64,000 bases of DNA from Okeania sp. KiyG1 (GTDB lineage: Bacteria > Cyanobacteriota > Cyanobacteriia > Cyanobacteriales > Microcoleaceae). The notes beneath the pieces were generated by a model, which ran no database searches, had not been told where the DNA came from, and was given only the letters and a program-made list of their open reading frames with translations. The stretch covers positions 35,368 through 99,367 of the forward strand of contig NZ_BLZO01000039.1 in the NCBI RefSeq assembly GCF_014132355.1. The letters run 5' to 3'. Shown here one piece after another: positions 1 through 64,000 of the stretch; position 1 is the first letter of the stretch; each line of letters starts with the position of its first letter. A program made the position numbers and the translations under genes.

Positions 1-599
1 TACTTTATGATGCAGATAAGGTTCCTGTGGGAGAAGACCAAAAACAACACTTGGAGCTGACCCGCGATATTGCAGTTAGATTTAATCATCAGTTTGGTCA
101 GGAGGAAAAGATACTAAAATTACCAGATCCTTTGATTAGAAAAGAGGGTGCGCGGGTAATGAGTTTGACAGATGGTACTAGCAAAATGTCTAAATCTGAC
201 CCTTCAGAATTGAGTAGAATTAGTTTATTAGACCCACCAGATGTAATTACAAAAAAAATTAAACGTTGTAAAACAGACCCAGTTAAGGGTTTAGAATTTG
301 ATAATCCTGAGCGACCTGAATGCAATAATTTATTAACCCTTTATCGATTATTTTCAGACAAAACAAAAGAAGAAGTAGCAGTAGAATGTCAGGATATGGG
401 ATGGGGACAATTTAAGCCTTTATTAACTGAGGCAACTATTGAAGCTTTGAAACCAATTCAAACAAAATATAAAGAAATAATGGACGATAAAGGTTATTTA
501 GAATCTGTTTTAGCTGAAGGTAGACAAAAAGCAGGAGCAGTTGCTAATCAAACATTAGCAAAAGTGAAAGCAGCTTTAGGTTATTCTGTGCCAATTTAG
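1..599 (+). CDS. trpS: Tryptophanyl-tRNA synthetase, C-terminal part (left edge cut)
   Basis: Class I aminoacyl-tRNA synthetase that charges tRNA-Trp in the cytoplasm. The reading frame is already open at the left edge (reading LYDADKVPVGEDQKQH), so the start lies outside the window and the GTG at 27 is an internal valine. The conserved VGEDQKQHLELTRDIA segment of bacterial TrpRS is followed by the KMSKS loop as SKMSKSDPS, then the helical anticodon-binding part. About 199 residues remain of the usual 335 or so; the lost part holds the HIGH motif. The stop TAG at 597-599 is followed at once by a heptameric repeat array. Confidence 0.95.
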   Translation, partial: LYDADKVPVGEDQKQHLELTRDIAVRFNHQFGQEEKILKLPDPLIRKEGARVMSLTDGTSKMSKSDPSELSRISLLDPPDVITKKIKRCKTDPVKGLEFDNPERPECNNLLTLYRLFSDKTKEEVAVECQDMGWGQFKPLLTEATIEALKPIQTKYKEIMDDKGYLESVLAEGRQKAGAVANQTLAKVKAALGYSVPI

Positions 600-660
600 A
601 AGTCAAAAGTCAAAAGTCAAAAGTTAAAAGTTAAAAGTTAAAAGTTAAAAGTCAAGAGTA
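598..660. repeat. Heptameric STRR array (AGTCAAA/AGTTAAA)
   Basis: About eight head-to-tail 7-bp units start directly at the trpS stop codon. The array drifts from AGTCAAA to AGTTAAA units. The same unit recurs at 5151-5165 and 12951-13010. Confidence 0.85.
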
Positions 661-698
661 AGATTTTATCATCTCAAAACTTTGATGCGACAGTAATT

Positions 699-832
699 TA
701 CCGAAAAATTGTGGTATAAAGCCTACCCTTTTAAGGGGATAAAAAGGAAAAATTTCATGATTAGTCAATCCTATCCGTGTTAAAGGAGAGGTAATTCTAA
801 ATTCTAAATTCTAAATTCTAAATTCTTGAAGG
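699..832 (+). repeat. Dispersed element, family A, with STRR tail
   Basis: The copy begins TTACCGAAAAATTGTGG, carries an internal palindrome around CCTTTTAAGGGG, then TCATGATTAGTCAATCCTATC and GGAGAGGTAATT, and ends in five TTCTAAA heptamers. Other copies are at 4987-5131, 6170-6360, 45310-45440 and, in part, 41490-41555, 44568-44600, 60410-60505 and 63218-63340. The rest of 660-1204 is A+T-rich and shows no convincing gene. Confidence 0.7.
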
Positions 833-1204
833 AAGTTATTTAACATTTAAAGGAGTGAAACTATTTGTGACATATTTAAAGTGAATTGGTATTAGAAGTT
901 AACTACTCAGGTAAAGCTCAAATTAATAATTTATTTTTTCCTAAATCACAATTATCCTAAACTGAAGTTAAATGGATTAACTTATTGTAAAAGTTATTTT
1001 AAAGTTGGATAATTATGTGTAAGTACAACGCGAAATTATAATTTGTTAACGAGCAACAAAAATGATATTTGTTCTACCATGATATATTCTGAAATTTCCG
1101 TTGTTAATCAAAGTAAATAGTAGTTAGTTAAAAAAGATTTTTATTTAATCTATCGAATAGTCTGAAAAAAATCAACAACTTAACCACAACTAAGTAATAA
1201 ATAA

Positions 1205-2089
1205 ATGAATAGATTTCGTAATGCAGTAAAATCGGGAGAATTTTTAGTAACTGCTGAAGTAGCACCACCAAAAGGAGCTGATCCCACTCACATGATTGAA
1301 ATGGCCTCAACACTAAAAGGTCGAGTTCATGCTGTTAATGTAACAGATGGCAGTCGTGCTGTCTTGAGAATGTCTTCATTGGCAGCCTCAATTATCTTGA
1401 AAAATAATGGCATAGAGCCAATATGTCAAGTAGCTTGTCGCGATCGCAACCGTATTGGGTTACAAGCTGATCTAATGGGAGCTTCGGCATTAGGACTTAA
1501 TAACATTTTAGCTCTTACTGGCGACCCTGTAAAGGCAGGGGATCATAAAAAGGCCAGGAGTGTGTTTGATATGGAGTCAGTGCGTTTATTACAAATGATT
1601 GCTAAATTAAACCAAGGGATAGATTGGAATGAGAAAGCTTTACCGGATGGAGCTACAGATTTATTTGTAGGTGCTGCTGTCGATCCTCAGTCCCCTAGTT
1701 GGTCTGGATTAAAAAAACGATTTGAGCGGAAATTATTAGCAGGGTCTCAATTTTTTCAAAGTCAATTAATTTCTGATTTTGATAAGTTAGAAAAGTTTAT
1801 GAATCAAATTGCAGTTGAGAGTAATAAGCCAATTTTAGCTGGAATATTTTTACTTAAATCTGCAAAAAATGCTGCTTTTCTTAATAAGTATGTGCCTGGA
1901 ATTGATATACCAGAACATATTATTAATCGTTTGGCAAAAGCTGAAAAACCTTTAGAGGAAGGAATTAAAATTGCTGCCGAACAAGTACAAATTGCTAGTA
2001 AGATTTGTCATGGAGTTCATTTGATGGCAATTAAACGAGAAGATTTAATTCCCAAAATATTAGATATGGCTGAAATTTCTCCTATTTAA
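1205..2089 (+). CDS. metF: Methylenetetrahydrofolate reductase family protein
   Basis: The MTHFR TIM-barrel family reduces 5,10-methylene-THF to 5-methyl-THF, the methyl donor for methionine synthesis, using FAD. At 294 residues the protein has the single-domain length. Visible signatures are the N-terminal TAEVAPPKGADP strand, NVTDGSRAVLRMSSLA, the ICQVACRDRNRIGLQADLMG stretch and ILALTGDPV near residue 100, and the C-terminal GVHLMAIKRED, where family members place the end of the barrel. It stands alone on the plus strand, with an A+T-rich leader upstream and a GAAGAAG repeat starting at its stop codon. Membership is clear; the exact electron donor cannot be read from the sequence. Confidence 0.88.
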   Translation: MNRFRNAVKSGEFLVTAEVAPPKGADPTHMIEMASTLKGRVHAVNVTDGSRAVLRMSSLAASIILKNNGIEPICQVACRDRNRIGLQADLMGASALGLNNILALTGDPVKAGDHKKARSVFDMESVRLLQMIAKLNQGIDWNEKALPDGATDLFVGAAVDPQSPSWSGLKKRFERKLLAGSQFFQSQLISDFDKLEKFMNQIAVESNKPILAGIFLLKSAKNAAFLNKYVPGIDIPEHIINRLAKAEKPLEEGIKIAAEQVQIASKICHGVHLMAIKREDLIPKILDMAEISPI

Positions 2090-2235
2090 GGAAGAAGGAA
2101 GAAGGAAGAAGGAAGAAGGAAGAAGGAAGAAGGAGGAAGGAAGAAGGAGGAAGAAGGAAGTAAGTAGGAAGGAGGAAGGAATAAGAAAGGACTGAAAAAA
2201 ATGGCGTTTTCATAGAAGAAGGAAGAAGGAAGGAC
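2090..2235. repeat. Heptameric STRR array (GAAGAAG)
   Basis: Runs of the 7-bp unit GAAGAAG, with degenerate variants, begin right after the TAA of the metF-like gene and continue discontinuously to about 2235. The complementary type (CTTCTGC/CTTCTTC) lies at 3236-3290 against the lpxD stop. Confidence 0.85.
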
Positions 2236-2271
2236 TAAAAAATATGGTTTTGTCTGAGTTTTAAGCTTTTG

Positions 2272-2382
2272 ATACAGCAGATTACATCAAGGGTGAGGTA
2301 CACTAATAGTGGGCAAGATGCCCCCACTGGGAAGATTTAATCATTAATATCTGTACTTCATATACAACCGAATCTGCTGTAT
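2272..2382. repeat. MITE-like element, 111 bp
   Basis: Perfect 12-bp terminal inverted repeats ATACAGCAGATT and AATCTGCTGTAT enclose about 87 bp that include a GGGCAAGATGCCCCCACT palindrome. There is no coding capacity. The CAGCAG/CTGCTG ends resemble those of the elements at 48905-49039 and 57973-58082. Confidence 0.65.
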
Positions 2383-2435
2383 GTCCTAACCTTTCTCTAA
2401 TCATAAACCTGATAACTGATAACTGATAACTGAAT

Positions 2436-2842
2436 TCAACCCTTATGAAAAAACTGCTTTAATATTTCAGTAGGTTTTCTATCCCAAGTATCAATATGCT
2501 CATAAATTAATCCATCTTGATTCAATTTATAAGTAGAATAACCATTAAAAAAAATTCTGGCTTGCCAAGGAACTCTTAATATTCCACGCACAGTCCAATT
2601 TGCCAAAATTATATTTTCTTCTGTTTGCTGAACATTGTGCAAATCAAAATAGAGTTCTGTGAAAAATAACCGACCATGAAAGCGCAAAGTCCAAAAAATA
2701 ATTCGATAATTAAACTTCCACTTGAATGTATTAACTGGGTCTTTAAAAAAATATTTTTAGTATAAATATCGTAGGAAATATCCTTTTCAAATAGAGTAGG
2801 TAAATCCAAATTTAGGGTATTAATAACTTGTTCAACTTTCAC
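2436..2842 (-). pseudogene. DUF2358 family protein, frameshifted
   Basis: Two overlapping minus-strand frames together give one protein of about 135 residues of the DUF2358 family (NTF2-like fold, found in cyanobacteria and chloroplasts, function unknown). The N-terminal frame reads MKVEQVINTLNLDLPTLFEK and then DISYDIYTKNIF. The other frame resumes with KDPVNTFKWKFNYRIIFWTL and runs to WDRKPTEILKQFFHKG. The shift falls in an A7 run on the plus strand (2745-2751); eight bases would restore one frame. It is either a sequencing error or a recent one-base deletion. Family assignment is from recognition of the conserved core, without a search. Confidence 0.7.
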
Positions 2843-3004
2843 TATAATTTTCCTCAGAAAAAATTGACATATCTAGACTAGAGTTTACTTAATCTACTTA
2901 AAAAATAATCAGCGTAAGTTGAAATAGCAGTTTTATCTTTTCTTTTGCGGGTTTAATACCCCACCGTCAATGGGAATGCTTAAAATTGCTTGGGGTTAGG
3001 GATT

Positions 3005-3187
3005 ATATCAAATCCGTTGGCTTCAGAGTAATATAATTCTGTCGATCGTCATACAATGGGTAAGGACGAATGGCCATTTACTAACGCAAAGCTGCTGCTA
3101 ACGCCCCTACAATATAGGGCGAATGCCATTCGCCCCTACTCTTATCTTTAAAGACTGAATAACACCGATGCTACCGGATTTGATATT
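3005..3187. repeat. MITE-like element, family B (ATATCAAATCCG ends)
   Basis: The ends are ATATCAAATCCG and CCGGATTTGATAT, with ACACCGATGCTACCGG next to the right end. The centre holds GGCGAATGGCC/GGGCGAATGCC inverted motifs. A near-identical copy lies at 5234-5400 and a divergent one at 50457-50627. Confidence 0.75.
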
Positions 3188-3235
3188 ATAAGACACGGAG
3201 TGGCCAATCGTTTACTATCCATAAGTAATTTTCCC

Positions 3236-3290
3236 TTCTGCCTTCTGCCTTCTGCCTTCTGCCTTCTTCCTTCTTCCTTCTTCCTTCTTC
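3236..3290. repeat. Heptameric STRR array (CTTCTGC/CTTCTTC)
   Basis: About seven units of a 7-bp repeat end exactly at the lpxD stop codon, so the array is the 3' flank of that gene. Confidence 0.85.
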
Positions 3291-4342
3291 TAATAAGAAC
3301 TAATATTCAAAATTCGTTTAATCTGTTTCACATATTGATAAATTTCAGGTAAACGTTTATAAATAGCAGACGCTTTTAAATAAATCTTATAAGGAACAGC
3401 AGGACTACTAGAAACAATTTCTCCAGCAGCAACATCATTATGAACACCCGCTTGAGCAGTAGCGATCGCTCCATCTCCAATTTTTGCCTGATTAGCAATA
3501 CCCACTTGACCTGCCAAAATCACATTATCACCAAGTTTCACCCCACCAGCTAAACCAACTTGAGCGGCCAAAGCACAGTTTTTCCCAATTTGACAACCAT
3601 GACCGACCTGCACTAAATTATCCAACTTTGTATTTTTGCCAATTCTAGTTTCTCCCACTGCGGGGCGATCGATAGTAGTATTACCACCAACTTCAACCCC
3701 ATCTTCCAAAACCACTCTGCCAGACTGTTCCATTTTATACCAACCCTCTTGAGTAGGCACAAAACCAAAACCTTCTCCACCAATAACCGCTCCACTATGA
3801 ATCACACAACCATTACCAATCTGACTACGTTCATGAATCGAACAGTTGGCGTGTAAAACAGAATTATCTCCTATTTCTACATCTGGATAAATTACTACAT
3901 TTGGATAAATACAAACATTGTCCCCAATTTTTACCCCCGCATCAACCACAACATGAGCGCCAAGATAAACATTTTTTCCTATTTCCGCTGTTGAGTGAAT
4001 AACAGCAGTGCTATGAATTTCTCGAATAGGTTGAAAAGGTTGATAAAAAAGAGCGATCGCCTTGGCAAATAATAATCTCGGTTCTTTTCCAGCTACCCAC
4101 TCAATACCACGTTCGCTTGCCTGGGTTTGCAGAGTCTCATCCATGGGCAAAATCAAAGCACTAGCATTTGTCGTGCCTAAATAACTGGCAAATTTTGCTC
4201 CTTCTATATAACTAAGAGTACCTACTACTGCTTCATCCACTGGGGCCACACCTGTAATATCTGGGGCCACACCATTAGTTTTTTCTAGACTACTAGCGAT
4301 CGCCTCACAACCAAGTTTATTTACAAGTTCCCTAAATTTCAT
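3290..4342 (-). CDS. lpxD: UDP-3-O-acylglucosamine N-acyltransferase
   Basis: LpxD adds the second hydroxyacyl chain, from acyl-ACP, to UDP-3-O-acylglucosamine in lipid A synthesis in the cytoplasm. The 350-residue protein has the family length. An N-terminal uridine-binding domain (residues 1-100) is followed by left-handed beta-helix hexapeptide repeats (about 105-310, for example IGKNVYLGAHVVVDAG and IGDNVCIYPNVVIYPD). The catalytic His is in VQVGHGCQIG, and a C-terminal helical segment follows. A short local duplication near residues 25-35 (NGVAPDITGVAP) is unusual. No other lpx gene is adjacent. The stop is abutted by an STRR array. Confidence 0.95.
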   Translation of the reverse strand: MKFRELVNKLGCEAIASSLEKTNGVAPDITGVAPVDEAVVGTLSYIEGAKFASYLGTTNASALILPMDETLQTQASERGIEWVAGKEPRLLFAKAIALFYQPFQPIREIHSTAVIHSTAEIGKNVYLGAHVVVDAGVKIGDNVCIYPNVVIYPDVEIGDNSVLHANCSIHERSQIGNGCVIHSGAVIGGEGFGFVPTQEGWYKMEQSGRVVLEDGVEVGGNTTIDRPAVGETRIGKNTKLDNLVQVGHGCQIGKNCALAAQVGLAGGVKLGDNVILAGQVGIANQAKIGDGAIATAQAGVHNDVAAGEIVSSSPAVPYKIYLKASAIYKRLPEIYQYVKQIKRILNISSY

Positions 4343-4493
4343 AACTTCCCACTCGTAGCAAATACCCTTGAACTAATACCATTTTCCTGCAAAAAAATAA
4401 ACCCAAATCCATCGTTGTTAATCAACCGGAGATTTGGATTAAATATTCTTATCAAGACAAAATACTCGAAAGCTAATTTTGCCTAAGTCTAAT

Positions 4494-4814
4494 TTACTTG
4501 ACAGAAACAGCATCTACATCAACTGTGGTATCAGTAGTAGTTGAATCTTTATCATTAATATCAGGTGCAACTGCTACATCTTTTTTACCCCGACGTAACT
4601 TTATAAATTCAACTGCCATCTGAGAAACTTCTGCCACTAAGAGAGTTACAATAGCAATATCATCGATTTGTCCTGCAATTGGGATAAAATCGGGAGAGAT
4701 GTCAAAAGGACTCAATACATAAGCCAATGTTCCAGCAATAATCCACCAACGATACTTAGGATTACGGATAGTATTGCGATACCAAGTATATAGAGATTGA
4801 ATGGAAAAACTCAT
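4494..4814 (-). CDS. YkvA-type DUF1232 membrane protein
   Basis: Small membrane protein of 106 residues. The DUF1232 core is visible at residues 8-60: YRNTIRNPKYRWWIIAGTLA, then YVLSPFDISPDFIPIAGQID and DIAIVTLLVAEV. The SPFDISPDFIP loop between two hydrophobic segments is the family signature. The tail is acidic and threonine-rich. The function of the family is unknown. It is transcribed alone, convergent with nothing nearby, and is followed upstream by repeats. Confidence 0.85.
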   Translation of the reverse strand: MSFSIQSLYTWYRNTIRNPKYRWWIIAGTLAYVLSPFDISPDFIPIAGQIDDIAIVTLLVAEVSQMAVEFIKLRRGKKDVAVAPDINDKDSTTTDTTVDVDAVSVK

Positions 4815-4986
4815 TTAATTATCCTTAAACTTAAAACTTACTTACATTTTTAATAATGGCAGAATTTAAAGCAGTATCGCAGTGTCAGTATCCACCATAG
4901 TTTTTACAGAAATTTCTACACTTAAAATTAAGGAATGAGGAATACCTGGCACGGGAGTAAGATGCTCCCACTACCGTGCCTCTTCA

Positions 4987-5131
4987 AGAATTTAGAATTT
5001 AGAATTTAGAATTTAGAATTTAGAATTTAGAATTACCTCTCCTTGAAAAGAAGAGGATTGACTAATCATGAAAATTTTTATTTATTATCCCCTGAAAAGG
5101 GGAGGCGCATACCCACAATATTTCGGTAATA
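4987..5131 (-). repeat. Dispersed element, family A, reverse orientation, with STRR head
   Basis: Six TAGAATT heptamers are joined to ACCTCTCCTTGAA, then GAGGATTGACTAATCATGA, the CCCCTGAAAAGGGG palindrome and ACAATATTTCGGTAA. This is the reverse complement of the copy at 699-832. Confidence 0.7.
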
Positions 5132-5233
5132 CCATTTCACTAAAGTCAGAAGTCAAAAGTCAAAAGTGGTATTTTAGGTACTTAAAACCTCTACTCTACA
5201 GTAATTTCAGCTTATTATTTGAATTCATCAGTT

Positions 5234-5400
5234 ATATCAAATCTGTTGGCTAGGGTTCCCGAGAAATCGGAGTAATATAATTCAGTTGCTCGTCATACAA
5301 TGGGTAAGGGCGAATGGCCATTCGCCCCTACAATATAGGGCGAATGCCATTCTCTTATCTTTAAATACTGAATAACACCGATGCTACCGGATTTGATATT
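5234..5400. repeat. MITE-like element, family B
   Basis: Ends ATATCAAATCTG and CCGGATTTGATAT. The interior matches 3005-3187 almost base for base, apart from a deletion in the right half of the core. Together the two copies flank lpxD and the DUF1232 gene. Confidence 0.75.
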
Positions 5401-5423
5401 ACTAACTATTTGTGACATTTTTT

Positions 5424-5945
5424 ACAGCCGTTTTTATTTGTATAGACCACAGTAGGGGCGAATGGCATTCGCCCTCAAATGGCATTCGCCCTCAAATGGC
5501 ATTCGCCCTCAAATGGCATTCGCCCTCAAATGGCATTCGCCCTCAAATGGCATTCGCCCTCAAATGGCATTCGCCCTCAAATGGCATTCGCCCTCAAATG
5601 GCATTCGCCCTCAAATGGCATTCGCCCTCAAATGGCATTCGCCCTCAAATGGCATTCGCCCTCAAATGGCATTCGCCCTCAAATGGCATTCGCCCTCAAA
5701 TGGCATTCGCCCTCAAATGGCATTCGCCCTCAAATGGCATTCGCCCTCAAATGGCATTCGCCCTCAAATGGCATTCGCCCTCAAATGGCATTCGCCCTCA
5801 AATGGCATTCGCCCTCAAATGGCATTCGCCCTCAAATGGCATTCGCCCTCAAATGGCATTCGCCCTCAAATGGCATTCGCCCTCAAATGGCATTCGCCCT
5901 CAAATGGCATTCACCCTCACTGGATTTAGTGTCTCTGCGTAAGTC
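5424..5945. repeat. 17-bp minisatellite inside a MITE remnant
   Basis: About 26 perfect tandem copies of GCATTCGCCCTCAAATG occupy 5463-5905. The left flank (5424-5462, TACAGCCGTTTTTATTTG onward) matches the reverse complement of the right end of the MITE at 20886-20992. The right flank (TCACTGGATTTAGTG) matches the unexpanded copy at 56503-56545. Because 17 is not a multiple of 3, all three forward frames stay open and give the same 17-residue peptide period (WHSPSNGIRPQMAFALK). These open frames are by-products of the repeat, not genes. Confidence 0.9.
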
Positions 5946-6169
5946 CCGGTGATAACAAACATTGCTGGGCAATTCACGACCATTACAATGCAATACTACC
6001 TAACTATTATCTCAGTAAAAAATTATCCTCACTTAAAGATGCTGTATTGAGCAGTTTTGCGAATCGACCACCTCCGCCAAATCCTGCTTCACTGCCATTG
6101 GGGTTGTAGAATAAGTTTCCATTTTCAGTATTGTACACAATAAAAGCATTGGCAGTTCTGGCGTCTCGA

Positions 6170-6360
6170 TTACCGAAAAATTGTGGTTTAAATCCTCCCC
6201 TTTTAAGGGGATAATAAGCGGTCGTTTGCGGAGCAGTCCGTTAGGATGGGATGGCGAGGAAACCTGCGCCATATCCAATCGACCAAGAGAAGAAAAATTT
6301 TCATGAATTTGTCAATCCTATCCGTTTCAAGGAGAGGTAATTATTCATTATTCATTATTA
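6170..6360 (+). mobile_element. Family A element inserted in the adhesin gene
   Basis: The element begins TTACCGAAAAATTGTGG, contains the CCCCTTTTAAGGGG palindrome and GGAGAGGTAATT, and ends in ATTCATT/ATTAATT heptamers. On the minus strand the adhesin codons EFETVT lie on one side and RDARTANAFIVYN on the other. In the paralogue at 19392-20696 the corresponding segments are joined. The coding context therefore brackets the element, heptamer tail included. Confidence 0.75.
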
Positions 6361-6985
6361 ATTATTAATTATTAATTGTTGAAGAGTCACTGTCTCAAAT
6401 TCAGTATCAATACTAAACCCAGTTCCACTGTCACTCATCAGTGCGGTGAAAGTTCTTTTATCCAGAAGAATCAAATCTTGTCCGGGAACGAAGTCTGTAA
6501 TTTTATCTATTCCTAAATCTTCAGGATTAAACTCTTTGTTGGTGTTGAAAATAAAGCGGTCAATACTACCTCCTCCAGTGAGAACATCATTTCCGCTACC
6601 ACCATTGAGGCGATCGCGACCAATACCACCATTAAGGGTATCATCACCACTACCTCCAAGGAGACGGTCATTACCACGACGACCAATCAAAAGGTCATTA
6701 CCAGATGTACCAAACAGACGGTCGTTGCCTATACCACCATTAAGAGTATCATTACCCTGACCACCATTCAAGCGGTCTGCACCTCCTCCTCCTAGGAGAT
6801 TATCCTCGCCACTGCCACCCCTGAGTGTGTCGTTTCCTCCTCCACTACTTAATGTATCGTCACCTGCTTCTCCATTCAGCACATCGTTGTCTGCACCACC
6901 ATTAATTTCATCGTCAGTAACTTCATCAATGAGGTAGAGACCTGCATCCCAAGTCAAATCAGTTTGCTCGTCAACTAAGGTGATA

Positions 6986-7112
6986 AACCTATCCCACTAT
7001 TTTAAAAAAATTAAGCTTTTTAAGTAAAATATGCTTAAAAAGCTTAATTTTTCGCTTTTAATTATCAAAATTTTTAGGGTTTTTAGCAAAAATATTATTA
7101 GTGGGATAGGTT
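6986..7112. mobile_element. 127-bp MITE-like insertion with nested hairpin
   Basis: Perfect 14-bp terminal inverted repeats AACCTATCCCACTA and TAGTGGGATAGGTT. Inside is a second perfect inverted repeat with 15-bp arms (7010-7024 and 7034-7048, ATTAAGCTTTTTAAG). Removing it joins DPTTGRTTSM to ITLVDEQTDLTWDAGL in frame on the minus strand, as expected for a SdrD B-like domain. No clear target duplication is seen. Confidence 0.8.
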
Positions 7113-8810
7113 CATGGAAGTAGTACGACCTGTGGTGGGGTCTACATCGCTATCTAGATTGTCATTTGTTCCTTCATTTTGAGGACTGAAGGTTACGCCT
7201 TCAGGTGCGATAAATTCTAGGAAGTATTCCCCTGGAGGAATGTCTGTGAAACTGTAGGAACCAGAGTCAATAGTTGTGGTTGTGTCAACTAAGTTTTCAT
7301 CGCGGTCATAGAGATTTACTGTAATATCTGCTAGACCTGCTTCGTTTTGGTCTTGAATACCGTCAACATTACTGTCTAACCAAACAAAGTCACCGATGGT
7401 TGCCTCTGGGGGAAGAGTAACAACTTCATCTATAATAAAGTTGGCAAATTCTGTATCTGTGCCAGAATTTCCTGCTTCGTCTTGGATAGTTGTGGTATTA
7501 ATTCCTAAACTTTAGTTACCAAAGGTTTTGGTTAAATTTCTCAGTTTCTGAATTCGGTAGGTGTTATCAGAAATATTTTTGATGGTAATTCCATCGGTTG
7601 AGACTGTTTCACCATCGCGGGTGAGGGTAATGTCGCTGTTGTCAAAGGTTGTAATGTCGATGGCTTCTGAAAAACGGACATCGATAAATCTTACGGGGTC
7701 TGTAGTTAGGGTTTCTGGAACGTTGGAGAATTCTAGGATGGTAGGTGCGGTAACATCGGCGAATAGTTCGAGAGTTCCTGTTGTCGAATTTCCTGCTCGA
7801 TCGGCGATCGCTATTTCTACTGTGCGAGACCCTACTCCAGAAAGTTCTATATTTCCAGTGAAGTTTGTTCCTGTTACTGTTGCTTGACCGAGGGAGTCTC
7901 CTGTGGTTATGTCTGTGAAAGAAACTTGCAGATTTTCTTCTGGTAAGTCTCCTGCAATGGTAATATTGTTGCTGGTAATACTGAATTCTCCATAGTTGAT
8001 GTCATCCTGGGTTGAGTCGGATGGATCGTTGCTAGAACCATTAACTTGAATGTTAGTTGCAGCTAGAGGTGCAATTGTATCTAGTTCCCAACTGGTAGAC
8101 AAATTGTCAGCTATTGAGTTACCCGCGCTGTCTGTAATTCCCGAACCATTGACTGTTAGGGTATATTCCCCATCTTCAGTTTGGAAGGGGATTAAGCCTT
8201 TGATGACGTAAGTTGTTTCATCTTGTTCCTCAATTTCTATATTTTCTGTGATTAGATTTTCACCGCCATCAACTGTGAGGGTAATATCTTGGAAATTGAA
8301 AGATTCGGGAGCGATCGCCTGGTCAAAGGTGACAGTTATACTGGGATTAGGAATATTACGAACGCTAGTAATTTCATCAATTCCGGTCAAGGTGGGTACG
8401 TTGTTGTCTAGTTCCCAGGTGAACCCTTTTCCACCGACTCCGTTATTGCCGTCTATGTCTTGAACGTTATTAGCGGCAACAATGAGTTCGTATTCGCCTT
8501 CGGTATTACTTAAGTTTGCTATGTTGGCAACTTCGTAGGTGAGGTCATCCAGTTGGGTTACAGTAACTGTGTCATTTATCAGGTTCCCGCCGTCATTGCG
8601 AGTTAGGGTGATATCTTGATAGCAGAGCGTGTTAATACTGCTTCTTGGTCGATTTCAATGCGGACTTGGGCGCAGACTCCATCGCTGTCGTTGTCTAGAG
8701 CAACTTGAAGCTCTTCCGCAATCGCCAAAGTTGCTTCTCTGAGGTCGTCAAATCTTTCTGCTTGAGTTTGTTCGATAGCTGTATCCAGTGTTTACAATTA
8801 CTTCGCTAAA

Positions 8811-8926
8811 ATTTTGCACAACTTTTCTCTCTAGGGCTGATATACAAATGTAGGCTAGTTCAAATTTAATTTTGCACGATTTTTTTCTCCAGGACTGATA
8901 TATAAATGTAGACTTGTTCAACCAAA
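8811..8926. repeat. Two tandem 58-bp repeats
   Basis: Two imperfect copies (8811-8868 and 8869-8926) both start ATTTTGCAC and share GGNCTGATATANAAATGTAG. They sit just upstream of the decayed adhesin start. The open frame across them (8748-8945, minus) is repeat-driven and not called. Confidence 0.75.
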
Positions 8927-9217
8927 TATCCAAACTCATTATCAACTGATTTATCCATAGGGGATCAACATCGTATTTGAGTTAGTGATTTTACAACCGT
9001 AGGACTACTTAAGCCAGATTCTTGTTCTCTAGTTTGTCTAGTTATATGTAAATAACAAGATGTCTGCTCCTATGATGGTATCGATAGTGACCCATCCGGT
9101 CATTGTCAAGGGCGATCGCTCTTTTCTGCATATACTCTGCTGCTACTGACGATTATGGTGAATCAATGCAGGGCAGAGAATTGGTTTGTAATCCTTTGAA
9201 ATTGAGAAAAAATCACC

Positions 9218-10330
9218 ATGGAAGACGATAAAACCAAATCATTTTCATTATCCTCTGCGCTCTTAGCGCTTACCGCTACAGTGGGAGTTAGCGCGATCGC
9301 TCCCCCCGTGCAAGCGGGTACAATCCGTCACGATCGCTATGACTCCCAATATCGGAGTCTGGCCAACTTATTTCCCAGTGTCGGATATCTCAGTGCCCGC
9401 AACTCAAGGGGTAGCTGGGCATGTTCGGGAACCCTCATTGGCTCTCGATATGTGATGACAGCCGCCCATTGTGTAGAAAATGGCTCTTACATGAATCAAG
9501 GGACATTTTCGGTGGGCAATAGTCGTTATTCTGTAACCGGATTAACCGCTCATCGGAATTGGTTTTCAACCCGTCGTAACCTGGGATTAGGCAATGACAT
9601 TGCCCTTCTTGCCCTATCTCGCTCCGTTACAGGAGTAAAGCCTGCCTCACTCTATACCAGCTTTAATGAAGATATCAGCCTTGGTACTTACGTTGGCTAT
9701 GGCCGCACTGGTAACGGTCTCACCGGAGCAATTTATCCCGGTGGAACCAAGCGAGCTGGACAAAACATCATTGGCACAGGTAATCGACTAGGATACAGTA
9801 CCAATGTTTTAGTCTCTGACTTTGACGACCCTCGTGACAGCAAATGGTGGGCCTTCTTAAGCCAACCCATGAATTTAGAGTATCAGCTTGCCCCCGGTGA
9901 TAGCGGTGGAGGTCTATTTATTAACGGTCGAGTCGCAGGAGTTCATTCCTTTGTGAGTTCCAATGATGGTCCTGGCAATACCAGCTATAGGGACCGCTCT
10001 GCTTCCACCCGTGTTTCCACCAAGAAAAACTGGATTTGGGGAGGATTAAATGCACTCAGAAAGTGGTTTGGAGGTTCTACAATCACTCAGTCTAATCCCA
10101 GTGTACCTGCCCCCGCTTCGGCTCCCTCTAGTGACTCCTTAAGTCCTGGCCTAATGGAGCTTAACCCAGAATATGACTACTTTGACCCGAGCTATAAAAT
10201 CAGTGTTCTTGAGGATACGGGTTTTTATGCCGAACGCACCAAAGCCCCAGAACCGAGCAGTCTTTTCGGGTTGGGCTTAGTCGGTGCATTCCTGGTCAAG
10301 CTCCGGTTAAGTTCAGCACGTAAAAAGTAA
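9218..10330 (+). CDS. Secreted trypsin-like serine protease with PEP-CTERM anchor
   Basis: Chymotrypsin-fold endopeptidase, exported. A signal peptide covers residues 1-33 (hydrophobic SSALLALTATVGVSAIA, then PPVQAG). The catalytic triad is visible: His in VMTAAHCVE, Asp in GNDIALLALS, Ser in APGDSGGGLF. The C-terminus is a PEP-CTERM sorting signal: APEPSSLFGLGLVGAFLV, then a basic LRLSSARKK tail, normally processed by an exosortase. Between protease and anchor is a proline/serine linker (about 290-340). Base composition is visibly more G+C-rich than the neighbouring genes, which suggests transfer. It stands alone, with about 270 bp of non-coding DNA upstream and a possible terminator hairpin downstream. 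Confidence 0.9.
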   Translation: MEDDKTKSFSLSSALLALTATVGVSAIAPPVQAGTIRHDRYDSQYRSLANLFPSVGYLSARNSRGSWACSGTLIGSRYVMTAAHCVENGSYMNQGTFSVGNSRYSVTGLTAHRNWFSTRRNLGLGNDIALLALSRSVTGVKPASLYTSFNEDISLGTYVGYGRTGNGLTGAIYPGGTKRAGQNIIGTGNRLGYSTNVLVSDFDDPRDSKWWAFLSQPMNLEYQLAPGDSGGGLFINGRVAGVHSFVSSNDGPGNTSYRDRSASTRVSTKKNWIWGGLNALRKWFGGSTITQSNPSVPAPASAPSSDSLSPGLMELNPEYDYFDPSYKISVLEDTGFYAERTKAPEPSSLFGLGLVGAFLVKLRLSSARKK

Positions 10331-10347
10331 CCGTCTTGCTTCATTCA

Positions 10348-10427
10348 GAAGCCAGCCATAGGTCTACAGAGAATCGATGAGGGTGGAATATGATCATAAT
10401 CTTCTACCTCTCATTCTTGCTGGCTTC
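10348..10427 (+). terminator. Possible long hairpin after the protease gene
   Basis: GAAGCCAGC (10348-10356) and GCTGGCTTC (10419-10427) are perfect 9-bp inverted arms with imperfect further pairing inside (ATGAGGGTGGAA with TTCTACCTCTCAT). There is no T-run, so terminator function is only inferred from position. Confidence 0.35.
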
Positions 10428-10486
10428 ATAGTCTAAGCTAGAGCGATCGCTAATGATACCCAATTGTGGGCGATAGCGCCATCAGG

Positions 10487-10588
10487 TCAGGGTTTGACTG
10501 TAATCTGGAAACTTTCACAAAGTTGACTTCCTTTGCTGGTCTTTCCATGTTTATGAGTTTTCTGATTGCCACATAGAGGACATTCCAT
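10487..10588 (-). pseudogene. Transposase N-terminal zinc-ribbon fragment
   Basis: The 33-residue frame reads MECPLCGNQKTHKHGKTSKG and continues SQLCESFQITVKP before a stop. A CPxCG knuckle followed by GKTSKGSQ resembles the InsA-type zinc-ribbon start of IS1-like transposases. The second cysteine pair and all of the DDE domain are missing, and no terminal repeats were found. A longer frame over the same bases (10450-10650) is judged to be a shadow. Confidence 0.4.
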
Positions 10589-10667
10589 GATAATAGAAAG
10601 TGTTTAAGGACAATAATTATATTACCATTCCCACACTTTCGCACAGGCACTACCGTTAATTCTTAAT

Positions 10668-11560
10668 CTAAGCCAAAAAATTTGCCACCCTTTGTAAATA
10701 ATTTTCCCGGTCTTCTAACATAGGAAAATGAGCTGTATTTGGCATAACACTTAATTCTATTTTTTCATTTAATTCTGCTGCTTGCCTACCCATTTCTGCG
10801 GGAATAATTTGGTCATATTCGCCAGCTACTAATAAAGTAGGTACTGTAAATTTTTTAAATTGTTCTGGTAACCATTCTGTGGCTTCTTTACTTACAGAAG
10901 TTAAAACTGTGCCATAAGCAGCATCAAAATCTGCTAATAAAAATCTTCTAAAAATGTACGACTAATACTATCTGGCAGAGATTTATATAAAAATCTTGCC
11001 ATAAATATGCGGCTCATAAATGGAATTTGTACTAGCCATTTGGGGCGAAACATAACTACATAACGACTAAATTTATGAAAGGTTGTAAATGTTTTTTCAT
11101 CATATTCAAAAATACCGCTACAAGTTAAGATTGCTTTTTCTATTCTCTCTGGATACATATTCAAAAATAAGGCAGCAATAGAACCTCCCATAGAATGAGC
11201 ATTAATATAAACTTTCTCTAAATTTAAAGCATCAAGTAATATTGCTAAATCTTCTGCATAGCCTACTAATTCATATTTTTCTGTCGGATTTTTTGAGGAT
11301 TTTAAAAGAGTTTTTTCCTCAGTAGTAGAAGGTTGAGGTAAACATGAACGTCCAAATCCTCGTAAGTCATAAATTAAACAATCAAACTGACTAGAAAGCT
11401 CCTTGGCTGTACTTTCCCAATATCTACCAGAACCTCCCCATCCGTGGAGAAATACCATTACTGGTTTTGATTTTTCTGTGGAATTTGATGTCTTTATCCA
11501 CTCATAATAATGTTCAACGCCATTGATATTTATATAAGATGTTTTTTCTGTTGTTTTCAC
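10668..11560 (-). pseudogene. Alpha/beta hydrolase, frameshifted near C-terminus
   Basis: The alpha/beta-hydrolase fold shows an oxyanion region VFLHGWGGSGRYW, then YDLRGFGRS and the nucleophile elbow AHSMGGS (Ser). The first frame stops at 10934 after RTFLEDFY. The next frame continues without break as LADFDAAYGTVL, then TLLVAGEYDQIIP (acid Asp) and MPNTAHFPMLED (catalytic His), ending at TAG 10668-10670. The shift lies in an A5 run on the plus strand at 10939-10943; six bases would give one protein of about 298 residues. All catalytic residues survive once the frame is joined, so a sequencing indel is quite possible. The substrate is unknown. Confidence 0.8.
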
Positions 11561-11600
11561 CCTAGATTACTCCTATAAAAATACTTTATTCTTGTAAGCT

Positions 11601-12280
11601 CCCCGCGCATCCCCCACGCATTGGGGGACTATGAGCAAGCAAATTGTCTTGTTCCCCCAAAGTTGGGGGCTAGGGGGCAAAATTCAGTATCAAACAAGCC
11701 CCGCGCATCCCCCACGCATTGGGGGACTTTTAGAAGCAAATTGTCTTGTTCCCCCAAAGTTGGGGGGCTAGGGGGCAAAATTCAGTATCAAACAAGCCCC
11801 CGCGCATCCCCCACGCATTGGGGGACTAGAGCAAGCAAATTGTCTTGTTCCCCCAAAGTTGGGGGCTAGGGGGCAAAATTCAGTATCAAACAAGCCCCGC
11901 GCATCCCCCACGCATTGGGGGACTAGAGCAAGCAAATTGTCTTGTTCCCCCAAAGTTGGGGGCTAGGGGGCAAAATTCAGTATCAAACAAGCCCCGCGCA
12001 TCCCCCACGCATTGGGGGACTAGAGCAAGCAAATTGTCTTGTTCCCCCAAAGTTGGGGGCTAGGGGGCAAAATTCAGTATCAAACAAGCCCCGCGCATCC
12101 CCCACGCATTGGGGGACTTTGAGAAGCAAATTGACTCTTGTTCCCTCCAAAGTTGGCTTGCTCGGGGGCAAATTCAGTGCCCCCGCGCATCCCCCACGCA
12201 TTGGGGGACTTTGAGAAGCAAATTGATTCTTGTTCCCCCAAAGTTGGGGGTTAGGGGCAAAATTCAGTATCAAAAACTTT
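11601..12280. repeat. Seven tandem copies of a 97-bp palindromic repeat
   Basis: Units start at 11601, 11699, 11798, 11895, 11992, 12089 and 12181 (spacing 98, 99, 97, 97, 97, 92). Each holds two hairpins: CCCCCACGCATTGGGGG and CCCCCAAAGTTGGGGG. The first and the last two units are the most divergent and the central three are nearly identical. A single copy in opposite orientation is at 36524-36612. Open frames on both strands here are repeat artefacts. Confidence 0.9.
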
Positions 12281-12331
12281 TCAGATATCCTCTTATGTAG
12301 GGATATTGCATACAAGTCCCTACTCCCTTTT

Positions 12332-12908
12332 CTATTTTTTATACTGAGAAAATTCTTGATACTTTTCCAAAATTTGACTAATAAATTCCTTAACTGTCGC
12401 TGGTGAGGCTGTTTCTAATTGGGCACTGTTTTGATGTAGCCACCAACCTTTAGTAGTTTGGGGCGATCGCCAGATTTCCAAATGTTCTACATATGGATGG
12501 GCATAAAAACTCTCATCCACAGTCCCCAAAAGTCCCCAACTCCAATGGGTAAAATAGTCGTGACTCACTTTATATATGGGAAAGTTTCCCTACAGGCATT
12601 CCCCACCCATCAATAGCAACAAAGGCTTTGACTTGTCCACCCCGCAGTTGCCAACCCCAAGCTGCTCCCACTGCTCCTACTACTCCGGCACTAAAGGCAA
12701 TAAATAATAGTGGCACATTTTTAGTTAATTGTTTTTTTATGCATAAAAAGTTCAAAATGTCAATAGCAGAATAGGGAGAATAATCTTGAGTGGGACAAAT
12801 TAACAGCTCTCCAGATTGAGAGAGACTTTGCCAATGGACAAATAATCCCTCCAAAAATTGCTCAGTTAGCTTTGAGTCGTGCATTCCAGGGCAAATTACT
12901 ATCGTCAT
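12332..12908 (-). pseudogene. Cyanobacterial hydrolase-like protein, frameshifted
   Basis: Two consecutive minus-strand frames make one protein of about 191 residues. The N-terminal part reads MTIVICPGMHDSKLTEQFLE, then FIAFSAGVVGAVGAAW, with an alpha/beta-hydrolase-like FSAG elbow, and ends at KLSHI. The C-terminal part begins within YKVSHDYFTHWSWGLLG and ends QEFSQYKK. Removing one base from the TTT at 12585-12587 gives VGNFPIYKVSHDYFTHW. Function is unknown; the resemblance to esterase-like folds rests only on the pattern PG-H-D near the start and FSAG in the middle. Confidence 0.65.
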
Positions 12909-13360
12909 GTTGAAGAAGGAAGAAGCAAGAAGGAAGAAGGAAGAAAGTTAGAAGTCAAAAGTCAAAAGTAAGAAGGAAGAAAGTTAGAAGTCAAAAGTCA
13001 AAAGTCAAAAGTAAGAAGGAAGAAAGTTAGAAGTCAGGACTGACGCAGAACCGCCATATCTAGTAGGGGCGAATGGCATTCGCCCTCTACAGATAGCGTT
13101 TTATCTAATAATTTGTGTAAGTCCTGAAGTTATAAGTTATAAGTCAAAAGTCAGAAGTCATAAGGAAGAAGGAAGAAGGCTTTAGTTATCTAGGATAGAA
13201 CTGAAGGATGGAAAAATCTGGCCTTGTTTGAGTCTTCAGCTTTTGATCAAAATAATTGGGTCTAATCAGTTATCAGTTATCAGTTATCAGTTATCAGTAA
13301 ATCTGGCCTTGTCTGAGTCTTCAGCTTTTTATCCAAATAATTGGGTCTAAAACGCCGCCT
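12909..13360. repeat. STRR arrays plus family C MITE-like copy (13035-13126)
   Basis: Mixed GAAGAAG, AGTCAAA and CAGTTAT heptamers surround one family C element. The element's ends are CAGGACTGACGCA and TGTGTAAGTCCTG, around GGGGCGAATGGCATTCGCC. From 13361 to 13657 there are only repeat fragments, and 13658-13873 is an A+T-rich leader with no gene seen. Confidence 0.7.
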
Positions 13361-13873
13361 TTTAAGGCGAAATATACCGTTTCCCCTTGTTATGAGGTAC
13401 ATCCATCGCGGGCAAGATGCCCGCACTACATATTTTCATCATTTACCCTGTACCTTATTTGCCCGAAATATGCTGTATTTTTGGAACCTTGCTCCAATCC
13501 CCTACTTCCCCTCCTGGGAGGGGTTAGGGGTGGGTTAACTTCTGACTTCTGAACTTCTGACTTCATTAAATGTCCCAAGCAAACCTTCAATATTTTATAT
13601 AATCTCAATTATTTTAGTACCCATCCCCCCGGAGGGGAGTGTTAAACTAACACCAGAGTGAAATTACTCACTACTACTGTTGCACAGAAACCAATAGTTG
13701 TAGGGGCGGGTTCGAGAAAAATGTTTGCTTTTTTTCAATCTTATGTCAATCAAACCTATTCTCAAAAAAATAATTTTTATACTTGTTTTTTGACAGGGTA
13801 TAAATCAAGAAATTGTTTCTGTTGCACATTCTTGTTTCAAGTTAATTAATATTTCTAAAATCAAGGGAAAAAC

Positions 13874-15076
13874 GTGGTTACTACTCCAGAAAAAATTCAA
13901 CAATCAACAGTTACTCCATCGGATAAAAAAGACAGAGTAGCAGTCTTATTAATGGGATATGGTGAAGTAGAAAGTTATGAAGATTTTGCGAATTATAACG
14001 AACAAGCTTTAAATTTACTTACTGCTAAATTTGCTCCTGTTCCTACCTGGATATATCCTCCTATTGCCAAATTATTAGCTATTTTTGACTTGCATGAATG
14101 GAGTCATCAACATGGCAATTTTATCTCTCCTCATAATGCTATTTTTGAAAGTCAAAGAGCAGGAATTGAAAAAAATCTCCAAACAAAATGGGGCGATCGC
14201 GTCAAAGTTTTCAAAGCTTTTAACTTCTGCGCTCCCCACTTACCAGAACAAGTATTAACACAAATTAAAGCTGAAGGGTTTGATAAATTATTGATTTATC
14301 CTTTGCTCGTAGTTGATTCTATTTTTACCAGTGGAATTGCTGTCGAACAAGTGAATGAAGCTTTAGTAAAATTAGCAGACAATACCGAACATTGGATTAA
14401 AGGTCAACGTTATATTCCTTCCTTTTATAACGAACCAGATTATATTAATCTAATGGCAACAATGGTAGAAGAAGAAATTGCTAATGATTTAGCAGTTGCT
14501 CATTTACCATCTCAAATTGGCATTGTTTTAACTAATCATGGTTGTCCTCACGAAGCGAAAGGTTTTACTTCTGGAATTGATGAAAGTCAGGCACTTTATG
14601 AGTTAGTGCGGGAACGTTTAATTAATCGTTTTCCTTTAATTTCTGTAGGTTGGTTAAATCACGATACCCCACTAATTGACTGGACTCAACCAGATGCGAA
14701 AACTGCTGCTAAAAACCTCATAGAATTAGGTGCAACAGCTATTATATTTATGCCTATCGGTTTTGCCACAGAAAATCACGAAACATTATTAGATGTTGAG
14801 CATATTATTGAAGCGATACGTCGCAAATATCCACAAGTAACTTATCGTCAAATGCCTTGTGTAAACGATCGCCCAGAATTTTTGAAGATGGCTGCGGAGT
14901 GGGCTAACCTTTATATTGAGGAGTTGTTGAGTGAGAATGCTTTAGCTGTTAATCCTTCTTTAGCAGTGGCACAGGCGAAGAAAACTCATAGTCATAGTCA
15001 TGGTGGGGAACATGGACATTCCCACGGTCATCATCACCATCACGACCATGACCACCATCATCATCATCATCATTAG
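13874..15076 (+). CDS. Ferrochelatase-like protein with polyhistidine tail
   Basis: Class II tetrapyrrole chelatase fold of the ferrochelatase type, 400 residues. The N-terminus VAVLLMGYGEVES is the first half-domain strand. The putative metal/porphyrin His lies in LTNHGCPHEA, where ferrochelatases have SAHS/SAHG. The conserved acidic motif is PIGFATENHETLLDVE, where the family has ETLyE. The last 29 residues are almost all His, Gly and Asp (HSHSHGGEHGHSHG, then runs of His), like metal-storing tails of CbiX-type cobaltochelatases and nickel chaperones. The start is a GTG. It lacks the chlorophyll-binding CAB domain of cyanobacterial HemH. The metal is unknown: Fe for haem, or Co/Ni for a corrinoid or F430-like ring, are all possible. 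It is monocistronic. Confidence 0.8.
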   Translation: MVTTPEKIQQSTVTPSDKKDRVAVLLMGYGEVESYEDFANYNEQALNLLTAKFAPVPTWIYPPIAKLLAIFDLHEWSHQHGNFISPHNAIFESQRAGIEKNLQTKWGDRVKVFKAFNFCAPHLPEQVLTQIKAEGFDKLLIYPLLVVDSIFTSGIAVEQVNEALVKLADNTEHWIKGQRYIPSFYNEPDYINLMATMVEEEIANDLAVAHLPSQIGIVLTNHGCPHEAKGFTSGIDESQALYELVRERLINRFPLISVGWLNHDTPLIDWTQPDAKTAAKNLIELGATAIIFMPIGFATENHETLLDVEHIIEAIRRKYPQVTYRQMPCVNDRPEFLKMAAEWANLYIEELLSENALAVNPSLAVAQAKKTHSHSHGGEHGHSHGHHHHHDHDHHHHHHH

Positions 15077-15180
15077 AAAGAATTTCCTACGGAATGCTCC
15101 GCAAACAGGAGTCAGGAGTTAGAGTTCAGGAGTGAGAATTAACAGGAAAATTCTGTATGAGCTAAGATAAATAAATTGGT

Positions 15181-15291
15181 CAGTTACGCAAATTCACCTT
15201 AAAAACGCCATCTGTAGGGGCGAATGGCATTTGCGTTCCGCAAAGCTCCGCTAACGCCCTCAGTCTATTTAGTGTCCGTGCGTAAGTCCTG
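15181..15291. repeat. MITE-like element, family C
   Basis: The ends are CAGTTACGCA and TGCGTAAGTCCTG. The core contains GGGGCGAATGGCATTTGCG and a GCAAAGCTCCGC segment. Confidence 0.65.
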
Positions 15292-15476
15292 TTTGTATGA
15301 GCTAATATGAATAAATTAGTTTAATATCAATTACAAATCATCAGATTAGTTAGTTTTCAATTAATGGCAGGTTTGAACTTCTGACTTCTTCTTCAAATAA
15401 TTAATTTTCTAATATTCAACTTTTTAAAGCCTCTCTTTTTTAGGGGGGTTTGTTTTTTCTGCAAAACTTTAATTTC

Positions 15477-15608
15477 CAGGACTTAAGCACAGACTCTACA
15501 TACAGGGAGGGCGTTTTGCTCCGCAACATATAAAGCGGAGCTTTGCGGAACGCAAATGCCATTCGCCCCTACAAATGGTGCGTGATTTGATATTTTGCGT
15601 AAGTCCTG
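15477..15608. repeat. MITE-like element, family C, inverted core
   Basis: The ends are CAGGACTTAAGCA and TTGCGTAAGTCCTG. The core GCAAATGCCATTCGCCCC is the reverse complement of the core in the neighbouring copy at 15181-15291. Confidence 0.65.
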
Positions 15609-15642
15609 TTTCAAAACTTTCATTTCAAAAACAGGGCGATCG

Positions 15643-16191
15643 CTACTTTGTTGAAAATTTAAACTTAAACATAGATAAAATTAGAGATATTCCACCTATT
15701 TTGGCACTCATCAATAAGTGAGTAGCGATCGCCAATAACATTATTAACCAACCTGTGAGATGAATGTAGTACCAAATGTGATTCATTTCTCCACTTGGCA
15801 ACCAATTTTCATCTTGAAGTTTTCCTGAACCTATGGATAAAATTGCTGCGAGTAAAATTGTGGTATTAACAATGCGATGCAGTCTATGCCACCAAATTTT
15901 TGTACCTACTTTATTTATTAATTTTGGCAAATCATCTGATTTAATTAAACGGTTTCTGCCAATTCTAATACTAACTATTAGAAACCCCAAAAATACAAAA
16001 AACAAGACAAAAGCAAAAGTTCCATGAATATCAATTAAACTGCGGTTTTTTACAGTCAGACCAAGTTGACCAAATCTACCGTCCCAGCTATCATAAACTA
16101 AAAAACCTGTAATGAGACAAGCAATTATCAGTAAAGCATTAATACCGTGAAATAAGCGGAGTAAAAATGGTTGATATTGTTGAGTTTTCAT
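15643..16191 (-). CDS. Cytochrome b561/b6-type membrane protein
   Basis: The 182-residue protein has four hydrophobic helices (about 15-33, 50-75, 105-123 and 145-165) and helix-borne histidines suited to two b haems: RLFHGINALL, LIDIHGTFAF, WWHRLHRIVN, WYYIHLTGWL and IATHLLMS. This matches the cytochrome b561 domain family related to the b subunit of NiFe hydrogenases and formate dehydrogenase. It probably passes electrons across the thylakoid or plasma membrane; the partner is unknown, since neighbours are not redox genes. It is flanked by family C elements on both sides. Confidence 0.75.
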   Translation of the reverse strand: MKTQQYQPFLLRLFHGINALLIIACLITGFLVYDSWDGRFGQLGLTVKNRSLIDIHGTFAFVLFFVFLGFLIVSIRIGRNRLIKSDDLPKLINKVGTKIWWHRLHRIVNTTILLAAILSIGSGKLQDENWLPSGEMNHIWYYIHLTGWLIMLLAIATHLLMSAKIGGISLILSMFKFKFSTK

Positions 16192-16252
16192 AATTGAGTA
16201 AAGTTTTATATTTTGTATTCTTTGGGAAAGAAACTTGATTGTTTAAGTTGAA

Positions 16253-16345
16253 CAGGACTTACGCACCAAGCGCCACATCTAGTAGGGGCGAATGGCATTC
16301 GCCCCCTAAAAATAGCGTATTGTCTAAGAATTTGCGTAACTCCTG
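16253..16345. repeat. MITE-like element, family C
   Basis: The ends are CAGGACTTACGCA and TTGCGTAACTCCTG, with GGGGCGAATGGCATTCGCC in the centre. It is very close to the copy at 13035-13126. From 16346 to 16566 no gene is seen. Confidence 0.7.
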
Positions 16346-16566
16346 TTGAAATTACCTTATATGATAAACTGTATCTGGAAATTTTTACTCCTTGAGAAAA
16401 TCATCTAAATTCTGGCAGTTTAATCGTAAGGATATACTTACCTACAGGTTTATTATTGTCAGATCACACTCTCCTCCAAATAAGAGCGAATTACTAGGAG
16501 ATTAGGCTTCTATCCCTAAAGCTCAAAAGTTAACTTGGTGAAGCACCCAAGAACACGCATAAAAAA

Positions 16567-17490
16567 TTACTCTGATAAATATGTTCTTAACCTGAATTCA
16601 TCGCTTATGAAATCCATAAATACTTTGATCCGTGAAGGAATAAAATCTCCTGCGTGATAGAGCAAGTAAATGGGAAATGTTTCAAACTCATATTCAGAAA
16701 GAATTTCAATCAACTCGCCTGTATTCAACATATCAAAAAACAAATAAGACGGACCTTTATAAATACCGATATCAAGCATTGCAGCTTTTGCAATAAACAA
16801 CGACTGATCGACCTGGTAATTTCCTCTGATCTCAATACTTTTCGGAGTTCCATCTTTATCCAGATACTGCCATGTGTTGCGATTCCCCAGCCCTATGAAT
16901 TGTCCAAGCCGTGTGAAACTGATACAGTTATGATTTATTAGGTCTTCAGGTTTTTTAGGCATTCCGTTCTTTTTAAGATATGTTGGCGTGGCGGCTGTAA
17001 TAGGCCGGATCAGCCCGATCTTCCTTGCTCGTAAAGTACTATCTTTTAAATTGCCCAACCATATGGCGACATCAATTTGGTTCTCGACCATATTGATAAA
17101 TTGATCGGAGACAACATGGTCAATTTGAATATGTGGATAGTAGTTCAGAAACTTTGCGATTATCTCTATAACAACCGATCCACCAATTCCATTGGATGTT
17201 AAAAGCCTAATTTTACCTTTTGGGTCTGATTGATAACCCTGTAAATCCTCTTGAGCAATATTAAACCTTTCGATTATCGCTTTTGCATGGATCAGCAGAT
17301 TCTGGCCTTCTTCAGTAAGCGTAATTTTGCGTGTTGTGCGGTGAAAGAGTGAGACCTGAAACTCTTCTTCCAAGCGTCGGATCATTTTGCTCACTTGTGA
17401 CTGGGTTTGCCCTAAAAGCCTAGCTGCGCTGGAGAAGCTCCCTGCTTCGGTAACATAAATGAAAGTATTTAAAAGCGTCAAACGATCCAT
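16567..17490 (-). CDS. LysR-family transcriptional regulator
   Basis: A typical LTTR of 307 residues when started at MDRLTLLNTFIYV (17490). The open frame reaches 17574, but the extra 28 residues (rich in Tyr/Ile) lie over the A+T-rich operator-like region and are unlike any LTTR. The winged HTH is at residues 4-62 (GSFSSAARLLGQTQSQVSKM, then RRLEEEFQVSLFHRTTRK). The effector-binding domain runs from about 90 to 300. It diverges from the iron alcohol dehydrogenase gene, the usual arrangement for a regulator and its target. Base composition and phylogenetic feel are proteobacterial, so transfer is likely but inferred. Confidence 0.88.
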   Translation of the reverse strand: MDRLTLLNTFIYVTEAGSFSSAARLLGQTQSQVSKMIRRLEEEFQVSLFHRTTRKITLTEEGQNLLIHAKAIIERFNIAQEDLQGYQSDPKGKIRLLTSNGIGGSVVIEIIAKFLNYYPHIQIDHVVSDQFINMVENQIDVAIWLGNLKDSTLRARKIGLIRPITAATPTYLKKNGMPKKPEDLINHNCISFTRLGQFIGLGNRNTWQYLDKDGTPKSIEIRGNYQVDQSLFIAKAAMLDIGIYKGPSYLFFDMLNTGELIEILSEYEFETFPIYLLYHAGDFIPSRIKVFMDFISDEFRLRTYLSE

Positions 17491-17533
17491 ATATTCTATT
17501 AACTTTTTATATATTCTATTATGGAATATATAA
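17489..17533. promoter_or_regulatory. Operator-like palindrome upstream of the LysR gene
   Basis: TTATATATTC (17507-17516) and GAATATATAA (17524-17533) form a perfect 10-bp inverted repeat with a 7-bp spacer. A direct copy of TATATTCTATT lies at about 17490-17500. The position, just before the chosen LysR start and in the divergent region, fits an autoregulatory LTTR box. Binding is inferred. Confidence 0.5.
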
Positions 17534-17640
17534 TAGTAAAAATAAAGGTCTAGTAATCTTGAATAGAATGACATAAAGTAAGAATATCAGCAACAGAGAT
17601 GAATCGAATGTTTCACAAGTCTGCCACAAAACAGTGATTA

Positions 17641-17796
17641 ATATCATGTCCGGATAATTAGTGATGAAAAAACTTATCATGAATGCTTCAACAGTAAATC
17701 TTTCTATTTTCCCCTCCTCGGAGGGGTTAGGGGTGGGTCTCCTACTCCCCCGCTCCCCTACTATCTTAATAATAAGTATTCAAACGGACATGATAT
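17641..17796. mobile_element. MITE-like element, family D (ATATCATGTCCGG ends)
   Basis: Ends ATATCATGTCCGG and CGGACATGATAT, 156 bp, lying between the divergent LysR and alcohol dehydrogenase genes. The same family lies in reverse at 21029-21228, with matching subterminal sequence (GGATAATTAGTGATGAAAA). Confidence 0.8.
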
Positions 17797-17849
17797 AACT
17801 AGGCTAAACAAGCACCATGCCAAATATTAAATTATCAAATGAGGTAAAA

Positions 17850-19106
17850 ATGTTTAAACCTATCGATTTTCTTAAAAACCGTTCATTGATGTTTGCTTTC
17901 AAAATACTCGGTAAGTTCATCAAAACCTACGAACCAGAGCTTTTTACAGGCGAACAAGCAGCGCTCACATTAGCCGAAAAAATATCGCAGGCAAAGTATA
18001 AGAAACTGCTGATTATGACAACATCTGGCATTAAACGAAGAGGACAACTTGATTCAGTTATAGAGCAGCTAAAAAATGATGGCGTTTCGGTTTTCGTGTT
18101 TGATGATATTAACCCAGATCCTACTTTTGCAGATGTTAGCAAAGCTCTGGAGCATGGCTTATCCAATCAATTTGATGCAGTACTTGCGGTTGGTGGTGGC
18201 TCTGTCATCGATGCGGCGAAAGTCGTTGCCATGGCTGCCACAAATGGCAATACCCCTGAGAAATTGGTTGGCATAATGAAGGGAAAGCAAAAACCGCTGC
18301 CTTTTTATGCTATCCCAACAACATCGGGAACAGGTTCAGAAGTCACCATCGCTTCCGTTGTCTCAGAAAAGGAAAGCCACAGGAAACGATTTGTAGTCGA
18401 TCCTAATTTAGTGCCAAAAGCAGCTGCCCTCGATCCGGTACTCTTGGCTACTATGCCACCTGCAATAACAGCAATGACGGGAATGGATGCTCTAACACAT
18501 GCGGTTGAAGCTTATCTTAGCAGAAACGCAAGCAGGAAAACGGATCGATATGCCATTGAAGCCATAAAACACATCTTTGAAAGTCTACCTGTCGCTTTTG
18601 AAGACGGAAAAAATTTTCAGGCAAGAGAGGCGATGGCATTAGCATCTCATCAAGCAGGTATTGCATTTACTAACGCTTCCTTGGGATATGTCCATGCGAT
18701 ATCCCATCAATTGGGTGGAATTTATGGTGTATCCCACGGTTTGGGTAATGCTATTCTTCTTCCCAAAGTGCTGAAAGCATCTTTACCTAACATCACAAAC
18801 CAACTTGCAGAGTTAGCGAAAGAATTAAACATTGGTATGTCAGATATGACAGATGAAGAACGCGCTGCTGCCTTTATTGACTCTATTGAAGAGTTGAATG
18901 CTCGTTTGAATATTCCAAGTGTAGTTCATGAGCTACAGAAAGAGGACATTTCGCGTATTGCTGGTACAGCCTACGAGGAAGCCATTTCCAGCTACGCCGT
19001 ACCAAAGTTTATGTCCACTCAGGATATTGAGGCAATATTGCTTGACATCCTCTCCGGCCTGAAGGCGCGGAGATTCCTACCGAACCTTAGCTCCTCGGTG
19101 GGTTGA
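17850..19106 (+). CDS. Iron-containing alcohol dehydrogenase, C-terminus replaced
   Basis: Group III (Fe-dependent) alcohol dehydrogenase that interconverts alcohols and aldehydes with NAD(P)H. The cofactor loop VGGGSVIDAAK and the SGTGSE motif are present. Iron ligands fit MDALTHAVEAY (His), AISHQLGGIYGVSHGLGNA (two His) and the upstream Asp of the family. I prefer ATG 17850 (GAGG 6-7 bases upstream); ATG 17817 adds MPNIKLSNEVK without a clear ribosome site. The last 20 or so codons (from about 19041) lie in a sequence that looks like an IS200/IS605 end, so the tail LSGLKARRFLPNLSSSVG is probably not native. The core catalytic region is intact. Confidence 0.88.
   Translation: MFKPIDFLKNRSLMFAFKILGKFIKTYEPELFTGEQAALTLAEKISQAKYKKLLIMTTSGIKRRGQLDSVIEQLKNDGVSVFVFDDINPDPTFADVSKALEHGLSNQFDAVLAVGGGSVIDAAKVVAMAATNGNTPEKLVGIMKGKQKPLPFYAIPTTSGTGSEVTIASVVSEKESHRKRFVVDPNLVPKAAALDPVLLATMPPAITAMTGMDALTHAVEAYLSRNASRKTDRYAIEAIKHIFESLPVAFEDGKNFQAREAMALASHQAGIAFTNASLGYVHAISHQLGGIYGVSHGLGNAILLPKVLKASLPNITNQLAELAKELNIGMSDMTDEERAAAFIDSIEELNARLNIPSVVHELQKEDISRIAGTAYEEAISSYAVPKFMSTQDIEAILLDILSGLKARRFLPNLSSSVG
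19041..19104 (+). mobile_element. IS200/IS605-type right-end scar
   Basis: CTTGACATCCTCTCCGGCC followed by TGAAGGCGCGGAGATTCCTA resembles the subterminal hairpin common at IS200/IS605 ends (CTCCGGCC-TGAA-GGCGCGGAG with one bulge). A second stem follows (ACCGA...TCGGT). No transposase is nearby. The assignment is from remembered consensus, not a search. Confidence 0.5.
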
Positions 19107-19391
19107 AGTCTCATTGGCTGCTGCACCCACCCCTCTTGCTCCCCTCCCGGGAGGGGATGGGGGTGGGTTACACTTTTTTAAGCGATCGCTCTCTTGAGCA
19201 TACACTATATATAGTTTCTTTGCGTAAGTCCTGATATTAATAAGTAGTCAGAAAAATTATAAGCATCTACACAAAATCATAGCAATTCTCATACTTATAT
19301 TGAAACCATTCATTCTGACTCCTGACTCCTGACTTCTAAAACCCTAATTAGATGATATAATCTATGGTGGTATTTAAAAGTAGTAGAAAAA

Positions 19392-20696
19392 ATGACTAAT
19401 TTTGTACTAACAGAAGGTCCTGACTTTTTTCCCCAACCAGACCAAAATAATTCTGGAGACGATTTAATTAACGCTCTCGCAGGAGCAGATACTATTGATG
19501 GTGGTTTTGGTAATGATACCATTGATGGTGGTGCAGGAAATGACCAACTTTTAAGTGTTTTTGGTAATAATGTAATCATTGGTGGTGCTGGTACAGACTT
19601 CCTCGTTGCTGGAAATGGTGATGATGTGCTTGATGGTGGTAGCGACTTCGATGATTTGTTTGGGGGTGATGGTAATGATGCTTTATTCGGGGGTCGTGAT
19701 AGTGACGGACTGAATGGAGGTCCTGGAAATGACTTGGTTGATGGCGGTAAGGGTGATGATTTTATCCAGGGTGGTAGTGGCGATGATGTACTCGAAGGTG
19801 GTCATGGTAATGATAACCTTGATGGGGGTAGTGGTATTGACGCAATGAATGGTGGAGAAGGTAACGATACCTACATTGTTGATACTCCTCAAGATTTCAT
19901 CACTGAATTAGAGGGAGAAAATGCAGGGGAAGAAGATTTGGTAATCTCTTATGTAGACTACCAATTAGGTCCTAATATAGAATTTCTCAATCTTTCTGAA
20001 GACTTTAACAGTGGTAGATTTGCTATCAACGGTTCTGGCAATGACCTGGATAACCGCATCATTGGGAACCGCTTCCCGAATAATCTCTTTGGTGCAGCAG
20101 GTGATGACACTCTCGAAGGTGGGGACGGTAATGATACTTTAACTGGGGGAGTAGGTAGCGATCGCTTTTCTTTTGGATCGGATTTCTTTGCACCTTTCGA
20201 CCCTGGTTTCTTTGGTATTGACCTGATTACTGATTTTGAGAAAGCGCAGGGAGATAAAATTGCTTTGAATCAGTCATCATTTCCTAGTATAGGGGGTACT
20301 CTGGATGAGAGTGAGTTCGCCATTATTACCAATGATGATGAAGCAGTAAATAATCCTGCCCTGATTATTTATAATCCTTTAAATGGTCGTCTATTCTATA
20401 ATCCTAATGGTATTGAGGAGGGTTTTGGTGCAGGGGAATCGATTTTTGCACCTCCAGAAAGAGGAGGTATATTTGCCATCTTACAGAATACTCCGAATTT
20501 AGATGTCAATGATTTTGTTGTGACAGAACCAGATTTTGGTTTTCCCCGTCCAATTCCGCTTCCGGTAGTAGATGATTTTGCTGTTCCCGAACCAGCTATT
20601 CCTGAACCCATTCCATCTCCTGTAGCGATCGAACCAGTTCCTGAAGTAATGGAAGATGTTGTTACCTCTATGTTGAGTGATTCCGGTATAGTTTGA
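19392..20696 (+). CDS. RTX (haemolysin-type calcium-binding) protein
   Basis: A 434-residue protein with RTX nonapeptide repeats (GGxGNDxLxGG type) at about residues 25-160 and again 220-255, forming calcium-binding beta-rolls. Between them is an IVDTPQDFI/EFLNLSEDF segment, the linker common in cyanobacterial RTX proteins. The domain ITDFEKAQGDKIAL then LIIYNPLNGRLFYNPNG is the usual C-terminal RTX cap. The tail is Pro/Val/Glu-rich. There is no N-terminal signal peptide, consistent with type I secretion through a C-terminal signal, but no transporter is adjacent. It is paralogous to the decayed adhesin at 6007-8790. Confidence 0.85.
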   Translation: MTNFVLTEGPDFFPQPDQNNSGDDLINALAGADTIDGGFGNDTIDGGAGNDQLLSVFGNNVIIGGAGTDFLVAGNGDDVLDGGSDFDDLFGGDGNDALFGGRDSDGLNGGPGNDLVDGGKGDDFIQGGSGDDVLEGGHGNDNLDGGSGIDAMNGGEGNDTYIVDTPQDFITELEGENAGEEDLVISYVDYQLGPNIEFLNLSEDFNSGRFAINGSGNDLDNRIIGNRFPNNLFGAAGDDTLEGGDGNDTLTGGVGSDRFSFGSDFFAPFDPGFFGIDLITDFEKAQGDKIALNQSSFPSIGGTLDESEFAIITNDDEAVNNPALIIYNPLNGRLFYNPNGIEEGFGAGESIFAPPERGGIFAILQNTPNLDVNDFVVTEPDFGFPRPIPLPVVDDFAVPEPAIPEPIPSPVAIEPVPEVMEDVVTSMLSDSGIV

Positions 20697-20885
20697 GGTT
20701 CTGAAGGTTGATTTATGTTTGCTATCCAGATTTCTTGAGCGGGGGAATAGGAGAGTAGGGATGTGGTATGCAACGTCCCTACAGGGTTATCATTCTTTTA
20801 ACGTGGTTCATTATAAACCGTGTAAAGTTTGATAGTCTTCATTCAAACGATGATATTTCCTACTTTTGACTTCTGTGAAATGGTA

Positions 20886-20992
20886 TACAGCGCTTTTCGC
20901 TCTTGATGAACCACATCGCCATAACCAAAACCCTGTAGGGACGTTGCATAAGGGCGTCCCTACTGTGGTCTACTGAAATGAAAACCGCTGTA
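20886..20992. repeat. MITE-like element, family F (TACAGCG ends)
   Basis: TACAGCGCTTTTCG at the left and GAAAACCGCTGTA at the right; 107 bp. The interior carries TAGGGACGTTGCATAAGGGC and GTCCCTACTGTGGTCTA. The right end is the parent of the left flank of the 17-bp minisatellite at 5463. Confidence 0.7.
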
Positions 20993-21028
20993 AGCGATCG
21001 CAGACTGTTGCTAATTTGAAGGCATATT

Positions 21029-21228
21029 ATATCATGTCCGGTTGAATACTTATTATTAAAATAGTAGGGGAGCGGGGGACCCACCCTCGCCCCTCCCCTC
21101 CCTGGAGGGGAAAAGGGGAGTAGGGAACCCACCCTCGCCCCTCCCCTCCCTGGAGGGGAAAATAGAAAGATTTACTGTTTAAGCACTCGTGATAAGTTTT
21201 TTCATCACTAATTATCCGGACATGATAT
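21029..21228. mobile_element. MITE-like element, family D, with internal duplication
   Basis: Ends ATATCATGTCCGG and CCGGACATGATAT, 200 bp. The centre holds two copies of a roughly 50-bp GC-rich block (GGGAxCCCACCCTCGCCCC...CTGGAGGGGAAA). The frame at 21189-21410 overlaps it and is not called. Confidence 0.8.
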
Positions 21229-21304
21229 TAGCTATGGAACACAAATATTATCAAAAAATTCGACTTGCCAGAGGCGAGACTCAAGAGGTCAAGAGAGCAA
21301 AGCG

Positions 21305-22180
21305 CTATTCAAGAGTCCTGGGGGGGATACGCAATACACGAAAACCAGTAAAGAGGTTTAAGGTATCAAATGTGCTGCGGAACGCAGAGCGACAGTCTTT
21401 AGGAGAGTAGTTCCAGCAGCCACCACGAATGACTTTTTTAGTAGCCTTTGTAGTTTTTTGATTACCTAATAGCCACGCACCACTATCATTAGGTGCGTTT
21501 TCATAATTCTTGTGCAAATCATCTTCGCACCATTCAAAAACGTTGCCGTGCATATCGTACAATCCAAAAGAATTAGCAACTTTGAAGTAACCGACTGGAG
21601 TGGTTTGTTTTCTATGTTCTCCTTTTGGACCTCTGCCATAGGAACCACTGTAGATATTTTTACCAGTCTCTTGATCTACTCCATGGTAGTTAGCTAGGTC
21701 TGTAGTAATAGTTTCCCCAAAATGAAAGGGTGTAGTCGTTTCTGCACGACAAGCATATTCCCATTCTGCTTCACTAGGTAGCCGATATTCTCTCCCTGTC
21801 TTCTGAGTTAACCGGGCGCAGAACTCTTGAGCATCTAGCCAGGAAACTTGCTCAACTGGGCGACTCCAACGCTCATAGTTTTCATAGTCATCTTTAAAAT
21901 ATGAAGGGTCAGAATTAAGGTCACGTTCAATCCTTTCAGTGGTTTCGACAACGGCTTTCCACTGACCCTGAGTAATTGGATAACGCCCCATATAAAATTC
22001 AGGTACTGTAACTTCATGTTGGGGACTTTCCCTATTCTGTCGCTCTAATTCATCTTCTGGGGAACCCATGAGGAACTTACCCCCTGGAATCTTCACCATA
22101 ACTAGCTCAACATTATTACCCAGGTCTTCAATATAGTATTCAGCTTGTTGCTTCTTCTTACGAATAGTTATTCTTACCAT
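21305..22180 (-). CDS. FGE-sulfatase domain protein, candidate DGR variable protein
   Basis: The 291-residue protein has a short N-terminus MVRITIRKKKQQAEYYIEDL and one formylglycine-generating-enzyme/SUMF1 domain (C-type-lectin fold): IPGGKFLMGSPEDE, YPITQGQWKAV, PVEQVSWLDAQEFC, YRLPSEAEWEYACRA, LYDMHGNVFEWCEDD. The C-terminus RGGCWNYSPKDCRSAFRSTF then GFRVLRIPPRTLE has the layout of DGR variable regions, differing from its paralogues mainly where Asn codons would stand in a template. Only one of the two catalytic FGE cysteines is kept. It lies downstream of the VMAP block on the same strand and is probably a binding or sensor protein. Confidence 0.85.
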   Translation of the reverse strand: MVRITIRKKKQQAEYYIEDLGNNVELVMVKIPGGKFLMGSPEDELERQNRESPQHEVTVPEFYMGRYPITQGQWKAVVETTERIERDLNSDPSYFKDDYENYERWSRPVEQVSWLDAQEFCARLTQKTGREYRLPSEAEWEYACRAETTTPFHFGETITTDLANYHGVDQETGKNIYSGSYGRGPKGEHRKQTTPVGYFKVANSFGLYDMHGNVFEWCEDDLHKNYENAPNDSGAWLLGNQKTTKATKKVIRGGCWNYSPKDCRSAFRSTFDTLNLFTGFRVLRIPPRTLE

Positions 22181-22415
22181 TTCAGTTATCAGTCATCAGT
22201 TATCAGTTATCAGCTTTTTTCAGTTCTTTTGATGATGGAAAATAAGATTTTAGCAATCTCATCTGCACCTTTTCAGTTATCAGTTATCAGCTTTTTCAGT
22301 CCTTTGTGACCTAAAATAAGCTTGAGGTATATAGTAGCCGTCATTACTGTTAGGAAATTTTTAAACTCTCAAATTTAGTCATAGCAAGAATGTACAGGTA
22401 ATTCATAAATTACTC
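22181..22415. repeat. STRR (CAGTTAT) arrays and spacer
   Basis: Several runs of the heptamer TCAGTTA separated by A+T-rich DNA. There is no gene. Confidence 0.7.
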
Positions 22416-22611
22416 CTACTTCTGACTTTTAACTTCAAATATACCTTCATTTGCTTCTGCTATATTCGCTCCAATAGATGTCCCACTTCTCAACAATTGT
22501 TTAGATAATACATATTCTTTTTTTTCCTCAGTTAAATATTTATAAGCTTTGACAATTCTAATAGCAAATTAGTAAGCTTTTTGATAAACTAATGCTCTTA
22601 TTTATATCCAT
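22416..22611 (-). pseudogene. Four-helix-bundle (S23/bAvd-type) protein remnant
   Basis: Reads M D I N K S I S L S K S in one frame, then after a shift AIRIVKAYKYLTEEKKEYVL, then SKQLLRSGTSIGANIAEANE and a stop. The LRSGTSIGANIxEA motif is diagnostic of the S23 / TIGR02436 four-helix-bundle family, to which the DGR accessory protein Avd is related. Both the second half of the bundle and the reading frame are lost. It sits between two candidate DGR variable genes. These small genes are also common alone in cyanobacteria, so the link is not proven. Confidence 0.7.
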
Positions 22612-22671
22612 AAGTTTAGGCGCTAATAACTAAAAAAACTGATAACTGAAAAAGCTGATAACTGATAACTG

Positions 22672-23529
22672 TTAAAGAGTCCTGGGGGAGATACGCAATA
22701 CACGAAAACCAATAAAGTTGTACAAGTCATCCGGATTATAGATGTCGTGGTACGCAGAGCGACAGTTCCCTGGAAAGTCAGTCCATGAGCCACCACGAAT
22801 GACTGTTGTAGTAACTTCTGCAATGTTTTGATTACCTGGTGCGCGGTTAATATAGTGCCACTGCCGCTCATCTTTACACCATTCCAAAACGTTGCCGTGC
22901 ATATCGTACAATCCAAAGAAATTAGAAGTTTTAAAGTAACCGACTGGAGTGGTTTGTTCTCTATATTTTCCCTTTGGACCTCTACCATAGGAACCACTGT
23001 AGATAATCTCATCAATATCTCTATCTACTCCACAGTAGTTAGCTAGGTCTGTAGTAATAGTTTCCCCAAAATGAAAGGGTGTAGTCGTTCCTGCACGACA
23101 AGCATATTCCCATTCTGCTTCACTGGGTAACCGATAGTCTCTCCCTGTCTTCTGGCTTAACCGGGCGCAAAACTCTTGAGCATCTAGCCAGGAAACTTGC
23201 TCAACTGGGCGATTCCAACGCCCATAGTTTTCATAGTCGTCTTTAAAAAATGAAGGGTCAGAATTAAGGTCACGTTCAATTTTTTTAGTGGTTTCGACAA
23301 CTGCTTTCCACTGACCCTGAGTAATTGGATAACGCCCCATGTAAAATTCCGGCACTGTAACTTCATGTTGGGGGCTTTCCAAGCTCACTCGCTCTAATTC
23401 ATTTTCGGGAGAACCCATGAGGAATTTGCCTCCTGGAATCTTCACCATAGCTAGCTCAACATTATTGCCCAGGTCTTCTATATAGTATTCAGCCTGTTGC
23501 TTTTTCTCACAAATAGTTATTCTTACCAT
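22672..23529 (-). CDS. FGE-sulfatase domain protein, candidate DGR variable protein
   Basis: A 285-residue paralogue of the gene at 21305. I start it at MVRITICEKKQQAEYY (23529) because the paralogue starts there; the open frame to 23661 runs over a GC-rich tandem repeat. FGE domain motifs are as in the sister gene (IPGGKFLMGSPENE, YPITQGQWKAV, LPSEAEWEYACRAG, LYDMHGNVLEWCKD). The C-terminal RGGSWTDFPGNCRSAYHDIY then NFIGFRVLRISPRTL is variable relative to the two relatives while its flanks are conserved. It shares the strand with the VMAP operon but is cut off from it by repeats and the DUF559 gene on the other strand. Confidence 0.87.
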   Translation of the reverse strand: MVRITICEKKQQAEYYIEDLGNNVELAMVKIPGGKFLMGSPENELERVSLESPQHEVTVPEFYMGRYPITQGQWKAVVETTKKIERDLNSDPSFFKDDYENYGRWNRPVEQVSWLDAQEFCARLSQKTGRDYRLPSEAEWEYACRAGTTTPFHFGETITTDLANYCGVDRDIDEIIYSGSYGRGPKGKYREQTTPVGYFKTSNFFGLYDMHGNVLEWCKDERQWHYINRAPGNQNIAEVTTTVIRGGSWTDFPGNCRSAYHDIYNPDDLYNFIGFRVLRISPRTL

Positions 23530-23574
23530 TAATCTGCTAGGATAGCTTACAATTATTTCTATATTACTTCCTAA

Positions 23575-23800
23575 TCTTACTACTCCAGTCCCCCCCTCTT
23601 TTTTAGGCCACTTCAGTCCACTCCAGTCCCCCCTTTTTAAGGCTACTCCAGTCCACTCCAATTCCCCCTTTTTAAGGCTAACTCCAGTCCACTCCAGTTC
23701 CCCCCTTTTTAAGGCTACTCCAGTCCACTCCAGTTCCCCCCTTTTTAAGGCTGCTCCAGTCCACTCCAGTCCCCCCCTTTTTAAGGGGGGCTAGGGGGGA
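23575..23800. repeat. Tandem GC-rich repeat (about 40 bp unit)
   Basis: About five units of CACTCCAGTyCCCCCyTTTT followed by TAAGGCTACTCCAGTC. The last unit fuses to a TTAAGGGGGGCTAGGGGGGA palindrome. Confidence 0.75.
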
Positions 23801-23854
23801 TCAAAAAGCCAGGAGATATCAACATAGAAGTAAAACCAACCACAAACTCCCACC

Positions 23855-24238
23855 ATGCCAAAACTCAACGACTCCAACTTTCACCTCCCCTACAACCGCC
23901 AACTCGTCCCCATCGCCAAACAACTCCGCAAAAACCCCACTCCAGCAGAAAAAAAACTCTGGCAAGATTTCCTCAGAACTTTTCCCCTGCGCGTGTTGAG
24001 ACAGCGACCTATTGATAACTTTATTGTTGATTTCTATTGTGCTGCTCTGAGGTTGGTAATTGAAATTGATGGGGATAGCCACTTTACGGAGGAAGGAAAA
24101 GCTTATGATGCTGAGAGGACTTCTGTTTTGGAAGGTTATGGGTTACGGGTGATTAGGTTTACTAATGTTGAGGTTTTGCAAGAGTTTGAGGGAGTTTGTT
24201 GGCGGTTGGAGAGTTTGATTGGTGAGTTGAGAGATTGA
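23855..24238 (+). CDS. DUF559 (Vsr-like endonuclease fold) protein
   Basis: A 127-residue DUF559 protein. Motifs: AKQLRKNPTPAEKKLWQDFL, then LRQRPIDNFIVDFYC, LVIEIDGDSHF and YDAERTSVLEGYGLRVIRFT. The D...ExDG.H pattern is that of a PD-(D/E)XK-type nuclease related to very short patch repair enzymes. The family is common in cyanobacterial repeat-rich zones, and a DNA-cleaving role is inferred, not shown. It is on the opposite strand to the FGE and VMAP genes, inside repeats. Confidence 0.85.
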   Translation: MPKLNDSNFHLPYNRQLVPIAKQLRKNPTPAEKKLWQDFLRTFPLRVLRQRPIDNFIVDFYCAALRLVIEIDGDSHFTEEGKAYDAERTSVLEGYGLRVIRFTNVEVLQEFEGVCWRLESLIGELRD

Positions 24239-25047
24239 TCCCCCCTAACCCCCCTTGAAAAGGGGGGGACCGGAGTTGGAGAAGGAGCGATCGCTCCCCA
24301 AGTATAAGATTTCCCATTAACAGCAGGGATTTTTTTGTGTTGACTTTTGTCCTCCCCTTCTTTCTCTTGTCCCTCCCTTCTTCTCTTGTCCCCCCCTTCT
24401 TAAGGGGGGTTAGGGGGGATCAACACAGGAGCTATCAACCCGCAACTAACCTTCCGACTACTACCTCCAAGAGCGATCGCTCCCCAAGTATAAGATTTCC
24501 CATTAACAGCAGGGATTTTTTTGTGTTGACTCTTGTCCCTCCCTTCTTCTGTTGTCCCCCCCTTCTTAAGGGAGGTTAGGGGGGATAAACACAGGAGTTA
24601 TCAACCCGCAACTAACCTTCCGACTACTACCTCGAAGAGCGAACGCTCCCCAAGTATAAGATTTCCCATTAACAGCAGGGATTTTTTGGTGTTGACTCTT
24701 GTACCTTCTTCTTCTGTTGTCCCCCCCTTCTTAAGGGAGGTTAGGGGGGATAAACACAGGAGTTATCAACCCGCAACTAACCTTCCGACTACTACCTCGA
24801 AGAGCGATCGCTCTCTAACTCAAGATTTCCGCTCAACAGCAGGGATTTTTTGGTGTTGATTTTACCTTGGGTTTCGATCCCCCCTAACCCCCCTTGAAAA
24901 GGGGGGGACTGGAATTTGGTAACGTGCGATCGCTCTCTAACTCAAGATTTCCGCTCAACAGCAGGGATTTTTTGGTGTTGATTTTACCTTGGGTTTTGAT
25001 CCCCCCTAACCCCCCTTGAAAAGGGGGGGACTGGACTTTGGTAACGT
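24239..25047. repeat. Long tandem repeat block (165-180 bp, then 124 bp units)
   Basis: Three units of about 165-182 bp start near 24287, 24469 and 24637, each with GAGCGATCGCTCCCC, AACAGCAGGGATTTTTT and CAACCCGCAACTAACC. Two shorter units start near 24802 and 24926 with GCGATCGCTCTCTAACTC. HIP1-like octamers mark every unit. Frames across it are not genes. Confidence 0.85.
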
Positions 25048-25104
25048 GCGAACGCTCTTTTCTCTCGCCAAAGACTGGACTCAAGAGGGTAAAAGAGTGT
25101 CTAT

Positions 25105-27690
25105 TCAAGATACACGCAATACACGAAAACCAATAAAGTTATTCGAGGCAGCAGGAATATAGTTGTCGCGGTACGCGGTTCGACAGTATATGGGAATGTT
25201 ATTCCAGGAGCCGCCACGAACAATTTTCCTAGTAGTTTCTGTAGTATTTTGATTCCCTGATAGCCATGCACGACCATCATTGGGTGCGCCCTTATAATTA
25301 TTATGCCAATCATCTTGGCACCACTCATAAACATTGCCGTGCATATCATATAAGCCAAAAGCATTCGCTACTTCAAAACTACCTACAGGAGTTGTTTTTT
25401 TTCTATACTTATCTTTTGCCCCTTGGATATAAGTATAATTGCCGTTATAATTTGCTAAATTTGTAGTAATAGCTTTCCCAAAATGAAAAGGTGTAGTCGT
25501 TCCTGCACGACAGGCATATTCCCATTCAGCTTCACTGGGGAGCCGATAGTTTCTGCCTGTATATCTAGAGAGTCTGGCACAAAATTCTACTGCATCGTAC
25601 CAAGATACTGTTTCTACAGGTTGATTATCTCCTTTAAATCTTGAAGGGTTGGACTCAAGGTCACGTTGAATTTTCGGAACATTATTAACAATGGCTTTCC
25701 ACTGACCTTGAGTAATGGGATAGCGACCCATAAGAAAAGCTGAAACAATCACTATATGTTTAGGACTTTCATCACTAAAGCGTTCCACTTCATCTTCTGG
25801 GGAACCCATCAGAAACTTTCCTGTGGGGATTTCAACCAGTTCAAGTTTGATTCCATTGTCTAAGTCTTCAATAATGCCTGTAACTCGTCGGCGTTGTTTT
25901 TCAATTACCCATCCATTTCTCAAAAATCCTAAACGTCTTCTTTCCAGCTTTCCTACATCAAACTCAAACGTTACAGTTTCCTCCACCTCAATGAAGGCAA
26001 CGTCAAAGGTATCAATTAAAATTTGAGGTTCTGGTGTAATTTCTCCAGTTTCCCCCATTGTTGAATCTGGAACACTCGAAATATTCCGAGAAACCTCGCG
26101 AGCAAATTCGGCATATTCTCCCCCTAGATTTTCCAATACTTCAACAGCAACTTGAGCAAAAGGTAAAATTTTCTCCCGGTCTTCCTTTTCATATTGAGGC
26201 AATAACGTCAACAACGCCCGAAAACTACGAATAGGTCGGTCAATTTTTTCAGCTATGTCACGAGAAATAGCATCCAGAACCGCTGTAGTTTCATTGCGTC
26301 CCATTGCCTGATTCAACTCTTGTCGGACACCAGGGATAAATTCATAGATTTGTTCTTGACCGTTAGAGTCAGTTGCAGCAAGCAAACCTCCCATATAAAC
26401 TTCTGCTACATGAACAGGGGTAGCTTCTGGTAATAGATTTTTGCGAATCAAGTTAACCACAGATAAATTTACCGGAGCTGCTGCCATCATTCCTGCCAGT
26501 CGTTGAGCAGTAATAGAAGTTGTTGCCAGAAATTGCCTCACCCTAGTTGCTGCTGAAACTTCCTTTCTAGACTCGCTTTGCTGAGGTCGATCGCCATATT
26601 GTTCCTCAACAAATTCTAAATCAAATAAAAATATAGGTACTCGTGCGTTACTTGCTCCCGACACCACCCGACACCAACTTTTCAACAGTTCAGGTTCGGG
26701 TAGAATAACTGGTAAAACCAAAGCATTTTTCCAGTCAATATCTATCCAAGCAGGTAGATTTTCCAACACCAGACGGGGGTTAGCAACTCCTGGTGTAATA
26801 GCAGTACCGAATAATTTACGTCCCGCTCCCAGTTGGGTACTCTCCCAAAGATATTCGGGGAACATTTGTAGCACCGTAGTTGGGCTTTTTTCCGACCAAC
26901 TTTTTAACCAGCGGTGAATAGTTGCATTTTGCCAAACCCCAGAGGTACAGTCACTCACCAGAATAACTACTCCCCGTTGGTTGGGATGAATCAATTCTGG
27001 GTGACTATGTTCACGTTCCCTGGGTTTTCCACTGCTATCTCGCCGGACTAATTTTAACGATTTGCTTTTTGAACTCAGCAAACTCCAGACTCGCACATTT
27101 CTAAATGCTCCTTGAGTTTCAAAAATTTCTTGCAGTTCATTAACCGTCTCTCTCCAAATAAAAGCCGAACTAGACTCTTCTACCACCAGTTCTAGATCGA
27201 GCCACCGTTCCGGTTCTGGTTTAGTAACGGGCAACCACACATCCCGCTCGGCAATGAGATTCACGGTTGCTTCATCGTCTAGCACTTCCCCTGTAAGCGA
27301 GGGAACTTTCCGCATTAAAGGGCGCAGCGCACGGCCTAATTCCAGAACATTCTGGAGAGCTGCTGCTGCTGGAGCTTGAAAAGGTAAACCTTTGACTGGA
27401 GGTTGTTCGGGGGTTTGATGAGTTGGTTCTTCAGTGATGACTGAAACAATGGGTTCCCTGTCAGGTATAAATTCTAGTGGTTCACCTTCCTCAAATTCGA
27501 TCGCCAGAGGTTGTTCGGGTTCTGTTTTTTGCTCCTGCTTTTCTTGAGTCTCTACCTTACCCATTTGTAAAGCTAACCAGATGCTATCGGCAATATTTTC
27601 ATCGCTGAGTTCCAGACGTTTTAACATTCCGGTTTCATCGAGTCGGTCTATCAAACGTTCAATGGCATAATAAAGACTGGGACCGCTCAT
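25105..27690 (-). CDS. vWA-like (SAV_2336-type) protein fused to FGE-sulfatase domain
   Basis: The protein is 861 residues. Residues 1-140 are helical and acidic/Gln-rich. Residues about 150-330 look like a degenerate vWA fold (LDLELVVEESSSAFIW where vWA has DxSxS, then GVVILVSDCTSGVW) of the SAV_2336 N-terminal type. Residues 330-610 are helical. Residues about 615-861 are an FGE-sulfatase domain (IPTGKFLMGSPEDE, LPSEAEWEYACRAG, MHGNVYEWCQDD). The C-terminus RGGSWNNIPIYCRTAYRDNY then NFIGFRVLRVS is a candidate DGR variable region. It starts 3 bases after the MoxR stop, so the two are co-translated. In ternary VMAP systems the vWA/MoxR pair transmits a signal to the VMAP effector; here the FGE module would be the sensor. 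Confidence 0.82.
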   Translation of the reverse strand: MSGPSLYYAIERLIDRLDETGMLKRLELSDENIADSIWLALQMGKVETQEKQEQKTEPEQPLAIEFEEGEPLEFIPDREPIVSVITEEPTHQTPEQPPVKGLPFQAPAAAALQNVLELGRALRPLMRKVPSLTGEVLDDEATVNLIAERDVWLPVTKPEPERWLDLELVVEESSSAFIWRETVNELQEIFETQGAFRNVRVWSLLSSKSKSLKLVRRDSSGKPREREHSHPELIHPNQRGVVILVSDCTSGVWQNATIHRWLKSWSEKSPTTVLQMFPEYLWESTQLGAGRKLFGTAITPGVANPRLVLENLPAWIDIDWKNALVLPVILPEPELLKSWCRVVSGASNARVPIFLFDLEFVEEQYGDRPQQSESRKEVSAATRVRQFLATTSITAQRLAGMMAAAPVNLSVVNLIRKNLLPEATPVHVAEVYMGGLLAATDSNGQEQIYEFIPGVRQELNQAMGRNETTAVLDAISRDIAEKIDRPIRSFRALLTLLPQYEKEDREKILPFAQVAVEVLENLGGEYAEFAREVSRNISSVPDSTMGETGEITPEPQILIDTFDVAFIEVEETVTFEFDVGKLERRRLGFLRNGWVIEKQRRRVTGIIEDLDNGIKLELVEIPTGKFLMGSPEDEVERFSDESPKHIVIVSAFLMGRYPITQGQWKAIVNNVPKIQRDLESNPSRFKGDNQPVETVSWYDAVEFCARLSRYTGRNYRLPSEAEWEYACRAGTTTPFHFGKAITTNLANYNGNYTYIQGAKDKYRKKTTPVGSFEVANAFGLYDMHGNVYEWCQDDWHNNYKGAPNDGRAWLSGNQNTTETTRKIVRGGSWNNIPIYCRTAYRDNYIPAASNNFIGFRVLRVS

Positions 27691-27693
27691 CGT

Positions 27694-28746
27694 TTAATCC
27701 TCATCCTCAACTCTTCCTAAATCTTGGAAAAGTTGCTGCACTAATTTATCCTCAGCGAATGTTTTGCCTTCTGTAGCAGGAATGCGACCCTCTGTTACCA
27801 TGAAAATTGCATTCAGTAACTGGTCAGTTGCCAGAGTTCTCTCATCTCCTAGATTAATAAAACCCTCAATCAGTTGTTGTATTTTTTCCTGTTCCGCAGT
27901 AGCTTGATTAAAATGAGCAGTAACAATTCTGGTCAACTCCTCCTTTGTGGGAGATTTCATCCTTAAGCGCAAACACCGTCGTAAAAAAGGTGCGGGAAAA
28001 TCTCTCTCTCCGTTACTGGTCATTACCACAAAAGGGAAAGCGGTGCAAGTTATCCGCCCATTCTCAACTTCCGCTTCCATCTCAGAGGCAGTCTTTTCGT
28101 CAGTTTCATCAGTGTAAGCAGTACGCACCGTTACCTTGTCTACCTCTTTCTTAATTCTCACTAATTCTGGGATTTCAAAAAATCCTTCTTCTAGAATAGT
28201 CAGTAAGTTATTGGGTAGATCGATGTCACTTTTATCAATCTCATCTATCAGGAGAACGCGAGGATATTTTGACGGTAGCAAACTTGTACCTAAAGACCCC
28301 AGAGTTATATATTTTTCAATCTGTTGAATTTGTTCTCGACGTTCTTCTGGGGAAAGAGTTTGATTATTTAGGTTTTCCTGTTGTTTAGCTTCCTGTAACC
28401 GACCGATAGCATCATAACTGTATAGTCCCTCTTTCAAGGTAGTGCGAGTGGTAATTGGCCAGTAAAGCACTTCTCCCAGTTTCAGTTGTCGAGCTACAGC
28501 ATAAGCGAGGGAAGATTTACCCGTTCCTGGTTTGCCAGTAATTAGTAATGGTCGCCTCAAGTATAATGCAGCATTAATCATTTTTACCTCATCAGGACGC
28601 ACCTGAAAAGTTTCACCCCGTCGTTTCAGGCGACTTTCACCAGGTTTCCTCTCTTGGCTAAAGGGTCGCCAACTGGGAGGTGGTGGCAAATTTTCGATGC
28701 CATCGTGAGGTTCTATATTTTGTTTAAAAATTTCCCAATCACTCAT
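27694..28746 (-). CDS. MoxR-type AAA+ ATPase
   Basis: A 350-residue MoxR-family ATPase. Walker A is ITGKPGTGKSSLAYAVA, Walker B is YPRVLLIDEIDKSD, and the sensor 1/arginine-finger region is VVMTSNGERDFPAPFLRRCLRL. MoxR ATPases work with vWA proteins as metal-dependent remodelling chaperones, and the vWA-like partner is directly downstream. The first 45 residues (proline-rich, HDGIENLPPPPSWRPF) are typical of the conflict-system MoxR branch. Upstream, a family E element separates it from the trypsin-VMAP gene, yet strand and order suggest one transcription unit. Confidence 0.9.
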   Translation of the reverse strand: MSDWEIFKQNIEPHDGIENLPPPPSWRPFSQERKPGESRLKRRGETFQVRPDEVKMINAALYLRRPLLITGKPGTGKSSLAYAVARQLKLGEVLYWPITTRTTLKEGLYSYDAIGRLQEAKQQENLNNQTLSPEERREQIQQIEKYITLGSLGTSLLPSKYPRVLLIDEIDKSDIDLPNNLLTILEEGFFEIPELVRIKKEVDKVTVRTAYTDETDEKTASEMEAEVENGRITCTAFPFVVMTSNGERDFPAPFLRRCLRLRMKSPTKEELTRIVTAHFNQATAEQEKIQQLIEGFINLGDERTLATDQLLNAIFMVTEGRIPATEGKTFAEDKLVQQLFQDLGRVEDED

Positions 28747-28807
28747 TTTCAGTAGAAAAGATTATGGAACTGTTTAAATCAGTATTTGACAAAGGTATAT
28801 TAGTGAT

Positions 28808-28979
28808 TATAGCAGTTCTTTAATTGAGGTACAGTTTTAGACCCTCCCCGCCCCAGATCCCCCTAACCCCCTTACTAAGGGGGGAACTGCTTAAAAAGGG
28901 TAGAGTCTTCAAAGTCCCCCTTTTCAAGGGGGATTTAGGGGATCGTAAATGTACCTTATAACTTTGGAAATTCCTATAT
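28808..28979. repeat. MITE-like element, family E
   Basis: Starts TATAGCAGTTCTTTAATTGA, contains the inverted pair CCCCCTTACTAAGGGGGG and CCCCCTTTTCAAGGGGG, then GATCGTAAATGTACCT. Other copies: 32771-32960, 49525-49686, 55621-55738. The best preserved copy (49525) has TATAGCA and TGCTATA ends. Confidence 0.7.
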
Positions 28980-29045
28980 TTTTCCTGAGAATAATTAACT
29001 GTAAACTTAATTACTGATAACTGTTCACTGATAACTGATAACTGA

Positions 29046-30968
29046 TTAAGGCATCCTAAGTTGTTGAGCGGGTGGTACAAGATTGGGGTCATCCCAAAGC
29101 AATGATAAGTAATTGCCAATATCTTTGTCATCCTCTTTATCCCAAGCTTCATAACGTTTGGTTTTTATAGCTCTAGGTAACTTTGACCAACAGTTACAGG
29201 TGTTGCATACATCTTCCAGTGCCTCGCAACACTCTAGACTCTCTGCTTCTGGTCTCATCCACAGTGCTACAGGGATTCCGGCGTAGTAAAAGGCTTCCAT
29301 AATTGATTCTCGTTTCTCTGCTTGCAGCACTTCTGTTAATCTTACTGCCACAACATTGTCGGGATTAATTTGTTTGAAAACCCTCTTAATATTACTAATA
29401 CCTGAAGGATGAAAAATCTTGGCTGCTTTTTCACCTTGCCTGTTGGTTAGCGATCGCCACTTTTCCTCAAACTTACCTACATAAGGATTAGACTTTTGTG
29501 ACAACTTAAGACGTTCCGAAAACCTCACGGTTACTTCACATTCTGTCCCCAGTAAGGTTTGGAACTGTTCTGGTACATTCTCATCACTGAAATATCGATC
29601 TACTGGTTTGATATCCCGGTCAATTAATTTGTAAGGCAGAAACATTGAAATTTTATTCAGGTTAGAATCACAACGGGAAGGAACATCAGCCCAAAATGAC
29701 TGTAGTAGTTCAGTTAAATTTTTAGGCTTTTTCGACTCCGAGGTAGTTTTTTGACTAATTATAGTCCCTCTTTCATTCATCAAGATATCTTCTTCGTCAA
29801 TTAAAGGATAACAACCTTGAGCATTTTCGGGCGTATAATTTCGTGCATCTTTAATTAGCCATGCTTTCACAAAAAACCTACTACTTCTTTCAATAGCAGC
29901 TACTAATAGACAAGGTTCTTGTTGTTTAGAGTTAGATTTTTGCTGATTTTTGATCGCCTTCTCTTTTCTGAAAGCACCCATCAAACCTTGATGATTTTGC
30001 GAGTAATTTTCTAACCATTCTTTTAATTTATGACAAAGCTGAGGCAGAATATCTAAATCCTGGAGATGCAGTAGTAAAAAACAAATAAATCTCTCGAGTA
30101 AAGAATAATTTTCCTTCATTCGGTTATCCAAATTCTGAATAATCTCCCTCAAAGATTCAGGAAACTCATATAGAGATTTCCCAGAACTCAGAGGAATAGA
30201 ATTTTCTGGCAAAGATTCGTAGTAAGCACAACGTATCTCATCGCGATAATCTAGAAAATAATCCTGGAGAACAGCGATCGCCTGTTGTATCCTCCCATCA
30301 ACCTCACAAACATTGGCCAAATCTCCCACTTCGAGTAGTAGGTCTGTTGGTGTCAAAAAGGCCACTTTGGCTTCAGTGCGTTCCTGGTCTGCTTTTACTG
30401 CCATACCGACAACACCCTGAAGTTTTTCGTCCCAGATAGCAGTTCCACTAAACCCTTCTTCCAAACGAAGTCCTGTCTCTGTAATTCCCTCAACTTGGAT
30501 GCGACCTTGGCCTACTCGTTCTCTCAATTCTCCGGTAGCCCATTCGCCATCACCCCCTTTTTTGGGAAAACCTAATGCTCTAAACTTATGTTTCCAAAGA
30601 CTTTGATTTCCGATTTTAATTAAGTTAATTGGTTTAACACCTTGAGGAAGTAAACTAGGATTTATGAGTTTTAATACTGCAATATCTTGTATATTTTCCT
30701 CATCATTTAGAGGTTGCCAAAAAGCCACTTTTGTCTCAAGTTTTTTACCTATCTTGCCTTTCTCAAAAACAGGAAAATTAACTTCAATAATTTGGTTAGG
30801 CATTTCTTTCTGCCTCATAATTTTTTTTGCATTTTCTAGAGAAGAAGCTAAAGAGTAAGCCACTACATGGGCACAAGTTAAAATATACTCAGCAGAAACC
30901 AAAAACCCCGAACCAACGATACTACCTCCAGATTTAAAAACCCTAACAACAGCTAATTCTAAACCCAT
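29046..30968 (-). CDS. Trypsin-VMAP effector protein of a ternary conflict system
   Basis: The protein is 640 residues. Residues 1-215 are a trypsin-like peptidase with a visible triad: His in GSGFLVSAEYILTCAHVV, Asp in NIQDIAVLKL, Ser in LEEGFSGTAIWD. Residues about 225-340 are a helical middle region. From about 350 to the end the sequence matches the VMAP C-terminal domain: FLPYKLIDRDIKPVDRYF, VTVRFSERL, AGIPVALWMRP and the end YLSLLWDDPNLVPPAQQL. VMAP proteins (vWA-MoxR-associated) couple NTPase signalling to an effector; here the effector would be proteolysis. There is no signal peptide, so action is in the cytoplasm. It starts 24 bases after the Trypco1 stop. Confidence 0.85.
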   Translation of the reverse strand: MGLELAVVRVFKSGGSIVGSGFLVSAEYILTCAHVVAYSLASSLENAKKIMRQKEMPNQIIEVNFPVFEKGKIGKKLETKVAFWQPLNDEENIQDIAVLKLINPSLLPQGVKPINLIKIGNQSLWKHKFRALGFPKKGGDGEWATGELRERVGQGRIQVEGITETGLRLEEGFSGTAIWDEKLQGVVGMAVKADQERTEAKVAFLTPTDLLLEVGDLANVCEVDGRIQQAIAVLQDYFLDYRDEIRCAYYESLPENSIPLSSGKSLYEFPESLREIIQNLDNRMKENYSLLERFICFLLLHLQDLDILPQLCHKLKEWLENYSQNHQGLMGAFRKEKAIKNQQKSNSKQQEPCLLVAAIERSSRFFVKAWLIKDARNYTPENAQGCYPLIDEEDILMNERGTIISQKTTSESKKPKNLTELLQSFWADVPSRCDSNLNKISMFLPYKLIDRDIKPVDRYFSDENVPEQFQTLLGTECEVTVRFSERLKLSQKSNPYVGKFEEKWRSLTNRQGEKAAKIFHPSGISNIKRVFKQINPDNVVAVRLTEVLQAEKRESIMEAFYYAGIPVALWMRPEAESLECCEALEDVCNTCNCWSKLPRAIKTKRYEAWDKEDDKDIGNYLSLLWDDPNLVPPAQQLRMP

Positions 30969-30992
30969 AGAAATTTATCCACTTGAGAACTT

Positions 30993-31352
30993 TTAGTCCT
31001 CTTTACTCTTAGTGTTATTCCATTTCAGAGTAATTTCATAGTTGACCTCTGCACTACCTGATGCTATAATAGCCCCCAGTTCACCACTCATTTTTACCCC
31101 AAATTTAACTTCTACTGCATCGGCGGGTTTGTTTAAGTCCAGGACTTTCTTTATAATTGCGTTTGCTACAGGCTTAATACTAGAAAAAGCCTTTCCTAGA
31201 GTTTGTTTGGCTTGTTTAGCTACCTCATCCCCAATTCCAATTAACCCTTCATCTTGATCATCATTGCTACTTGCTAGTAGTTTTTCGTCCACTTCCATAT
31301 AGACAAAGGACTCTTCATCATCATCTAGTTGAAATTTAACCAATTGTGCCAC
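30993..31352 (-). CDS. Trypsin-co-occurring domain (Trypco1/CU044_2847 type) protein
   Basis: A 119-residue protein: MAQLVKFQLDDDEESFVYME at the start, a helix GDEVAKQAKQTLGKAFSSIK in the middle, and VEVKFGVKMSGELGAIIASG with SAEVNYEITLKW at the end. This is the layout of the small domain that accompanies trypsin-like conflict effectors. The GVKMSGELGAIIASG stretch is the family signature as I know it. It is the first gene of the minus-strand block, 24 bases ahead of the trypsin-VMAP gene. The role is unknown; binding or restraint of the protease is a reasonable inference. Confidence 0.8.
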   Translation of the reverse strand: MAQLVKFQLDDDEESFVYMEVDEKLLASSNDDQDEGLIGIGDEVAKQAKQTLGKAFSSIKPVANAIIKKVLDLNKPADAVEVKFGVKMSGELGAIIASGSAEVNYEITLKWNNTKSKED

Positions 31353-31463
31353 TATTAGTCTCCTGTAAAATTTTTCTATTAATTATATTAACTCAGTAGA
31401 CTATAGTAGGGACGCTGCATCCAAAGTTCCTACTTTATTATTATTTTTTTAAGGTTCATTGAC

Positions 31464-31688
31464 TAGAAAACTCTTGTACGCTCAAGAAACAGGAGCAAAA
31501 TACAATACCATCAACTGTTCTGGTTGCAAACCCAATGATTCATAAGTACGCCCACTAGCGTCGCAAAACTCAACCTCAAATGCTTTCCCACCAGCGAGAA
31601 TTTCTACTATTGTACCTACCTGTCCACGATATAAATTTACTTCAGGTAAGTCTTCTGTAAGAGCTACTACGTCTAATAATTTGATTGT
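31464..31688 (-). pseudogene. DUF4926 protein, degraded
   Basis: The frame reads KLLDVVALTEDLPEVNLYRG, then QVGTIVEILAGGKAFEVEFC and SLGLQPEQLMVLY, a typical DUF4926 small protein (function unknown, often toxin-antitoxin-like context). No start codon precedes it: a TAA stands four codons upstream of LLD. At the C-terminus one extra A in the AAA at 31498-31500 would restore the expected ending LMVLYFAPVS. Both ends are therefore damaged, or the sequence has errors. Confidence 0.6.
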
Positions 31689-31732
31689 TTAATTCATATT
31701 TTCACTTTCAATGATTATAGCTGTAAATTAAT

Positions 31733-32574
31733 TCAATCCCATTCAATTTCTTTTCCATACTTTACAGAGTAATAAACTTCTGGTCTGTCTTCAATATCTG
31801 AACTTATTCTTAAAGGATAACCATCTTTTATCTTCTCAAAAAAGAGAATAAACTCACTATCTTTTTGAAACAATTCTGCTTTGTAACCGTTGACTTTTCC
31901 CTGCTTAAGCAAGTGAGCATTATTAGGTCTATCTATTCTTCGATCAATTTTGGGTATTGGATACTTATTTCTCAGTTCTAAATATGACCAATCATAGTAA
32001 TTTTTAAATGATAAGGGTATGTAATCATCAGCAGCATATCTAAGTTCTGAGGAAGTTGAACGAGGGTCGGAAGCTATTTTTACATACATTCCCATACTAA
32101 CTAGACTTTCAACAACTGGTTTAAAATCTCGATCTCCAGCAATTAAAACTGCATTGGTCATGTTATTACGAATCGTGTGATTCATCATATCTACTGTTAA
32201 TAAAACATCCACTTCTTTTTGGCGTTTATTGTTTGGAGTACCTACTAAACTTCCTAACTTAACGTGATATCCCTCCAAAGAACGAATGTTATTAAAATCA
32301 TCCTTTTGTTGAGATACACGAGCTTTAAAATATTCTTCCTTCTCATCTTTATTCTGAATTTCATCAAGGCAGTCATAATAGAAAACTTTTTAGCTTTAAA
32401 ATGCCATTTAATTGCAGCAAAGTCAATATTTCTCAAATCTACAACGTCATTGTTGAACCATCTAGAAGTAGCTCTTTTGTACTTGTCTCTCAAATAACCT
32501 CCATCAATAAATAAATAGGTTATTTCAGGCGGTTCATTACTAGGATGAGGATTGTATATTCTCATTTTTTGCAA
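31733..32574 (-). pseudogene. NYN-domain (PIN-like) nuclease, frameshifted
   Basis: Two frames give one protein of about 281 residues. The first has ITYLFIDGGYLRDKYKRA (first acidic residue of the NYN/LabA fold) and ends after HFKAKK. The second has KEVDVLLTVDMMNHTIRNNM, then AVLIAGDRDFKPVVESLV with the remaining acidic residues. The joined path KAKKVFYYDCLDEIQNKDEK needs six T in the plus-strand run 32387-32391, where five are present. If intact it would be a metal-dependent RNase-like protein. It follows the Trypco1/VMAP block, but DUF4926 lies between. Confidence 0.75.
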
Positions 32575-32770
32575 TTAATCTAATTTTTTTACTTCAATTT
32601 GTAATTTTTATACTACAATAAATAAAAACCACCTGTAAATGTTGACCAAATTTTTTTGTTGATAGATCGACTCTTTTAACAAAATTAAGACAAATAGCCA
32701 GTTATGCAGATAAGATTAAACACGACCAAAATCCTAGACAATGGATGATACAAAGAAATATGGGGTTTTT

Positions 32771-32960
32771 CATATCAATAAGGTACAGTTTTAGATATCC
32801 CCCGCCCCCAGATCCCCTAACCCCCCTTAATAAGGGGGGAACCGCTTAAAAAGAGGGGAGCGTTCAAAGTCCTTTTTAAGGGGGATTGAAAAAAGGGAGG
32901 AGCATTCAAAGTCCCCCTTTTTAAGGGGGATTTAGGGGGATCGTGAATATACCTTATATC
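32771..32960. repeat. MITE-like element, family E, with internal duplication
   Basis: GGTACAGTTTTAGAT, CCCCCCTTAATAAGGGGGG, then two copies of the CATTCAAAGTCC...TTTTTAAGGGGGATT block and GATCGTGAATATACC at the right end. The rest of 32575-33009 is A+T-rich without a gene. Confidence 0.65.
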
Positions 32961-33009
32961 CTATAAGTCTAAAATTTCTGAATATACTAACAGAAAAATC
33001 TAAAATCTA

Positions 33010-36000
33010 ATGGTTGAAGCCAAATCCTATAAAGACACCGTAAACTTGCCCCAAACCAAATTTAATATGAGGGCAAACTCAGTCACTCGTGAACCTGAAC
33101 TACAAAAGTTTTGGGCAGAATCACAAATTTATGAACGCCTCTCCCAAACCAACCCAGGGGAAATATTTACCCTACATGATGGCCCGCCTTATGCTAATGG
33201 CAATCTACATATTGGCCATGCCATGAATAAAATTCTTAAAGATATTATTAACCGCTATCAAATTCTCCAAGGGCGAAAAGTGCGTTATGTTCCTGGTTGG
33301 GACTGTCATGGTTTACCTATTGAATTAAAAGTTATTCAAAATCTTAAATCAGCAGAAAGGGGAAAACTCACACCCATCGAACTACGTCAAAAAGCTAGAG
33401 ATTTTGCTTTGGAAACTGTAGATAAACAACGGGAGTCATTCAAACGTTACGGAGTTTGGGGAGACTGGGAACATCCTTACATGACTCTGACTCCAGAATA
33501 TGAAGCTGCTCAAATTGGGGTATTTGGCAAAATGGTTTTGAAAGGCTACATTTATCGTGGTCTTAAACCTGTGCATTGGAGTCCGAGTTCTAAGACTGCT
33601 CTTGCAGAAGCTGAACTGGAATATCCGGAAGGTCACACATCTCAAAGTATCTATGCTGCTTTTAAAATTACGAAACTAGCAAAAGCAGTTCAAAAATCTC
33701 TCAAACCTTACCTGGAAAAACTTTGGGTTGCCATCTGGACGACAACTCCTTGGACTATTCCTGGTAATTTAGCAGTCAGTGTTAACCCAGACCTCGACTA
33801 TGCTGTGGTTAAACCGGGTGCTGACTATGCAATGGGGGAAGACAAATTATTTATCGTTGCAGCAGAAGCGGTGGAACGTTTGTCGGCAACTCTCGGTACA
33901 ACTTTAACACCTGTAGCGACAGTCAAAGGTCAAGACTTAGAAAATTGTACTTACCAACATCCACTGTTTGAACGGGAAAGTAATATTGTTATTGGTGGCG
34001 ACTACGTTACTACTGATTCAGGTACGGGTTTAGTTCACACTGCTCCGGGTCACGGTCAAGAAGACTATATTGTAGGGCAACGTTATAGTTTACCAATTTT
34101 GTCCCCTGTGGATGGCAATGGTAAATTTACTGCTGAAGCAGGAGAGTTTTCCGGGTTGAATGTATTAAAAGAGGGAAATGTTGCCATCATTGAAGCACTG
34201 CAAAATGCTAATTCTCTGCTGAAAGAGGAACCCTACGAACATAAATATCCTTATGACTGGCGAACTAAAAAACCAACTATTTTCCGAGCAACGGAACAAT
34301 GGTTTGCTTCTGTAGAGGGTTTCCGCAATGAAGCACTCAAGGCGATCGCTGATGTGCAGTGGATACCCGCTCAAGGAGAAAACCGTATTACTCCTATGGT
34401 GAGCGATCGCTCTGACTGGTGTATTTCTCGACAAAGAAGTTGGGGAGTTCCTATTCCGGTATTTTATGAGGAAAAGACTGGGGAACCTTTGTTGACTGAG
34501 GAGACTATTGCTCATGTGCAAAAAATTGTTGCGGAAAAAGGTTCTGATGCTTGGTGGGAAATGTCGGTGGAGGAGCTTTTACCAGAAAAATATCGCTCAG
34601 ATGCTGATAAATACCGCAAAGGTACGGATACGATGGATGTCTGGTTTGACTCTGGTTCATCTTGGGCGGCAGTTGCTCAACAAAGGGATGGGTTAAAGTA
34701 TCCAGTTGATATATATTTGGAAGGTTCTGACCAACATCGTGGTTGGTTTCAGTCAAGTTTGCTGACCAGTATTGCTACGAATGGTGTTGCGCCATATAAA
34801 ACTGTTTTGACTCATGGTTTTGTGCTTGACGAGAATGGTCGGAAGATGAGTAAGTCTCTGGGAAATGTGGTAGACCCGTCAATAGTTATCGAAGGCGGCA
34901 ACAATAAAAAACAAGAACCTCCTTATGGTGCAGATATTTTGCGTTTGTGGGTTTCCTCTGTAGACTATTCTTCTGATGTACCCCTGGGTAAAAATATCCT
35001 CAAGCAAATAGCGGATATTTATCGCAAAATTAGAAACACCGCGCGATTTTTGTTGGGGAATATCCATGATTTTGACCCGAAAAAAGATGCTGTTGCTTAT
35101 GAGGAAATGCCAGAGTTAGACCGTTATATGTTGCACCGGATGACAGAAGTATTTGCAGAAGTTAAGGATGGTTTTGAGAAGTTTCAGTATTTCCGCTTTT
35201 TCCAAACAATTCAAAATTTCTGTGTGGTTGACTTATCTAATTTTTATTTAGATATTGCCAAAGACAGACTTTATATCAGCGCCACTGACGCTTACAGACG
35301 GCGTAGTTGTCAGACTGTTTTAGCTGTAGCTGTAGAAAATTTAGCAAAAGCGATCGCTCCTGTTTTACCTCATATGGCAGAAGATATTTGGCAAAATATT
35401 CCTTATCCGACTTCCTACAAATCTGTATTTGAGTCTGGGTGGGTGAAAATGGAGTCAAAATGGCATAACCCAGAGTTGGCTAAGTTATGGGAAGAGTTAC
35501 GAAAAACTCGTACTGAAGTCAACAAAGTTTTGGAAAAAGCACGGGCAGAAAAAGCCATTGGTGCGCCCCTAGAAGCAAAGGTATTGTTGTATGTAAAAGA
35601 TGCGGAATTACGGGAGCAAATACAAACTTTTAATCCTATTGCTAAAGCAGAAAAAAGTCAGTCAGAATTTCTCGAAGCCAAAATAGAAACTGAACCAGAA
35701 ACAACAGAAAATAAAACTCCTAATAACCAGGGAAAATCTCCTGCAAATTTTGCTCAAGCCAAGAATTTTCTATCAGAATTTATTGAGATTTTGAGTAAAG
35801 TATTTAGTGGGTATCAAAAAGTTTTAGGAGCAGTATTTTTTACCATTATATTACTGTTGTTAATCCGAGTAACATTAACAGTATTAATAACAATTCACCA
35901 ACTACCTGTAGTAAGTTCCATCATGGAATTAGTAGGAATTATCTGCACAATTCGCTTTGTTACTTATGATTTATTATTTGCTAAAAATCGGCAAAAGTTG

Positions 36001-36468
36001 TCTGAAAAAATTAAATTTACGACAGAAGATATATTTGGCAAAGACGTTTTATTACCACCAAAACGGAAAAAATCAACAGAGAATACAGTGAAACAGTCAG
36101 CAATTTTAGTTTCGCCAGAAGGAGCTTATGTTCCTCCCAAAAAAGTGGATTTGATTCCAGTGGCACAAGTAGTAGAAACAGAAACTTTACCTCAACAACC
36201 GGATAATATGAAAGCAAAAATAGCTGGTAATGGAGTTGATGAGTTACGTTATCTATTTATTACTTCTCAGGTAGAATTATTGGATTCTCCAGAAGCTTTA
36301 AGTAATCTTGAATATAAATCTATTTCAGACTCTTTAGGAGTAGGAGTAGTCAAAGCTGATGGTGAGAAATGCGACCGCTGTTGGAATTATTCTACTCATG
36401 TCGGTATTTCTTCAGAAGACCCCACAATTTGTGAACGTTGTGTTGCTGCTTTAGCAGGAGAGTTTTAA
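33010..36468 (+). CDS. ileS: Isoleucyl-tRNA synthetase with inserted CAAD membrane domain
   Basis: Class I synthetase charging tRNA-Ile. HIGH motif in [15 protein letters not shown] (about residue 55), editing CP1 domain ([11 protein letters not shown], then [18 protein letters not shown]), KMSKS in [11 protein letters not shown] (about 620), anticodon domain, and C-terminal zinc cluster ([11 protein letters not shown]...ICERC). At 1152 residues it is about 190 longer than usual. The excess is at about 895-1070: an acidic linker, two hydrophobic helices ([20 protein letters not shown] and [18 protein letters not shown]), an amphipathic [15 protein letters not shown] stretch and a basic linker. 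This is the CAAD domain known in some cyanobacterial synthetases and thought to attach them to thylakoids. It stands alone. Confidence 0.95.
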
Positions 36469-36620
36469 CAACAAGCAATCAGCAGTCAGCTATCAGCTAT
36501 CAGCTATCAGCTAACTGAATTTTGCCCCCCCTAGCCCCCCAAATTTGGGGGGGAACAAGAGTCAATTTGCTATCTTTAAGTCCCCCAAAATTCGGGGATT
36601 TAGGGGGCAAGGATGCACAG
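36469..36620. repeat. STRR (CAGCTAT) plus a single copy of the 97-bp-type palindromic repeat
   Basis: The CAGCTAT heptamers at 36480-36510 are followed by GCCCCCCCTAGCCCCCC, AAATTTGGGGGGGAACAAGA, GTCAATTTGC and AAGTCCCCCAAAATTCGGGG. This is the reverse orientation of the unit that is amplified at 11601-12280. Confidence 0.75.
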
Positions 36621-36677
36621 ATGATGTCAAATGATAAATCCGTTTATCTGTGCCCAAATCTGTGTCTAGCAACTCCC

Positions 36678-39146
36678 TCACTCCCCATCACCTATCAAAA
36701 TTAAAGGCGACCAATAAAAGGGACTGACATACTCCCTAGCATAACTTAACTTCGCCTGACGTAATGCCTCCACCTTGGTCATTCCTTGTAGCAAATTCTG
36801 ATAAAATTTCACAGTAATATCCTTCGTTGTCTCATCCTCTACATTCCATAAACTCGCAATGAAAGCATCCACACCTGCACGCTCAAATAAATAGGCAGCT
36901 AACACTATTCCTGCACAGTTGTCAACTTTCATAGTAACACTTATCTCATTTCTCGGAGTTTTCTTGGCAGTTTGGCAAGCACTCAAAACAAGTAAGTCTG
37001 TCTTTTCTAATTCTCTAGGTAGAATATCTGCGATCTCAAAAGTTTCTTTGTTGGCAAACAAAATAGTATTTTCCTCTAAACCAATATCAGGGCAACCACC
37101 TTTTTGGAAGCAACCGTGGGTAGCGAGATGCACTATGGGAAAACCGTCGGATTCCTTTTGGAAATGAGAGAGAGTTGCCTCTTCTCGAATGTAATATTTG
37201 CTTGAGAACATTTCGGCGATTTCTTTTTGGAAATGAGAAAGAGTTGCCTCTTCTCGAATGTAATATTTGCTTGAGAACATTTCGGCGATTTCTTTAGCTG
37301 CCGCTTCTGCACCAGGGAGGTCTTTCTTTGTGGGTTGGGGATTCCCAAATGCTAATACTTTCAGGGATTTAGTGTGTTTTGACTTCGGTTTTTTGTTCCC
37401 AGAGATATGGGTGAGGTAGTGGATGGGATATTTTTCCAGTAAATATTTGTTAGTTTGATTATCAAATAGAGTTTCAAAAGGAATATCACGCAATTTCCCG
37501 GTGGCGATGATGGCAAGTTGTTTAGGGCAGTAATCTGCTATTTTTCCTTCTATCGGGCGAATCAGATAGTCATAGAGTTTTTCTTGGTTAATCTCGTATA
37601 AGTCGGCGTAGGGGTTTTCTAGTTGCTGGCGATATTCCCTGAGAATTTGATAAAATTCTTGGGCATCTATGGGAACTTTTTTAACTAGGACAGGTTTGTC
37701 TCTGGTGACAAGGAATATGGCGATGCTATCGGGAACATTTGGAATACCAGTTAAAAGAACAGGTAGAATAACAACAGTACCCGGTGCAATATTGGCTTTG
37801 AGTGGGTCGATATCTTTTGGCTTGGACTCAAAAAGGTCGGCAACTTCTGGGTATTTATTGCTAATATTTTTCGCGATTTCGTTGGTTTCTGCTTGTAACT
37901 GGTTAATTGCTTGGGAAAGTTGGGGACTCCATTGATCTTTTATTTTGTCATAGAGAAATTGGAGAAATTGTAAGAGTTGATTGTTTTGTTGCCATTGGTT
38001 AATCAGTTTTTGAGCTTCAGGGTCTTTGACTTTGAGATCGAGACTACGAATACAGTCATTCAAGTCGGAAGTAATAGCATAGTTAAACAATTGCCAGGCT
38101 TCATTTACTGCATTTTGTTCGATTAAGAAATCAATAAGTGTGAGTGTTGTACGGTCATTAAAAAAAGCCTCTTTTGTTAACCCTGTAGGCATTTCTCGGA
38201 TAATTTGTAAAGCGCCTTTGAAGTATTTGAATGCCTCTTCGGGTTGACCTATACTGTGGTAAACTGCACCAATATTCCTGAGAGCAGAAGCTTTTCCAGG
38301 GCGATCGCCTACTTCTTCCCAGAGAAATAAAGCCTCCCGGAAGTATTTTAATGCCTTTTTGGGTTGACCTATACTTTGGTAAAATTCACCAATAAGATTA
38401 AGAGTAGTGGCTTTTCCAGGGCGATCGCCTACTTCTTCCCAGAGAAATAAAGCCTCCCGGAAGTATTTTAATGCCTCTTCGGGCTGACCTATACTTTGGT
38501 AAACTGCACCAATATTCCTGAGAGCAGAAGCTTTTCCAGAGCGATCGCCTACTTCTTCCCAGAGAAATAAAGCGTCCTGGAAATATTTTAATGCCTCTTC
38601 GGGTTGACCTATACTTTGGTAAAATTCACCAATAAGATTAAGAGTAGTGGCTTTTCCAGAGCGATCGCCTACTTTTTCCCAGAGTGATAAAGCCTCTCGG
38701 AAGTATTTTAATGCCTCTTCGGGCTGACCTATACTTTGGTAAAATTCACCAATAAGATTAAGAGTAGTGGCTTTTCCAGAGCGATCGCCTACTTCTAGTG
38801 ATAAAGCTTGCTGGAAGAAAAGTAATGCGTATTCAATTCGACCTCTACTAATATATAAATCTTGCTGGAGTTGTTTTGACTCTTCTATTATCTTTTTAAG
38901 AATACTGTTATAGTTAACAGCTCGACTTCTACCAATATATAAATCTTTCTGGAGTTGTTTTAACATTTCTATTATCTCTCTAATACTGTTATAGTTAACA
39001 GCAAGAAGTTGCTCTAACTTGTGTGTCTGAGAGTAAGAAGTTTGGGCGTAACTCGGTTGTGGTAGTCCTAACAGTATCAGGGGAATAGTAGCCAAGGTTG
39101 TTATTCCTATTACTATTGTTAGAAAGGTAATAATAATTCGTTTCAT
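36678..39146 (-). CDS. TPR-CHAT protease-like protein
   Basis: The protein is 822 residues. An N-terminal signal or membrane anchor (residues 5-35, IIITFLTIVIGITTLATIPLI is its hydrophobic core in part) is followed by five or so 40-residue TPRs at about 110-310 (NLIGEFYQSIGQPEEALKYF type, near-identical at DNA level). A helical linker and a CHAT domain follow (about 520-822), with caspase-like catalytic His in VHLATHGCF and Cys in LVLSACQTA. CHAT proteins are predicted cysteine peptidases in cyanobacterial cell-death and conflict pathways. A perfect 23-residue tandem duplication (EIAEMFSSKYYIREEATLSH + FQK) lies at about residues 620-666, just before the catalytic His. It is monocistronic. 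Confidence 0.88.
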   Translation of the reverse strand: MKRIIITFLTIVIGITTLATIPLILLGLPQPSYAQTSYSQTHKLEQLLAVNYNSIREIIEMLKQLQKDLYIGRSRAVNYNSILKKIIEESKQLQQDLYISRGRIEYALLFFQQALSLEVGDRSGKATTLNLIGEFYQSIGQPEEALKYFREALSLWEKVGDRSGKATTLNLIGEFYQSIGQPEEALKYFQDALFLWEEVGDRSGKASALRNIGAVYQSIGQPEEALKYFREALFLWEEVGDRPGKATTLNLIGEFYQSIGQPKKALKYFREALFLWEEVGDRPGKASALRNIGAVYHSIGQPEEAFKYFKGALQIIREMPTGLTKEAFFNDRTTLTLIDFLIEQNAVNEAWQLFNYAITSDLNDCIRSLDLKVKDPEAQKLINQWQQNNQLLQFLQFLYDKIKDQWSPQLSQAINQLQAETNEIAKNISNKYPEVADLFESKPKDIDPLKANIAPGTVVILPVLLTGIPNVPDSIAIFLVTRDKPVLVKKVPIDAQEFYQILREYRQQLENPYADLYEINQEKLYDYLIRPIEGKIADYCPKQLAIIATGKLRDIPFETLFDNQTNKYLLEKYPIHYLTHISGNKKPKSKHTKSLKVLAFGNPQPTKKDLPGAEAAAKEIAEMFSSKYYIREEATLSHFQKEIAEMFSSKYYIREEATLSHFQKESDGFPIVHLATHGCFQKGGCPDIGLEENTILFANKETFEIADILPRELEKTDLLVLSACQTAKKTPRNEISVTMKVDNCAGIVLAAYLFERAGVDAFIASLWNVEDETTKDITVKFYQNLLQGMTKVEALRQAKLSYAREYVSPFYWSPLILIGDGE
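37145..37290 (-). repeat. 69-bp in-frame tandem duplication inside the CHAT gene
   Basis: Two nearly identical 69-bp copies (TTGGAAATGAGAxAGAGTTG ... CATTTCGGCGATTTC) sit head to tail. They preserve the frame and add 23 residues before the catalytic histidine. Confidence 0.9.
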
Positions 39147-39275
39147 TGTCTTAAAGTTAGGGAGTAGGAAGTGGTTCTAAGCAACTGTATATTACTTATA
39201 TCAATCATCAAAAAACATAGAAGGTATTTCAATCCCCAAAAATGTTGGAAAAGTTAACTATTAATCTATAGAAAT

Positions 39276-39389
39276 CAAGACTTACACAAAAGATGAAATT
39301 ATACACCATATGTAGAAGCGAATAGCCATTAGTTAGCGCACAATTAAGTTAACACCCCTACTAAATATGGTGCTTCTGCGTAACTCCTG
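39276..39389. repeat. MITE-like element, family C, degenerate
   Basis: The ends are CAAGACTTACACA and TGCGTAACTCCTGG. The core is a decayed GAAGCGAATAGCCATTAG. The rest of 39147-39446 shows nothing else. Confidence 0.55.
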
Positions 39390-39446
39390 GAATTACTTTT
39401 GAGCCACCCTACTAAGGCTTTTTTATAGCGCTATAACAATTAATAG

Positions 39447-40136
39447 TTAAAAACTTAATGCAGCAGTAATAATCCACACTTGTTCCTTATGCTCCATCTT
39501 GCTCACAACATAATGACCTTGAACGTTCCGCATACTTCTGGGAATATCATTTGGAGTATATATAGGTCGATTATCTATCTGAATCACACTTTCTGGTTTA
39601 ATCTCAATAGCCTTCTCCTCTACATTTTCCCATACCAACTCATTCGCTCGCACTTTAAAATGTCGGTCTTTCCTTATTGTCTCCACTCCAACCCCACGAA
39701 GAACTATTATGTCAATACCATTTGGCCACCAACAACACTCACTCTTATCAAACTTAATCTGCTCAATATTATTAATATCTTCTGCCTTAGAAATCTCCCC
39801 TCTTTTTATCATTATTTGCTGAGAATTAACACTTACTACTGAACCAGTTCGCTGATGGCCATCTTTTAGTTTGACTCTGGCCCTAGTAGGTAGTAAGACT
39901 GGAATAGGTTTTGGTTTTTTAAGTTTTTTCACAACAGTTTGGCGATCGCCATCTTGTTTAATTATAGTTGCAGGTGTCTTCTCTGGGAGATCGTTAGGGA
40001 TCGTCTGAGCTACTACAGGTAGACAAACCACTACAGTTAGGCAAGCCACTACCACTAGGAAAACAATTGTAGTTTTCGTTATCTTCATTTTTGGTGGTCG
40101 ATCAAAATATGATTTACTACTAACTAATTCAATCAT
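39447..40136 (-). CDS. Exported hypothetical protein
   Basis: A 229-residue protein (or 213 if started at MKITKTTIV, 40088). The hydrophobic signal segment IVFLVVVACLTVVVCLPVVA is followed by QTIPND, giving a probable signal peptidase I site. The mature part is basic and beta-rich: ARVKLKDGHQRTGSVVSVNS, then QQIMIKRGEISKAEDI and IDIIVLRGVGVETIRKDR. The KLKDGHQRTGSV...I.I.RG pattern resembles small SH3/Sm-like barrels, but I do not recognise a family. Divergent from the membrane protein at 40260. Confidence 0.6.
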   Translation of the reverse strand: MIELVSSKSYFDRPPKMKITKTTIVFLVVVACLTVVVCLPVVAQTIPNDLPEKTPATIIKQDGDRQTVVKKLKKPKPIPVLLPTRARVKLKDGHQRTGSVVSVNSQQIMIKRGEISKAEDINNIEQIKFDKSECCWWPNGIDIIVLRGVGVETIRKDRHFKVRANELVWENVEEKAIEIKPESVIQIDNRPIYTPNDIPRSMRNVQGHYVVSKMEHKEQVWIITAALSF

Positions 40137-40259
40137 TAAATCTATTTTTCAGAAAAAAAATAACAATATATCCGCTTAATTTCTTGTCATAAAAATATCC
40201 GGACATGATATTAGGCCAAGGTATATCTAAATTAATAAGGTATATAATAATTTATATTT

Positions 40260-41123
40260 ATGTTGGGAAAAATTGCTAGTTTATTAAGTTTTTTAGGAAT
40301 AGGTTTATATTTCACAGGTTGGATTTATCGTTGGGCTTATTTCAGTTATTTTAAACTAGAAGTAACCACCCTAGATTTACCTTTAGAATCATTTTTAATA
40401 GCACCAATACAGGTATTTTTTGGCAACTTATCCGGTGGAGAATTTTGCACTTTATTCCGTACTATTTTGGTGGCGATCGCTTCTGTTATTATCGTTCCAA
40501 TTATTTTCAATCTTTTCCATCTGATTAAATTTTTCACGCGAAAATTAGATATAACCCTTAATAAACGGGGTTTGAAATTCTTGAGATGCTTAAAAAACAA
40601 ACACCCTGAGACATATCGTAAGATTCGCTCATGTATTGATTTTCCAAAATTTAACTATCACAAATACGACAAAGCTTTAATTAATGAAATAGTCGTAATT
40701 TCCTGGTTATTAACAACCCTATTTTTCCTCAGTAAAATTAAAGGAAATATTGATGCCAGACGAGACTCCTATAGGGACACATCATTCTTGCCAGTAGTAA
40801 CTTTAATCACCCCAGAAAACCGACTACCATTAGGCAGAAAAATTGATGATTTGGGAGACGATCCTAATATTAACAATTTTCGGATTATCGGAGATATAGA
40901 ATTATATGAAGAGTTGCTACTACGAGATTACAATAACAAAACTGACCCTAACTTTCCCGAAGTTACCTGGCGACTGCTGCTCGATAGAAACGGTCAATAT
41001 TATATATTCCCTTCTCCACTAAAAAAAGATGTGCCATCAAATGTTAGTCCTCCAGTTGTAGTCATTCAGCAGAGCGATCTAGGAGAATATACCGTTATTC
41101 TCAGCTCCGAAGCACCATCCTAA
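40260..41123 (+). CDS. Membrane protein of unknown function
   Basis: A 287-residue protein with four predicted hydrophobic segments: 8-28 (LLSFLGIGLYFTGWIYRWAY), 43-60, 68-85 (TILVAIASVIIVPIIFNLFH) and 140-157 (IVVISWLLTTLFFLSKIKGN). A soluble C-terminal part follows, with LPVVTLITPENRLPLGRKID and YIFPSPLKKDVPSN. No family is recognised. The gene starts about 120 bases downstream of the outward-facing gene at 39447, with a family D right end (CCGGACATGATAT, 40199-40211) between them. Confidence 0.6.
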   Translation: MLGKIASLLSFLGIGLYFTGWIYRWAYFSYFKLEVTTLDLPLESFLIAPIQVFFGNLSGGEFCTLFRTILVAIASVIIVPIIFNLFHLIKFFTRKLDITLNKRGLKFLRCLKNKHPETYRKIRSCIDFPKFNYHKYDKALINEIVVISWLLTTLFFLSKIKGNIDARRDSYRDTSFLPVVTLITPENRLPLGRKIDDLGDDPNINNFRIIGDIELYEELLLRDYNNKTDPNFPEVTWRLLLDRNGQYYIFPSPLKKDVPSNVSPPVVVIQQSDLGEYTVILSSEAPS

Positions 41124-41611
41124 GTGTGGGGAGTGGGGGAGTAGGGGAGTAGGGGAACCCACCCCTAACCTCTCCCAGGAGGGAAATGTGGAGGATATAG
41201 TTTCAGAAAAAGAAGAAGTAATATCATGTCCGGTAGCATCGGAGCGTGTATAGAATTAAGTCACAATTGTAAGAAACCCTTTCCTAGGTCATGCTACGCA
41301 AACAACTCCCGCTACCTTCTATACCAGATACAGCATCTTGCTCCCTTCCCTTCGAGGATACCCACACTAGGAATTGTTCATTTGCTACATATACCATTAC
41401 TATCCAGAACTACCGAAAATGGTTGTAGGTCATTTCAGTTATCAGTTATCAGTTATCAGTACCTCTGCGATAAGGAGGCTTGAAATAAGGAATATGTTCT
41501 TTTTTTATCCCCTTAAAAGGGGGGAGACGCATACCCACAATTTTTCGGTAAACTTGTTTCATCTACAACCTACAACCTACAACCTAAAACCTACCACCTA
41601 CAACCTAAAAC
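41124..41611. repeat. Repeat-filled spacer
   Basis: Contains GGGGAGTA octamer runs, a chimera of the family D left end and reversed family B subterminal sequence (ATATCATGTCCGG joined to TAGCATCGGAG at 41223), CAGTTAT heptamers, a family A fragment with CCCCTTAAAAGGGG (41505-41555), and CCTACAA heptamers up to the purL stop. The two frames read here are repeat artefacts. Confidence 0.7.
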
Positions 41612-43930
41612 CTACAACCGCCTTTCAATAGCATTGTTAAACCGATCGCTCATTTCCTCCATCTCTAAATTAATCAAAGACACACCCTCATCAACTAAAA
41701 TTTGCAAAGCACTTTCAGCATTACCCACCAAACCAACTTTTTGCCAAAAATTAGTCAAATTTTCCTGGAGATATGACTCCCAACTTTTCTGATTTTCTGG
41801 CGCAATAGAAACCAAAATTCGGCAACCACCCTCTCCAAACAAAAACTCATCCCAGCGAAAATCAGACTTTTCAGCTAATTCTAAATTAATCTCAGCTCCC
41901 AACTTCCCACTAATACAACACTCCGCCAGAGCGATCGCTAAACCACCCTCAGCACAGTCATGGGCAGAATTTACCCAACCTTGACGAATACCATGACGAC
42001 AAACTCCCTGTACCCGACGCTCCAAATCAAAATCTACCTCACTGGGTTTCCCAGCAACCACACCATAAACAGTTGCTAAATATTCAGAAGCAGCTAGAGA
42101 CCGCATCCCCAAATTTCCAATTAAATAGATAATATCTCCCTCAACTTGCCAACCTTGCCCACAAATATTAGTCAAGTCAGGAATTAAACCCACCATTCCC
42201 ACAACTGGAGTCGGATATATCCCCTGGGGATGACCCTCACTATCCAGAGTTTCATTATACAAAGACACATTCCCACCAGTAACAGGAGTTCCCAACTCCC
42301 GACAACCTTCAGCAATACCACGACAACTTTCCGAAAGTTGCCAATATCCCACAGGTTTTTCCGGACTACCAAAATTGAGATTATCTGTAACTGCCACAGG
42401 TTCGGCACCAACACAACTGAGATTCCGAGCAGCTTCCGCTACTACCGCTTTTGCCCCCGTATATGGGTCTAGATAAACTAAACGAGAATTGCAGTCTACC
42501 GTCGCAGCAACACCAGAATTTAATGGTGGGTTGTCCGTAGAAATTTGCGGACGCAACCGAATGACAGCAGCATCACTACCGCCAGGAAGCATAACTGTAT
42601 TATTCTGCACTTGATGGTCATATTGCTGATATACCCAATGTTTAGAAGCGATGGTAGGAGTATCCAATAAAGTCAGAAGAATATCATTCCAAGTTTGCCA
42701 ATTTCCTTGCACTTCAATACCTGCTGCCGTACATGATGGCAAAGATGCCGAATTCCATGACCAAGCTTTTTTAGCATATTCCGGTGCATCAGTCAACAAC
42801 TCCCGGTGATAAATAGGAGTATTATCTGCTAAAGCAGTAGCAGGTATTTCTGCCGCTATTTTCCCCTGAAATAAAATTCTTACAATAGGTTCCTCAATAA
42901 CTGTACCCGCAACCACAGCATGAAGTCCCCAACGTTCAAAAATATCAATTAATTCCTGTTCGCGACCTTTCTCAGCAACAAACAACATCCGTTCTTGAGA
43001 TTCTGAGAGCAAATATTCATAAGGCACCATCCCAGTTTCTCGCACTGGCACTTTGTCAAGGTCAAATTCAATACCCACTCCACCATTAGCTGCCATTTCT
43101 GAAGTAGAACAGGTAATACCAGCAGCACCCATATCTTGAGCTGCCACTACTGCTCCTGTTTTGAATGCTTCTAGACAAGCTTCAACTAGACATTTTTCTA
43201 GAAATGGGTCGCCTACTTGTACAGCAGGGCGATCGTCAATTGATTTATCGCTGAGTTCGGCACTGGCAAAACTTGCTCCACCCATACCATCTCTACCCGT
43301 GGTGGAACCGACATATAAGACTGGGTTGCCAATACCGGATGCACCAGATTTAACAATTTCGGGAGTTTCCATTAAACCTAATGCCATGACATTGACTAAG
43401 GGGTTGCCCGTATAAGCAGGGTCAAAGTAAATTTCTCCACCAACTGTAGGTACTCCGAAACAGTTTCCGTAGTGAGAAATGCCGGAAATTACTCCAGTAA
43501 AAATGCGCCTAGTTTTGGCATCTTCTAGGGAACCGAAACGTAGGGAGTTAAGTACAGCGATGGGACGGGCGCCCATTGTGAATATGTCTCGGAGGATACC
43601 GCCGACTCCTGTTGCTGCACCTTGGAATGGTTCGACGGCGGATGGGTGGTTGTGGGATTCAATTTTGAAAGCTAGTTGGAGTCCGTTGTCTAGGTCTACG
43701 ACTCCGGCGTTTTCTCCTGGTCCAACGAGGATGCGTTTACCTGTGGTGGGAAATTGTTTGAGTAGGGGGCGGGAGTTTTTGTAGCAACAGTGTTCCGACC
43801 ACATGACACCGAACATTCCGAGTTCTGCTTTATTGGGATGGCGACTAAGGCGGTTGAGAATTTCTTGATATTCTTCTGGTTTGATGCCTTCGGATGCTAT
43901 TTCTTCTGGGGAAAAGGGAGTTTGTGACAT
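41612..43930 (-). CDS. purL: Phosphoribosylformylglycinamidine synthase subunit PurL
   Basis: The ATP-dependent large subunit converts FGAR to FGAM in purine synthesis, using ammonia delivered by PurQ with PurS. At 772 residues it is the short, separate PurL type. Signatures: [79 protein letters not shown], and in the second half [28 protein letters not shown] and [14 protein letters not shown]. It is preceded by no other pur gene. It starts ATG 43930. Confidence 0.97.
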
Positions 43931-44009
43931 AATTTATAATGGGAAAATCGAGTTAATTTTTTTGTAGTTTTATTATCTCATTAATAGTGAAACAGTCTAC
44001 TACTGAACT

Positions 44010-44279
44010 TTATTTCAATTTAGGACAGACTTCAAAAGCCAACTGCGAACGATAAAAACATACATCAAACTCCATAAAAAAGTTTAACTGACCTAAAATA
44101 ATAGGTGGGTCATTAGATTTCGCCCAAGCAAATGCTAAACGAACAGGTGGAAAATCGCTAATTTTTCCTACAACAACTAAGCCTCTTGCTTCCACTGGTG
44201 CCAGATTACCTGCTAAAGAAATTGAAAGTCTTTGTTCCTCCCAAACTGCTCCTAATGCTAAACCAACATGGTAAGGCAA
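44010..44279 (-). CDS. Small conserved hypothetical protein (possible aspartic-protease-like C-terminal part)
   Basis: An 89-residue protein: MPYHVGLALGAVWEEQRLSI, then FPPVRLAFAWAKSNDPPIIL and GQLNFFMEFDVCFYRSQLAF. The PIILGQxNFFxxFDVCF segment resembles the C-terminal end of cyanobacterial retropepsin-like proteins, which would make this a truncated gene; I cannot confirm that. It lies between purL and the xisH remnant. Confidence 0.5.
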   Translation of the reverse strand: MPYHVGLALGAVWEEQRLSISLAGNLAPVEARGLVVVGKISDFPPVRLAFAWAKSNDPPIILGQLNFFMEFDVCFYRSQLAFEVCPKLK

Positions 44280-44327
44280 TACATTATTATAATGTACCTT
44301 AGTAAGTTAAAACCATCAATTAAAGCT

Positions 44328-44384
44328 ATGGCAGAAAAAGATATATTTCATCCAATTGTACGTTCAGCATTAGAAGAAGAATAA
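44328..44384 (+). pseudogene. XisH N-terminal remnant
   Basis: Eighteen codons, MAEKDIFHPIVRSALEEE then TAA. They match the start of XisH family proteins (fdxN-element excision controlling factor, (A/S)xDIFHxxVxxAL). Nothing of the rest of the gene or of the usual xisI partner follows. From 44385 to 44567 there is only A+T-rich DNA. Confidence 0.55.
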
Positions 44385-44600
44385 TCCCTTGATTATTCTG
44401 CGCAACTCTTACCTAAAATGCTAATTTTTTGAACCATTACGACCATCAAGCTTGGACTTTTTTCAACTAAAAAATGCTAAAACTTTTATATGTCAATGCT
44501 GTTAGATTAGATCGGTAAACCCTAATTAAGTCGATTGTCGAAAAATATTTTAAGCTCTCAAGAATATTACCGAATAATTAAGGTTTAAAGCCTCTCCTTT

Positions 44601-45320
44601 ATTGAGTTTTTCTCCCCACCCCAACCACAACAAAATTTATCAATTCTAGATTACTTGCGTTTCCATCGTTGCCTAATCATTCTCGACGACTTCCAAGAAA
44701 CATTAACTACTGGAGAATTTGTCGGTACTTACATTCCAGAATACAAAAATTACGGTAAGTTCATCAAAGAAATAGCACATTCTCCTCACAACAGTTGTTT
44801 ACTCCTTCTCAGTTGGGAAAAACCCACAGAAATAGCTAATTTAGAAACAGAAAACTGTCACTGCCACACCTTACAAATTCAAGGTTTAGGAGAGTCAGCA
44901 ACAGAATTATTAAAAGCGAAAAAATTAACTGATGAAGATAGATGGTTAGAACTGATTAATCTTTACAGTAGCAACCCTTTATGGTTAAATATTATAGCTT
45001 CTACTATCCAAGATATATTCAATGGTAGTGTGGCTCAATTTTTATCTTATTCCTATCTATTTTTAGGAGATTTAAAACCAATATTACACGAACATTATCA
45101 GCGCTTATCCGAGTCTGAAAAGTTAGTCATGCAGTGGTTAGCTAATCAGGAAATAGGAGGAAATATTTCTAGTAAACCACCAGAATGTTCTGCAAATAAC
45201 GATTTTTTAGGAACAATACAGTCTTTAAGAAAACGGGGTTTAATCAAAAAAAATGTGAGCAAGGAAGGGTCTGTTTTTACTCTTGAACCTGTTATTAAAG
45301 AATATTTCAACAATGAATAA
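44601..45320 (+). pseudogene. NB-ARC/STAND NTPase fragment, cut at both ends
   Basis: The frame opens at SLSFIEFFSPPPQPQQN and continues SILDYLRFHRCLIILDDFQE (Walker B), then SCLLLLSWEKPTEI (sensor), NPLWLNIIAST (GxP-like region) and SESEKLVMQWLA with a winged-helix ending at EPVIKEYFNNE. The N-terminal HTH and Walker A are missing, replaced by a family A element fragment (44568-44600). The stop TAA is the first codon of a TAATAAT heptamer array that heads another family A element. Only the middle of a STAND protein remains. A TTG at 44655 could start a shorter product. Confidence 0.7.
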
Positions 45321-45440
45321 TTAATAATTAATAATTAATAATTACCTCTCCTTGAAAATCAGAGGATTGACTAATAATGAAAATTTTTATTTATTATCCC
45401 CTTAAAAGGGGAGGCTTTAAACCACAATTTTTCGGTAAAA
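45310..45440 (-). repeat. Dispersed element, family A, reverse orientation, with STRR head
   Basis: AATTAAT heptamers are joined to ACCTCTCCTTGAAAATC, GAGGATTGACTAATAATGA, CCCCTTAAAAGGGG and CACAATTTTTCGGTAA. This is the cleanest full copy. From 45441 to 45779 no gene is seen. Confidence 0.75.
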
Positions 45441-45779
45441 AATCAATCTAACGGTTGACGGCATATTACTGAATTATTCTCACTAATGCCACAATAATAC
45501 TCATAATTCTCGAAAATTACTACTAATTAAATATATACTATTTTATGACTTTTAAGGTTGGCAAATACAAATTTGGTTGACCATTAATTATTGATAACTC
45601 AATCTTTGCCTACTCTACTAGACTGACACATCTAAAATAATTTATTATATCATTGGGGACGGGTTCATCTGATTTTAGGTTAAGACTCATTAATTTAACG
45701 TGAAACCCGCCCCTACTATTGCCACATTTTAGGTTTGTCACGCCACTACTATTTAATTGTTTCTTCCCGATCGAATACC

Positions 45780-46367
45780 ATGAATCAACTATTACCTTTA
45801 GATTTTTCTAACCAAGACCTACGACATCGTGATTTTCAAGGTCAAGACCTGACAGGGGCTAATTTTAGCGGTTGCGATCTCAGAGGTTGCAATTTTCAGG
45901 ATGCTATCCTAGTAGAGGCCAATTTTCGAGGTGCAAGAATTGGACAATGTAGGAGCAAGATTAGGACTTTGATCGCCCGTTGTGCTGGAGCTGCGATCGC
46001 TGTTACTATTGCGAGTGCTTTTGCGAGTTTTGTTGCTGGTGGAATGGCGGGGGTTGCTGCTTTAATTGGAACTGGGGTTGTGGCGGTTGCTATTACTAAT
46101 GCGGAGAATGAAATTATTGCTGCGGTTTTAACGGGTACTTCAGCAGTTATTGCTTCGAGTGGTATTATCTCTTTTTTTTCCGGAAATATAGTTAAGGCAT
46201 TGTTATTATTTTTGGGTTCCGGAATAATTTTTGGATTAGCTATAATTTTGTTTTTTCAAGTTGTGATCAAGTTGGAGAAATTATCAAAAACATCTTTTGA
46301 AGATGCAAATTTAACTAATGCTATTTTTGATGAGGCAATTATATCAAATCCGGTTAAACAGTTATAG
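45780..46367 (+). CDS. Pentapeptide-repeat membrane protein
   Basis: A 195-residue protein. Start at MNQLLPLDFSNQDL (45780); the frame is open to 45735 but MSRHYYLIVSSRSNT precedes without support. Residues 8-58 are pentapeptide repeats (FSNQDLRHRDFQGQDLTGAN, then CDLRGCNFQDAILVEANFRG). Residues 70-170 hold three or four hydrophobic helices rich in Ala/Gly/Val. A last pair of pentapeptides (TSFEDANLTNAIFDEAI) closes the protein, so the beta-helix repeats flank the membrane region. Function is unknown. The frame ends next to a family B-like end (ATATCAAATCCGG). Confidence 0.75.
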   Translation: MNQLLPLDFSNQDLRHRDFQGQDLTGANFSGCDLRGCNFQDAILVEANFRGARIGQCRSKIRTLIARCAGAAIAVTIASAFASFVAGGMAGVAALIGTGVVAVAITNAENEIIAAVLTGTSAVIASSGIISFFSGNIVKALLLFLGSGIIFGLAIILFFQVVIKLEKLSKTSFEDANLTNAIFDEAIISNPVKQL

Positions 46368-46823
46368 ATTGATTCAGTAAGGAGGAGTCAACCCACCCCT
46401 AACCCCGACCGTGGAGGGGAGGGGAAGTCAGGAGTCAGGAGTCAGGAGTAAACCCACCCCTAACCCCTCCCAGGAGGGGAAGAAAGAAGAAGAAAGAGTA
46501 GTAAAGGGAGAAAGTTTTTTGTTTGCGCTCTTATCCGGACAAGATATCATACCTCAAATCACTAACGCCAAAATAAACTAGCTATTTGTAGCAAATATTG
46601 ATCGTGCTTGTTACACAGGCAAATATCTCTACTCTCTTATTTATAGCACTACCCAAATAGGACATTTATCAATGCTCAAACTCAGTCAGATATTACTTTT
46701 GTACGGGCGAACGGCCGCCCCTACTGACTTTTAACTTTTGACTTGCGCGTAGCACTATATAAGTATTCAAGCGGACATGATATAATCAGTCTTTTGCTAT
46801 AAAGTTCCACATCCAAAATAACC
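46368..46823. repeat. Repeat-rich spacer
   Basis: CAGGAGT heptamers (46427-46448), two blocks of CCCACCCCTAACCCC, and single family D-type ends near 46533 (ATCCGGACAAGATAT) and 46771 (GCGGACATGATATAA). No gene is seen. Confidence 0.6.
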
Positions 46824-48986
46824 ATGAGCAATAGTATATTAGACGATCGCTTTTTTACCAGACCCACCGACGGTCAAATTTTCTCATTCCCGATATTAAT
46901 AGTGGGTGGTTCCACAGCAGCATACTCGGCAACCCTGGGTGCATTAAAAGCGGGTGCTAATGTTTGCCTGGTGCAACCAAAACAAATATTAGGCGGACAA
47001 TTTACAACTCAAGCATTACCTGCTTCCGACGACCCTCAACTAGACAAAAAATTTAATCCAGGGGAAATATATGAAGATAAAGTAAACCGAGACAAATATG
47101 CCTTTTCCCAGACTCAATGGCAATTCCGCGAACGTAGTCGGGAACTCCAACCAGTTAATGGTAAGAAAATTGATAACCCTGGTGGGGGTTGGGTAAGTAA
47201 TTTTGCCACGACAACTGTAGTTATGGCACAAGCACTTAACGAAGCAATAGAAGATTTTCTCAGCAATGGCAAATTAACCCTCATACCTTTTGCTGAACCT
47301 GTAGAAGTCTTATTTAGTCAGTCTCCCAATGAACGACGACAGGTAACGGGTGTTGTTTTTCAGGATGTGCAAAATAATCAACGCTTCACCGTCAATGCTC
47401 AAATTACCATTGAAGCGACAGACTTAGGCGACTTACTAGAATTGGGAAATATTGAGTCCAGAGTCGGACAAGAATCACAAAACGACACGGGTGAACCACT
47501 TCTTCCCCAACAACCTTTTCCTGAATGTCAACAGTCAATCACTTTTTGTGCTGCTGTGGAAAAAACTGCTGAGGGAGAAGGTGTTCCCATCGCTAAACCA
47601 GAAGGTTATGGCGTCGAACCTTGGTTACAGACAGATAAATTTACCAGCACTTATCAAGGACGAGCATTTTTTGAGCGGTTTGCAATTTTTACTTATCGAC
47701 GAATAAAACGTCTCAAGGAAGGGTATATTCCAACTACGAGTAATGGTGATGTGACTATCCTGAATTATGAGTCCAATAATTATAAAGTCGGTCTGTTGAC
47801 TGGGGTGAGTCGGAGCAATCGCCAAAAACATCTTCAGCAAGCAAGGGAATATACCCAAGCTTATATCTATTATCTCCAGTCGCAAGAATTAAAAACCAAT
47901 AACTGGATATTAATAGGTCAAGTAGGAGAATTAAAACCACGGGGAGATTTGACTTGGACTAATGATGGTATTGCTCTGGAACCCTATATCCGCGAAGCAA
48001 GAAGAGGGATAGCATTAACAACTATTGTTTACCGAGATACTGCCCAACAATATTATGGCGAACAAGCACGGGGACGATGTTTTGAGGATAGCGTTGGTAT
48101 CGGTCATTATGCTTTGTTTGATATTCATCGCACCGATAACCCCAACCATCTTATTTTTAACAGTAAAGATGAGATGAAATGTTTGCCTTTTACTATTGCG
48201 TTAAAAGCAATGGTGCCTATCAATACAGATAATCTAATTTTATCGGCGAAAAGTATTGGCACGACTCATTTGAGTAATTCTGTATATCGGATGCACGCTG
48301 TTGAGTGGGCGATCGGGGAAGCAGGGGGTCATTTAGCTGCTTTTGCTCTGAATGAGGGGGTAGATGTTCGTACTATTGCCACAAATAAACGACTGATTTA
48401 TAAATTTCAGGGTTTATTAACTCGTAATCAAATTCCCCTATTTTGGTATAACGATATTGCCCATGACGACCCAGACTTTGAGGCGATACAAATTCTTGCG
48501 GTGGCAGGTATTGTACGGACTGAAAATTACAATCATTTATATTTTAATCCAGAGGGAACAGTCAACCGAGCAGTTGTTTCGGTAGCGGTGGTAAATGTGA
48601 TGGGTTTTGAAATGCTTAATCCTCAGTTTCCCACTTTTCTCGATGTACCGAAAGAGCATTTTGCCTATCGTGCAGTTGAAACTATGGCAGCAAAAGGTAT
48701 TGTTTCGGGGGTGGGAAATGGATATTTTGCTCCAAATTTACAATGTACGCGGAAGCAGTTAGCATTTATTGTTGGAAAGAGTGGAGATTTTGATGTGTTT
48801 CAGTTATTTGGGTCTTCTGGTACGCCTCTGGATGCTCAACCTTTGAAACGACGGGAGTTGTCTAGGATATTGTATTTGGTATTGCGTTCGCAATATGGTA
48901 TTGATTACAGCAGTTTTCTAGTTGATGAGGTACAAAGTTTTATTGCTCTAGGGAACAGGGAACAGGGAACAGGGAACAGGGAATAG
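46824..48986 (+). CDS. FAD-dependent oxidoreductase with C-terminal SLH domains
   Basis: A 720-residue protein. An FAD-binding Rossmann fold starts at residue 23 (ILIVGGSTAAYSATLGALKA), with QILGGQFTTQALPASDD next, an FAD_oxidored-type dehydrogenase fold to about residue 535 (ATDLGDLLELG, SVGIGHYALFDIHR, LSNSVYRMHAVEWAIGEAGG), and then S-layer-homology repeats (FLDVPKEHFAYRAVETMAAK then GIVSGVGNGYFAPNLQCTRK). The SLH part would tie it to the cell surface, but no signal peptide is visible. The last 25 or so residues come from a MITE-like element (48905 onward) and a GGGAACA heptamer array (LGNREQGTGNRE). The substrate is unknown. Confidence 0.85.
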   Translation: MSNSILDDRFFTRPTDGQIFSFPILIVGGSTAAYSATLGALKAGANVCLVQPKQILGGQFTTQALPASDDPQLDKKFNPGEIYEDKVNRDKYAFSQTQWQFRERSRELQPVNGKKIDNPGGGWVSNFATTTVVMAQALNEAIEDFLSNGKLTLIPFAEPVEVLFSQSPNERRQVTGVVFQDVQNNQRFTVNAQITIEATDLGDLLELGNIESRVGQESQNDTGEPLLPQQPFPECQQSITFCAAVEKTAEGEGVPIAKPEGYGVEPWLQTDKFTSTYQGRAFFERFAIFTYRRIKRLKEGYIPTTSNGDVTILNYESNNYKVGLLTGVSRSNRQKHLQQAREYTQAYIYYLQSQELKTNNWILIGQVGELKPRGDLTWTNDGIALEPYIREARRGIALTTIVYRDTAQQYYGEQARGRCFEDSVGIGHYALFDIHRTDNPNHLIFNSKDEMKCLPFTIALKAMVPINTDNLILSAKSIGTTHLSNSVYRMHAVEWAIGEAGGHLAAFALNEGVDVRTIATNKRLIYKFQGLLTRNQIPLFWYNDIAHDDPDFEAIQILAVAGIVRTENYNHLYFNPEGTVNRAVVSVAVVNVMGFEMLNPQFPTFLDVPKEHFAYRAVETMAAKGIVSGVGNGYFAPNLQCTRKQLAFIVGKSGDFDVFQLFGSSGTPLDAQPLKRRELSRILYLVLRSQYGIDYSSFLVDEVQSFIALGNREQGTGNRE

Positions 48987-49039
48987 GGAACAGGGAATAG
49001 TCCTAAAAGTGTACCTCACTATCCTCAAAAGTGCTGTAA
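48905..49039. mobile_element. MITE-like element supplying the gene's C-terminus
   Basis: Ends TTACAGCA and TGCTGTAA, 135 bp. It shares GATGAGxTACAAAGTTTTAT, TGCTCTAGGGAACAGGGAA and GTACCTCACTATCCTCAAAA with the copy at 57973-58082. The stop codon of the oxidoreductase (48984-48986) is inside its heptamer array. Confidence 0.85.
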
Positions 49040-49072
49040 ATATTCTTGTAGTGCGGGTATCTTACCCGCGAA

Positions 49073-49218
49073 TACGGGAGCAAGATACTACGGGAGTAAG
49101 ATGCTATGGGAGCAAGATGCTATGGGAGCAAGATGCTATGGGAGCAAGATGCTATGGGAGCAAGATGCTATGGGAGCAAGATGCTATGGGAGCAAGATGC
49201 TATGGGAGCAAGATGCTC
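49073..49218. repeat. 16-bp minisatellite (ATGGGAGCAAGATGCT)
   Basis: Nine tandem units, the first two divergent (ACGGGAGCAAGATACT and ACGGGAGTAAGATGCT) and seven identical. The flanking GCGGGTATCTTACCCGC and GCTCCCAC show that it grew from a GGGAGCAAGATGCTCCC palindrome. The open frame across it is an artefact. Confidence 0.9.
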
Positions 49219-49224
49219 CCACTA

Positions 49225-49368
49225 TCACGCCTGATAACAAAAATAATTACAATGCACGACCATCAAAAATTTAATATAGCAATATTTTTTCCACTTTCAC
49301 GCCTGACAACAAAAATAATTACAATGCACGACCATCAAAAATTTAATATAGCAATATTTTTTCCACTT
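49225..49368. repeat. Two tandem 72-bp repeats
   Basis: Two copies of TCACGCCTGAxAACAAAAAT...AGCAATATTTTTTCCACTT differ at one or two bases and follow the minisatellite directly. Confidence 0.9.
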
Positions 49369-49524
49369 TGGTAGAATATAATCAGGACTTACGCATGAGG
49401 TACGAAAAACTAGGACTTGAGATTGCTTTCCGTTCCGGAATGCTCCGCAAACGAGGGCGTCTCCAAAAAAATCTGCTGATTGCTGACTGCTTATTTAACT
49501 GTTTTAGAATTGGATAAAAGACTC

Positions 49525-49686
49525 TATAGCACTTCTCTAATTTATGAGATACAGTTTTAGATCCCCCCTAACCCCCCTTAGTAAGGGGGGAACCGCTTAA
49601 AAAGGGGAGAGGTTTCACGCGTCCCCCTTAAAAAGGGGGATTTAGGGGGATCGTAAATGTACCTCATCTTTATGAGAAATGCTATA
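49525..49686. repeat. MITE-like element, family E (best copy)
   Basis: TATAGCACTTCTC and GAGAAATGCTATA form the ends. Inside are CCCCCCTTAGTAAGGGGGG and CCCCCTTAAAAAGGGGG hairpins and the pair GAGATACAGTTTTAGATC and GATCGTAAATGTACCTC. Confidence 0.8.
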
Positions 49687-49714
49687 TCGTTATTTTCAGC
49701 AAAGGTAAAAAATT

Positions 49715-50317
49715 ATGGTGACAACTAATTTAATTCAGACAATAGCTGTTAATATTCCCAAAGAAATTAATCTCAAAATTACTCACGAACAATTTGTTGA
49801 GTTAGCACTGGTTAACCGAGATTTACAATTAGAAAGAACTGCCAAAGGAGAATTAATTGTTATGGCACCAACAGGAAGCGATACGGGAAGGCAAAATTTA
49901 GGTATTGAAGCACAATTATGGTTATGGAACCGTCAAACAAAATTAGGGGAAGCTTTTAATTCTTCTACTGGTTTTCATCTGCCTAATGGTAGTAGTCGTT
50001 CCCCCGATGCTGCCTGGGTAAAACAGGAAAGATGGGATAGTTTGACTAGGGAACAAAAGGAAACTTTCGCGCCTTTATGTCCTGATTTTGTAGTAGAATT
50101 ACGTTCTAAAAATGATACTATTTCCGAGTTACAGAAAAAGATGAAAGAGTATCAAGCAAATGGAGCAAGATTAGGTTGGTTAATTGATAGTAAAAATCGG
50201 CAAGTGGAGATTTATCGCCAAAATAGAGACGTGGAAATATTAGAAAATCCTAATAGTTTATCTGGGGAAGATGTATTACCTGGATTTGTTTTAGATTTGA
50301 CAGAAGTTTGGGATTAG
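49715..50317 (+). CDS. Uma2-family (DUF820) putative endonuclease
   Basis: A 200-residue PD-(D/E)XK-like protein, abundant in cyanobacteria. Motifs: THEQFVELALVNRDLQLERT, then ELIVMAPTG, SRSPDAAWVKQERW, CPDFVVELRSKNDTI (catalytic D...ExK-like), MKEYQANGARLGWLIDSKNR and VEIYRQ. The DNA-cleaving role is inferred from the fold; the biology is unknown. It is solitary, and a family E element ends 28 bases upstream. Confidence 0.9.
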   Translation: MVTTNLIQTIAVNIPKEINLKITHEQFVELALVNRDLQLERTAKGELIVMAPTGSDTGRQNLGIEAQLWLWNRQTKLGEAFNSSTGFHLPNGSSRSPDAAWVKQERWDSLTREQKETFAPLCPDFVVELRSKNDTISELQKKMKEYQANGARLGWLIDSKNRQVEIYRQNRDVEILENPNSLSGEDVLPGFVLDLTEVWD

Positions 50318-50456
50318 TAACAACATCTATTAAATGAGAAAACAGTGATGAAATTAATATTTTTCCTACCTTGGTCTTGGTGCATCGTAATAGTTGTGCA
50401 TTTTCATTATTTTTTTGAGGAAGCACAATAGTGGGAGCATCTTGCTCCCGTTTCAC

Positions 50457-50627
50457 ATCAAATCCGTTTAATTCGGTATAAAAAAATGTTCAATCTTCAA
50501 CCATTACCAAATATTTCTCGATATTCCCCTCCACCGGAGGGGTTAGGGGTGGGTTCCCATCTCCCCTACTCCCCTACTCCCCTACTCCCCATCTAATTAA
50601 TTACACCGATGCTACCGGATTTGATAT
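50457..50627. repeat. MITE-like element, family B, divergent core
   Basis: The ends are ATCAAATCCG and CCGGATTTGATAT. The right subterminal ACACCGATGCTACCGG is as in the copies at 3005 and 5234, but the core is replaced by CCCCTCCACCGGAGGGG and CCCCTACT octamers. Confidence 0.7.
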
Positions 50628-50717
50628 CAGACATTCCTTTTTCCTAGATACCATTACTATTCAGAACTACCCCAACCTTAAGTCTAGTTGTAGTTAAACA
50701 GAAAGCGATCGCTACCC

Positions 50718-51509
50718 TTAAATAGTTTGTTGTCGCAACCAAGTATCTGCCCAAGTTGCATCATTTTCTGATAATTCTGGCACTGGTTTTTGAGTGTAAT
50801 CTATTTTTAAATCGTAACGACCAGCATCATAAATAGTAGTTAATAAACCTTGTAAATCTATAATTGGTTCTGTATCTTCTGGGCGTAATGGTAAAGGAAA
50901 TTCAGGGATTTTATTTTGGATATTAAAAGCATATAAATCTGCTCTTGGTCGCTGTTTTTTGCGACTAACTAAAATTCGATAATGAGATTTATTTTTATCA
51001 TTTGAAATAGGCATTCTTTGACCGCGACGCAGTAAATCTATTTCAATAAAATTAGTAAAACTATCTAATATTTTTTCTCGTTTTTCTAGATACATTTCTC
51101 TACCTTTTCCTCCTCTTTTATTAGCAGGAGATAATATTTCTATAGCAGTTATAACTTCCTTAGTTGCTACTTCTTGAATTTCCAAATATCCTTCACGAAT
51201 ATTAATTGGTATTGGCAGAGTCACTGTTGTAGGTTTTGTGGAAGGTTCTATTACGGCAGCTTGAGATTCTGTAGAATTTGAAGTGTTAATTTGACCTTTT
51301 TTTGACAGCACTGAAACATCAGGAATACCTACAAGTAAAGATTCTATATCGTTAGTTTCATACATTCTGACATCTAGAGAAACTGAATATTTATCGCCGA
51401 GTTGAGCAGATAATAAGTCAGCTATCCTGACAATGAGTCGATTATGTAATCCCGGCCATAAATCAGGATGTTCTAAATATGGGTCCATACCAGGAAATGG
51501 GGATGGCAT
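50718..51509 (-). CDS. DUF4058 family protein
   Basis: A 263-residue protein. The start MPSPFPGMDPYLEHPDLWPG then LHNRLIVRIADLLSAQL is the diagnostic DUF4058 N-terminus. Later motifs are EVVTKE..AIEILSPANKRGGKG-like (VITAIEILSPANKRGGKG), then EIDLLRRGQRMP, LVSRKKQRPRADLYAF, FPLPLRPEDTEPIIDL and a YDLKIDY tail. The E-x-LSPxNK segment suggests a nuclease-like core. The function is unknown. Alone. Confidence 0.9.
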   Translation of the reverse strand: MPSPFPGMDPYLEHPDLWPGLHNRLIVRIADLLSAQLGDKYSVSLDVRMYETNDIESLLVGIPDVSVLSKKGQINTSNSTESQAAVIEPSTKPTTVTLPIPINIREGYLEIQEVATKEVITAIEILSPANKRGGKGREMYLEKREKILDSFTNFIEIDLLRRGQRMPISNDKNKSHYRILVSRKKQRPRADLYAFNIQNKIPEFPLPLRPEDTEPIIDLQGLLTTIYDAGRYDLKIDYTQKPVPELSENDATWADTWLRQQTI

Positions 51510-51699
51510 TAATTTTTCTCCTTTGGTTTTTGATGTATTTTTTAAATAAAAAAAGCAGGCACTATACCTACCTTATATACATAAATCAGAATATATATAA
51601 TTTACTTACTATGATTGATTTTATTTGAAATATAAATTTATAAATATTAGTAAACTTTTTGCCCTATCAGGTACGATAAGTTATTAATTAGCTGTCTGA

Positions 51700-52098
51700 C
51701 TAATCGTCATTATTACCTCGAATTTGCCTTCGCTCTGACTCAGGTAGTATGTACTCTTTTAGTAATTCTGCTTTCATCTCTGATGCTTCTGAGGGAGGAA
51801 TATATCCATAAACTTCAGACATATTTAACACCTGCCACCTTTTTTTTAAATTCTCCTCTTTTCGAGACTTCTCCTGGTTATCTTTCCAGCTTTTGACAAC
51901 CTCTTCCGATACTGGTGTAAGTAACTTCTGGCAACCACCACCAAATAGAGCGCCAATAATAATGATCATCTCTAAAGGTACAGCAGGAGAGAAAAAACCT
52001 GGTAGTAATAGATAAATTATACCGATTAAACCACCTCCAAAAAGTCCCCCTGCTTGTAGAGATCTGATAAAGTCTAGTATCTCGATTAGGTCTTTCAT
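51700..52098 (-). CDS. Hypothetical membrane protein
   Basis: A 132-residue protein with two hydrophobic helices (residues 16-35 LQAGGLFGGGLIGIIYLLLP and 40-57 VPLEMIIIIGALFGGG) and a charged, helical C-terminal half (SEEVVKSWKDNQEKSRKEEN, then LPESERRQIRGNNDD). No family is recognised. It shares strand with the next small membrane gene at 52317. Confidence 0.55.
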   Translation of the reverse strand: MKDLIEILDFIRSLQAGGLFGGGLIGIIYLLLPGFFSPAVPLEMIIIIGALFGGGCQKLLTPVSEEVVKSWKDNQEKSRKEENLKKRWQVLNMSEVYGYIPPSEASEMKAELLKEYILPESERRQIRGNNDD

Positions 52099-52316
52099 AT
52101 AAGGTTATAATTTTTTCCGTTGAGTTAAGCTCTATATTACCATAGTAGTCCATTTTCTTGGTACATTCCCGTACATATCATATTCACTGTGAAAAGTCAA
52201 GAAAAATGGTGTGATTTTCAAAAAACATTTCCTACATAAGATACGCCCCCCATCTAGAAACAAATGTCCAGTATGAGGGGCAATACCTAATTGTCTAATA
52301 ATTTAATTAGGAATTA

Positions 52317-52682
52317 CTATTCAACTTTTTCCTGATTAGATTCTGTTTGCTCCTGTTCTGAAATAGGAGATACATTTTTTTTCTCAGTTATCAGAAGCTT
52401 AAGAATTTCAGAGTTCTCATCATCACTATTTTGGTTACTTAACTTCAGTAATAACACAACCAATTCTAATACCACATAAATCCCTATCAACCAGATAATT
52501 ATCGGTGTGAAACCTGGTTTTTCTTCAAATCTAGCACTGTATAAAACAAAAAACAGATACCATATAACAGTTATAAATAAGAGGCGAACAAAACTACTTT
52601 TAATCAGCAAAAGTCGTTCCTCTCTGTTAGATTTGAAAAAATTATTGGGTTCAAAATCTGGCTTCAATGATTTATCTAACAC
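52317..52682 (-). CDS. Hypothetical membrane protein
   Basis: A 121-residue protein with two adjacent hydrophobic helices (about 32-47 LLFITVIWYLFFVLYS and 57-78 TPIIIWLIGIYVVLELVVLL) and a Glu/Gln-rich tail. No family is recognised. It is oriented away from the STAND gene, with about 160 bases of shared upstream region, so it could be a divergently expressed partner. Confidence 0.5.
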   Translation of the reverse strand: MLDKSLKPDFEPNNFFKSNREERLLLIKSSFVRLLFITVIWYLFFVLYSARFEEKPGFTPIIIWLIGIYVVLELVVLLLKLSNQNSDDENSEILKLLITEKKNVSPISEQEQTESNQEKVE

Positions 52683-52845
52683 GACTGATACTACTAAAGG
52701 TTATTTTTTGTTATAATTATCCTTAAGTGTAATTATAATTCATGTAATGTGGAAATCCCAGGTAATGTTTTGGTTCATCTTCAGAGTGAGCCAAATGTGA
52801 GCTACTATTTTATTAGTAGTGTAGTAAAGCTAAGGGAGGACTAAT

Positions 52846-54264
52846 ATGGCTGTTACTCTCAAAGCTTCTCAAGAGGGGTTGCGGAAAATTGATGCAGCAA
52901 GAAAAAAGAAAGGCTGGACAAAAACAGAGGATGCTTGGTGGGGACTAGCACTAACCTCGCAAGCAACATTAAAACGTTTTTGGCGATCGCTTCCAATTGA
53001 GCGAGATGCCTTTATTAGCATTTGTCAGAATGTAGGAATTAACTGGGAAGAAATTGTAGAAGAAACTACCCCCCTATCCCAAAATTCCACAGTTGAATTT
53101 TTTGCCTATGATGATGCTTGGGTGGGTAGAGAAAAGCTCATAGTTGAACTTACTACAAAAGTTAAAGAATCTTGTCGTTTACTTATTCTTGTGGGTATCG
53201 GTGGTATTGGTAAAACTGCTTTGGCAGAAAAATTAGCAGTGGAGCTACACCAAGAATTTTTGCAGGGAGACTGGAGCAAGTTTCACCAGGAAAATCTTGA
53301 TAATGATGGAGAAAGTAGAGATTTTCGTAGTGTTGCTATCCGCTGGTTGCAAAAGTGGGGAGAGTCTCTGACTCAAGATGATTATCAAGATGTAGAAAGG
53401 TTAATACAAAAATTAGTTAATCGTTTGCGAAAACATCGGTATCTGGTAATTATTGATTCTCTGGAAAATATTTTGGTGGGAAACGAGGATGAGGGATGGA
53501 GTAATTTTCAGGATGAGTTGTGGGTAAGATTTTTTGAGCAATTTTTGGCATCTCCAGAATGTCAAAGTCGTATCATTTTGACTTCCCAAGATTTCCCTGG
53601 GCAAATTCCTGAACGTTATCATAATTTTTGGGAGTCTAAACCTTTAACTGGTTTGAGCAAGTCGGAGCAGTTGCAATTATTTAAGAAAACAGGGTTAGAA
53701 GTTGAGGATAATTCACCTAACCTATCCTATCTACAACGTATTGGTAATGCTTACGAGGGTCATCCTTTGGCGTTGCGGGTCATTGCTGGAGAAATTGGCA
53801 GCAAACCTTTTAATGGCAATGTGGTAGCTTATTGGAAAAGGTACGGTAATGAAATTGAAGAGGTGGAAAAGGGAATTGAGGAAGCTAAGACTAAGGGGAT
53901 AACTGCTGGTGCTGACGATAAATTTCAGTTAGACAGATATACCCGTCAGTTGCGGAAAATAGTCCGAGCGCGACTAGATAAGGCTTTTTCAAGGTTGCAG
54001 AAAGAAGCCGTTAATGCTTATCGGTTGATTTGTGCTGGTGCAATATATAGGTGTGAAGTGCCAGAGAGCTTTTGGCTGAGTCATTTGGAAGATTGGGATT
54101 GCGATAAATATGAACAAGAGGTGGCGTTACAGACTTTGCGCGATCGCTATTTAGTTGAAATCGTAGGAGTGGATGAAAGTGGTGAGTTTCTGCTGAGACA
54201 ACATAATTTAATCCGTAGTGTGTCACTTGAACATTTAAGGAAATTGGATGAGGAAGATGGTTAA
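52846..54264 (+). CDS. STAND (NB-ARC-like) NTPase
   Basis: A 472-residue signal-transduction NTPase. An N-terminal helix-turn-helix-like domain (residues 1-75: LRKIDAARKKKGWTKTEDAW, then LTSQATLKRFWRSLPIERDA) precedes the NTPase core: Walker A VGIGGIGKTALAEKLA (about 118-130), Walker B RYLVIIDSLENIL, sensor SRIILTSQD, and the GxP motif EGHPLALRVIAGE. A winged-helix region follows to the end. The stop TAA (54262-54264) is followed after nine bases, in the same frame, by a TPR protein. STAND proteins sense a trigger through a C-terminal repeat domain, which here sits on the next polypeptide. Confidence 0.85.
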   Translation: MAVTLKASQEGLRKIDAARKKKGWTKTEDAWWGLALTSQATLKRFWRSLPIERDAFISICQNVGINWEEIVEETTPLSQNSTVEFFAYDDAWVGREKLIVELTTKVKESCRLLILVGIGGIGKTALAEKLAVELHQEFLQGDWSKFHQENLDNDGESRDFRSVAIRWLQKWGESLTQDDYQDVERLIQKLVNRLRKHRYLVIIDSLENILVGNEDEGWSNFQDELWVRFFEQFLASPECQSRIILTSQDFPGQIPERYHNFWESKPLTGLSKSEQLQLFKKTGLEVEDNSPNLSYLQRIGNAYEGHPLALRVIAGEIGSKPFNGNVVAYWKRYGNEIEEVEKGIEEAKTKGITAGADDKFQLDRYTRQLRKIVRARLDKAFSRLQKEAVNAYRLICAGAIYRCEVPESFWLSHLEDWDCDKYEQEVALQTLRDRYLVEIVGVDESGEFLLRQHNLIRSVSLEHLRKLDEEDG

Positions 54265-54273
54265 TTTAAGAAA

Positions 54274-55323
54274 GTGAACAAAAATCCCCTAGATAAAGCT
54301 ATCTTACCTTCTACTGAATCTGTTTTGGAATTGCTGAAACTCGATCCAGGTGCTATAAAATTGATGAAAGCACGTTCTAAGCGTCTTCAATATCGGGCTG
54401 TTATTAATTGGTTGACTCACTACAAATGTCCGCCAGAAGTAAATGATAACTTAGAGCTAGTAAAAGGTTATGTAGAAGCATTTTATCATCTTGCTGCAGT
54501 AGAGGATTGGGAAAGAGCTAGCAAAATCCTCACAATTAAAGTACCACCAATTAATGAAGATTTAGACACTCAACTAATGAGGTGGGGTTACTATGAGGAA
54601 TGTATTCAACTCTACAGCAGATTACTAGGTAAGTTAGATCATTATTGGGATAGTATTTGTTTAAGTGGTTTGGGTATTGCTTACGATACCCTAGGAGAAT
54701 ACGAAAAAGCCATCAACTATCATCAGCAGTATTTACAAATAGCCGGGGAAACAGGTGATCGCTCTGGGGAGGGTGCTGCTTTGGGGAATTTGGGTATTAC
54801 TTACTATTCCCTAGGAGAATATGACAAAGCCATCAACTATCATCAGCAATGTTTACAAATAGCTAGGGAAATAGGCAACCGCTCTGGGGAGAGTAGTGCT
54901 TTGGGGAATTTGGGTAATGCTTACTTATTCCTGGGAGAATATGACAAAGCCATCAACTATCATCAGCAATGTTTACAAATAGCTAGGGAAATAGGCAACC
55001 GCTCTGAGGAGGGTAGTGCTTTGGGAAACTGGGGAGTAGCTCTGCTCAAGTTAGAAAAGTATGCTGAATCTCTTGAATATTCACAAGCAGCATTAGAGAT
55101 ATTTAAGCAGATAGGAAACCCTCATCGCCAAGCAATAGCTCTCAAGAATATAGCAGAAAGCCATCAACACCTAGAAAATTTAGATGCAGCACGACAGTAT
55201 TGCGATGAGGCGATCGCTATTTTCACAGAATTAGGAGTGCCAGAATTGAAAGAATGTCAGGAGTTGCGGGAGAAGTTGGGGCCAGACACTGATTTTGCCA
55301 CGGATGCAGGGATGGTGAATTAG
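54274..55323 (+). CDS. TPR-repeat protein, sensor half of the STAND pair
   Basis: A 349-residue protein with GTG start (54274). Residues 1-110 are helical (LDPGAIKLMKARSKRLQYRA, FYHLAAVEDWERASKILTIK). Then come four 40-residue tetratricopeptide repeats of the SGLGIAYDTLGEYEKAINYH / QQCLQIAREIGNRSGE type (about 128-290), with the central copies almost identical in DNA, and a final divergent TPR. It is in the same reading frame as the upstream STAND gene, separated only by one TAA and two codons. It was therefore either one protein originally or is still joined by readthrough. Confidence 0.85.
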   Translation: MNKNPLDKAILPSTESVLELLKLDPGAIKLMKARSKRLQYRAVINWLTHYKCPPEVNDNLELVKGYVEAFYHLAAVEDWERASKILTIKVPPINEDLDTQLMRWGYYEECIQLYSRLLGKLDHYWDSICLSGLGIAYDTLGEYEKAINYHQQYLQIAGETGDRSGEGAALGNLGITYYSLGEYDKAINYHQQCLQIAREIGNRSGESSALGNLGNAYLFLGEYDKAINYHQQCLQIAREIGNRSEEGSALGNWGVALLKLEKYAESLEYSQAALEIFKQIGNPHRQAIALKNIAESHQHLENLDAARQYCDEAIAIFTELGVPELKECQELREKLGPDTDFATDAGMVN

Positions 55324-55348
55324 AGCATATTGAGTAGATGAGCGATCA

Positions 55349-55582
55349 CTATCCAAAAAGTTTCAATTTTAACTCTTTTGAGGATATGCCGCGATCGCGG
55401 CCTGCCAAATAATCTTGCCAAGCTAATTCACTTTCATTTATTTCAGAAATAGGAATGACCTCGGAGTCTCCTTCTACTTCTACCTCCTCATTAACCATCT
55501 TTTGCAATGCTTCTAGTAATCTCAGTCGATCTGTATAGGAAAGATTATATACTTGATTTAGTACCTGATCGTAAGTAAACAT
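55349..55582 (-). CDS. Small protein, possible antitoxin-like
   Basis: A 77-residue acidic protein: MFTYDQVLNQVYNLSYTDRL, RLLEALQKMVNEEVEVEGDS, then ESELAWQDYLAGRDRGISSK. The LSYTDRLRLLEAL helix and charged tail resemble small antitoxin-like cyanobacterial proteins, but no toxin gene is next to it and I do not recognise a named family. It converges with the TPR gene. Confidence 0.5.
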   Translation of the reverse strand: MFTYDQVLNQVYNLSYTDRLRLLEALQKMVNEEVEVEGDSEVIPISEINESELAWQDYLAGRDRGISSKELKLKLFG

Positions 55583-55620
55583 AGACTATCAATTTATTTT
55601 TAACTTTAGCCATCTCCTAC

Positions 55621-55738
55621 TATATCATATTAGATCCCCCCCCGGCCCCCTTAAAAAGGGGGGAGCATTCAAAGTCCCCCTTTCCAAGGGGGATTTAGGG
55701 GGATCGTAAATTTACCTCATTCAACAGAGAAATGCTAT
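55621..55738. repeat. MITE-like element, family E, truncated left
   Basis: CCCCCTTAAAAAGGGGGG, then CATTCAAAGTCCCCCTTTCC, AAGGGGGATTTAGGGGGATC and the right end GAGAAATGCTA. Confidence 0.65.
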
Positions 55739-55781
55739 TTTTGCTAAAATTAAATAATTAAAATGTCACAATCAAATTATT

Positions 55782-56498
55782 ATGGTAAACAACAACCAAT
55801 TACTCAACCTACCATCAAGTGACGAATTACCAGATTCAGACGATCAACCCGTGGATCACGAAATACAAATCCTAATTCCTAACTTGCTATGGCTAATTTT
55901 AAATCAGTTATGGGGCGATCGCTCTGATTGGTTTTTTGGCATAAATATGGGAATTTTCCACACCACTGGCTCAAATCCTAGAGTTGCTATAGTCCCTGAT
56001 GGTTTCCTCAGTCTAGGAGTTCCAACACTGAAAAATGATCAATTGCGCTCTTCCTATATTCTTTGGGAGGAAAACTATATTGTTCCGATATTCGTATTAG
56101 AGATTGTTTCTAAAACTTATGGCAACGAATACGATGAAAAAATGACTGATTACGCTCGGTTGGGAGTATTGTATTATGTTATTTATAACCCAGACTATTT
56201 CCAGCGAGATAAACATGAGCGTTTTGAGGTGTATCGTTTGTTAAATGGAGCATATCAACGTTTACAAGGAAATCCCGTGTGGATGCCAGAAATAGGTCTG
56301 GGGATAGGAACTGAAGTTAATAATTATTACCGTTATCAACGAGAGTTGTTGTATTGGTATGACTCTGAAGGAAAAAGGTTTATGACCCCAGAAGAGGAAA
56401 CACTTCAGGAAAGACAACGAGCTGAAAAGGAACGGCAACGTGCTGAACAACTTGAACAAATGTTACGTTCCCTTGGTGTCGATCCAGAGCAGTTGTAG
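55782..56498 (+). CDS. Uma2-family (DUF820) putative endonuclease
   Basis: The protein is 238 residues. Core motifs: WFFGINMGIFHTTGSNPRVA, then IVPDGFLSLGVP, FVLEIVSKTYGNEYDEKMTD (PD...ExV-K like active site), YARLGVLYYVIYNPDYFQRD and FEVYRLLNGAYQRL. The C-terminal coiled coil (LQERQRAEKERQRAEQLEQM) is common in this family. It is about 36% like the other Uma2 protein at best by eye. Just downstream is an unexpanded copy (56503-56545) of the sequence that was amplified at 5463. Confidence 0.88.
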   Translation: MVNNNQLLNLPSSDELPDSDDQPVDHEIQILIPNLLWLILNQLWGDRSDWFFGINMGIFHTTGSNPRVAIVPDGFLSLGVPTLKNDQLRSSYILWEENYIVPIFVLEIVSKTYGNEYDEKMTDYARLGVLYYVIYNPDYFQRDKHERFEVYRLLNGAYQRLQGNPVWMPEIGLGIGTEVNNYYRYQRELLYWYDSEGKRFMTPEEETLQERQRAEKERQRAEQLEQMLRSLGVDPEQL

Positions 56499-56502
56499 TA
56501 TT

Positions 56503-56545
56503 ATATGTAGGGGCGAATGGCATTCGCCCTCATTGGATTTAGTGA
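56503..56545. repeat. Unexpanded parent of the 17-bp minisatellite
   Basis: GTAGGGGCGAATGGCATTCG followed by CCCTCATTGGATTTAGTG. It is the single-copy form whose two halves flank the 26-unit array at 5463-5905. Confidence 0.75.
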
Positions 56546-56547
56546 CT

Positions 56548-57687
56548 CTAATTTTTTCCTAACTTCAACCTTTCTTTTTCTGACAAATTTTCTTCCAGTA
56601 CACTAATATTTTCCACAGGAATATTAACTTTAATTTTATCACCTATAGCATATTGATTCAGATGAAAAGGATTAATATTTTGTCTGCGGATAACTATCTT
56701 AGTTTTGTCAGTTAAACGCACCACATAACGAGTGTCTGTACCAATATAAACAATATTTTCTATTATCCCTGAAAAATCAGATTTTTCTGTAGAAGTTGAT
56801 GGATAAATTTCTATTTTTTCCGGTCTGACAACTAAAGTAATAACTGTATCTATTGGCAGATGATTAACTGCGGATATTAATAATGGTAAATTTCCATCTA
56901 TTAACACTAAACTTTTATCCTCTTGATGTGCAGTTATTCGCCCTGTTAAAAAGTTACTTTCTCCGATAAATTCAGCTACAAAACGAGTTTTTGGTTGTTC
57001 ATAAATCTCCACCGGAGTTCCTACTTGTAAAACTTCTCCTTGGTACATAACTGCTATCCGGTCAGACATAGTTAAAGCTTCTTCTTGGTCGTGAGTAACA
57101 TAGATAAATGTAATACCCAACCTTTGCTGCATTTGTTTTAATTCCAACTGCATTTCTTTGCGTAATTTCAAGTCTAAAGCACCCAAAGGTTCATCAAATA
57201 ATAATACTGCTGGTTGTTTAATTAATGCTCTTGCTAAGGCGACTCTTTGTTGTTGCCCACCAGATAATTGTCGGGGATAACGTTTTTCCATATCTGTTAA
57301 TTTTACTTGAGCCAAAGTATCAGTTACTCGACGATTTATTTCTGGGCGTGAAATATTTTCCATTTCTAATCCAAAGGCAATATTTTCTGCCACTGTGAGA
57401 TGGGGAAATAAAGCATAATTCTGAAAAACTGTATTGACTGGTCGATGAAATGGCGGACTATTTCCTATTAGTTGACCTTGAATATAAATTTCTCCGGATG
57501 TGGGCATTTCAAAACCAGCTATCATTCTTAATGTGGTTGTTTTACCACACCCAGAAGGACCTAATATGGAAAAGAATTCTGATTTTTCTATCTGGAGATT
57601 GATGTTATTTACAGCGATAAATTTTTTTTGATTTTGACTTTTGAATACTTTGGATATGTTGATGAGTTCGACAGTCTGAGATAGCAT
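56548..57687 (-). CDS. potA: Spermidine/putrescine ABC transporter ATP-binding protein
   Basis: A 379-residue ATPase of the polyamine importer. Walker A GPSGCGKTTTLRMIAGFE, Q-loop NTVFQNYALFPH, signature RQLSGGQQQRVALARAL, Walker B PAVLLFDEPLGALDLKLR, H-loop IYVTHDQEEALT. A TOBE domain covers the C-terminal 100 residues (EKIEIYPS...IGDKIKVNIPVENI). Substrate assignment follows from PotD and PotC on the same strand. PotB is not in the window. Confidence 0.92.
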   Translation of the reverse strand: MLSQTVELINISKVFKSQNQKKFIAVNNINLQIEKSEFFSILGPSGCGKTTTLRMIAGFEMPTSGEIYIQGQLIGNSPPFHRPVNTVFQNYALFPHLTVAENIAFGLEMENISRPEINRRVTDTLAQVKLTDMEKRYPRQLSGGQQQRVALARALIKQPAVLLFDEPLGALDLKLRKEMQLELKQMQQRLGITFIYVTHDQEEALTMSDRIAVMYQGEVLQVGTPVEIYEQPKTRFVAEFIGESNFLTGRITAHQEDKSLVLIDGNLPLLISAVNHLPIDTVITLVVRPEKIEIYPSTSTEKSDFSGIIENIVYIGTDTRYVVRLTDKTKIVIRRQNINPFHLNQYAIGDKIKVNIPVENISVLEENLSEKERLKLGKN

Positions 57688-57699
57688 ATTATATCAAAT

Positions 57700-57835
57700 C
57701 TGGTTAAATACTTATTTATATAGTTGAGAGTAGGGGAGTGGGGGAGTAGGGAGTGGGGGAGTGAGGGAGTAGGGGAGTAGGGGAGTGGGGAGTGAGGGAG
57801 TAGGGGAGTAGGGGAGTAGGGGAGTAGGGGAGATT
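57700..57835. repeat. GTAGGGGA/GTGGGGGA low-complexity array
   Basis: About 14 units of the 8-bp type GTAGGGGA and 7-8-bp variants. Frames here are artefacts. Confidence 0.8.
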
Positions 57836-57972
57836 GAAGTAATTATAGAATTATAAACATATATTATATAACCGTATTTTATATAAAAATAAGAATAATT
57901 AACAATAACTGGCGTGTTAATTATCAAGAAAGTTATTCAGTATGAGTTAATTACTTAATAATTGAAGTATCA

Positions 57973-58082
57973 CTTACAGCAGTTATTGAGTTGATGAGAT
58001 ACAAAGTTTTATTGCTCTAGGGAACAGGGAAAGAATAAATGGTCTTATAACTGTACCTCACTATCCTCAAAAGTGCTGTAAG
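57973..58082. mobile_element. MITE-like element, CTTACAGCA ends
   Basis: Perfect 9-bp ends CTTACAGCA and TGCTGTAAG, 110 bp, with one GGGAACA unit where the copy at 48905 has several. Confidence 0.8.
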
Positions 58083-58270
58083 CATAGTGTTCTTTTTTCA
58101 AATTGGTATAAAAAACTTAAATCTCAGACAAGGTCAGATTTTTCATTCTTCCTTATTTATTCTGGTATTTTTCAAGCATTTAAAATGCTACTGTATAATA
58201 TTTTGGCAGTCCTGCAAGCGTAATAGTATTAATTAAACTAGGGACAAATTATCTACAGATTTATCATTTA

Positions 58271-58518
58271 CTAATTAGGGTTTGCTGATTACATCTCAAA
58301 GCATTTACATATGAAGGATTTAGTCTTTTTAGGGTCGAAAAAAGTGCCTGGTTTTCGGTGTCTCAGAGCTACAAAAAGTAAGTATTTTGGGATGATTATG
58401 GCAGAACAATCCAGGGATAATTTTTCTGACTACCTCCTCTATAATTCCCCTAACTTCTAACTCCTGACTCCTGACTCCTCCCCTTACTATTCATATTTTT
58501 TCAGCAAACCCTAATTAG
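58271..58518. mobile_element. MITE-like element overlapping the patatin stop
   Basis: Perfect 18-bp terminal inverted repeats CTAATTAGGGTTTGCTGA (58271-58288) and TCAGCAAACCCTAATTAG (58501-58518). The patatin stop codon (58511-58513, complement) is inside the right end. Single ends of the same type occur near 44518 (AAACCCTAATTAAG). Confidence 0.85.
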
Positions 58519-59605
58519 CATTAATAAAACGAGCGATCGCTTCTTTAACTAAGGGATAATTTACTTGATTTTCTAAGTCTACATAAGCAACTTTACCTTG
58601 CTCAATAAATGCTTCTGTAACTCTGATTAGTTGATTAATCTGAGGTTCTCTAGCATCATCTATTGCTTCACTTACTTTTTCATTTATATAAGAGTTAATT
58701 ACCTTTTTCTCATCTGTTCCTTCCTGAAAAACATTATTTAATTCAAACTGTAAACGTAAGTAACCTTCAGGATTCTTTGTAGACATAATTTGTTCTGCGA
58801 CAAGGCTATTAGCTGAAGACTGAGAATTCATCAATATATTAATTAGTTTGATTGCCCATTCAGCTAGTCCCCATTCTACTATTTGCTCATAACTATATGG
58901 CTGGCTAGTTTCACCTGTGCCAATAGAAATTATCGAAATATCTTCTAGTTTATGACCTAGTTTAATTGCATGGGTTATTGCTGCTAATGTGGGATTATTT
59001 GCTGCTATTCCTCCATCTATATGTGGTAGACTCAAATCTCCATTTTTCAATTCATAAGCTGGAAAATAAGTAGGAGCTGATGAAGAACTAACACAAATTT
59101 CCCACAGAGGGAGATTGTCATACCAAATCGTCTGTTTAGGTATTTCCGGATGATAATTTACAAAAATAGTCGGAGACTCCAAAAACATATTGTAAGCTAC
59201 AATTAATAAGTTTATTTCACTAATTTCCTGAAGTTTAATTGCCGTTCCATCTTGTCGTAAAAGGTATTTTTTCAATACTTTAATTAAACCTTCATTGGAA
59301 AATTTAGGAGCAGAAATTCCATATTTCAAAATTAAAGGTAATCTTTTGGGCGACAAGCGATTTTGGTATGGAAAAATATTGATTCCTTCTTCCTGATATA
59401 GTTTGATAATATTAGCGCTGTCTGTTCCTGTAGCAACTAGCGCTGCGATAATTGAGCCAGTGGAAGTACCAGCTACTAAGTCAAAGTATTCATGTAAATA
59501 CTGACCTTTTTGTTCTTTAATTTGTTTTTCAATTTCTATCAGAATTCGTGCTGCAATTACTCCACGAATTCCACCGCCATCTAAACTAAGAATTTTGAAA
59601 GTCAT
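58511..59605 (-). CDS. Patatin-like phospholipase
   Basis: A 364-residue protein when started at MTFKILSLDGGGIRGVIA (59605). The frame reaches 59668, but the extra 21 residues run into a MITE-like end. Motifs: oxyanion GGGIRG (residues 10-15), nucleophile elbow GTSTG, Tyr/helix lid, and catalytic Asp in HIDGGIAANNP. It hydrolyses acyl esters of membrane lipids. It lies between potA and potD on the same strand but is isolated by repeats. A defence role (as in CapV) would need a cyclic-nucleotide synthase, and none is present. The C-terminal residues INAN and stop overlap a MITE end. Confidence 0.88.
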   Translation of the reverse strand: MTFKILSLDGGGIRGVIAARILIEIEKQIKEQKGQYLHEYFDLVAGTSTGSIIAALVATGTDSANIIKLYQEEGINIFPYQNRLSPKRLPLILKYGISAPKFSNEGLIKVLKKYLLRQDGTAIKLQEISEINLLIVAYNMFLESPTIFVNYHPEIPKQTIWYDNLPLWEICVSSSSAPTYFPAYELKNGDLSLPHIDGGIAANNPTLAAITHAIKLGHKLEDISIISIGTGETSQPYSYEQIVEWGLAEWAIKLINILMNSQSSANSLVAEQIMSTKNPEGYLRLQFELNNVFQEGTDEKKVINSYINEKVSEAIDDAREPQINQLIRVTEAFIEQGKVAYVDLENQVNYPLVKEAIARFINAN

Positions 59606-59639
59606 TATAGTTTTGCCTTTATAAATATAATTATTGAAC

Positions 59640-59865
59640 GTAAGCATTTCCTCCGGAATGCTGCGCAAACAGCCGTCAGCTATCAGCTATCAGCTATTGC
59701 TTTTAGTTGATGATAAAAGCAATATTTAATTCTCTTACTAAAAAAGTTTTCTCCCTTGACCTTAAAGTCTATATTAATTTAAACACTTTCCTATATAAGA
59801 GAGTCTTGCTGCTGACAGCTGACAGCTAATAGCTGTTTGCGCAGCAGTCCGCAGGAAATGCTTAC
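59640..59865. mobile_element. MITE-like element, family G (GTAAGCATTTCC ends)
   Basis: GTAAGCATTTCCTCCGGA with TGCTGCGCAAACAGC at the left and GCTGTTTGCGCAGCA with GGAAATGCTTAC at the right form arms of about 50 bp, including CAGCTAT heptamers. Another copy lies at 60742-61012 and a single right end at 63356-63414. Confidence 0.85.
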
Positions 59866-60045
59866 TATTGAACTACTCAAGTATATCATCATAATTCCCA
59901 ACAAGTGTGAGGTACAAAATTCCTTTTTTTTTAGGGAGTAAGGAGTAGGCTAAGATGCATTTAAAATGCGCCTTAGCAAGTCATAAGTCAGAAGTTATAA
60001 TTCAGAAGTAATAGGGATTGTACTTTTAATTAAGTACACAACAAA

Positions 60046-60182
60046 TAATATTATATCCGGATAATTAGCTATCAAAAAAACTTTCTCTTTTTTCTTGCTT
60101 CTTCCTTCTTTCTACCCTCCTGATTCCTGAGGACTGACTCCTCTGTCGTTTATTTATAACTATTTAACCGGACATGATATAA
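60046..60182. repeat. MITE-like element, family D, degenerate
   Basis: TATATCCGGATAATTAGCTAT at the left and CCGGACATGATAT at the right; 137 bp. From 60183 to 60741 only fragments of family A (60410-60505) and CAGTTAT heptamers are seen. Confidence 0.55.
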
Positions 60183-60741
60183 GTGGTTTAATGCACAACA
60201 GCTTAGGGAGTAGTAATTCGGGAAACAGGGGATAGAAACAAAGAAAAAAAACTGTATCGCACTAATTTGAGAAACGCTATATATCTATAATTAAAGTAGG
60301 GTTTAGTACCTGATTTTTGTTAATAACAGGATTGGAGCACAGAGAAAGTTATTTGACACTCCCACCGTCATTTCAGTTATCAGTTATCAGTTATCAGTTG
60401 TCAGTATCTCTGCAATAAGGAGGCTACGAAAATACGGAATCTTCTTTTTTTTATCCTCTTAAAAGAGGAGGCGTAACTACCCAAATTTTTCGGTCAAATC
60501 AAAGATTATAACGGGGGATTTTTGTTTTGCTGGCGCAACGCTACGGGAACACAAATTTATAGCAATAAATAGATAGGTTAGGACATAGATTGTTAAGGAA
60601 GTCAGAAGTCAGAAGTCAGTAGGGGCGAATGGCCATACCCCGTACAAAAGTTATTTTTTTAACGGGGATTTAAACCTCCATCTAAAAATATTTCGCCTTA
60701 AAAAGGGAGATTTTAAATCCAATTATTTTGATAATAATTTT

Positions 60742-61012
60742 GTAAGCATTCAGCTATTAGCGGTCAGCTATTCTTAAGCCATGTTGCACAAACAGCTTTT
60801 TAATGAATGAAGCAAGTATTCGTTTAATTTCTACTACATTCTTAACCTAGAGATTCGTACTCTGAAGCTTTGATAAAATTGCTTTTTTCTTCTTTAAAGG
60901 TAATAAAGCTGATAACGCAGTTCAGACCATAGGAGGCTAGCTGATAACGCAGTTCCTCCGACAGGAGGCTAGCTGACTGCTGTTTGCGCAGCATTCCGGA
61001 GGAAATGCTTAC
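60742..61012. mobile_element. MITE-like element, family G
   Basis: GTAAGCATTCAGCTATTAG at the left and CTGTTTGCGCAGCATTCC then GGAAATGCTTAC at the right. A GCTGATAACGCAGTTC segment is duplicated inside. Confidence 0.75.
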
Positions 61013-61102
61013 ATAATTTTTAGACAGGGAAATGTTTTTCCTACTGTTCCCTATTCCCTGCTATTTTTAATATAAATCTCTCTAAAGTTGAGCTAAAATT
61101 TA

Positions 61103-62179
61103 CTAATTACCAATTCCTAATTTAACTTCTGTCCAAGCTTCATCATATAGAATTGTGGCTTGACCAAGGTCTTGAATATAATCAAGTTTTGCAAATAATT
61201 CTGGTGGGGGATAAATGGCAGGATTATTCAAATCTGTAGGTTCGATTAAACCTAAATCTTTTGCTGTTTGATTTGGGGTTGCATACTTAATGAAATTGGA
61301 AATTTTTGCCCCTATTTCTGGTTCGAGAATGAAGTTGATAAATTTTTCTGCAAGTTCTTTATTATTACTTCCTTTAAGAATAACCATATTATCAGTTAAG
61401 AGAATACTTCCTTCTTTGGGAATAGCGTAACGAAGGTCGGGATTTTCTTTCATAATCTGGAAAATATCCCCACTCCATTCACAGGTTAAATCTACTTCTC
61501 CTTGGTCTAATAAATTTTGACCTGTATCGGGGGCAAAAGCAGCGATCGCTTCTTTATTTTTAATCAGAAAATCTCTAGCTTCATTAATTTCTTTAGGGTT
61601 AGTTGTATTGGGGTCATAACCAAGGGAAATTAAGGCAATTGAAAAGCTACTTCGCATATCATCTAATAGAGCAACTCTGCCTTTAAATTTAGGGTCAAAC
61701 ATAGTTGACCAACTATTAATTTCACCTTCAGTTGCTTTGATGTTATAGCCTATTCCCATTGTGCCCCATTGGTAAGCAATACTATATTTATTTCCCTGGT
61801 CGTAAGGAGGGTTAATAAATTTCTCATTGAGATTTTTCATATTAGGAATATTTTCCTGATTCAGTTCTTCTAGCAATCCTTCAGACACCAGAATTTTCAC
61901 CATATAATCACCCGGAAAAGCTACATCATAACCAGGATTTCCTGGCTTGATTTTGGCATAGAGGTCTTCATTACTTTCGTAGGTATCGTATTTGATTTTG
62001 ACATTAAATTTATTTTCAAATTCAGTAATTACTTCAGGAGCAATATATGTTGACCAATTATAAATACTCAGGACGTTATTATTGCTAAATTCTGAAGTAT
62101 TAGGACTATTATTACTACAACCAATTGGCAAAATTACAGCCATAGTAAATAGCAGCAGAAAAGTAATCAGTTTTTTCAT
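61103..62179 (-). CDS. potD: Spermidine/putrescine-binding lipoprotein
   Basis: Periplasmic substrate-binding protein of the PotABCD importer, 358 residues when started at MKKLITFLLLFTMAV (62179); 62203 is an alternative start adding eight residues. The lipobox PIGCSNN follows the hydrophobic signal, so it is probably lipid-anchored. Family motifs: LSIYNWSTYIAPEVITEFEN, VKIKYDTYESNEDLYAKIKP, YDVAFPGDYMV, YQWGTMGIGYNI and CEWSGDI. Same strand as potC upstream and potA downstream, with more than 1 kb of repeats on either side. Confidence 0.93.
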   Translation of the reverse strand: MKKLITFLLLFTMAVILPIGCSNNSPNTSEFSNNNVLSIYNWSTYIAPEVITEFENKFNVKIKYDTYESNEDLYAKIKPGNPGYDVAFPGDYMVKILVSEGLLEELNQENIPNMKNLNEKFINPPYDQGNKYSIAYQWGTMGIGYNIKATEGEINSWSTMFDPKFKGRVALLDDMRSSFSIALISLGYDPNTTNPKEINEARDFLIKNKEAIAAFAPDTGQNLLDQGEVDLTCEWSGDIFQIMKENPDLRYAIPKEGSILLTDNMVILKGSNNKELAEKFINFILEPEIGAKISNFIKYATPNQTAKDLGLIEPTDLNNPAIYPPPELFAKLDYIQDLGQATILYDEAWTEVKLGIGN

Positions 62180-62203
62180 ATTTACAGATATTTGTTTAGT
62201 CAT

Positions 62204-63410
62204 TTTAGGTGTTTTTTGATTCCCTAATTTTTAAGAATTTCCTGGGGAATACGGAGCTAACAGCTATTATACCAATTCCTAAAAGTAACGCTATACTTGG
62301 GTAAGACTTCAGTTATTAATTAATCAAAACAGTTAGAATCACCTTTTTGCTAAAAATAGCCCAGTTAATGTTTATTATTCTTACTTCTCTCCTACTCCCC
62401 TACTCTCTACTTCCCTCCCAGGAGGAGGGCGAGGGTGGGTCCCCTACTCAATAAAATGTAGAAAAATTTTTGAGAAATGGTATTAGTATTCAGCGCTTCC
62501 TTTCCTTTCCAACGGAGATGCTTCCCTACGGGATGCTACGCAAACGCACAGGGAATCCCCTCGCATTCAGCAATTAATAATGAATAATTACTTCTCAGGT
62601 TTAGGAAGGAGGTTTTGACAGTAACTTTTTATATAATGTTCCTCCTCCAGGGGAGCTACGAATTGCGGACGGGTCAGTTCTAACTAAGTCAGAAGTCAGA
62701 AGTCAGTAGGGGCGAATGGCCATTTGCTAACGCAAAGCTGTCGCTAACGCCCGTACAGAAGTTATTTTTGTAACGGGGATTTGAGCAACTATAGCAATAT
62801 GATTTTAGTTGTGAGATATTGGATACTTTTGTTCTAGGGAATAGGGAATAGGTATGGAGGGAATAGGGAATAGGGAATAGGGAAGAAACGAATACATAAG
62901 AATCAGAAAACTGCTATATTCTATGCTTTAAAGGAACACTTCAATTCTCACATCTGATTCCTGATTGCTATATCCAAAAATATTGCGTCTTAAAAGGTGG
63001 GGTTTTAGACCCTTATGATTTTGATAAATAAAATTTAAGAACTGACAGTACCGACAGTACCAAAGAAATACTGAAATTATCAATACCCCATCTCCAATAT
63101 TTCTTCTTTTCTTCCTTTCTTCCCTCCTGACTTGCTCTTCCTGACTCGGTCTTCCTCACAACAGTTATTTATAAGTATTCAACGGAACATGATATTATTC
63201 TTTCTCTATTTCAAAGGTTACTTTTACCGAATTTTTGTGGTCTAAAACCTCTCCTTTTAAGGAAAAAAAAAGAGAATATTTCATATTTCAAGCCTCCTTA
63301 TTGCAGAGGTACTGATAACTGATAACTGATAACTGAAAGTACCTTCCCCAAAATTAATAGCTGATAGCTAATAGCTGACGGCTGTTTGTACAGTATTCCA
63401 CAGGAAATGC
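62204..63410. repeat. 1.2-kb repeat-filled gap in the pot locus
   Basis: Contains CCCCTACT octamers, a GGGAATA heptamer array (62833-62882) flanked by CTATAGCA and TGCTATA (62770-62918), a single family D right end (GGAACATGATAT, 63184-63195), a family A copy (63218-63340) with CTGATAA heptamers, and the right end of a family G element (63356-63414). I see no gene. Confidence 0.65.
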
Positions 63411-64000
63411 TTACTCTAATTGCTCAACAAAAAGGGCAGATATTACCAACATCAAAGAAGCTATTAACATTAAAGTAGATATAGCATTAATTGCTGGTGT
63501 TACGGAAAATTTAATCATACCATAAACGAATAATGGTAATGTCGTCGAACCTACTCCCGCAGTAAAAAAAGTTATCACAAAATCATCTAGTGACAAGGTA
63601 AAAGCTAATAAAGCAGCACTAAAAATTCCCGGCCAAATCAAAGGTAAAGTAATACGAAAAAAGGTTCGCCATTCATTAGCACCTAAATCTAAAGCAGCTT
63701 CCTCTAAAGCTGGGTCAAGTTCAGCTACCCGCGCTCTGACAGTTACCACAACAAAAGAGATACAAAATGCTATATGACCAATAATTACTGTAGGTAAACC
63801 TAGCACTAGACGAATGCCTAAAAATTTTCTATTAGTTGAAAACTTAGAGAAAAGAAAACTAATAAAGAAAGTCCTATAGTAATTTCTGGAATAATGATTG
63901 GTAGAAAAAGTATTGCCTCCAATACAGTCCGTCCGGGAAAACGAAAACGTTCCAATGCTAAGGCAATCATAGTACCAAAAATTGTGGCGATGATTGTCGA
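63411..64000 (-). pseudogene. potC: Spermidine/putrescine permease PotC, frameshifted, right edge cut
   Basis: Inner-membrane permease of the polyamine importer. The visible part reads STIIATIFGTMIALALERFR, then ILFLPIIIPEITIGLSLLVF and FQLIENF in one frame. In the next it reads IRLVLGLPTVIIGHIAF, then the EAA loop ELDPALEEAALDLGANEWRT and FFRITLPLIWPGIFSAALLA. The shift lies at the plus-strand A5 run 63820-63824; six A would give ENFLGIRLVLGLPT. All family motifs are intact, so a sequencing error is plausible. The stop TAA (63411-63413) is part of the GTAAGCATTTCC end of a family G element. The start lies beyond the right edge. Confidence 0.85.

What the first reader, a model, noticed from the sequence alone, without database searches (positions are those of the whole stretch)
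21305..25218. Three candidate DGR variable regions in FGE/C-type-lectin domains
The C-terminal 37-41 codons of three paralogues (21305-21427, 22672-22797, 25105-25218) share fixed flanks (RGGxW, CR(S/T)A, GFRVLR). They differ at sites that in a DGR template would be AAC/AAT asparagine codons: W-NNIPIY-C, W-TDFPGN-C, W-NYSPKD-C and the stretch before GFRV. Most variable codons (AAC, TAC, GAC, ATC, TTT, CTC) can be reached from AAC/AAT by changing only the A positions. Known: FGE-sulfatase domains are frequent DGR targets in cyanobacteria, including linkage to VMAP-type systems.
Basis: partly seen in the sequence, partly recalled or inferred. Interest (0 to 1): 0.85.

Follow-up and report, generated by a model that had tools for sequence, protein, structure and literature searches.

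The report
Immune-sensor genes orphaned by their mutator
Three neighbouring genes in a cyanobacterial immune-like system carry marks of a natural protein-mutating machine (a diversity-generating retroelement), but the machine is missing from the spot where relatives keep it and the only other copy found in this genome is broken, so these sensor genes were probably diversified in the past and are now fixed.

Summary
In detail: three FGE/C-type-lectin domains (21305-22180, 22672-23529, 25105-27690, minus strand) have variable C-terminal stretches between fixed flanks. The third is fused to the sensor of a VMAP ternary conflict system. In a Trichodesmium relative the same gene order also holds Avd, a DGR reverse transcriptase (RT) and a template repeat (TR); ten VRs there differ from the TR at 144/270 adenine but 25/780 other sites. 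In the window these parts are absent; a DUF559 gene and repeats lie there. The 92%-complete assembly shows no matching TR and one DGR RT, elsewhere, split by a 1.7-kb insertion. The window VRs keep a footprint of past retrohoming: a 3' end shared by both paralogue classes within the genus yet different from Trichodesmium (4/18 versus 2/609 sites, P=7e-6), and change at codon positions 1+2 above the third-position yardstick. Bias to Trichodesmium template adenines is significant for g1 only and absent for g3. Verdict: DGR variable regions by descent, orphaned and probably frozen; a trans-acting DGR in unassembled sequence is not excluded.

The parts
21305..22180 (-). g1: stand-alone FGE/C-type-lectin protein (291 aa)
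   Evidence: PF03781 E 1.5e-52; same class as the stand-alone FGE genes of G003 and Trichodesmium G011
21329..21415 (-). variable region of g1, W to GFRVLR; 3' core 21329-21346
22672..23529 (-). g2: stand-alone FGE/C-type-lectin protein (285 aa; the ORF can be extended to TTG 23661)
   Evidence: PF03781 E 3e-50; start by comparison with G003
22693..22785 (-). variable region of g2; 3' core 22693-22710
23530..25104 (.). interval between g2 and g3 where G011 carries Avd, DGR reverse transcriptase and TR; here tandem repeats (23582-23786, 24364-25058) and a DUF559 gene
   Evidence: no significant RT or Avd match; the same DUF559 interval in G003; repeats
23855..24238 (+). DUF559 gene
   Evidence: PF04480 E 4.8e-27
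25105..27690 (-). g3: SAV_2336-N-type protein fused to a C-terminal FGE domain, the presumed ternary-system sensor
   Evidence: NF041121 E 6.8e-140, PF03781 E 1.7e-55
25114..25206 (-). variable region of g3; 3' core 25114-25131
27694..28746 (-). MoxR-like AAA ATPase
   Evidence: PF07728 E 6.6e-9; PF20030 bpMoxR E 2.8e-4, below its cut-off
29046..30968 (-). trypsin-like protease fused to VMAP-M1 and VMAP-C
   Evidence: PF20028 E 1.7e-26, PF19963 E 6.3e-20, PF13365 E 1.2e-11

Best explanation
The three stretches are DGR variable regions that have lost their diversifying machinery. In the ancestor, Avd, an error-prone reverse transcriptase and a template repeat lay next to the fused sensor gene (g3) and copied a mutated template into the 3' ends of both classes of FGE gene (shown by synteny in relatives; inferred for this lineage). 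The core was later lost from this place, where repeats and a DUF559 gene now lie; the same interval in a congener suggests that this came before their split. Variable positions kept changing after the split, so either a copy of the DGR acted in trans for a time or selection did it. Today the lectin loops are most likely fixed ligand-binding surfaces of a VMAP-MoxR ternary conflict system, with g3 as sensor, an AAA ATPase as threshold switch and a trypsin-VMAP protein as effector. These roles are inferred from published predictions, not shown.
For: Same gene order with Avd, RT and TR in Trichodesmium G011 and in Dolichospermum UHCC 0259 (sensor and FGE in one open frame; TR/VR differences 13/13 at A). 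Ten G011 VRs differ from the TR at 144/270 A sites and 25/780 other sites. Window: no significant RT or Avd match; TR matches only at the VRs and one FGE 3' flank. Assembly: no TR with the same core; one DGR RT, split by 1724 bases with inverted ends. Shared 3' end across both paralogue classes in the genus: 4/18 sites versus 2/609 in the body, P=7e-6; cross-class differences rise at positions 1 and 2 (0.255 to 0.483, 0.186 to 0.455) while position 3 falls (0.434 to 0.274; P=0.08 alone, 0.008 with the core). VR positions 1+2 exceed body third positions in g3/G003a, g2/G003b, g1/G003b and g1/g2 (P 4.2e-3 to 1.5e-4). Window VRs have more third-position change (21/66; 18/68) than six family-2 VRs of the same genome (39/375), as expected of an older freeze. 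DGR RTs are disrupted or partial at 7 of 8 loci found in this genus and Trichodesmium and at 0 of 7 loci in other cyanobacteria; G011 also has a relic of Avd and RT with 2 stops beside two family-2 VRs.
Against: The assembly is 92% complete in 198 contigs, so a DGR may be unassembled. Adenine bias against the Trichodesmium TR is weak for g2 and absent for g3; the genus's own TR is unknown. Third positions of g1/g2 are not lower in the VR than in the body (7/21 versus 34/227), and g3/G003a third positions are higher (10/24 versus 46/232, P=0.02). One of six tested pairs, G003b/G011sol, shows no excess at positions 1+2 over body third positions (14/48 versus 67/228). In G011 a second VR family is fresh (third-position difference 0.013) although no TR for it was found, so a missing TR in a draft genome is weak evidence of loss. 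The G011 RT itself has one in-frame stop.
Confidence: 0.6

Rival explanations
1. The VRs are still diversified in trans by a DGR whose reverse transcriptase and TR lie in the unassembled part of the genome.
For: Diversification best explained by trans activity is reported for some incomplete loci of Thiohalocapsa PB-PSB1 (passages of PMC10907252). Family-2 VRs in the same genome are fairly fresh (third-position difference 0.104 versus 0.408 and 0.333 at positions 1 and 2) though no TR was found for them. The assembly is 92% complete.
Against: The window VRs carry more third-position change than family 2 (21/66 versus 39/375). The congener G003 (99% complete) also has the locus, with no RT match at E below 1e-30 and no TR with the core. 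The only DGR RT found in the own genome is interrupted.
Confidence: 0.23
2. No DGR was ever involved in this lineage: ordinary FGE paralogues whose exposed C-terminal loop evolves under diversifying selection, with some gene conversion between paralogues.
For: No TR; weak or absent adenine bias in g2 and g3; FGE C-termini are generally Asn-rich (recalled).
Against: Orthologous genes are DGR targets in relatives; the 3' core is homogenised across paralogues (P=7e-6); cross-class third positions are lower in VR plus core than in the body (P=0.008).
Confidence: 0.12
3. Gene conversion among FGE paralogues alone spread the shared 3' core and reshuffled the loops.
For: The core is identical in three own copies and two congener copies; g1 and g2 are close duplicates (body third-position difference 0.15).
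Against: Conversion would homogenise codon positions 1 and 2 as well; here these are the most divergent sites, beside an unchanged core.
Confidence: 0.05

Closest known systems
DGR-associated VMAP ternary conflict systems of cyanobacteria (Kaur et al. 2020, PMC7159879; Dore et al. 2024, PMC10907252; passages seen)
   Same: MoxR-like AAA, trypsin-VMAP and a fused sensor with a C-terminal FGE/C-type-lectin domain holding the VR
   Different: No RT, Avd or TR at the locus. Kaur et al. report DGR association for about 80% of cyanobacterial and gammaproteobacterial VMAP systems, so this falls in the rest.
Trichodesmium DGR cassette with remote targets (here G011 contig C237)
   Same: Orthologous genes in the same order; the same VR position and frame
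   Different: Avd, RT and TR are present there (the RT with one in-frame stop); a different 3' core (CTTGTGAGT instead of GTATTGCGT)
all3226 of Nostoc PCC 7120 (Vallota-Eastman et al. 2020, PMC7517822, section 6 read)
   Same: Variable-protein paralogue with remnant TR-VR homology and no proximal RT; [quoted passage not shown]
   Different: There one dispersed paralogue in a genome with two DGRs; here the main sensor and two paralogues of a ternary system, with no intact DGR found in the assembly
Treponema denticola TvpA (PDB 2y3c), a solved DGR variable protein
   Same: Same fold class: third Foldseek match (E 2.5e-12, TM 0.58); sequence match E 1.5e-14
   Different: Rank 1 in both searches is PvdO (5hha), not a DGR protein; the model has mean pLDDT 69 and part of its VR is of low confidence

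Membership tests
DGR (complete, operating element) | DGR-type reverse transcriptase, intact, in the genome | tested here: not met
   One DGR RT found, split by 1724 bases on contig C43; assembly 92% complete
DGR (complete, operating element) | Template repeat matching the VRs outside its adenines | tested here: not met
   None with up to 2 mismatches to the 17-mer or by BLAST; with up to 3 mismatches to the 18-mer only the three VRs and two sites at 3 mismatches, against 34 for the reversed control
DGR (complete, operating element) | Avd accessory gene at the locus | tested here: not met
   tblastn of the G011 Avd and RT finds nothing better than E 0.09 in the window
DGR variable region (by descent) | Homologous and syntenic to a proven TR/VR pair | tested here: met
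   G011; Dolichospermum UHCC 0259
DGR variable region (by descent) | Substitutions confined to template adenines | tested here: inconclusive
   Against the Trichodesmium TR: g1 13/23 A versus 11/43 other (P=0.017), g2 11/25 versus 12/47 (P=0.12), g3 9/25 versus 18/47 (P=1); the genus's own TR is unknown
DGR variable region (by descent) | Homogenised 3' homing end shared by distant copies | tested here: met
   4/18 versus 2/609 genus-fixed sites shared across paralogue classes (five sequences of the genus and two of G011, G008 left out)
DGR variable region (by descent) | C-terminal position in a C-type-lectin/FGE fold | tested here: met
   PF03781; Foldseek PvdO, TvpA, FGE
VMAP ternary conflict system | MoxR-like ATPase, vWA/SAV_2336-type protein and VMAP protein in one cluster | tested here: met
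   Pfam gives no separate vWA match to g3, NCBIfam gives SAV_2336_NTERM
VMAP ternary conflict system | Antiviral or cell-death activity | not testable with these tools
   Predicted only, in the cited papers
Catalytic formylglycine-generating enzyme | Catalytic cysteine pair | not tested
   No alignment to a catalytic enzyme was examined for these residues

The most novel reading that the evidence does not exclude
In this cyanobacterial genus and in Trichodesmium the DGR engines are collapsing while the receptors they made are kept: 7 of 8 DGR reverse-transcriptase loci found in seven genomes are disrupted or partial, yet each of the nine genomes searched by pattern keeps family-2 VRs, and the window's VMAP system keeps three open VR genes. 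A DGR would then be a disposable receptor-maker whose products become a fixed, inherited repertoire of immune-like sensors.
Probability: 0.35. Interest if true: 0.65.

Novelty: new member of a known kind. Interest (0 to 1): 0.45.

Why it matters
What becomes of hypervariable receptors when the mutator is lost is an open point in the DGR field. Here the before state (Trichodesmium, Dolichospermum) and the after state (window, G003) of one orthologous locus can be compared base by base, so the idea that DGRs are shed once good variants are found (put forward for all3226 in PMC7517822) becomes testable by sequencing strains. It also warns that an FGE variable region beside a VMAP system is not by itself evidence of ongoing diversification.

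Tried and rejected
Rejected: that the DGR on contig C43 serves the window VRs. Its TR matches its own VR (14 of 15 differences in the first 110 bases at A), has a different 3' end (GGTTTTCGTATTGTC, not GGTTTTCGTGTATTGCG), and its 30 matches in the own genome at E up to 10 include none of the three window VRs.

Rejected: that 21253-21301 downstream of g1 is a scar of the lost Avd-RT part (85.7% match). Similar stretches follow other FGE copies in G011 and G029, and of nine such loci tested eight have no Avd or RT match, so it is more likely a flank copied with the FGE gene. The ninth, L268, holds an Avd fragment (32 aa) and an RT fragment (69 aa, 2 stops) between two family-2 VRs.

Led nowhere: a hairpin 3' of the VRs (in some G011 VRs at about 75 bases, none in g1 or g2); PADLOC (only weak matches for window proteins); a TR for the second VR family. 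The survey of 80 near-neighbour loci found an RT in 7 and a system partner in 12 (4 of these with an RT); many loci are cut short and they were chosen by likeness to g2, so these are not rates. Rows dropped: of the G011 VRs, the copies at C149 (another length) and C27:13441 were not scored, two of the ten scored (L265, L267) are identical, and two G029 VRs scored there are outside the total; family-2 counts use only loci held (6 VRs each for G000, G011 and G026) and of one length.
Full report
What is there. On the minus strand the window holds a trypsin-VMAP gene (29046-30968), a MoxR-like AAA gene (27694-28746), a SAV_2336-N protein with a C-terminal FGE domain (25105-27690, g3), and two stand-alone FGE genes (22672-23529, g2; 21305-22180, g1). 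This fits the VMAP ternary system described in PMC7159879 and PMC10907252 (passages seen). The finding's three C-terminal stretches and their flanks are as described.

Where the engine sits in relatives. A search of 99 genomes (98 relatives and the own one) with g2 DNA gave close matches in G003 (same genus), G011 and G008. G011 contig C237 has the same order of genes, but with an Avd (NF033474, E 1.3e-35), a DGR reverse transcriptase and a TR between the fused FGE gene and the stand-alone one. Ten G011 VRs differ from that TR at 144 of 270 adenine sites and at 25 of 780 other sites; three of the ten carry 24 of those 25. Dolichospermum UHCC 0259 shows the order VMAP, AAA, fused FGE, Avd, RT, TR (the fusion is one open frame), with 13 of 13 TR/VR differences at A. 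So a core next to the fused FGE gene is likely ancestral.

What is missing here. tblastn and blastn with the G011 Avd, RT and TR region find no significant remnant in the window besides the VRs themselves and the 3' flank of g1 (see for the flank). The 1.6 kb between g2 and g3 hold tandem repeats and a DUF559 gene; G003 has the same DUF559 interval and no RT in it, which suggests that the loss came before their split. G008 also lacks Avd and RT at its locus. In the whole assembly the 17-base core occurs only in the three VRs, and BLAST of the g3 VR finds only the three at E below 0.2. Of 36 RVT_1 matches in the own genome all but one (C153, same score as C152) lie in loci that I held; a motif screen gave a line for 18 of 28 loci, one of them with the DGR-type motif. 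Profile and protein searches agree: one match to the G011 RT at E below 1e-30 and, with the own RT piece, nothing else better than E 6.6e-9. That RT lies on contig C43, interrupted by 1724 bases with 15-base inverted ends, beside its own Avd, TR and VR.

Footprint of past retrohoming. Five VRs of the genus (g1, g2, g3, G003a, G003b) end in the same 18 bases. In the gene body the two paralogue classes are old: 54 of 609 sites separate the classes across genera and only 2 separate the genera across classes. In the 18-base end it is 0 and 4 (P=7e-6; G008 not included). That is concerted evolution at the VR end, as expected if one template wrote both classes. Across classes, VR positions 1 and 2 differ more than in the body and third positions less (0.274 versus 0.434; P=0.08, or 0.008 with the core). 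The G011 pair is the positive control: VR third positions 0/25 versus 74/217. VR positions 1+2 changed more than body third positions in g3/G003a (21/48 versus 46/232), g2/G003b (21/48 versus 42/228), g1/G003b (17/42 versus 44/231), g1/g2 (18/42 versus 34/227) and G003a/G011fus (25/48 versus 45/226), but not in G003b/G011sol (14/48 versus 67/228).

Results against. Scored against the Trichodesmium TR, adenine bias is significant for g1, G003a and G003b, not for g2, and absent for g3. Over the five VRs, template-A columns hold 2.56 distinct bases and others 1.64 (P=4e-6), but A columns coincide with codon positions 1 and 2 of loop residues, so this is confounded. g3/G003a third positions are higher in the VR than in the body (10/24 versus 46/232, P=0.02); a template with adenines at some third positions would explain it (codon 4 shows all four bases), but that is a guess. 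The G008 pair shows no third-position drop (0.54 versus 0.56).

Wider picture. The own genome has 31 FGE matches; 24 C-terminal rows could be read, at least one a chance frame. A second VR family (seven genes on contigs C66, C82, C85, C91 and C113) shows a much clearer footprint: pairs whose bodies differ at 0.41 or more of third positions differ at 1 to 5 of 25 in the VR (P down to 6e-7); pairs with similar bodies show no such drop. Matches to its pattern occur in all nine genomes searched (none for the control), and a made-up template query matched in all twelve searched. Of the family-2-like sites that I read (61 rows, some repeated) none looks like a TR; not every match was read. In G011 six such VRs are fresh (third-position difference 0.013), so a missing TR in a draft is weak evidence. 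The window VRs look older (21/66, versus 39/375 for six own family-2 VRs). DGR RT loci in this genus and Trichodesmium: 8 in 7 of 15 genomes searched (two of the 15 are of other genera and have none); 7 of the 8 are split, stop-bearing or partial, G004 alone being open, while 7 of 7 RT loci among the 80 named near-neighbour loci are open (my arithmetic, P about 0.001; drafts may hold errors). G001, G002, G003, G005 and G008 have no such RT at E below 1e-30. G011 contig C171 keeps a relic of Avd and RT between two family-2 VRs.

Mechanism and reading. The DGR cycle (recalled, and as summarised in PMC10907252, section 0 part 1 of 9 read) writes an adenine-mutated copy of the TR into the VR. The best reading is that this cycle made the three loops and that the lineage then lost the cycle but kept the sensors, now a fixed set. 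Shown: synteny, absence from locus and from the assembly as searched, broken RT, homogenised 3' end, fast change at positions 1 and 2. Inferred: that diversification has stopped, and what the sensors bind. Fold: an AlphaFold model of g2 (mean pLDDT 69, part of the VR weak) matches PvdO and TvpA.

Known or new. Vallota-Eastman et al. (PMC7517822, section 6 read) already describe a variable-protein paralogue with remnant TR-VR homology and no RT nearby and propose shedding of the diversifying parts; Dore et al. describe degenerate loci, some best explained by diversification in trans (passages). In the titles and abstract starts listed by the paper searches I saw no account of lineage-wide RT loss in Trichodesmium and its relatives; this library lacks many journals, and the Trichodesmium transcriptome paper was not held. 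Filed as a new member of a known kind.

Noticed in passing
G000 contig C43, locus L128 3600-7973 (minus): Separate DGR in the same genome: FGE target, Avd, reverse transcriptase split by a 1724-base insertion with 15-base inverted ends and a probable TTTTA duplication, and a TR; 14 of 15 TR/VR differences in the first 110 bases lie at adenines.
   Followed up: yes
G000 contigs C66, C82, C85, C91, C113 (L302, L304, L305, L307, L314, L321, L322): Second FGE VR family with a strong DGR footprint (VR third positions 1-5/25, body up to 0.53) and no TR seen in this or the relatives' genomes.
   Followed up: partly
L268 3117-3526 (G011 contig C171): Fragments of Avd (32 aa) and DGR reverse transcriptase (69 aa, 2 stops) between two family-2 VRs: a relic of a lost DGR core.
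   Followed up: partly
L259 8242-10420 (G001 contig C501): Relic of an FGE variable region cut in two by an insertion element, near genes 94-98% identical to those beside the intact locus in G003.
   Followed up: partly
L133 1897-2960 (G011): The Trichodesmium DGR reverse transcriptase has one in-frame stop near its start although most of its VRs look fresh.
   Followed up: partly
L146 5036-10191 (Scytonematopsis contorta MAG): AAA and sensor-type genes and an FGE gene followed by a short Avd match and no reverse transcriptase match: possibly another orphaned locus.
   Followed up: no
L265 8643 and L267 4222 (G011 contigs C27 and C164): Two loci share an identical VR and nearly identical 3' flanks: recent duplication, or one place assembled twice.
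   Followed up: no
G000 contigs C152-C155: Four contigs carry RVT_1 matches with the same score, perhaps assembly duplicates or repeated group II introns.
   Followed up: no
window 23582-23786 and 24364-25058: Tandem arrays of 36, 166 and 122 bases on either side of the DUF559 gene, with GATCCCCCCTAACCCCCC and GCGATCGC motifs.
   Followed up: no
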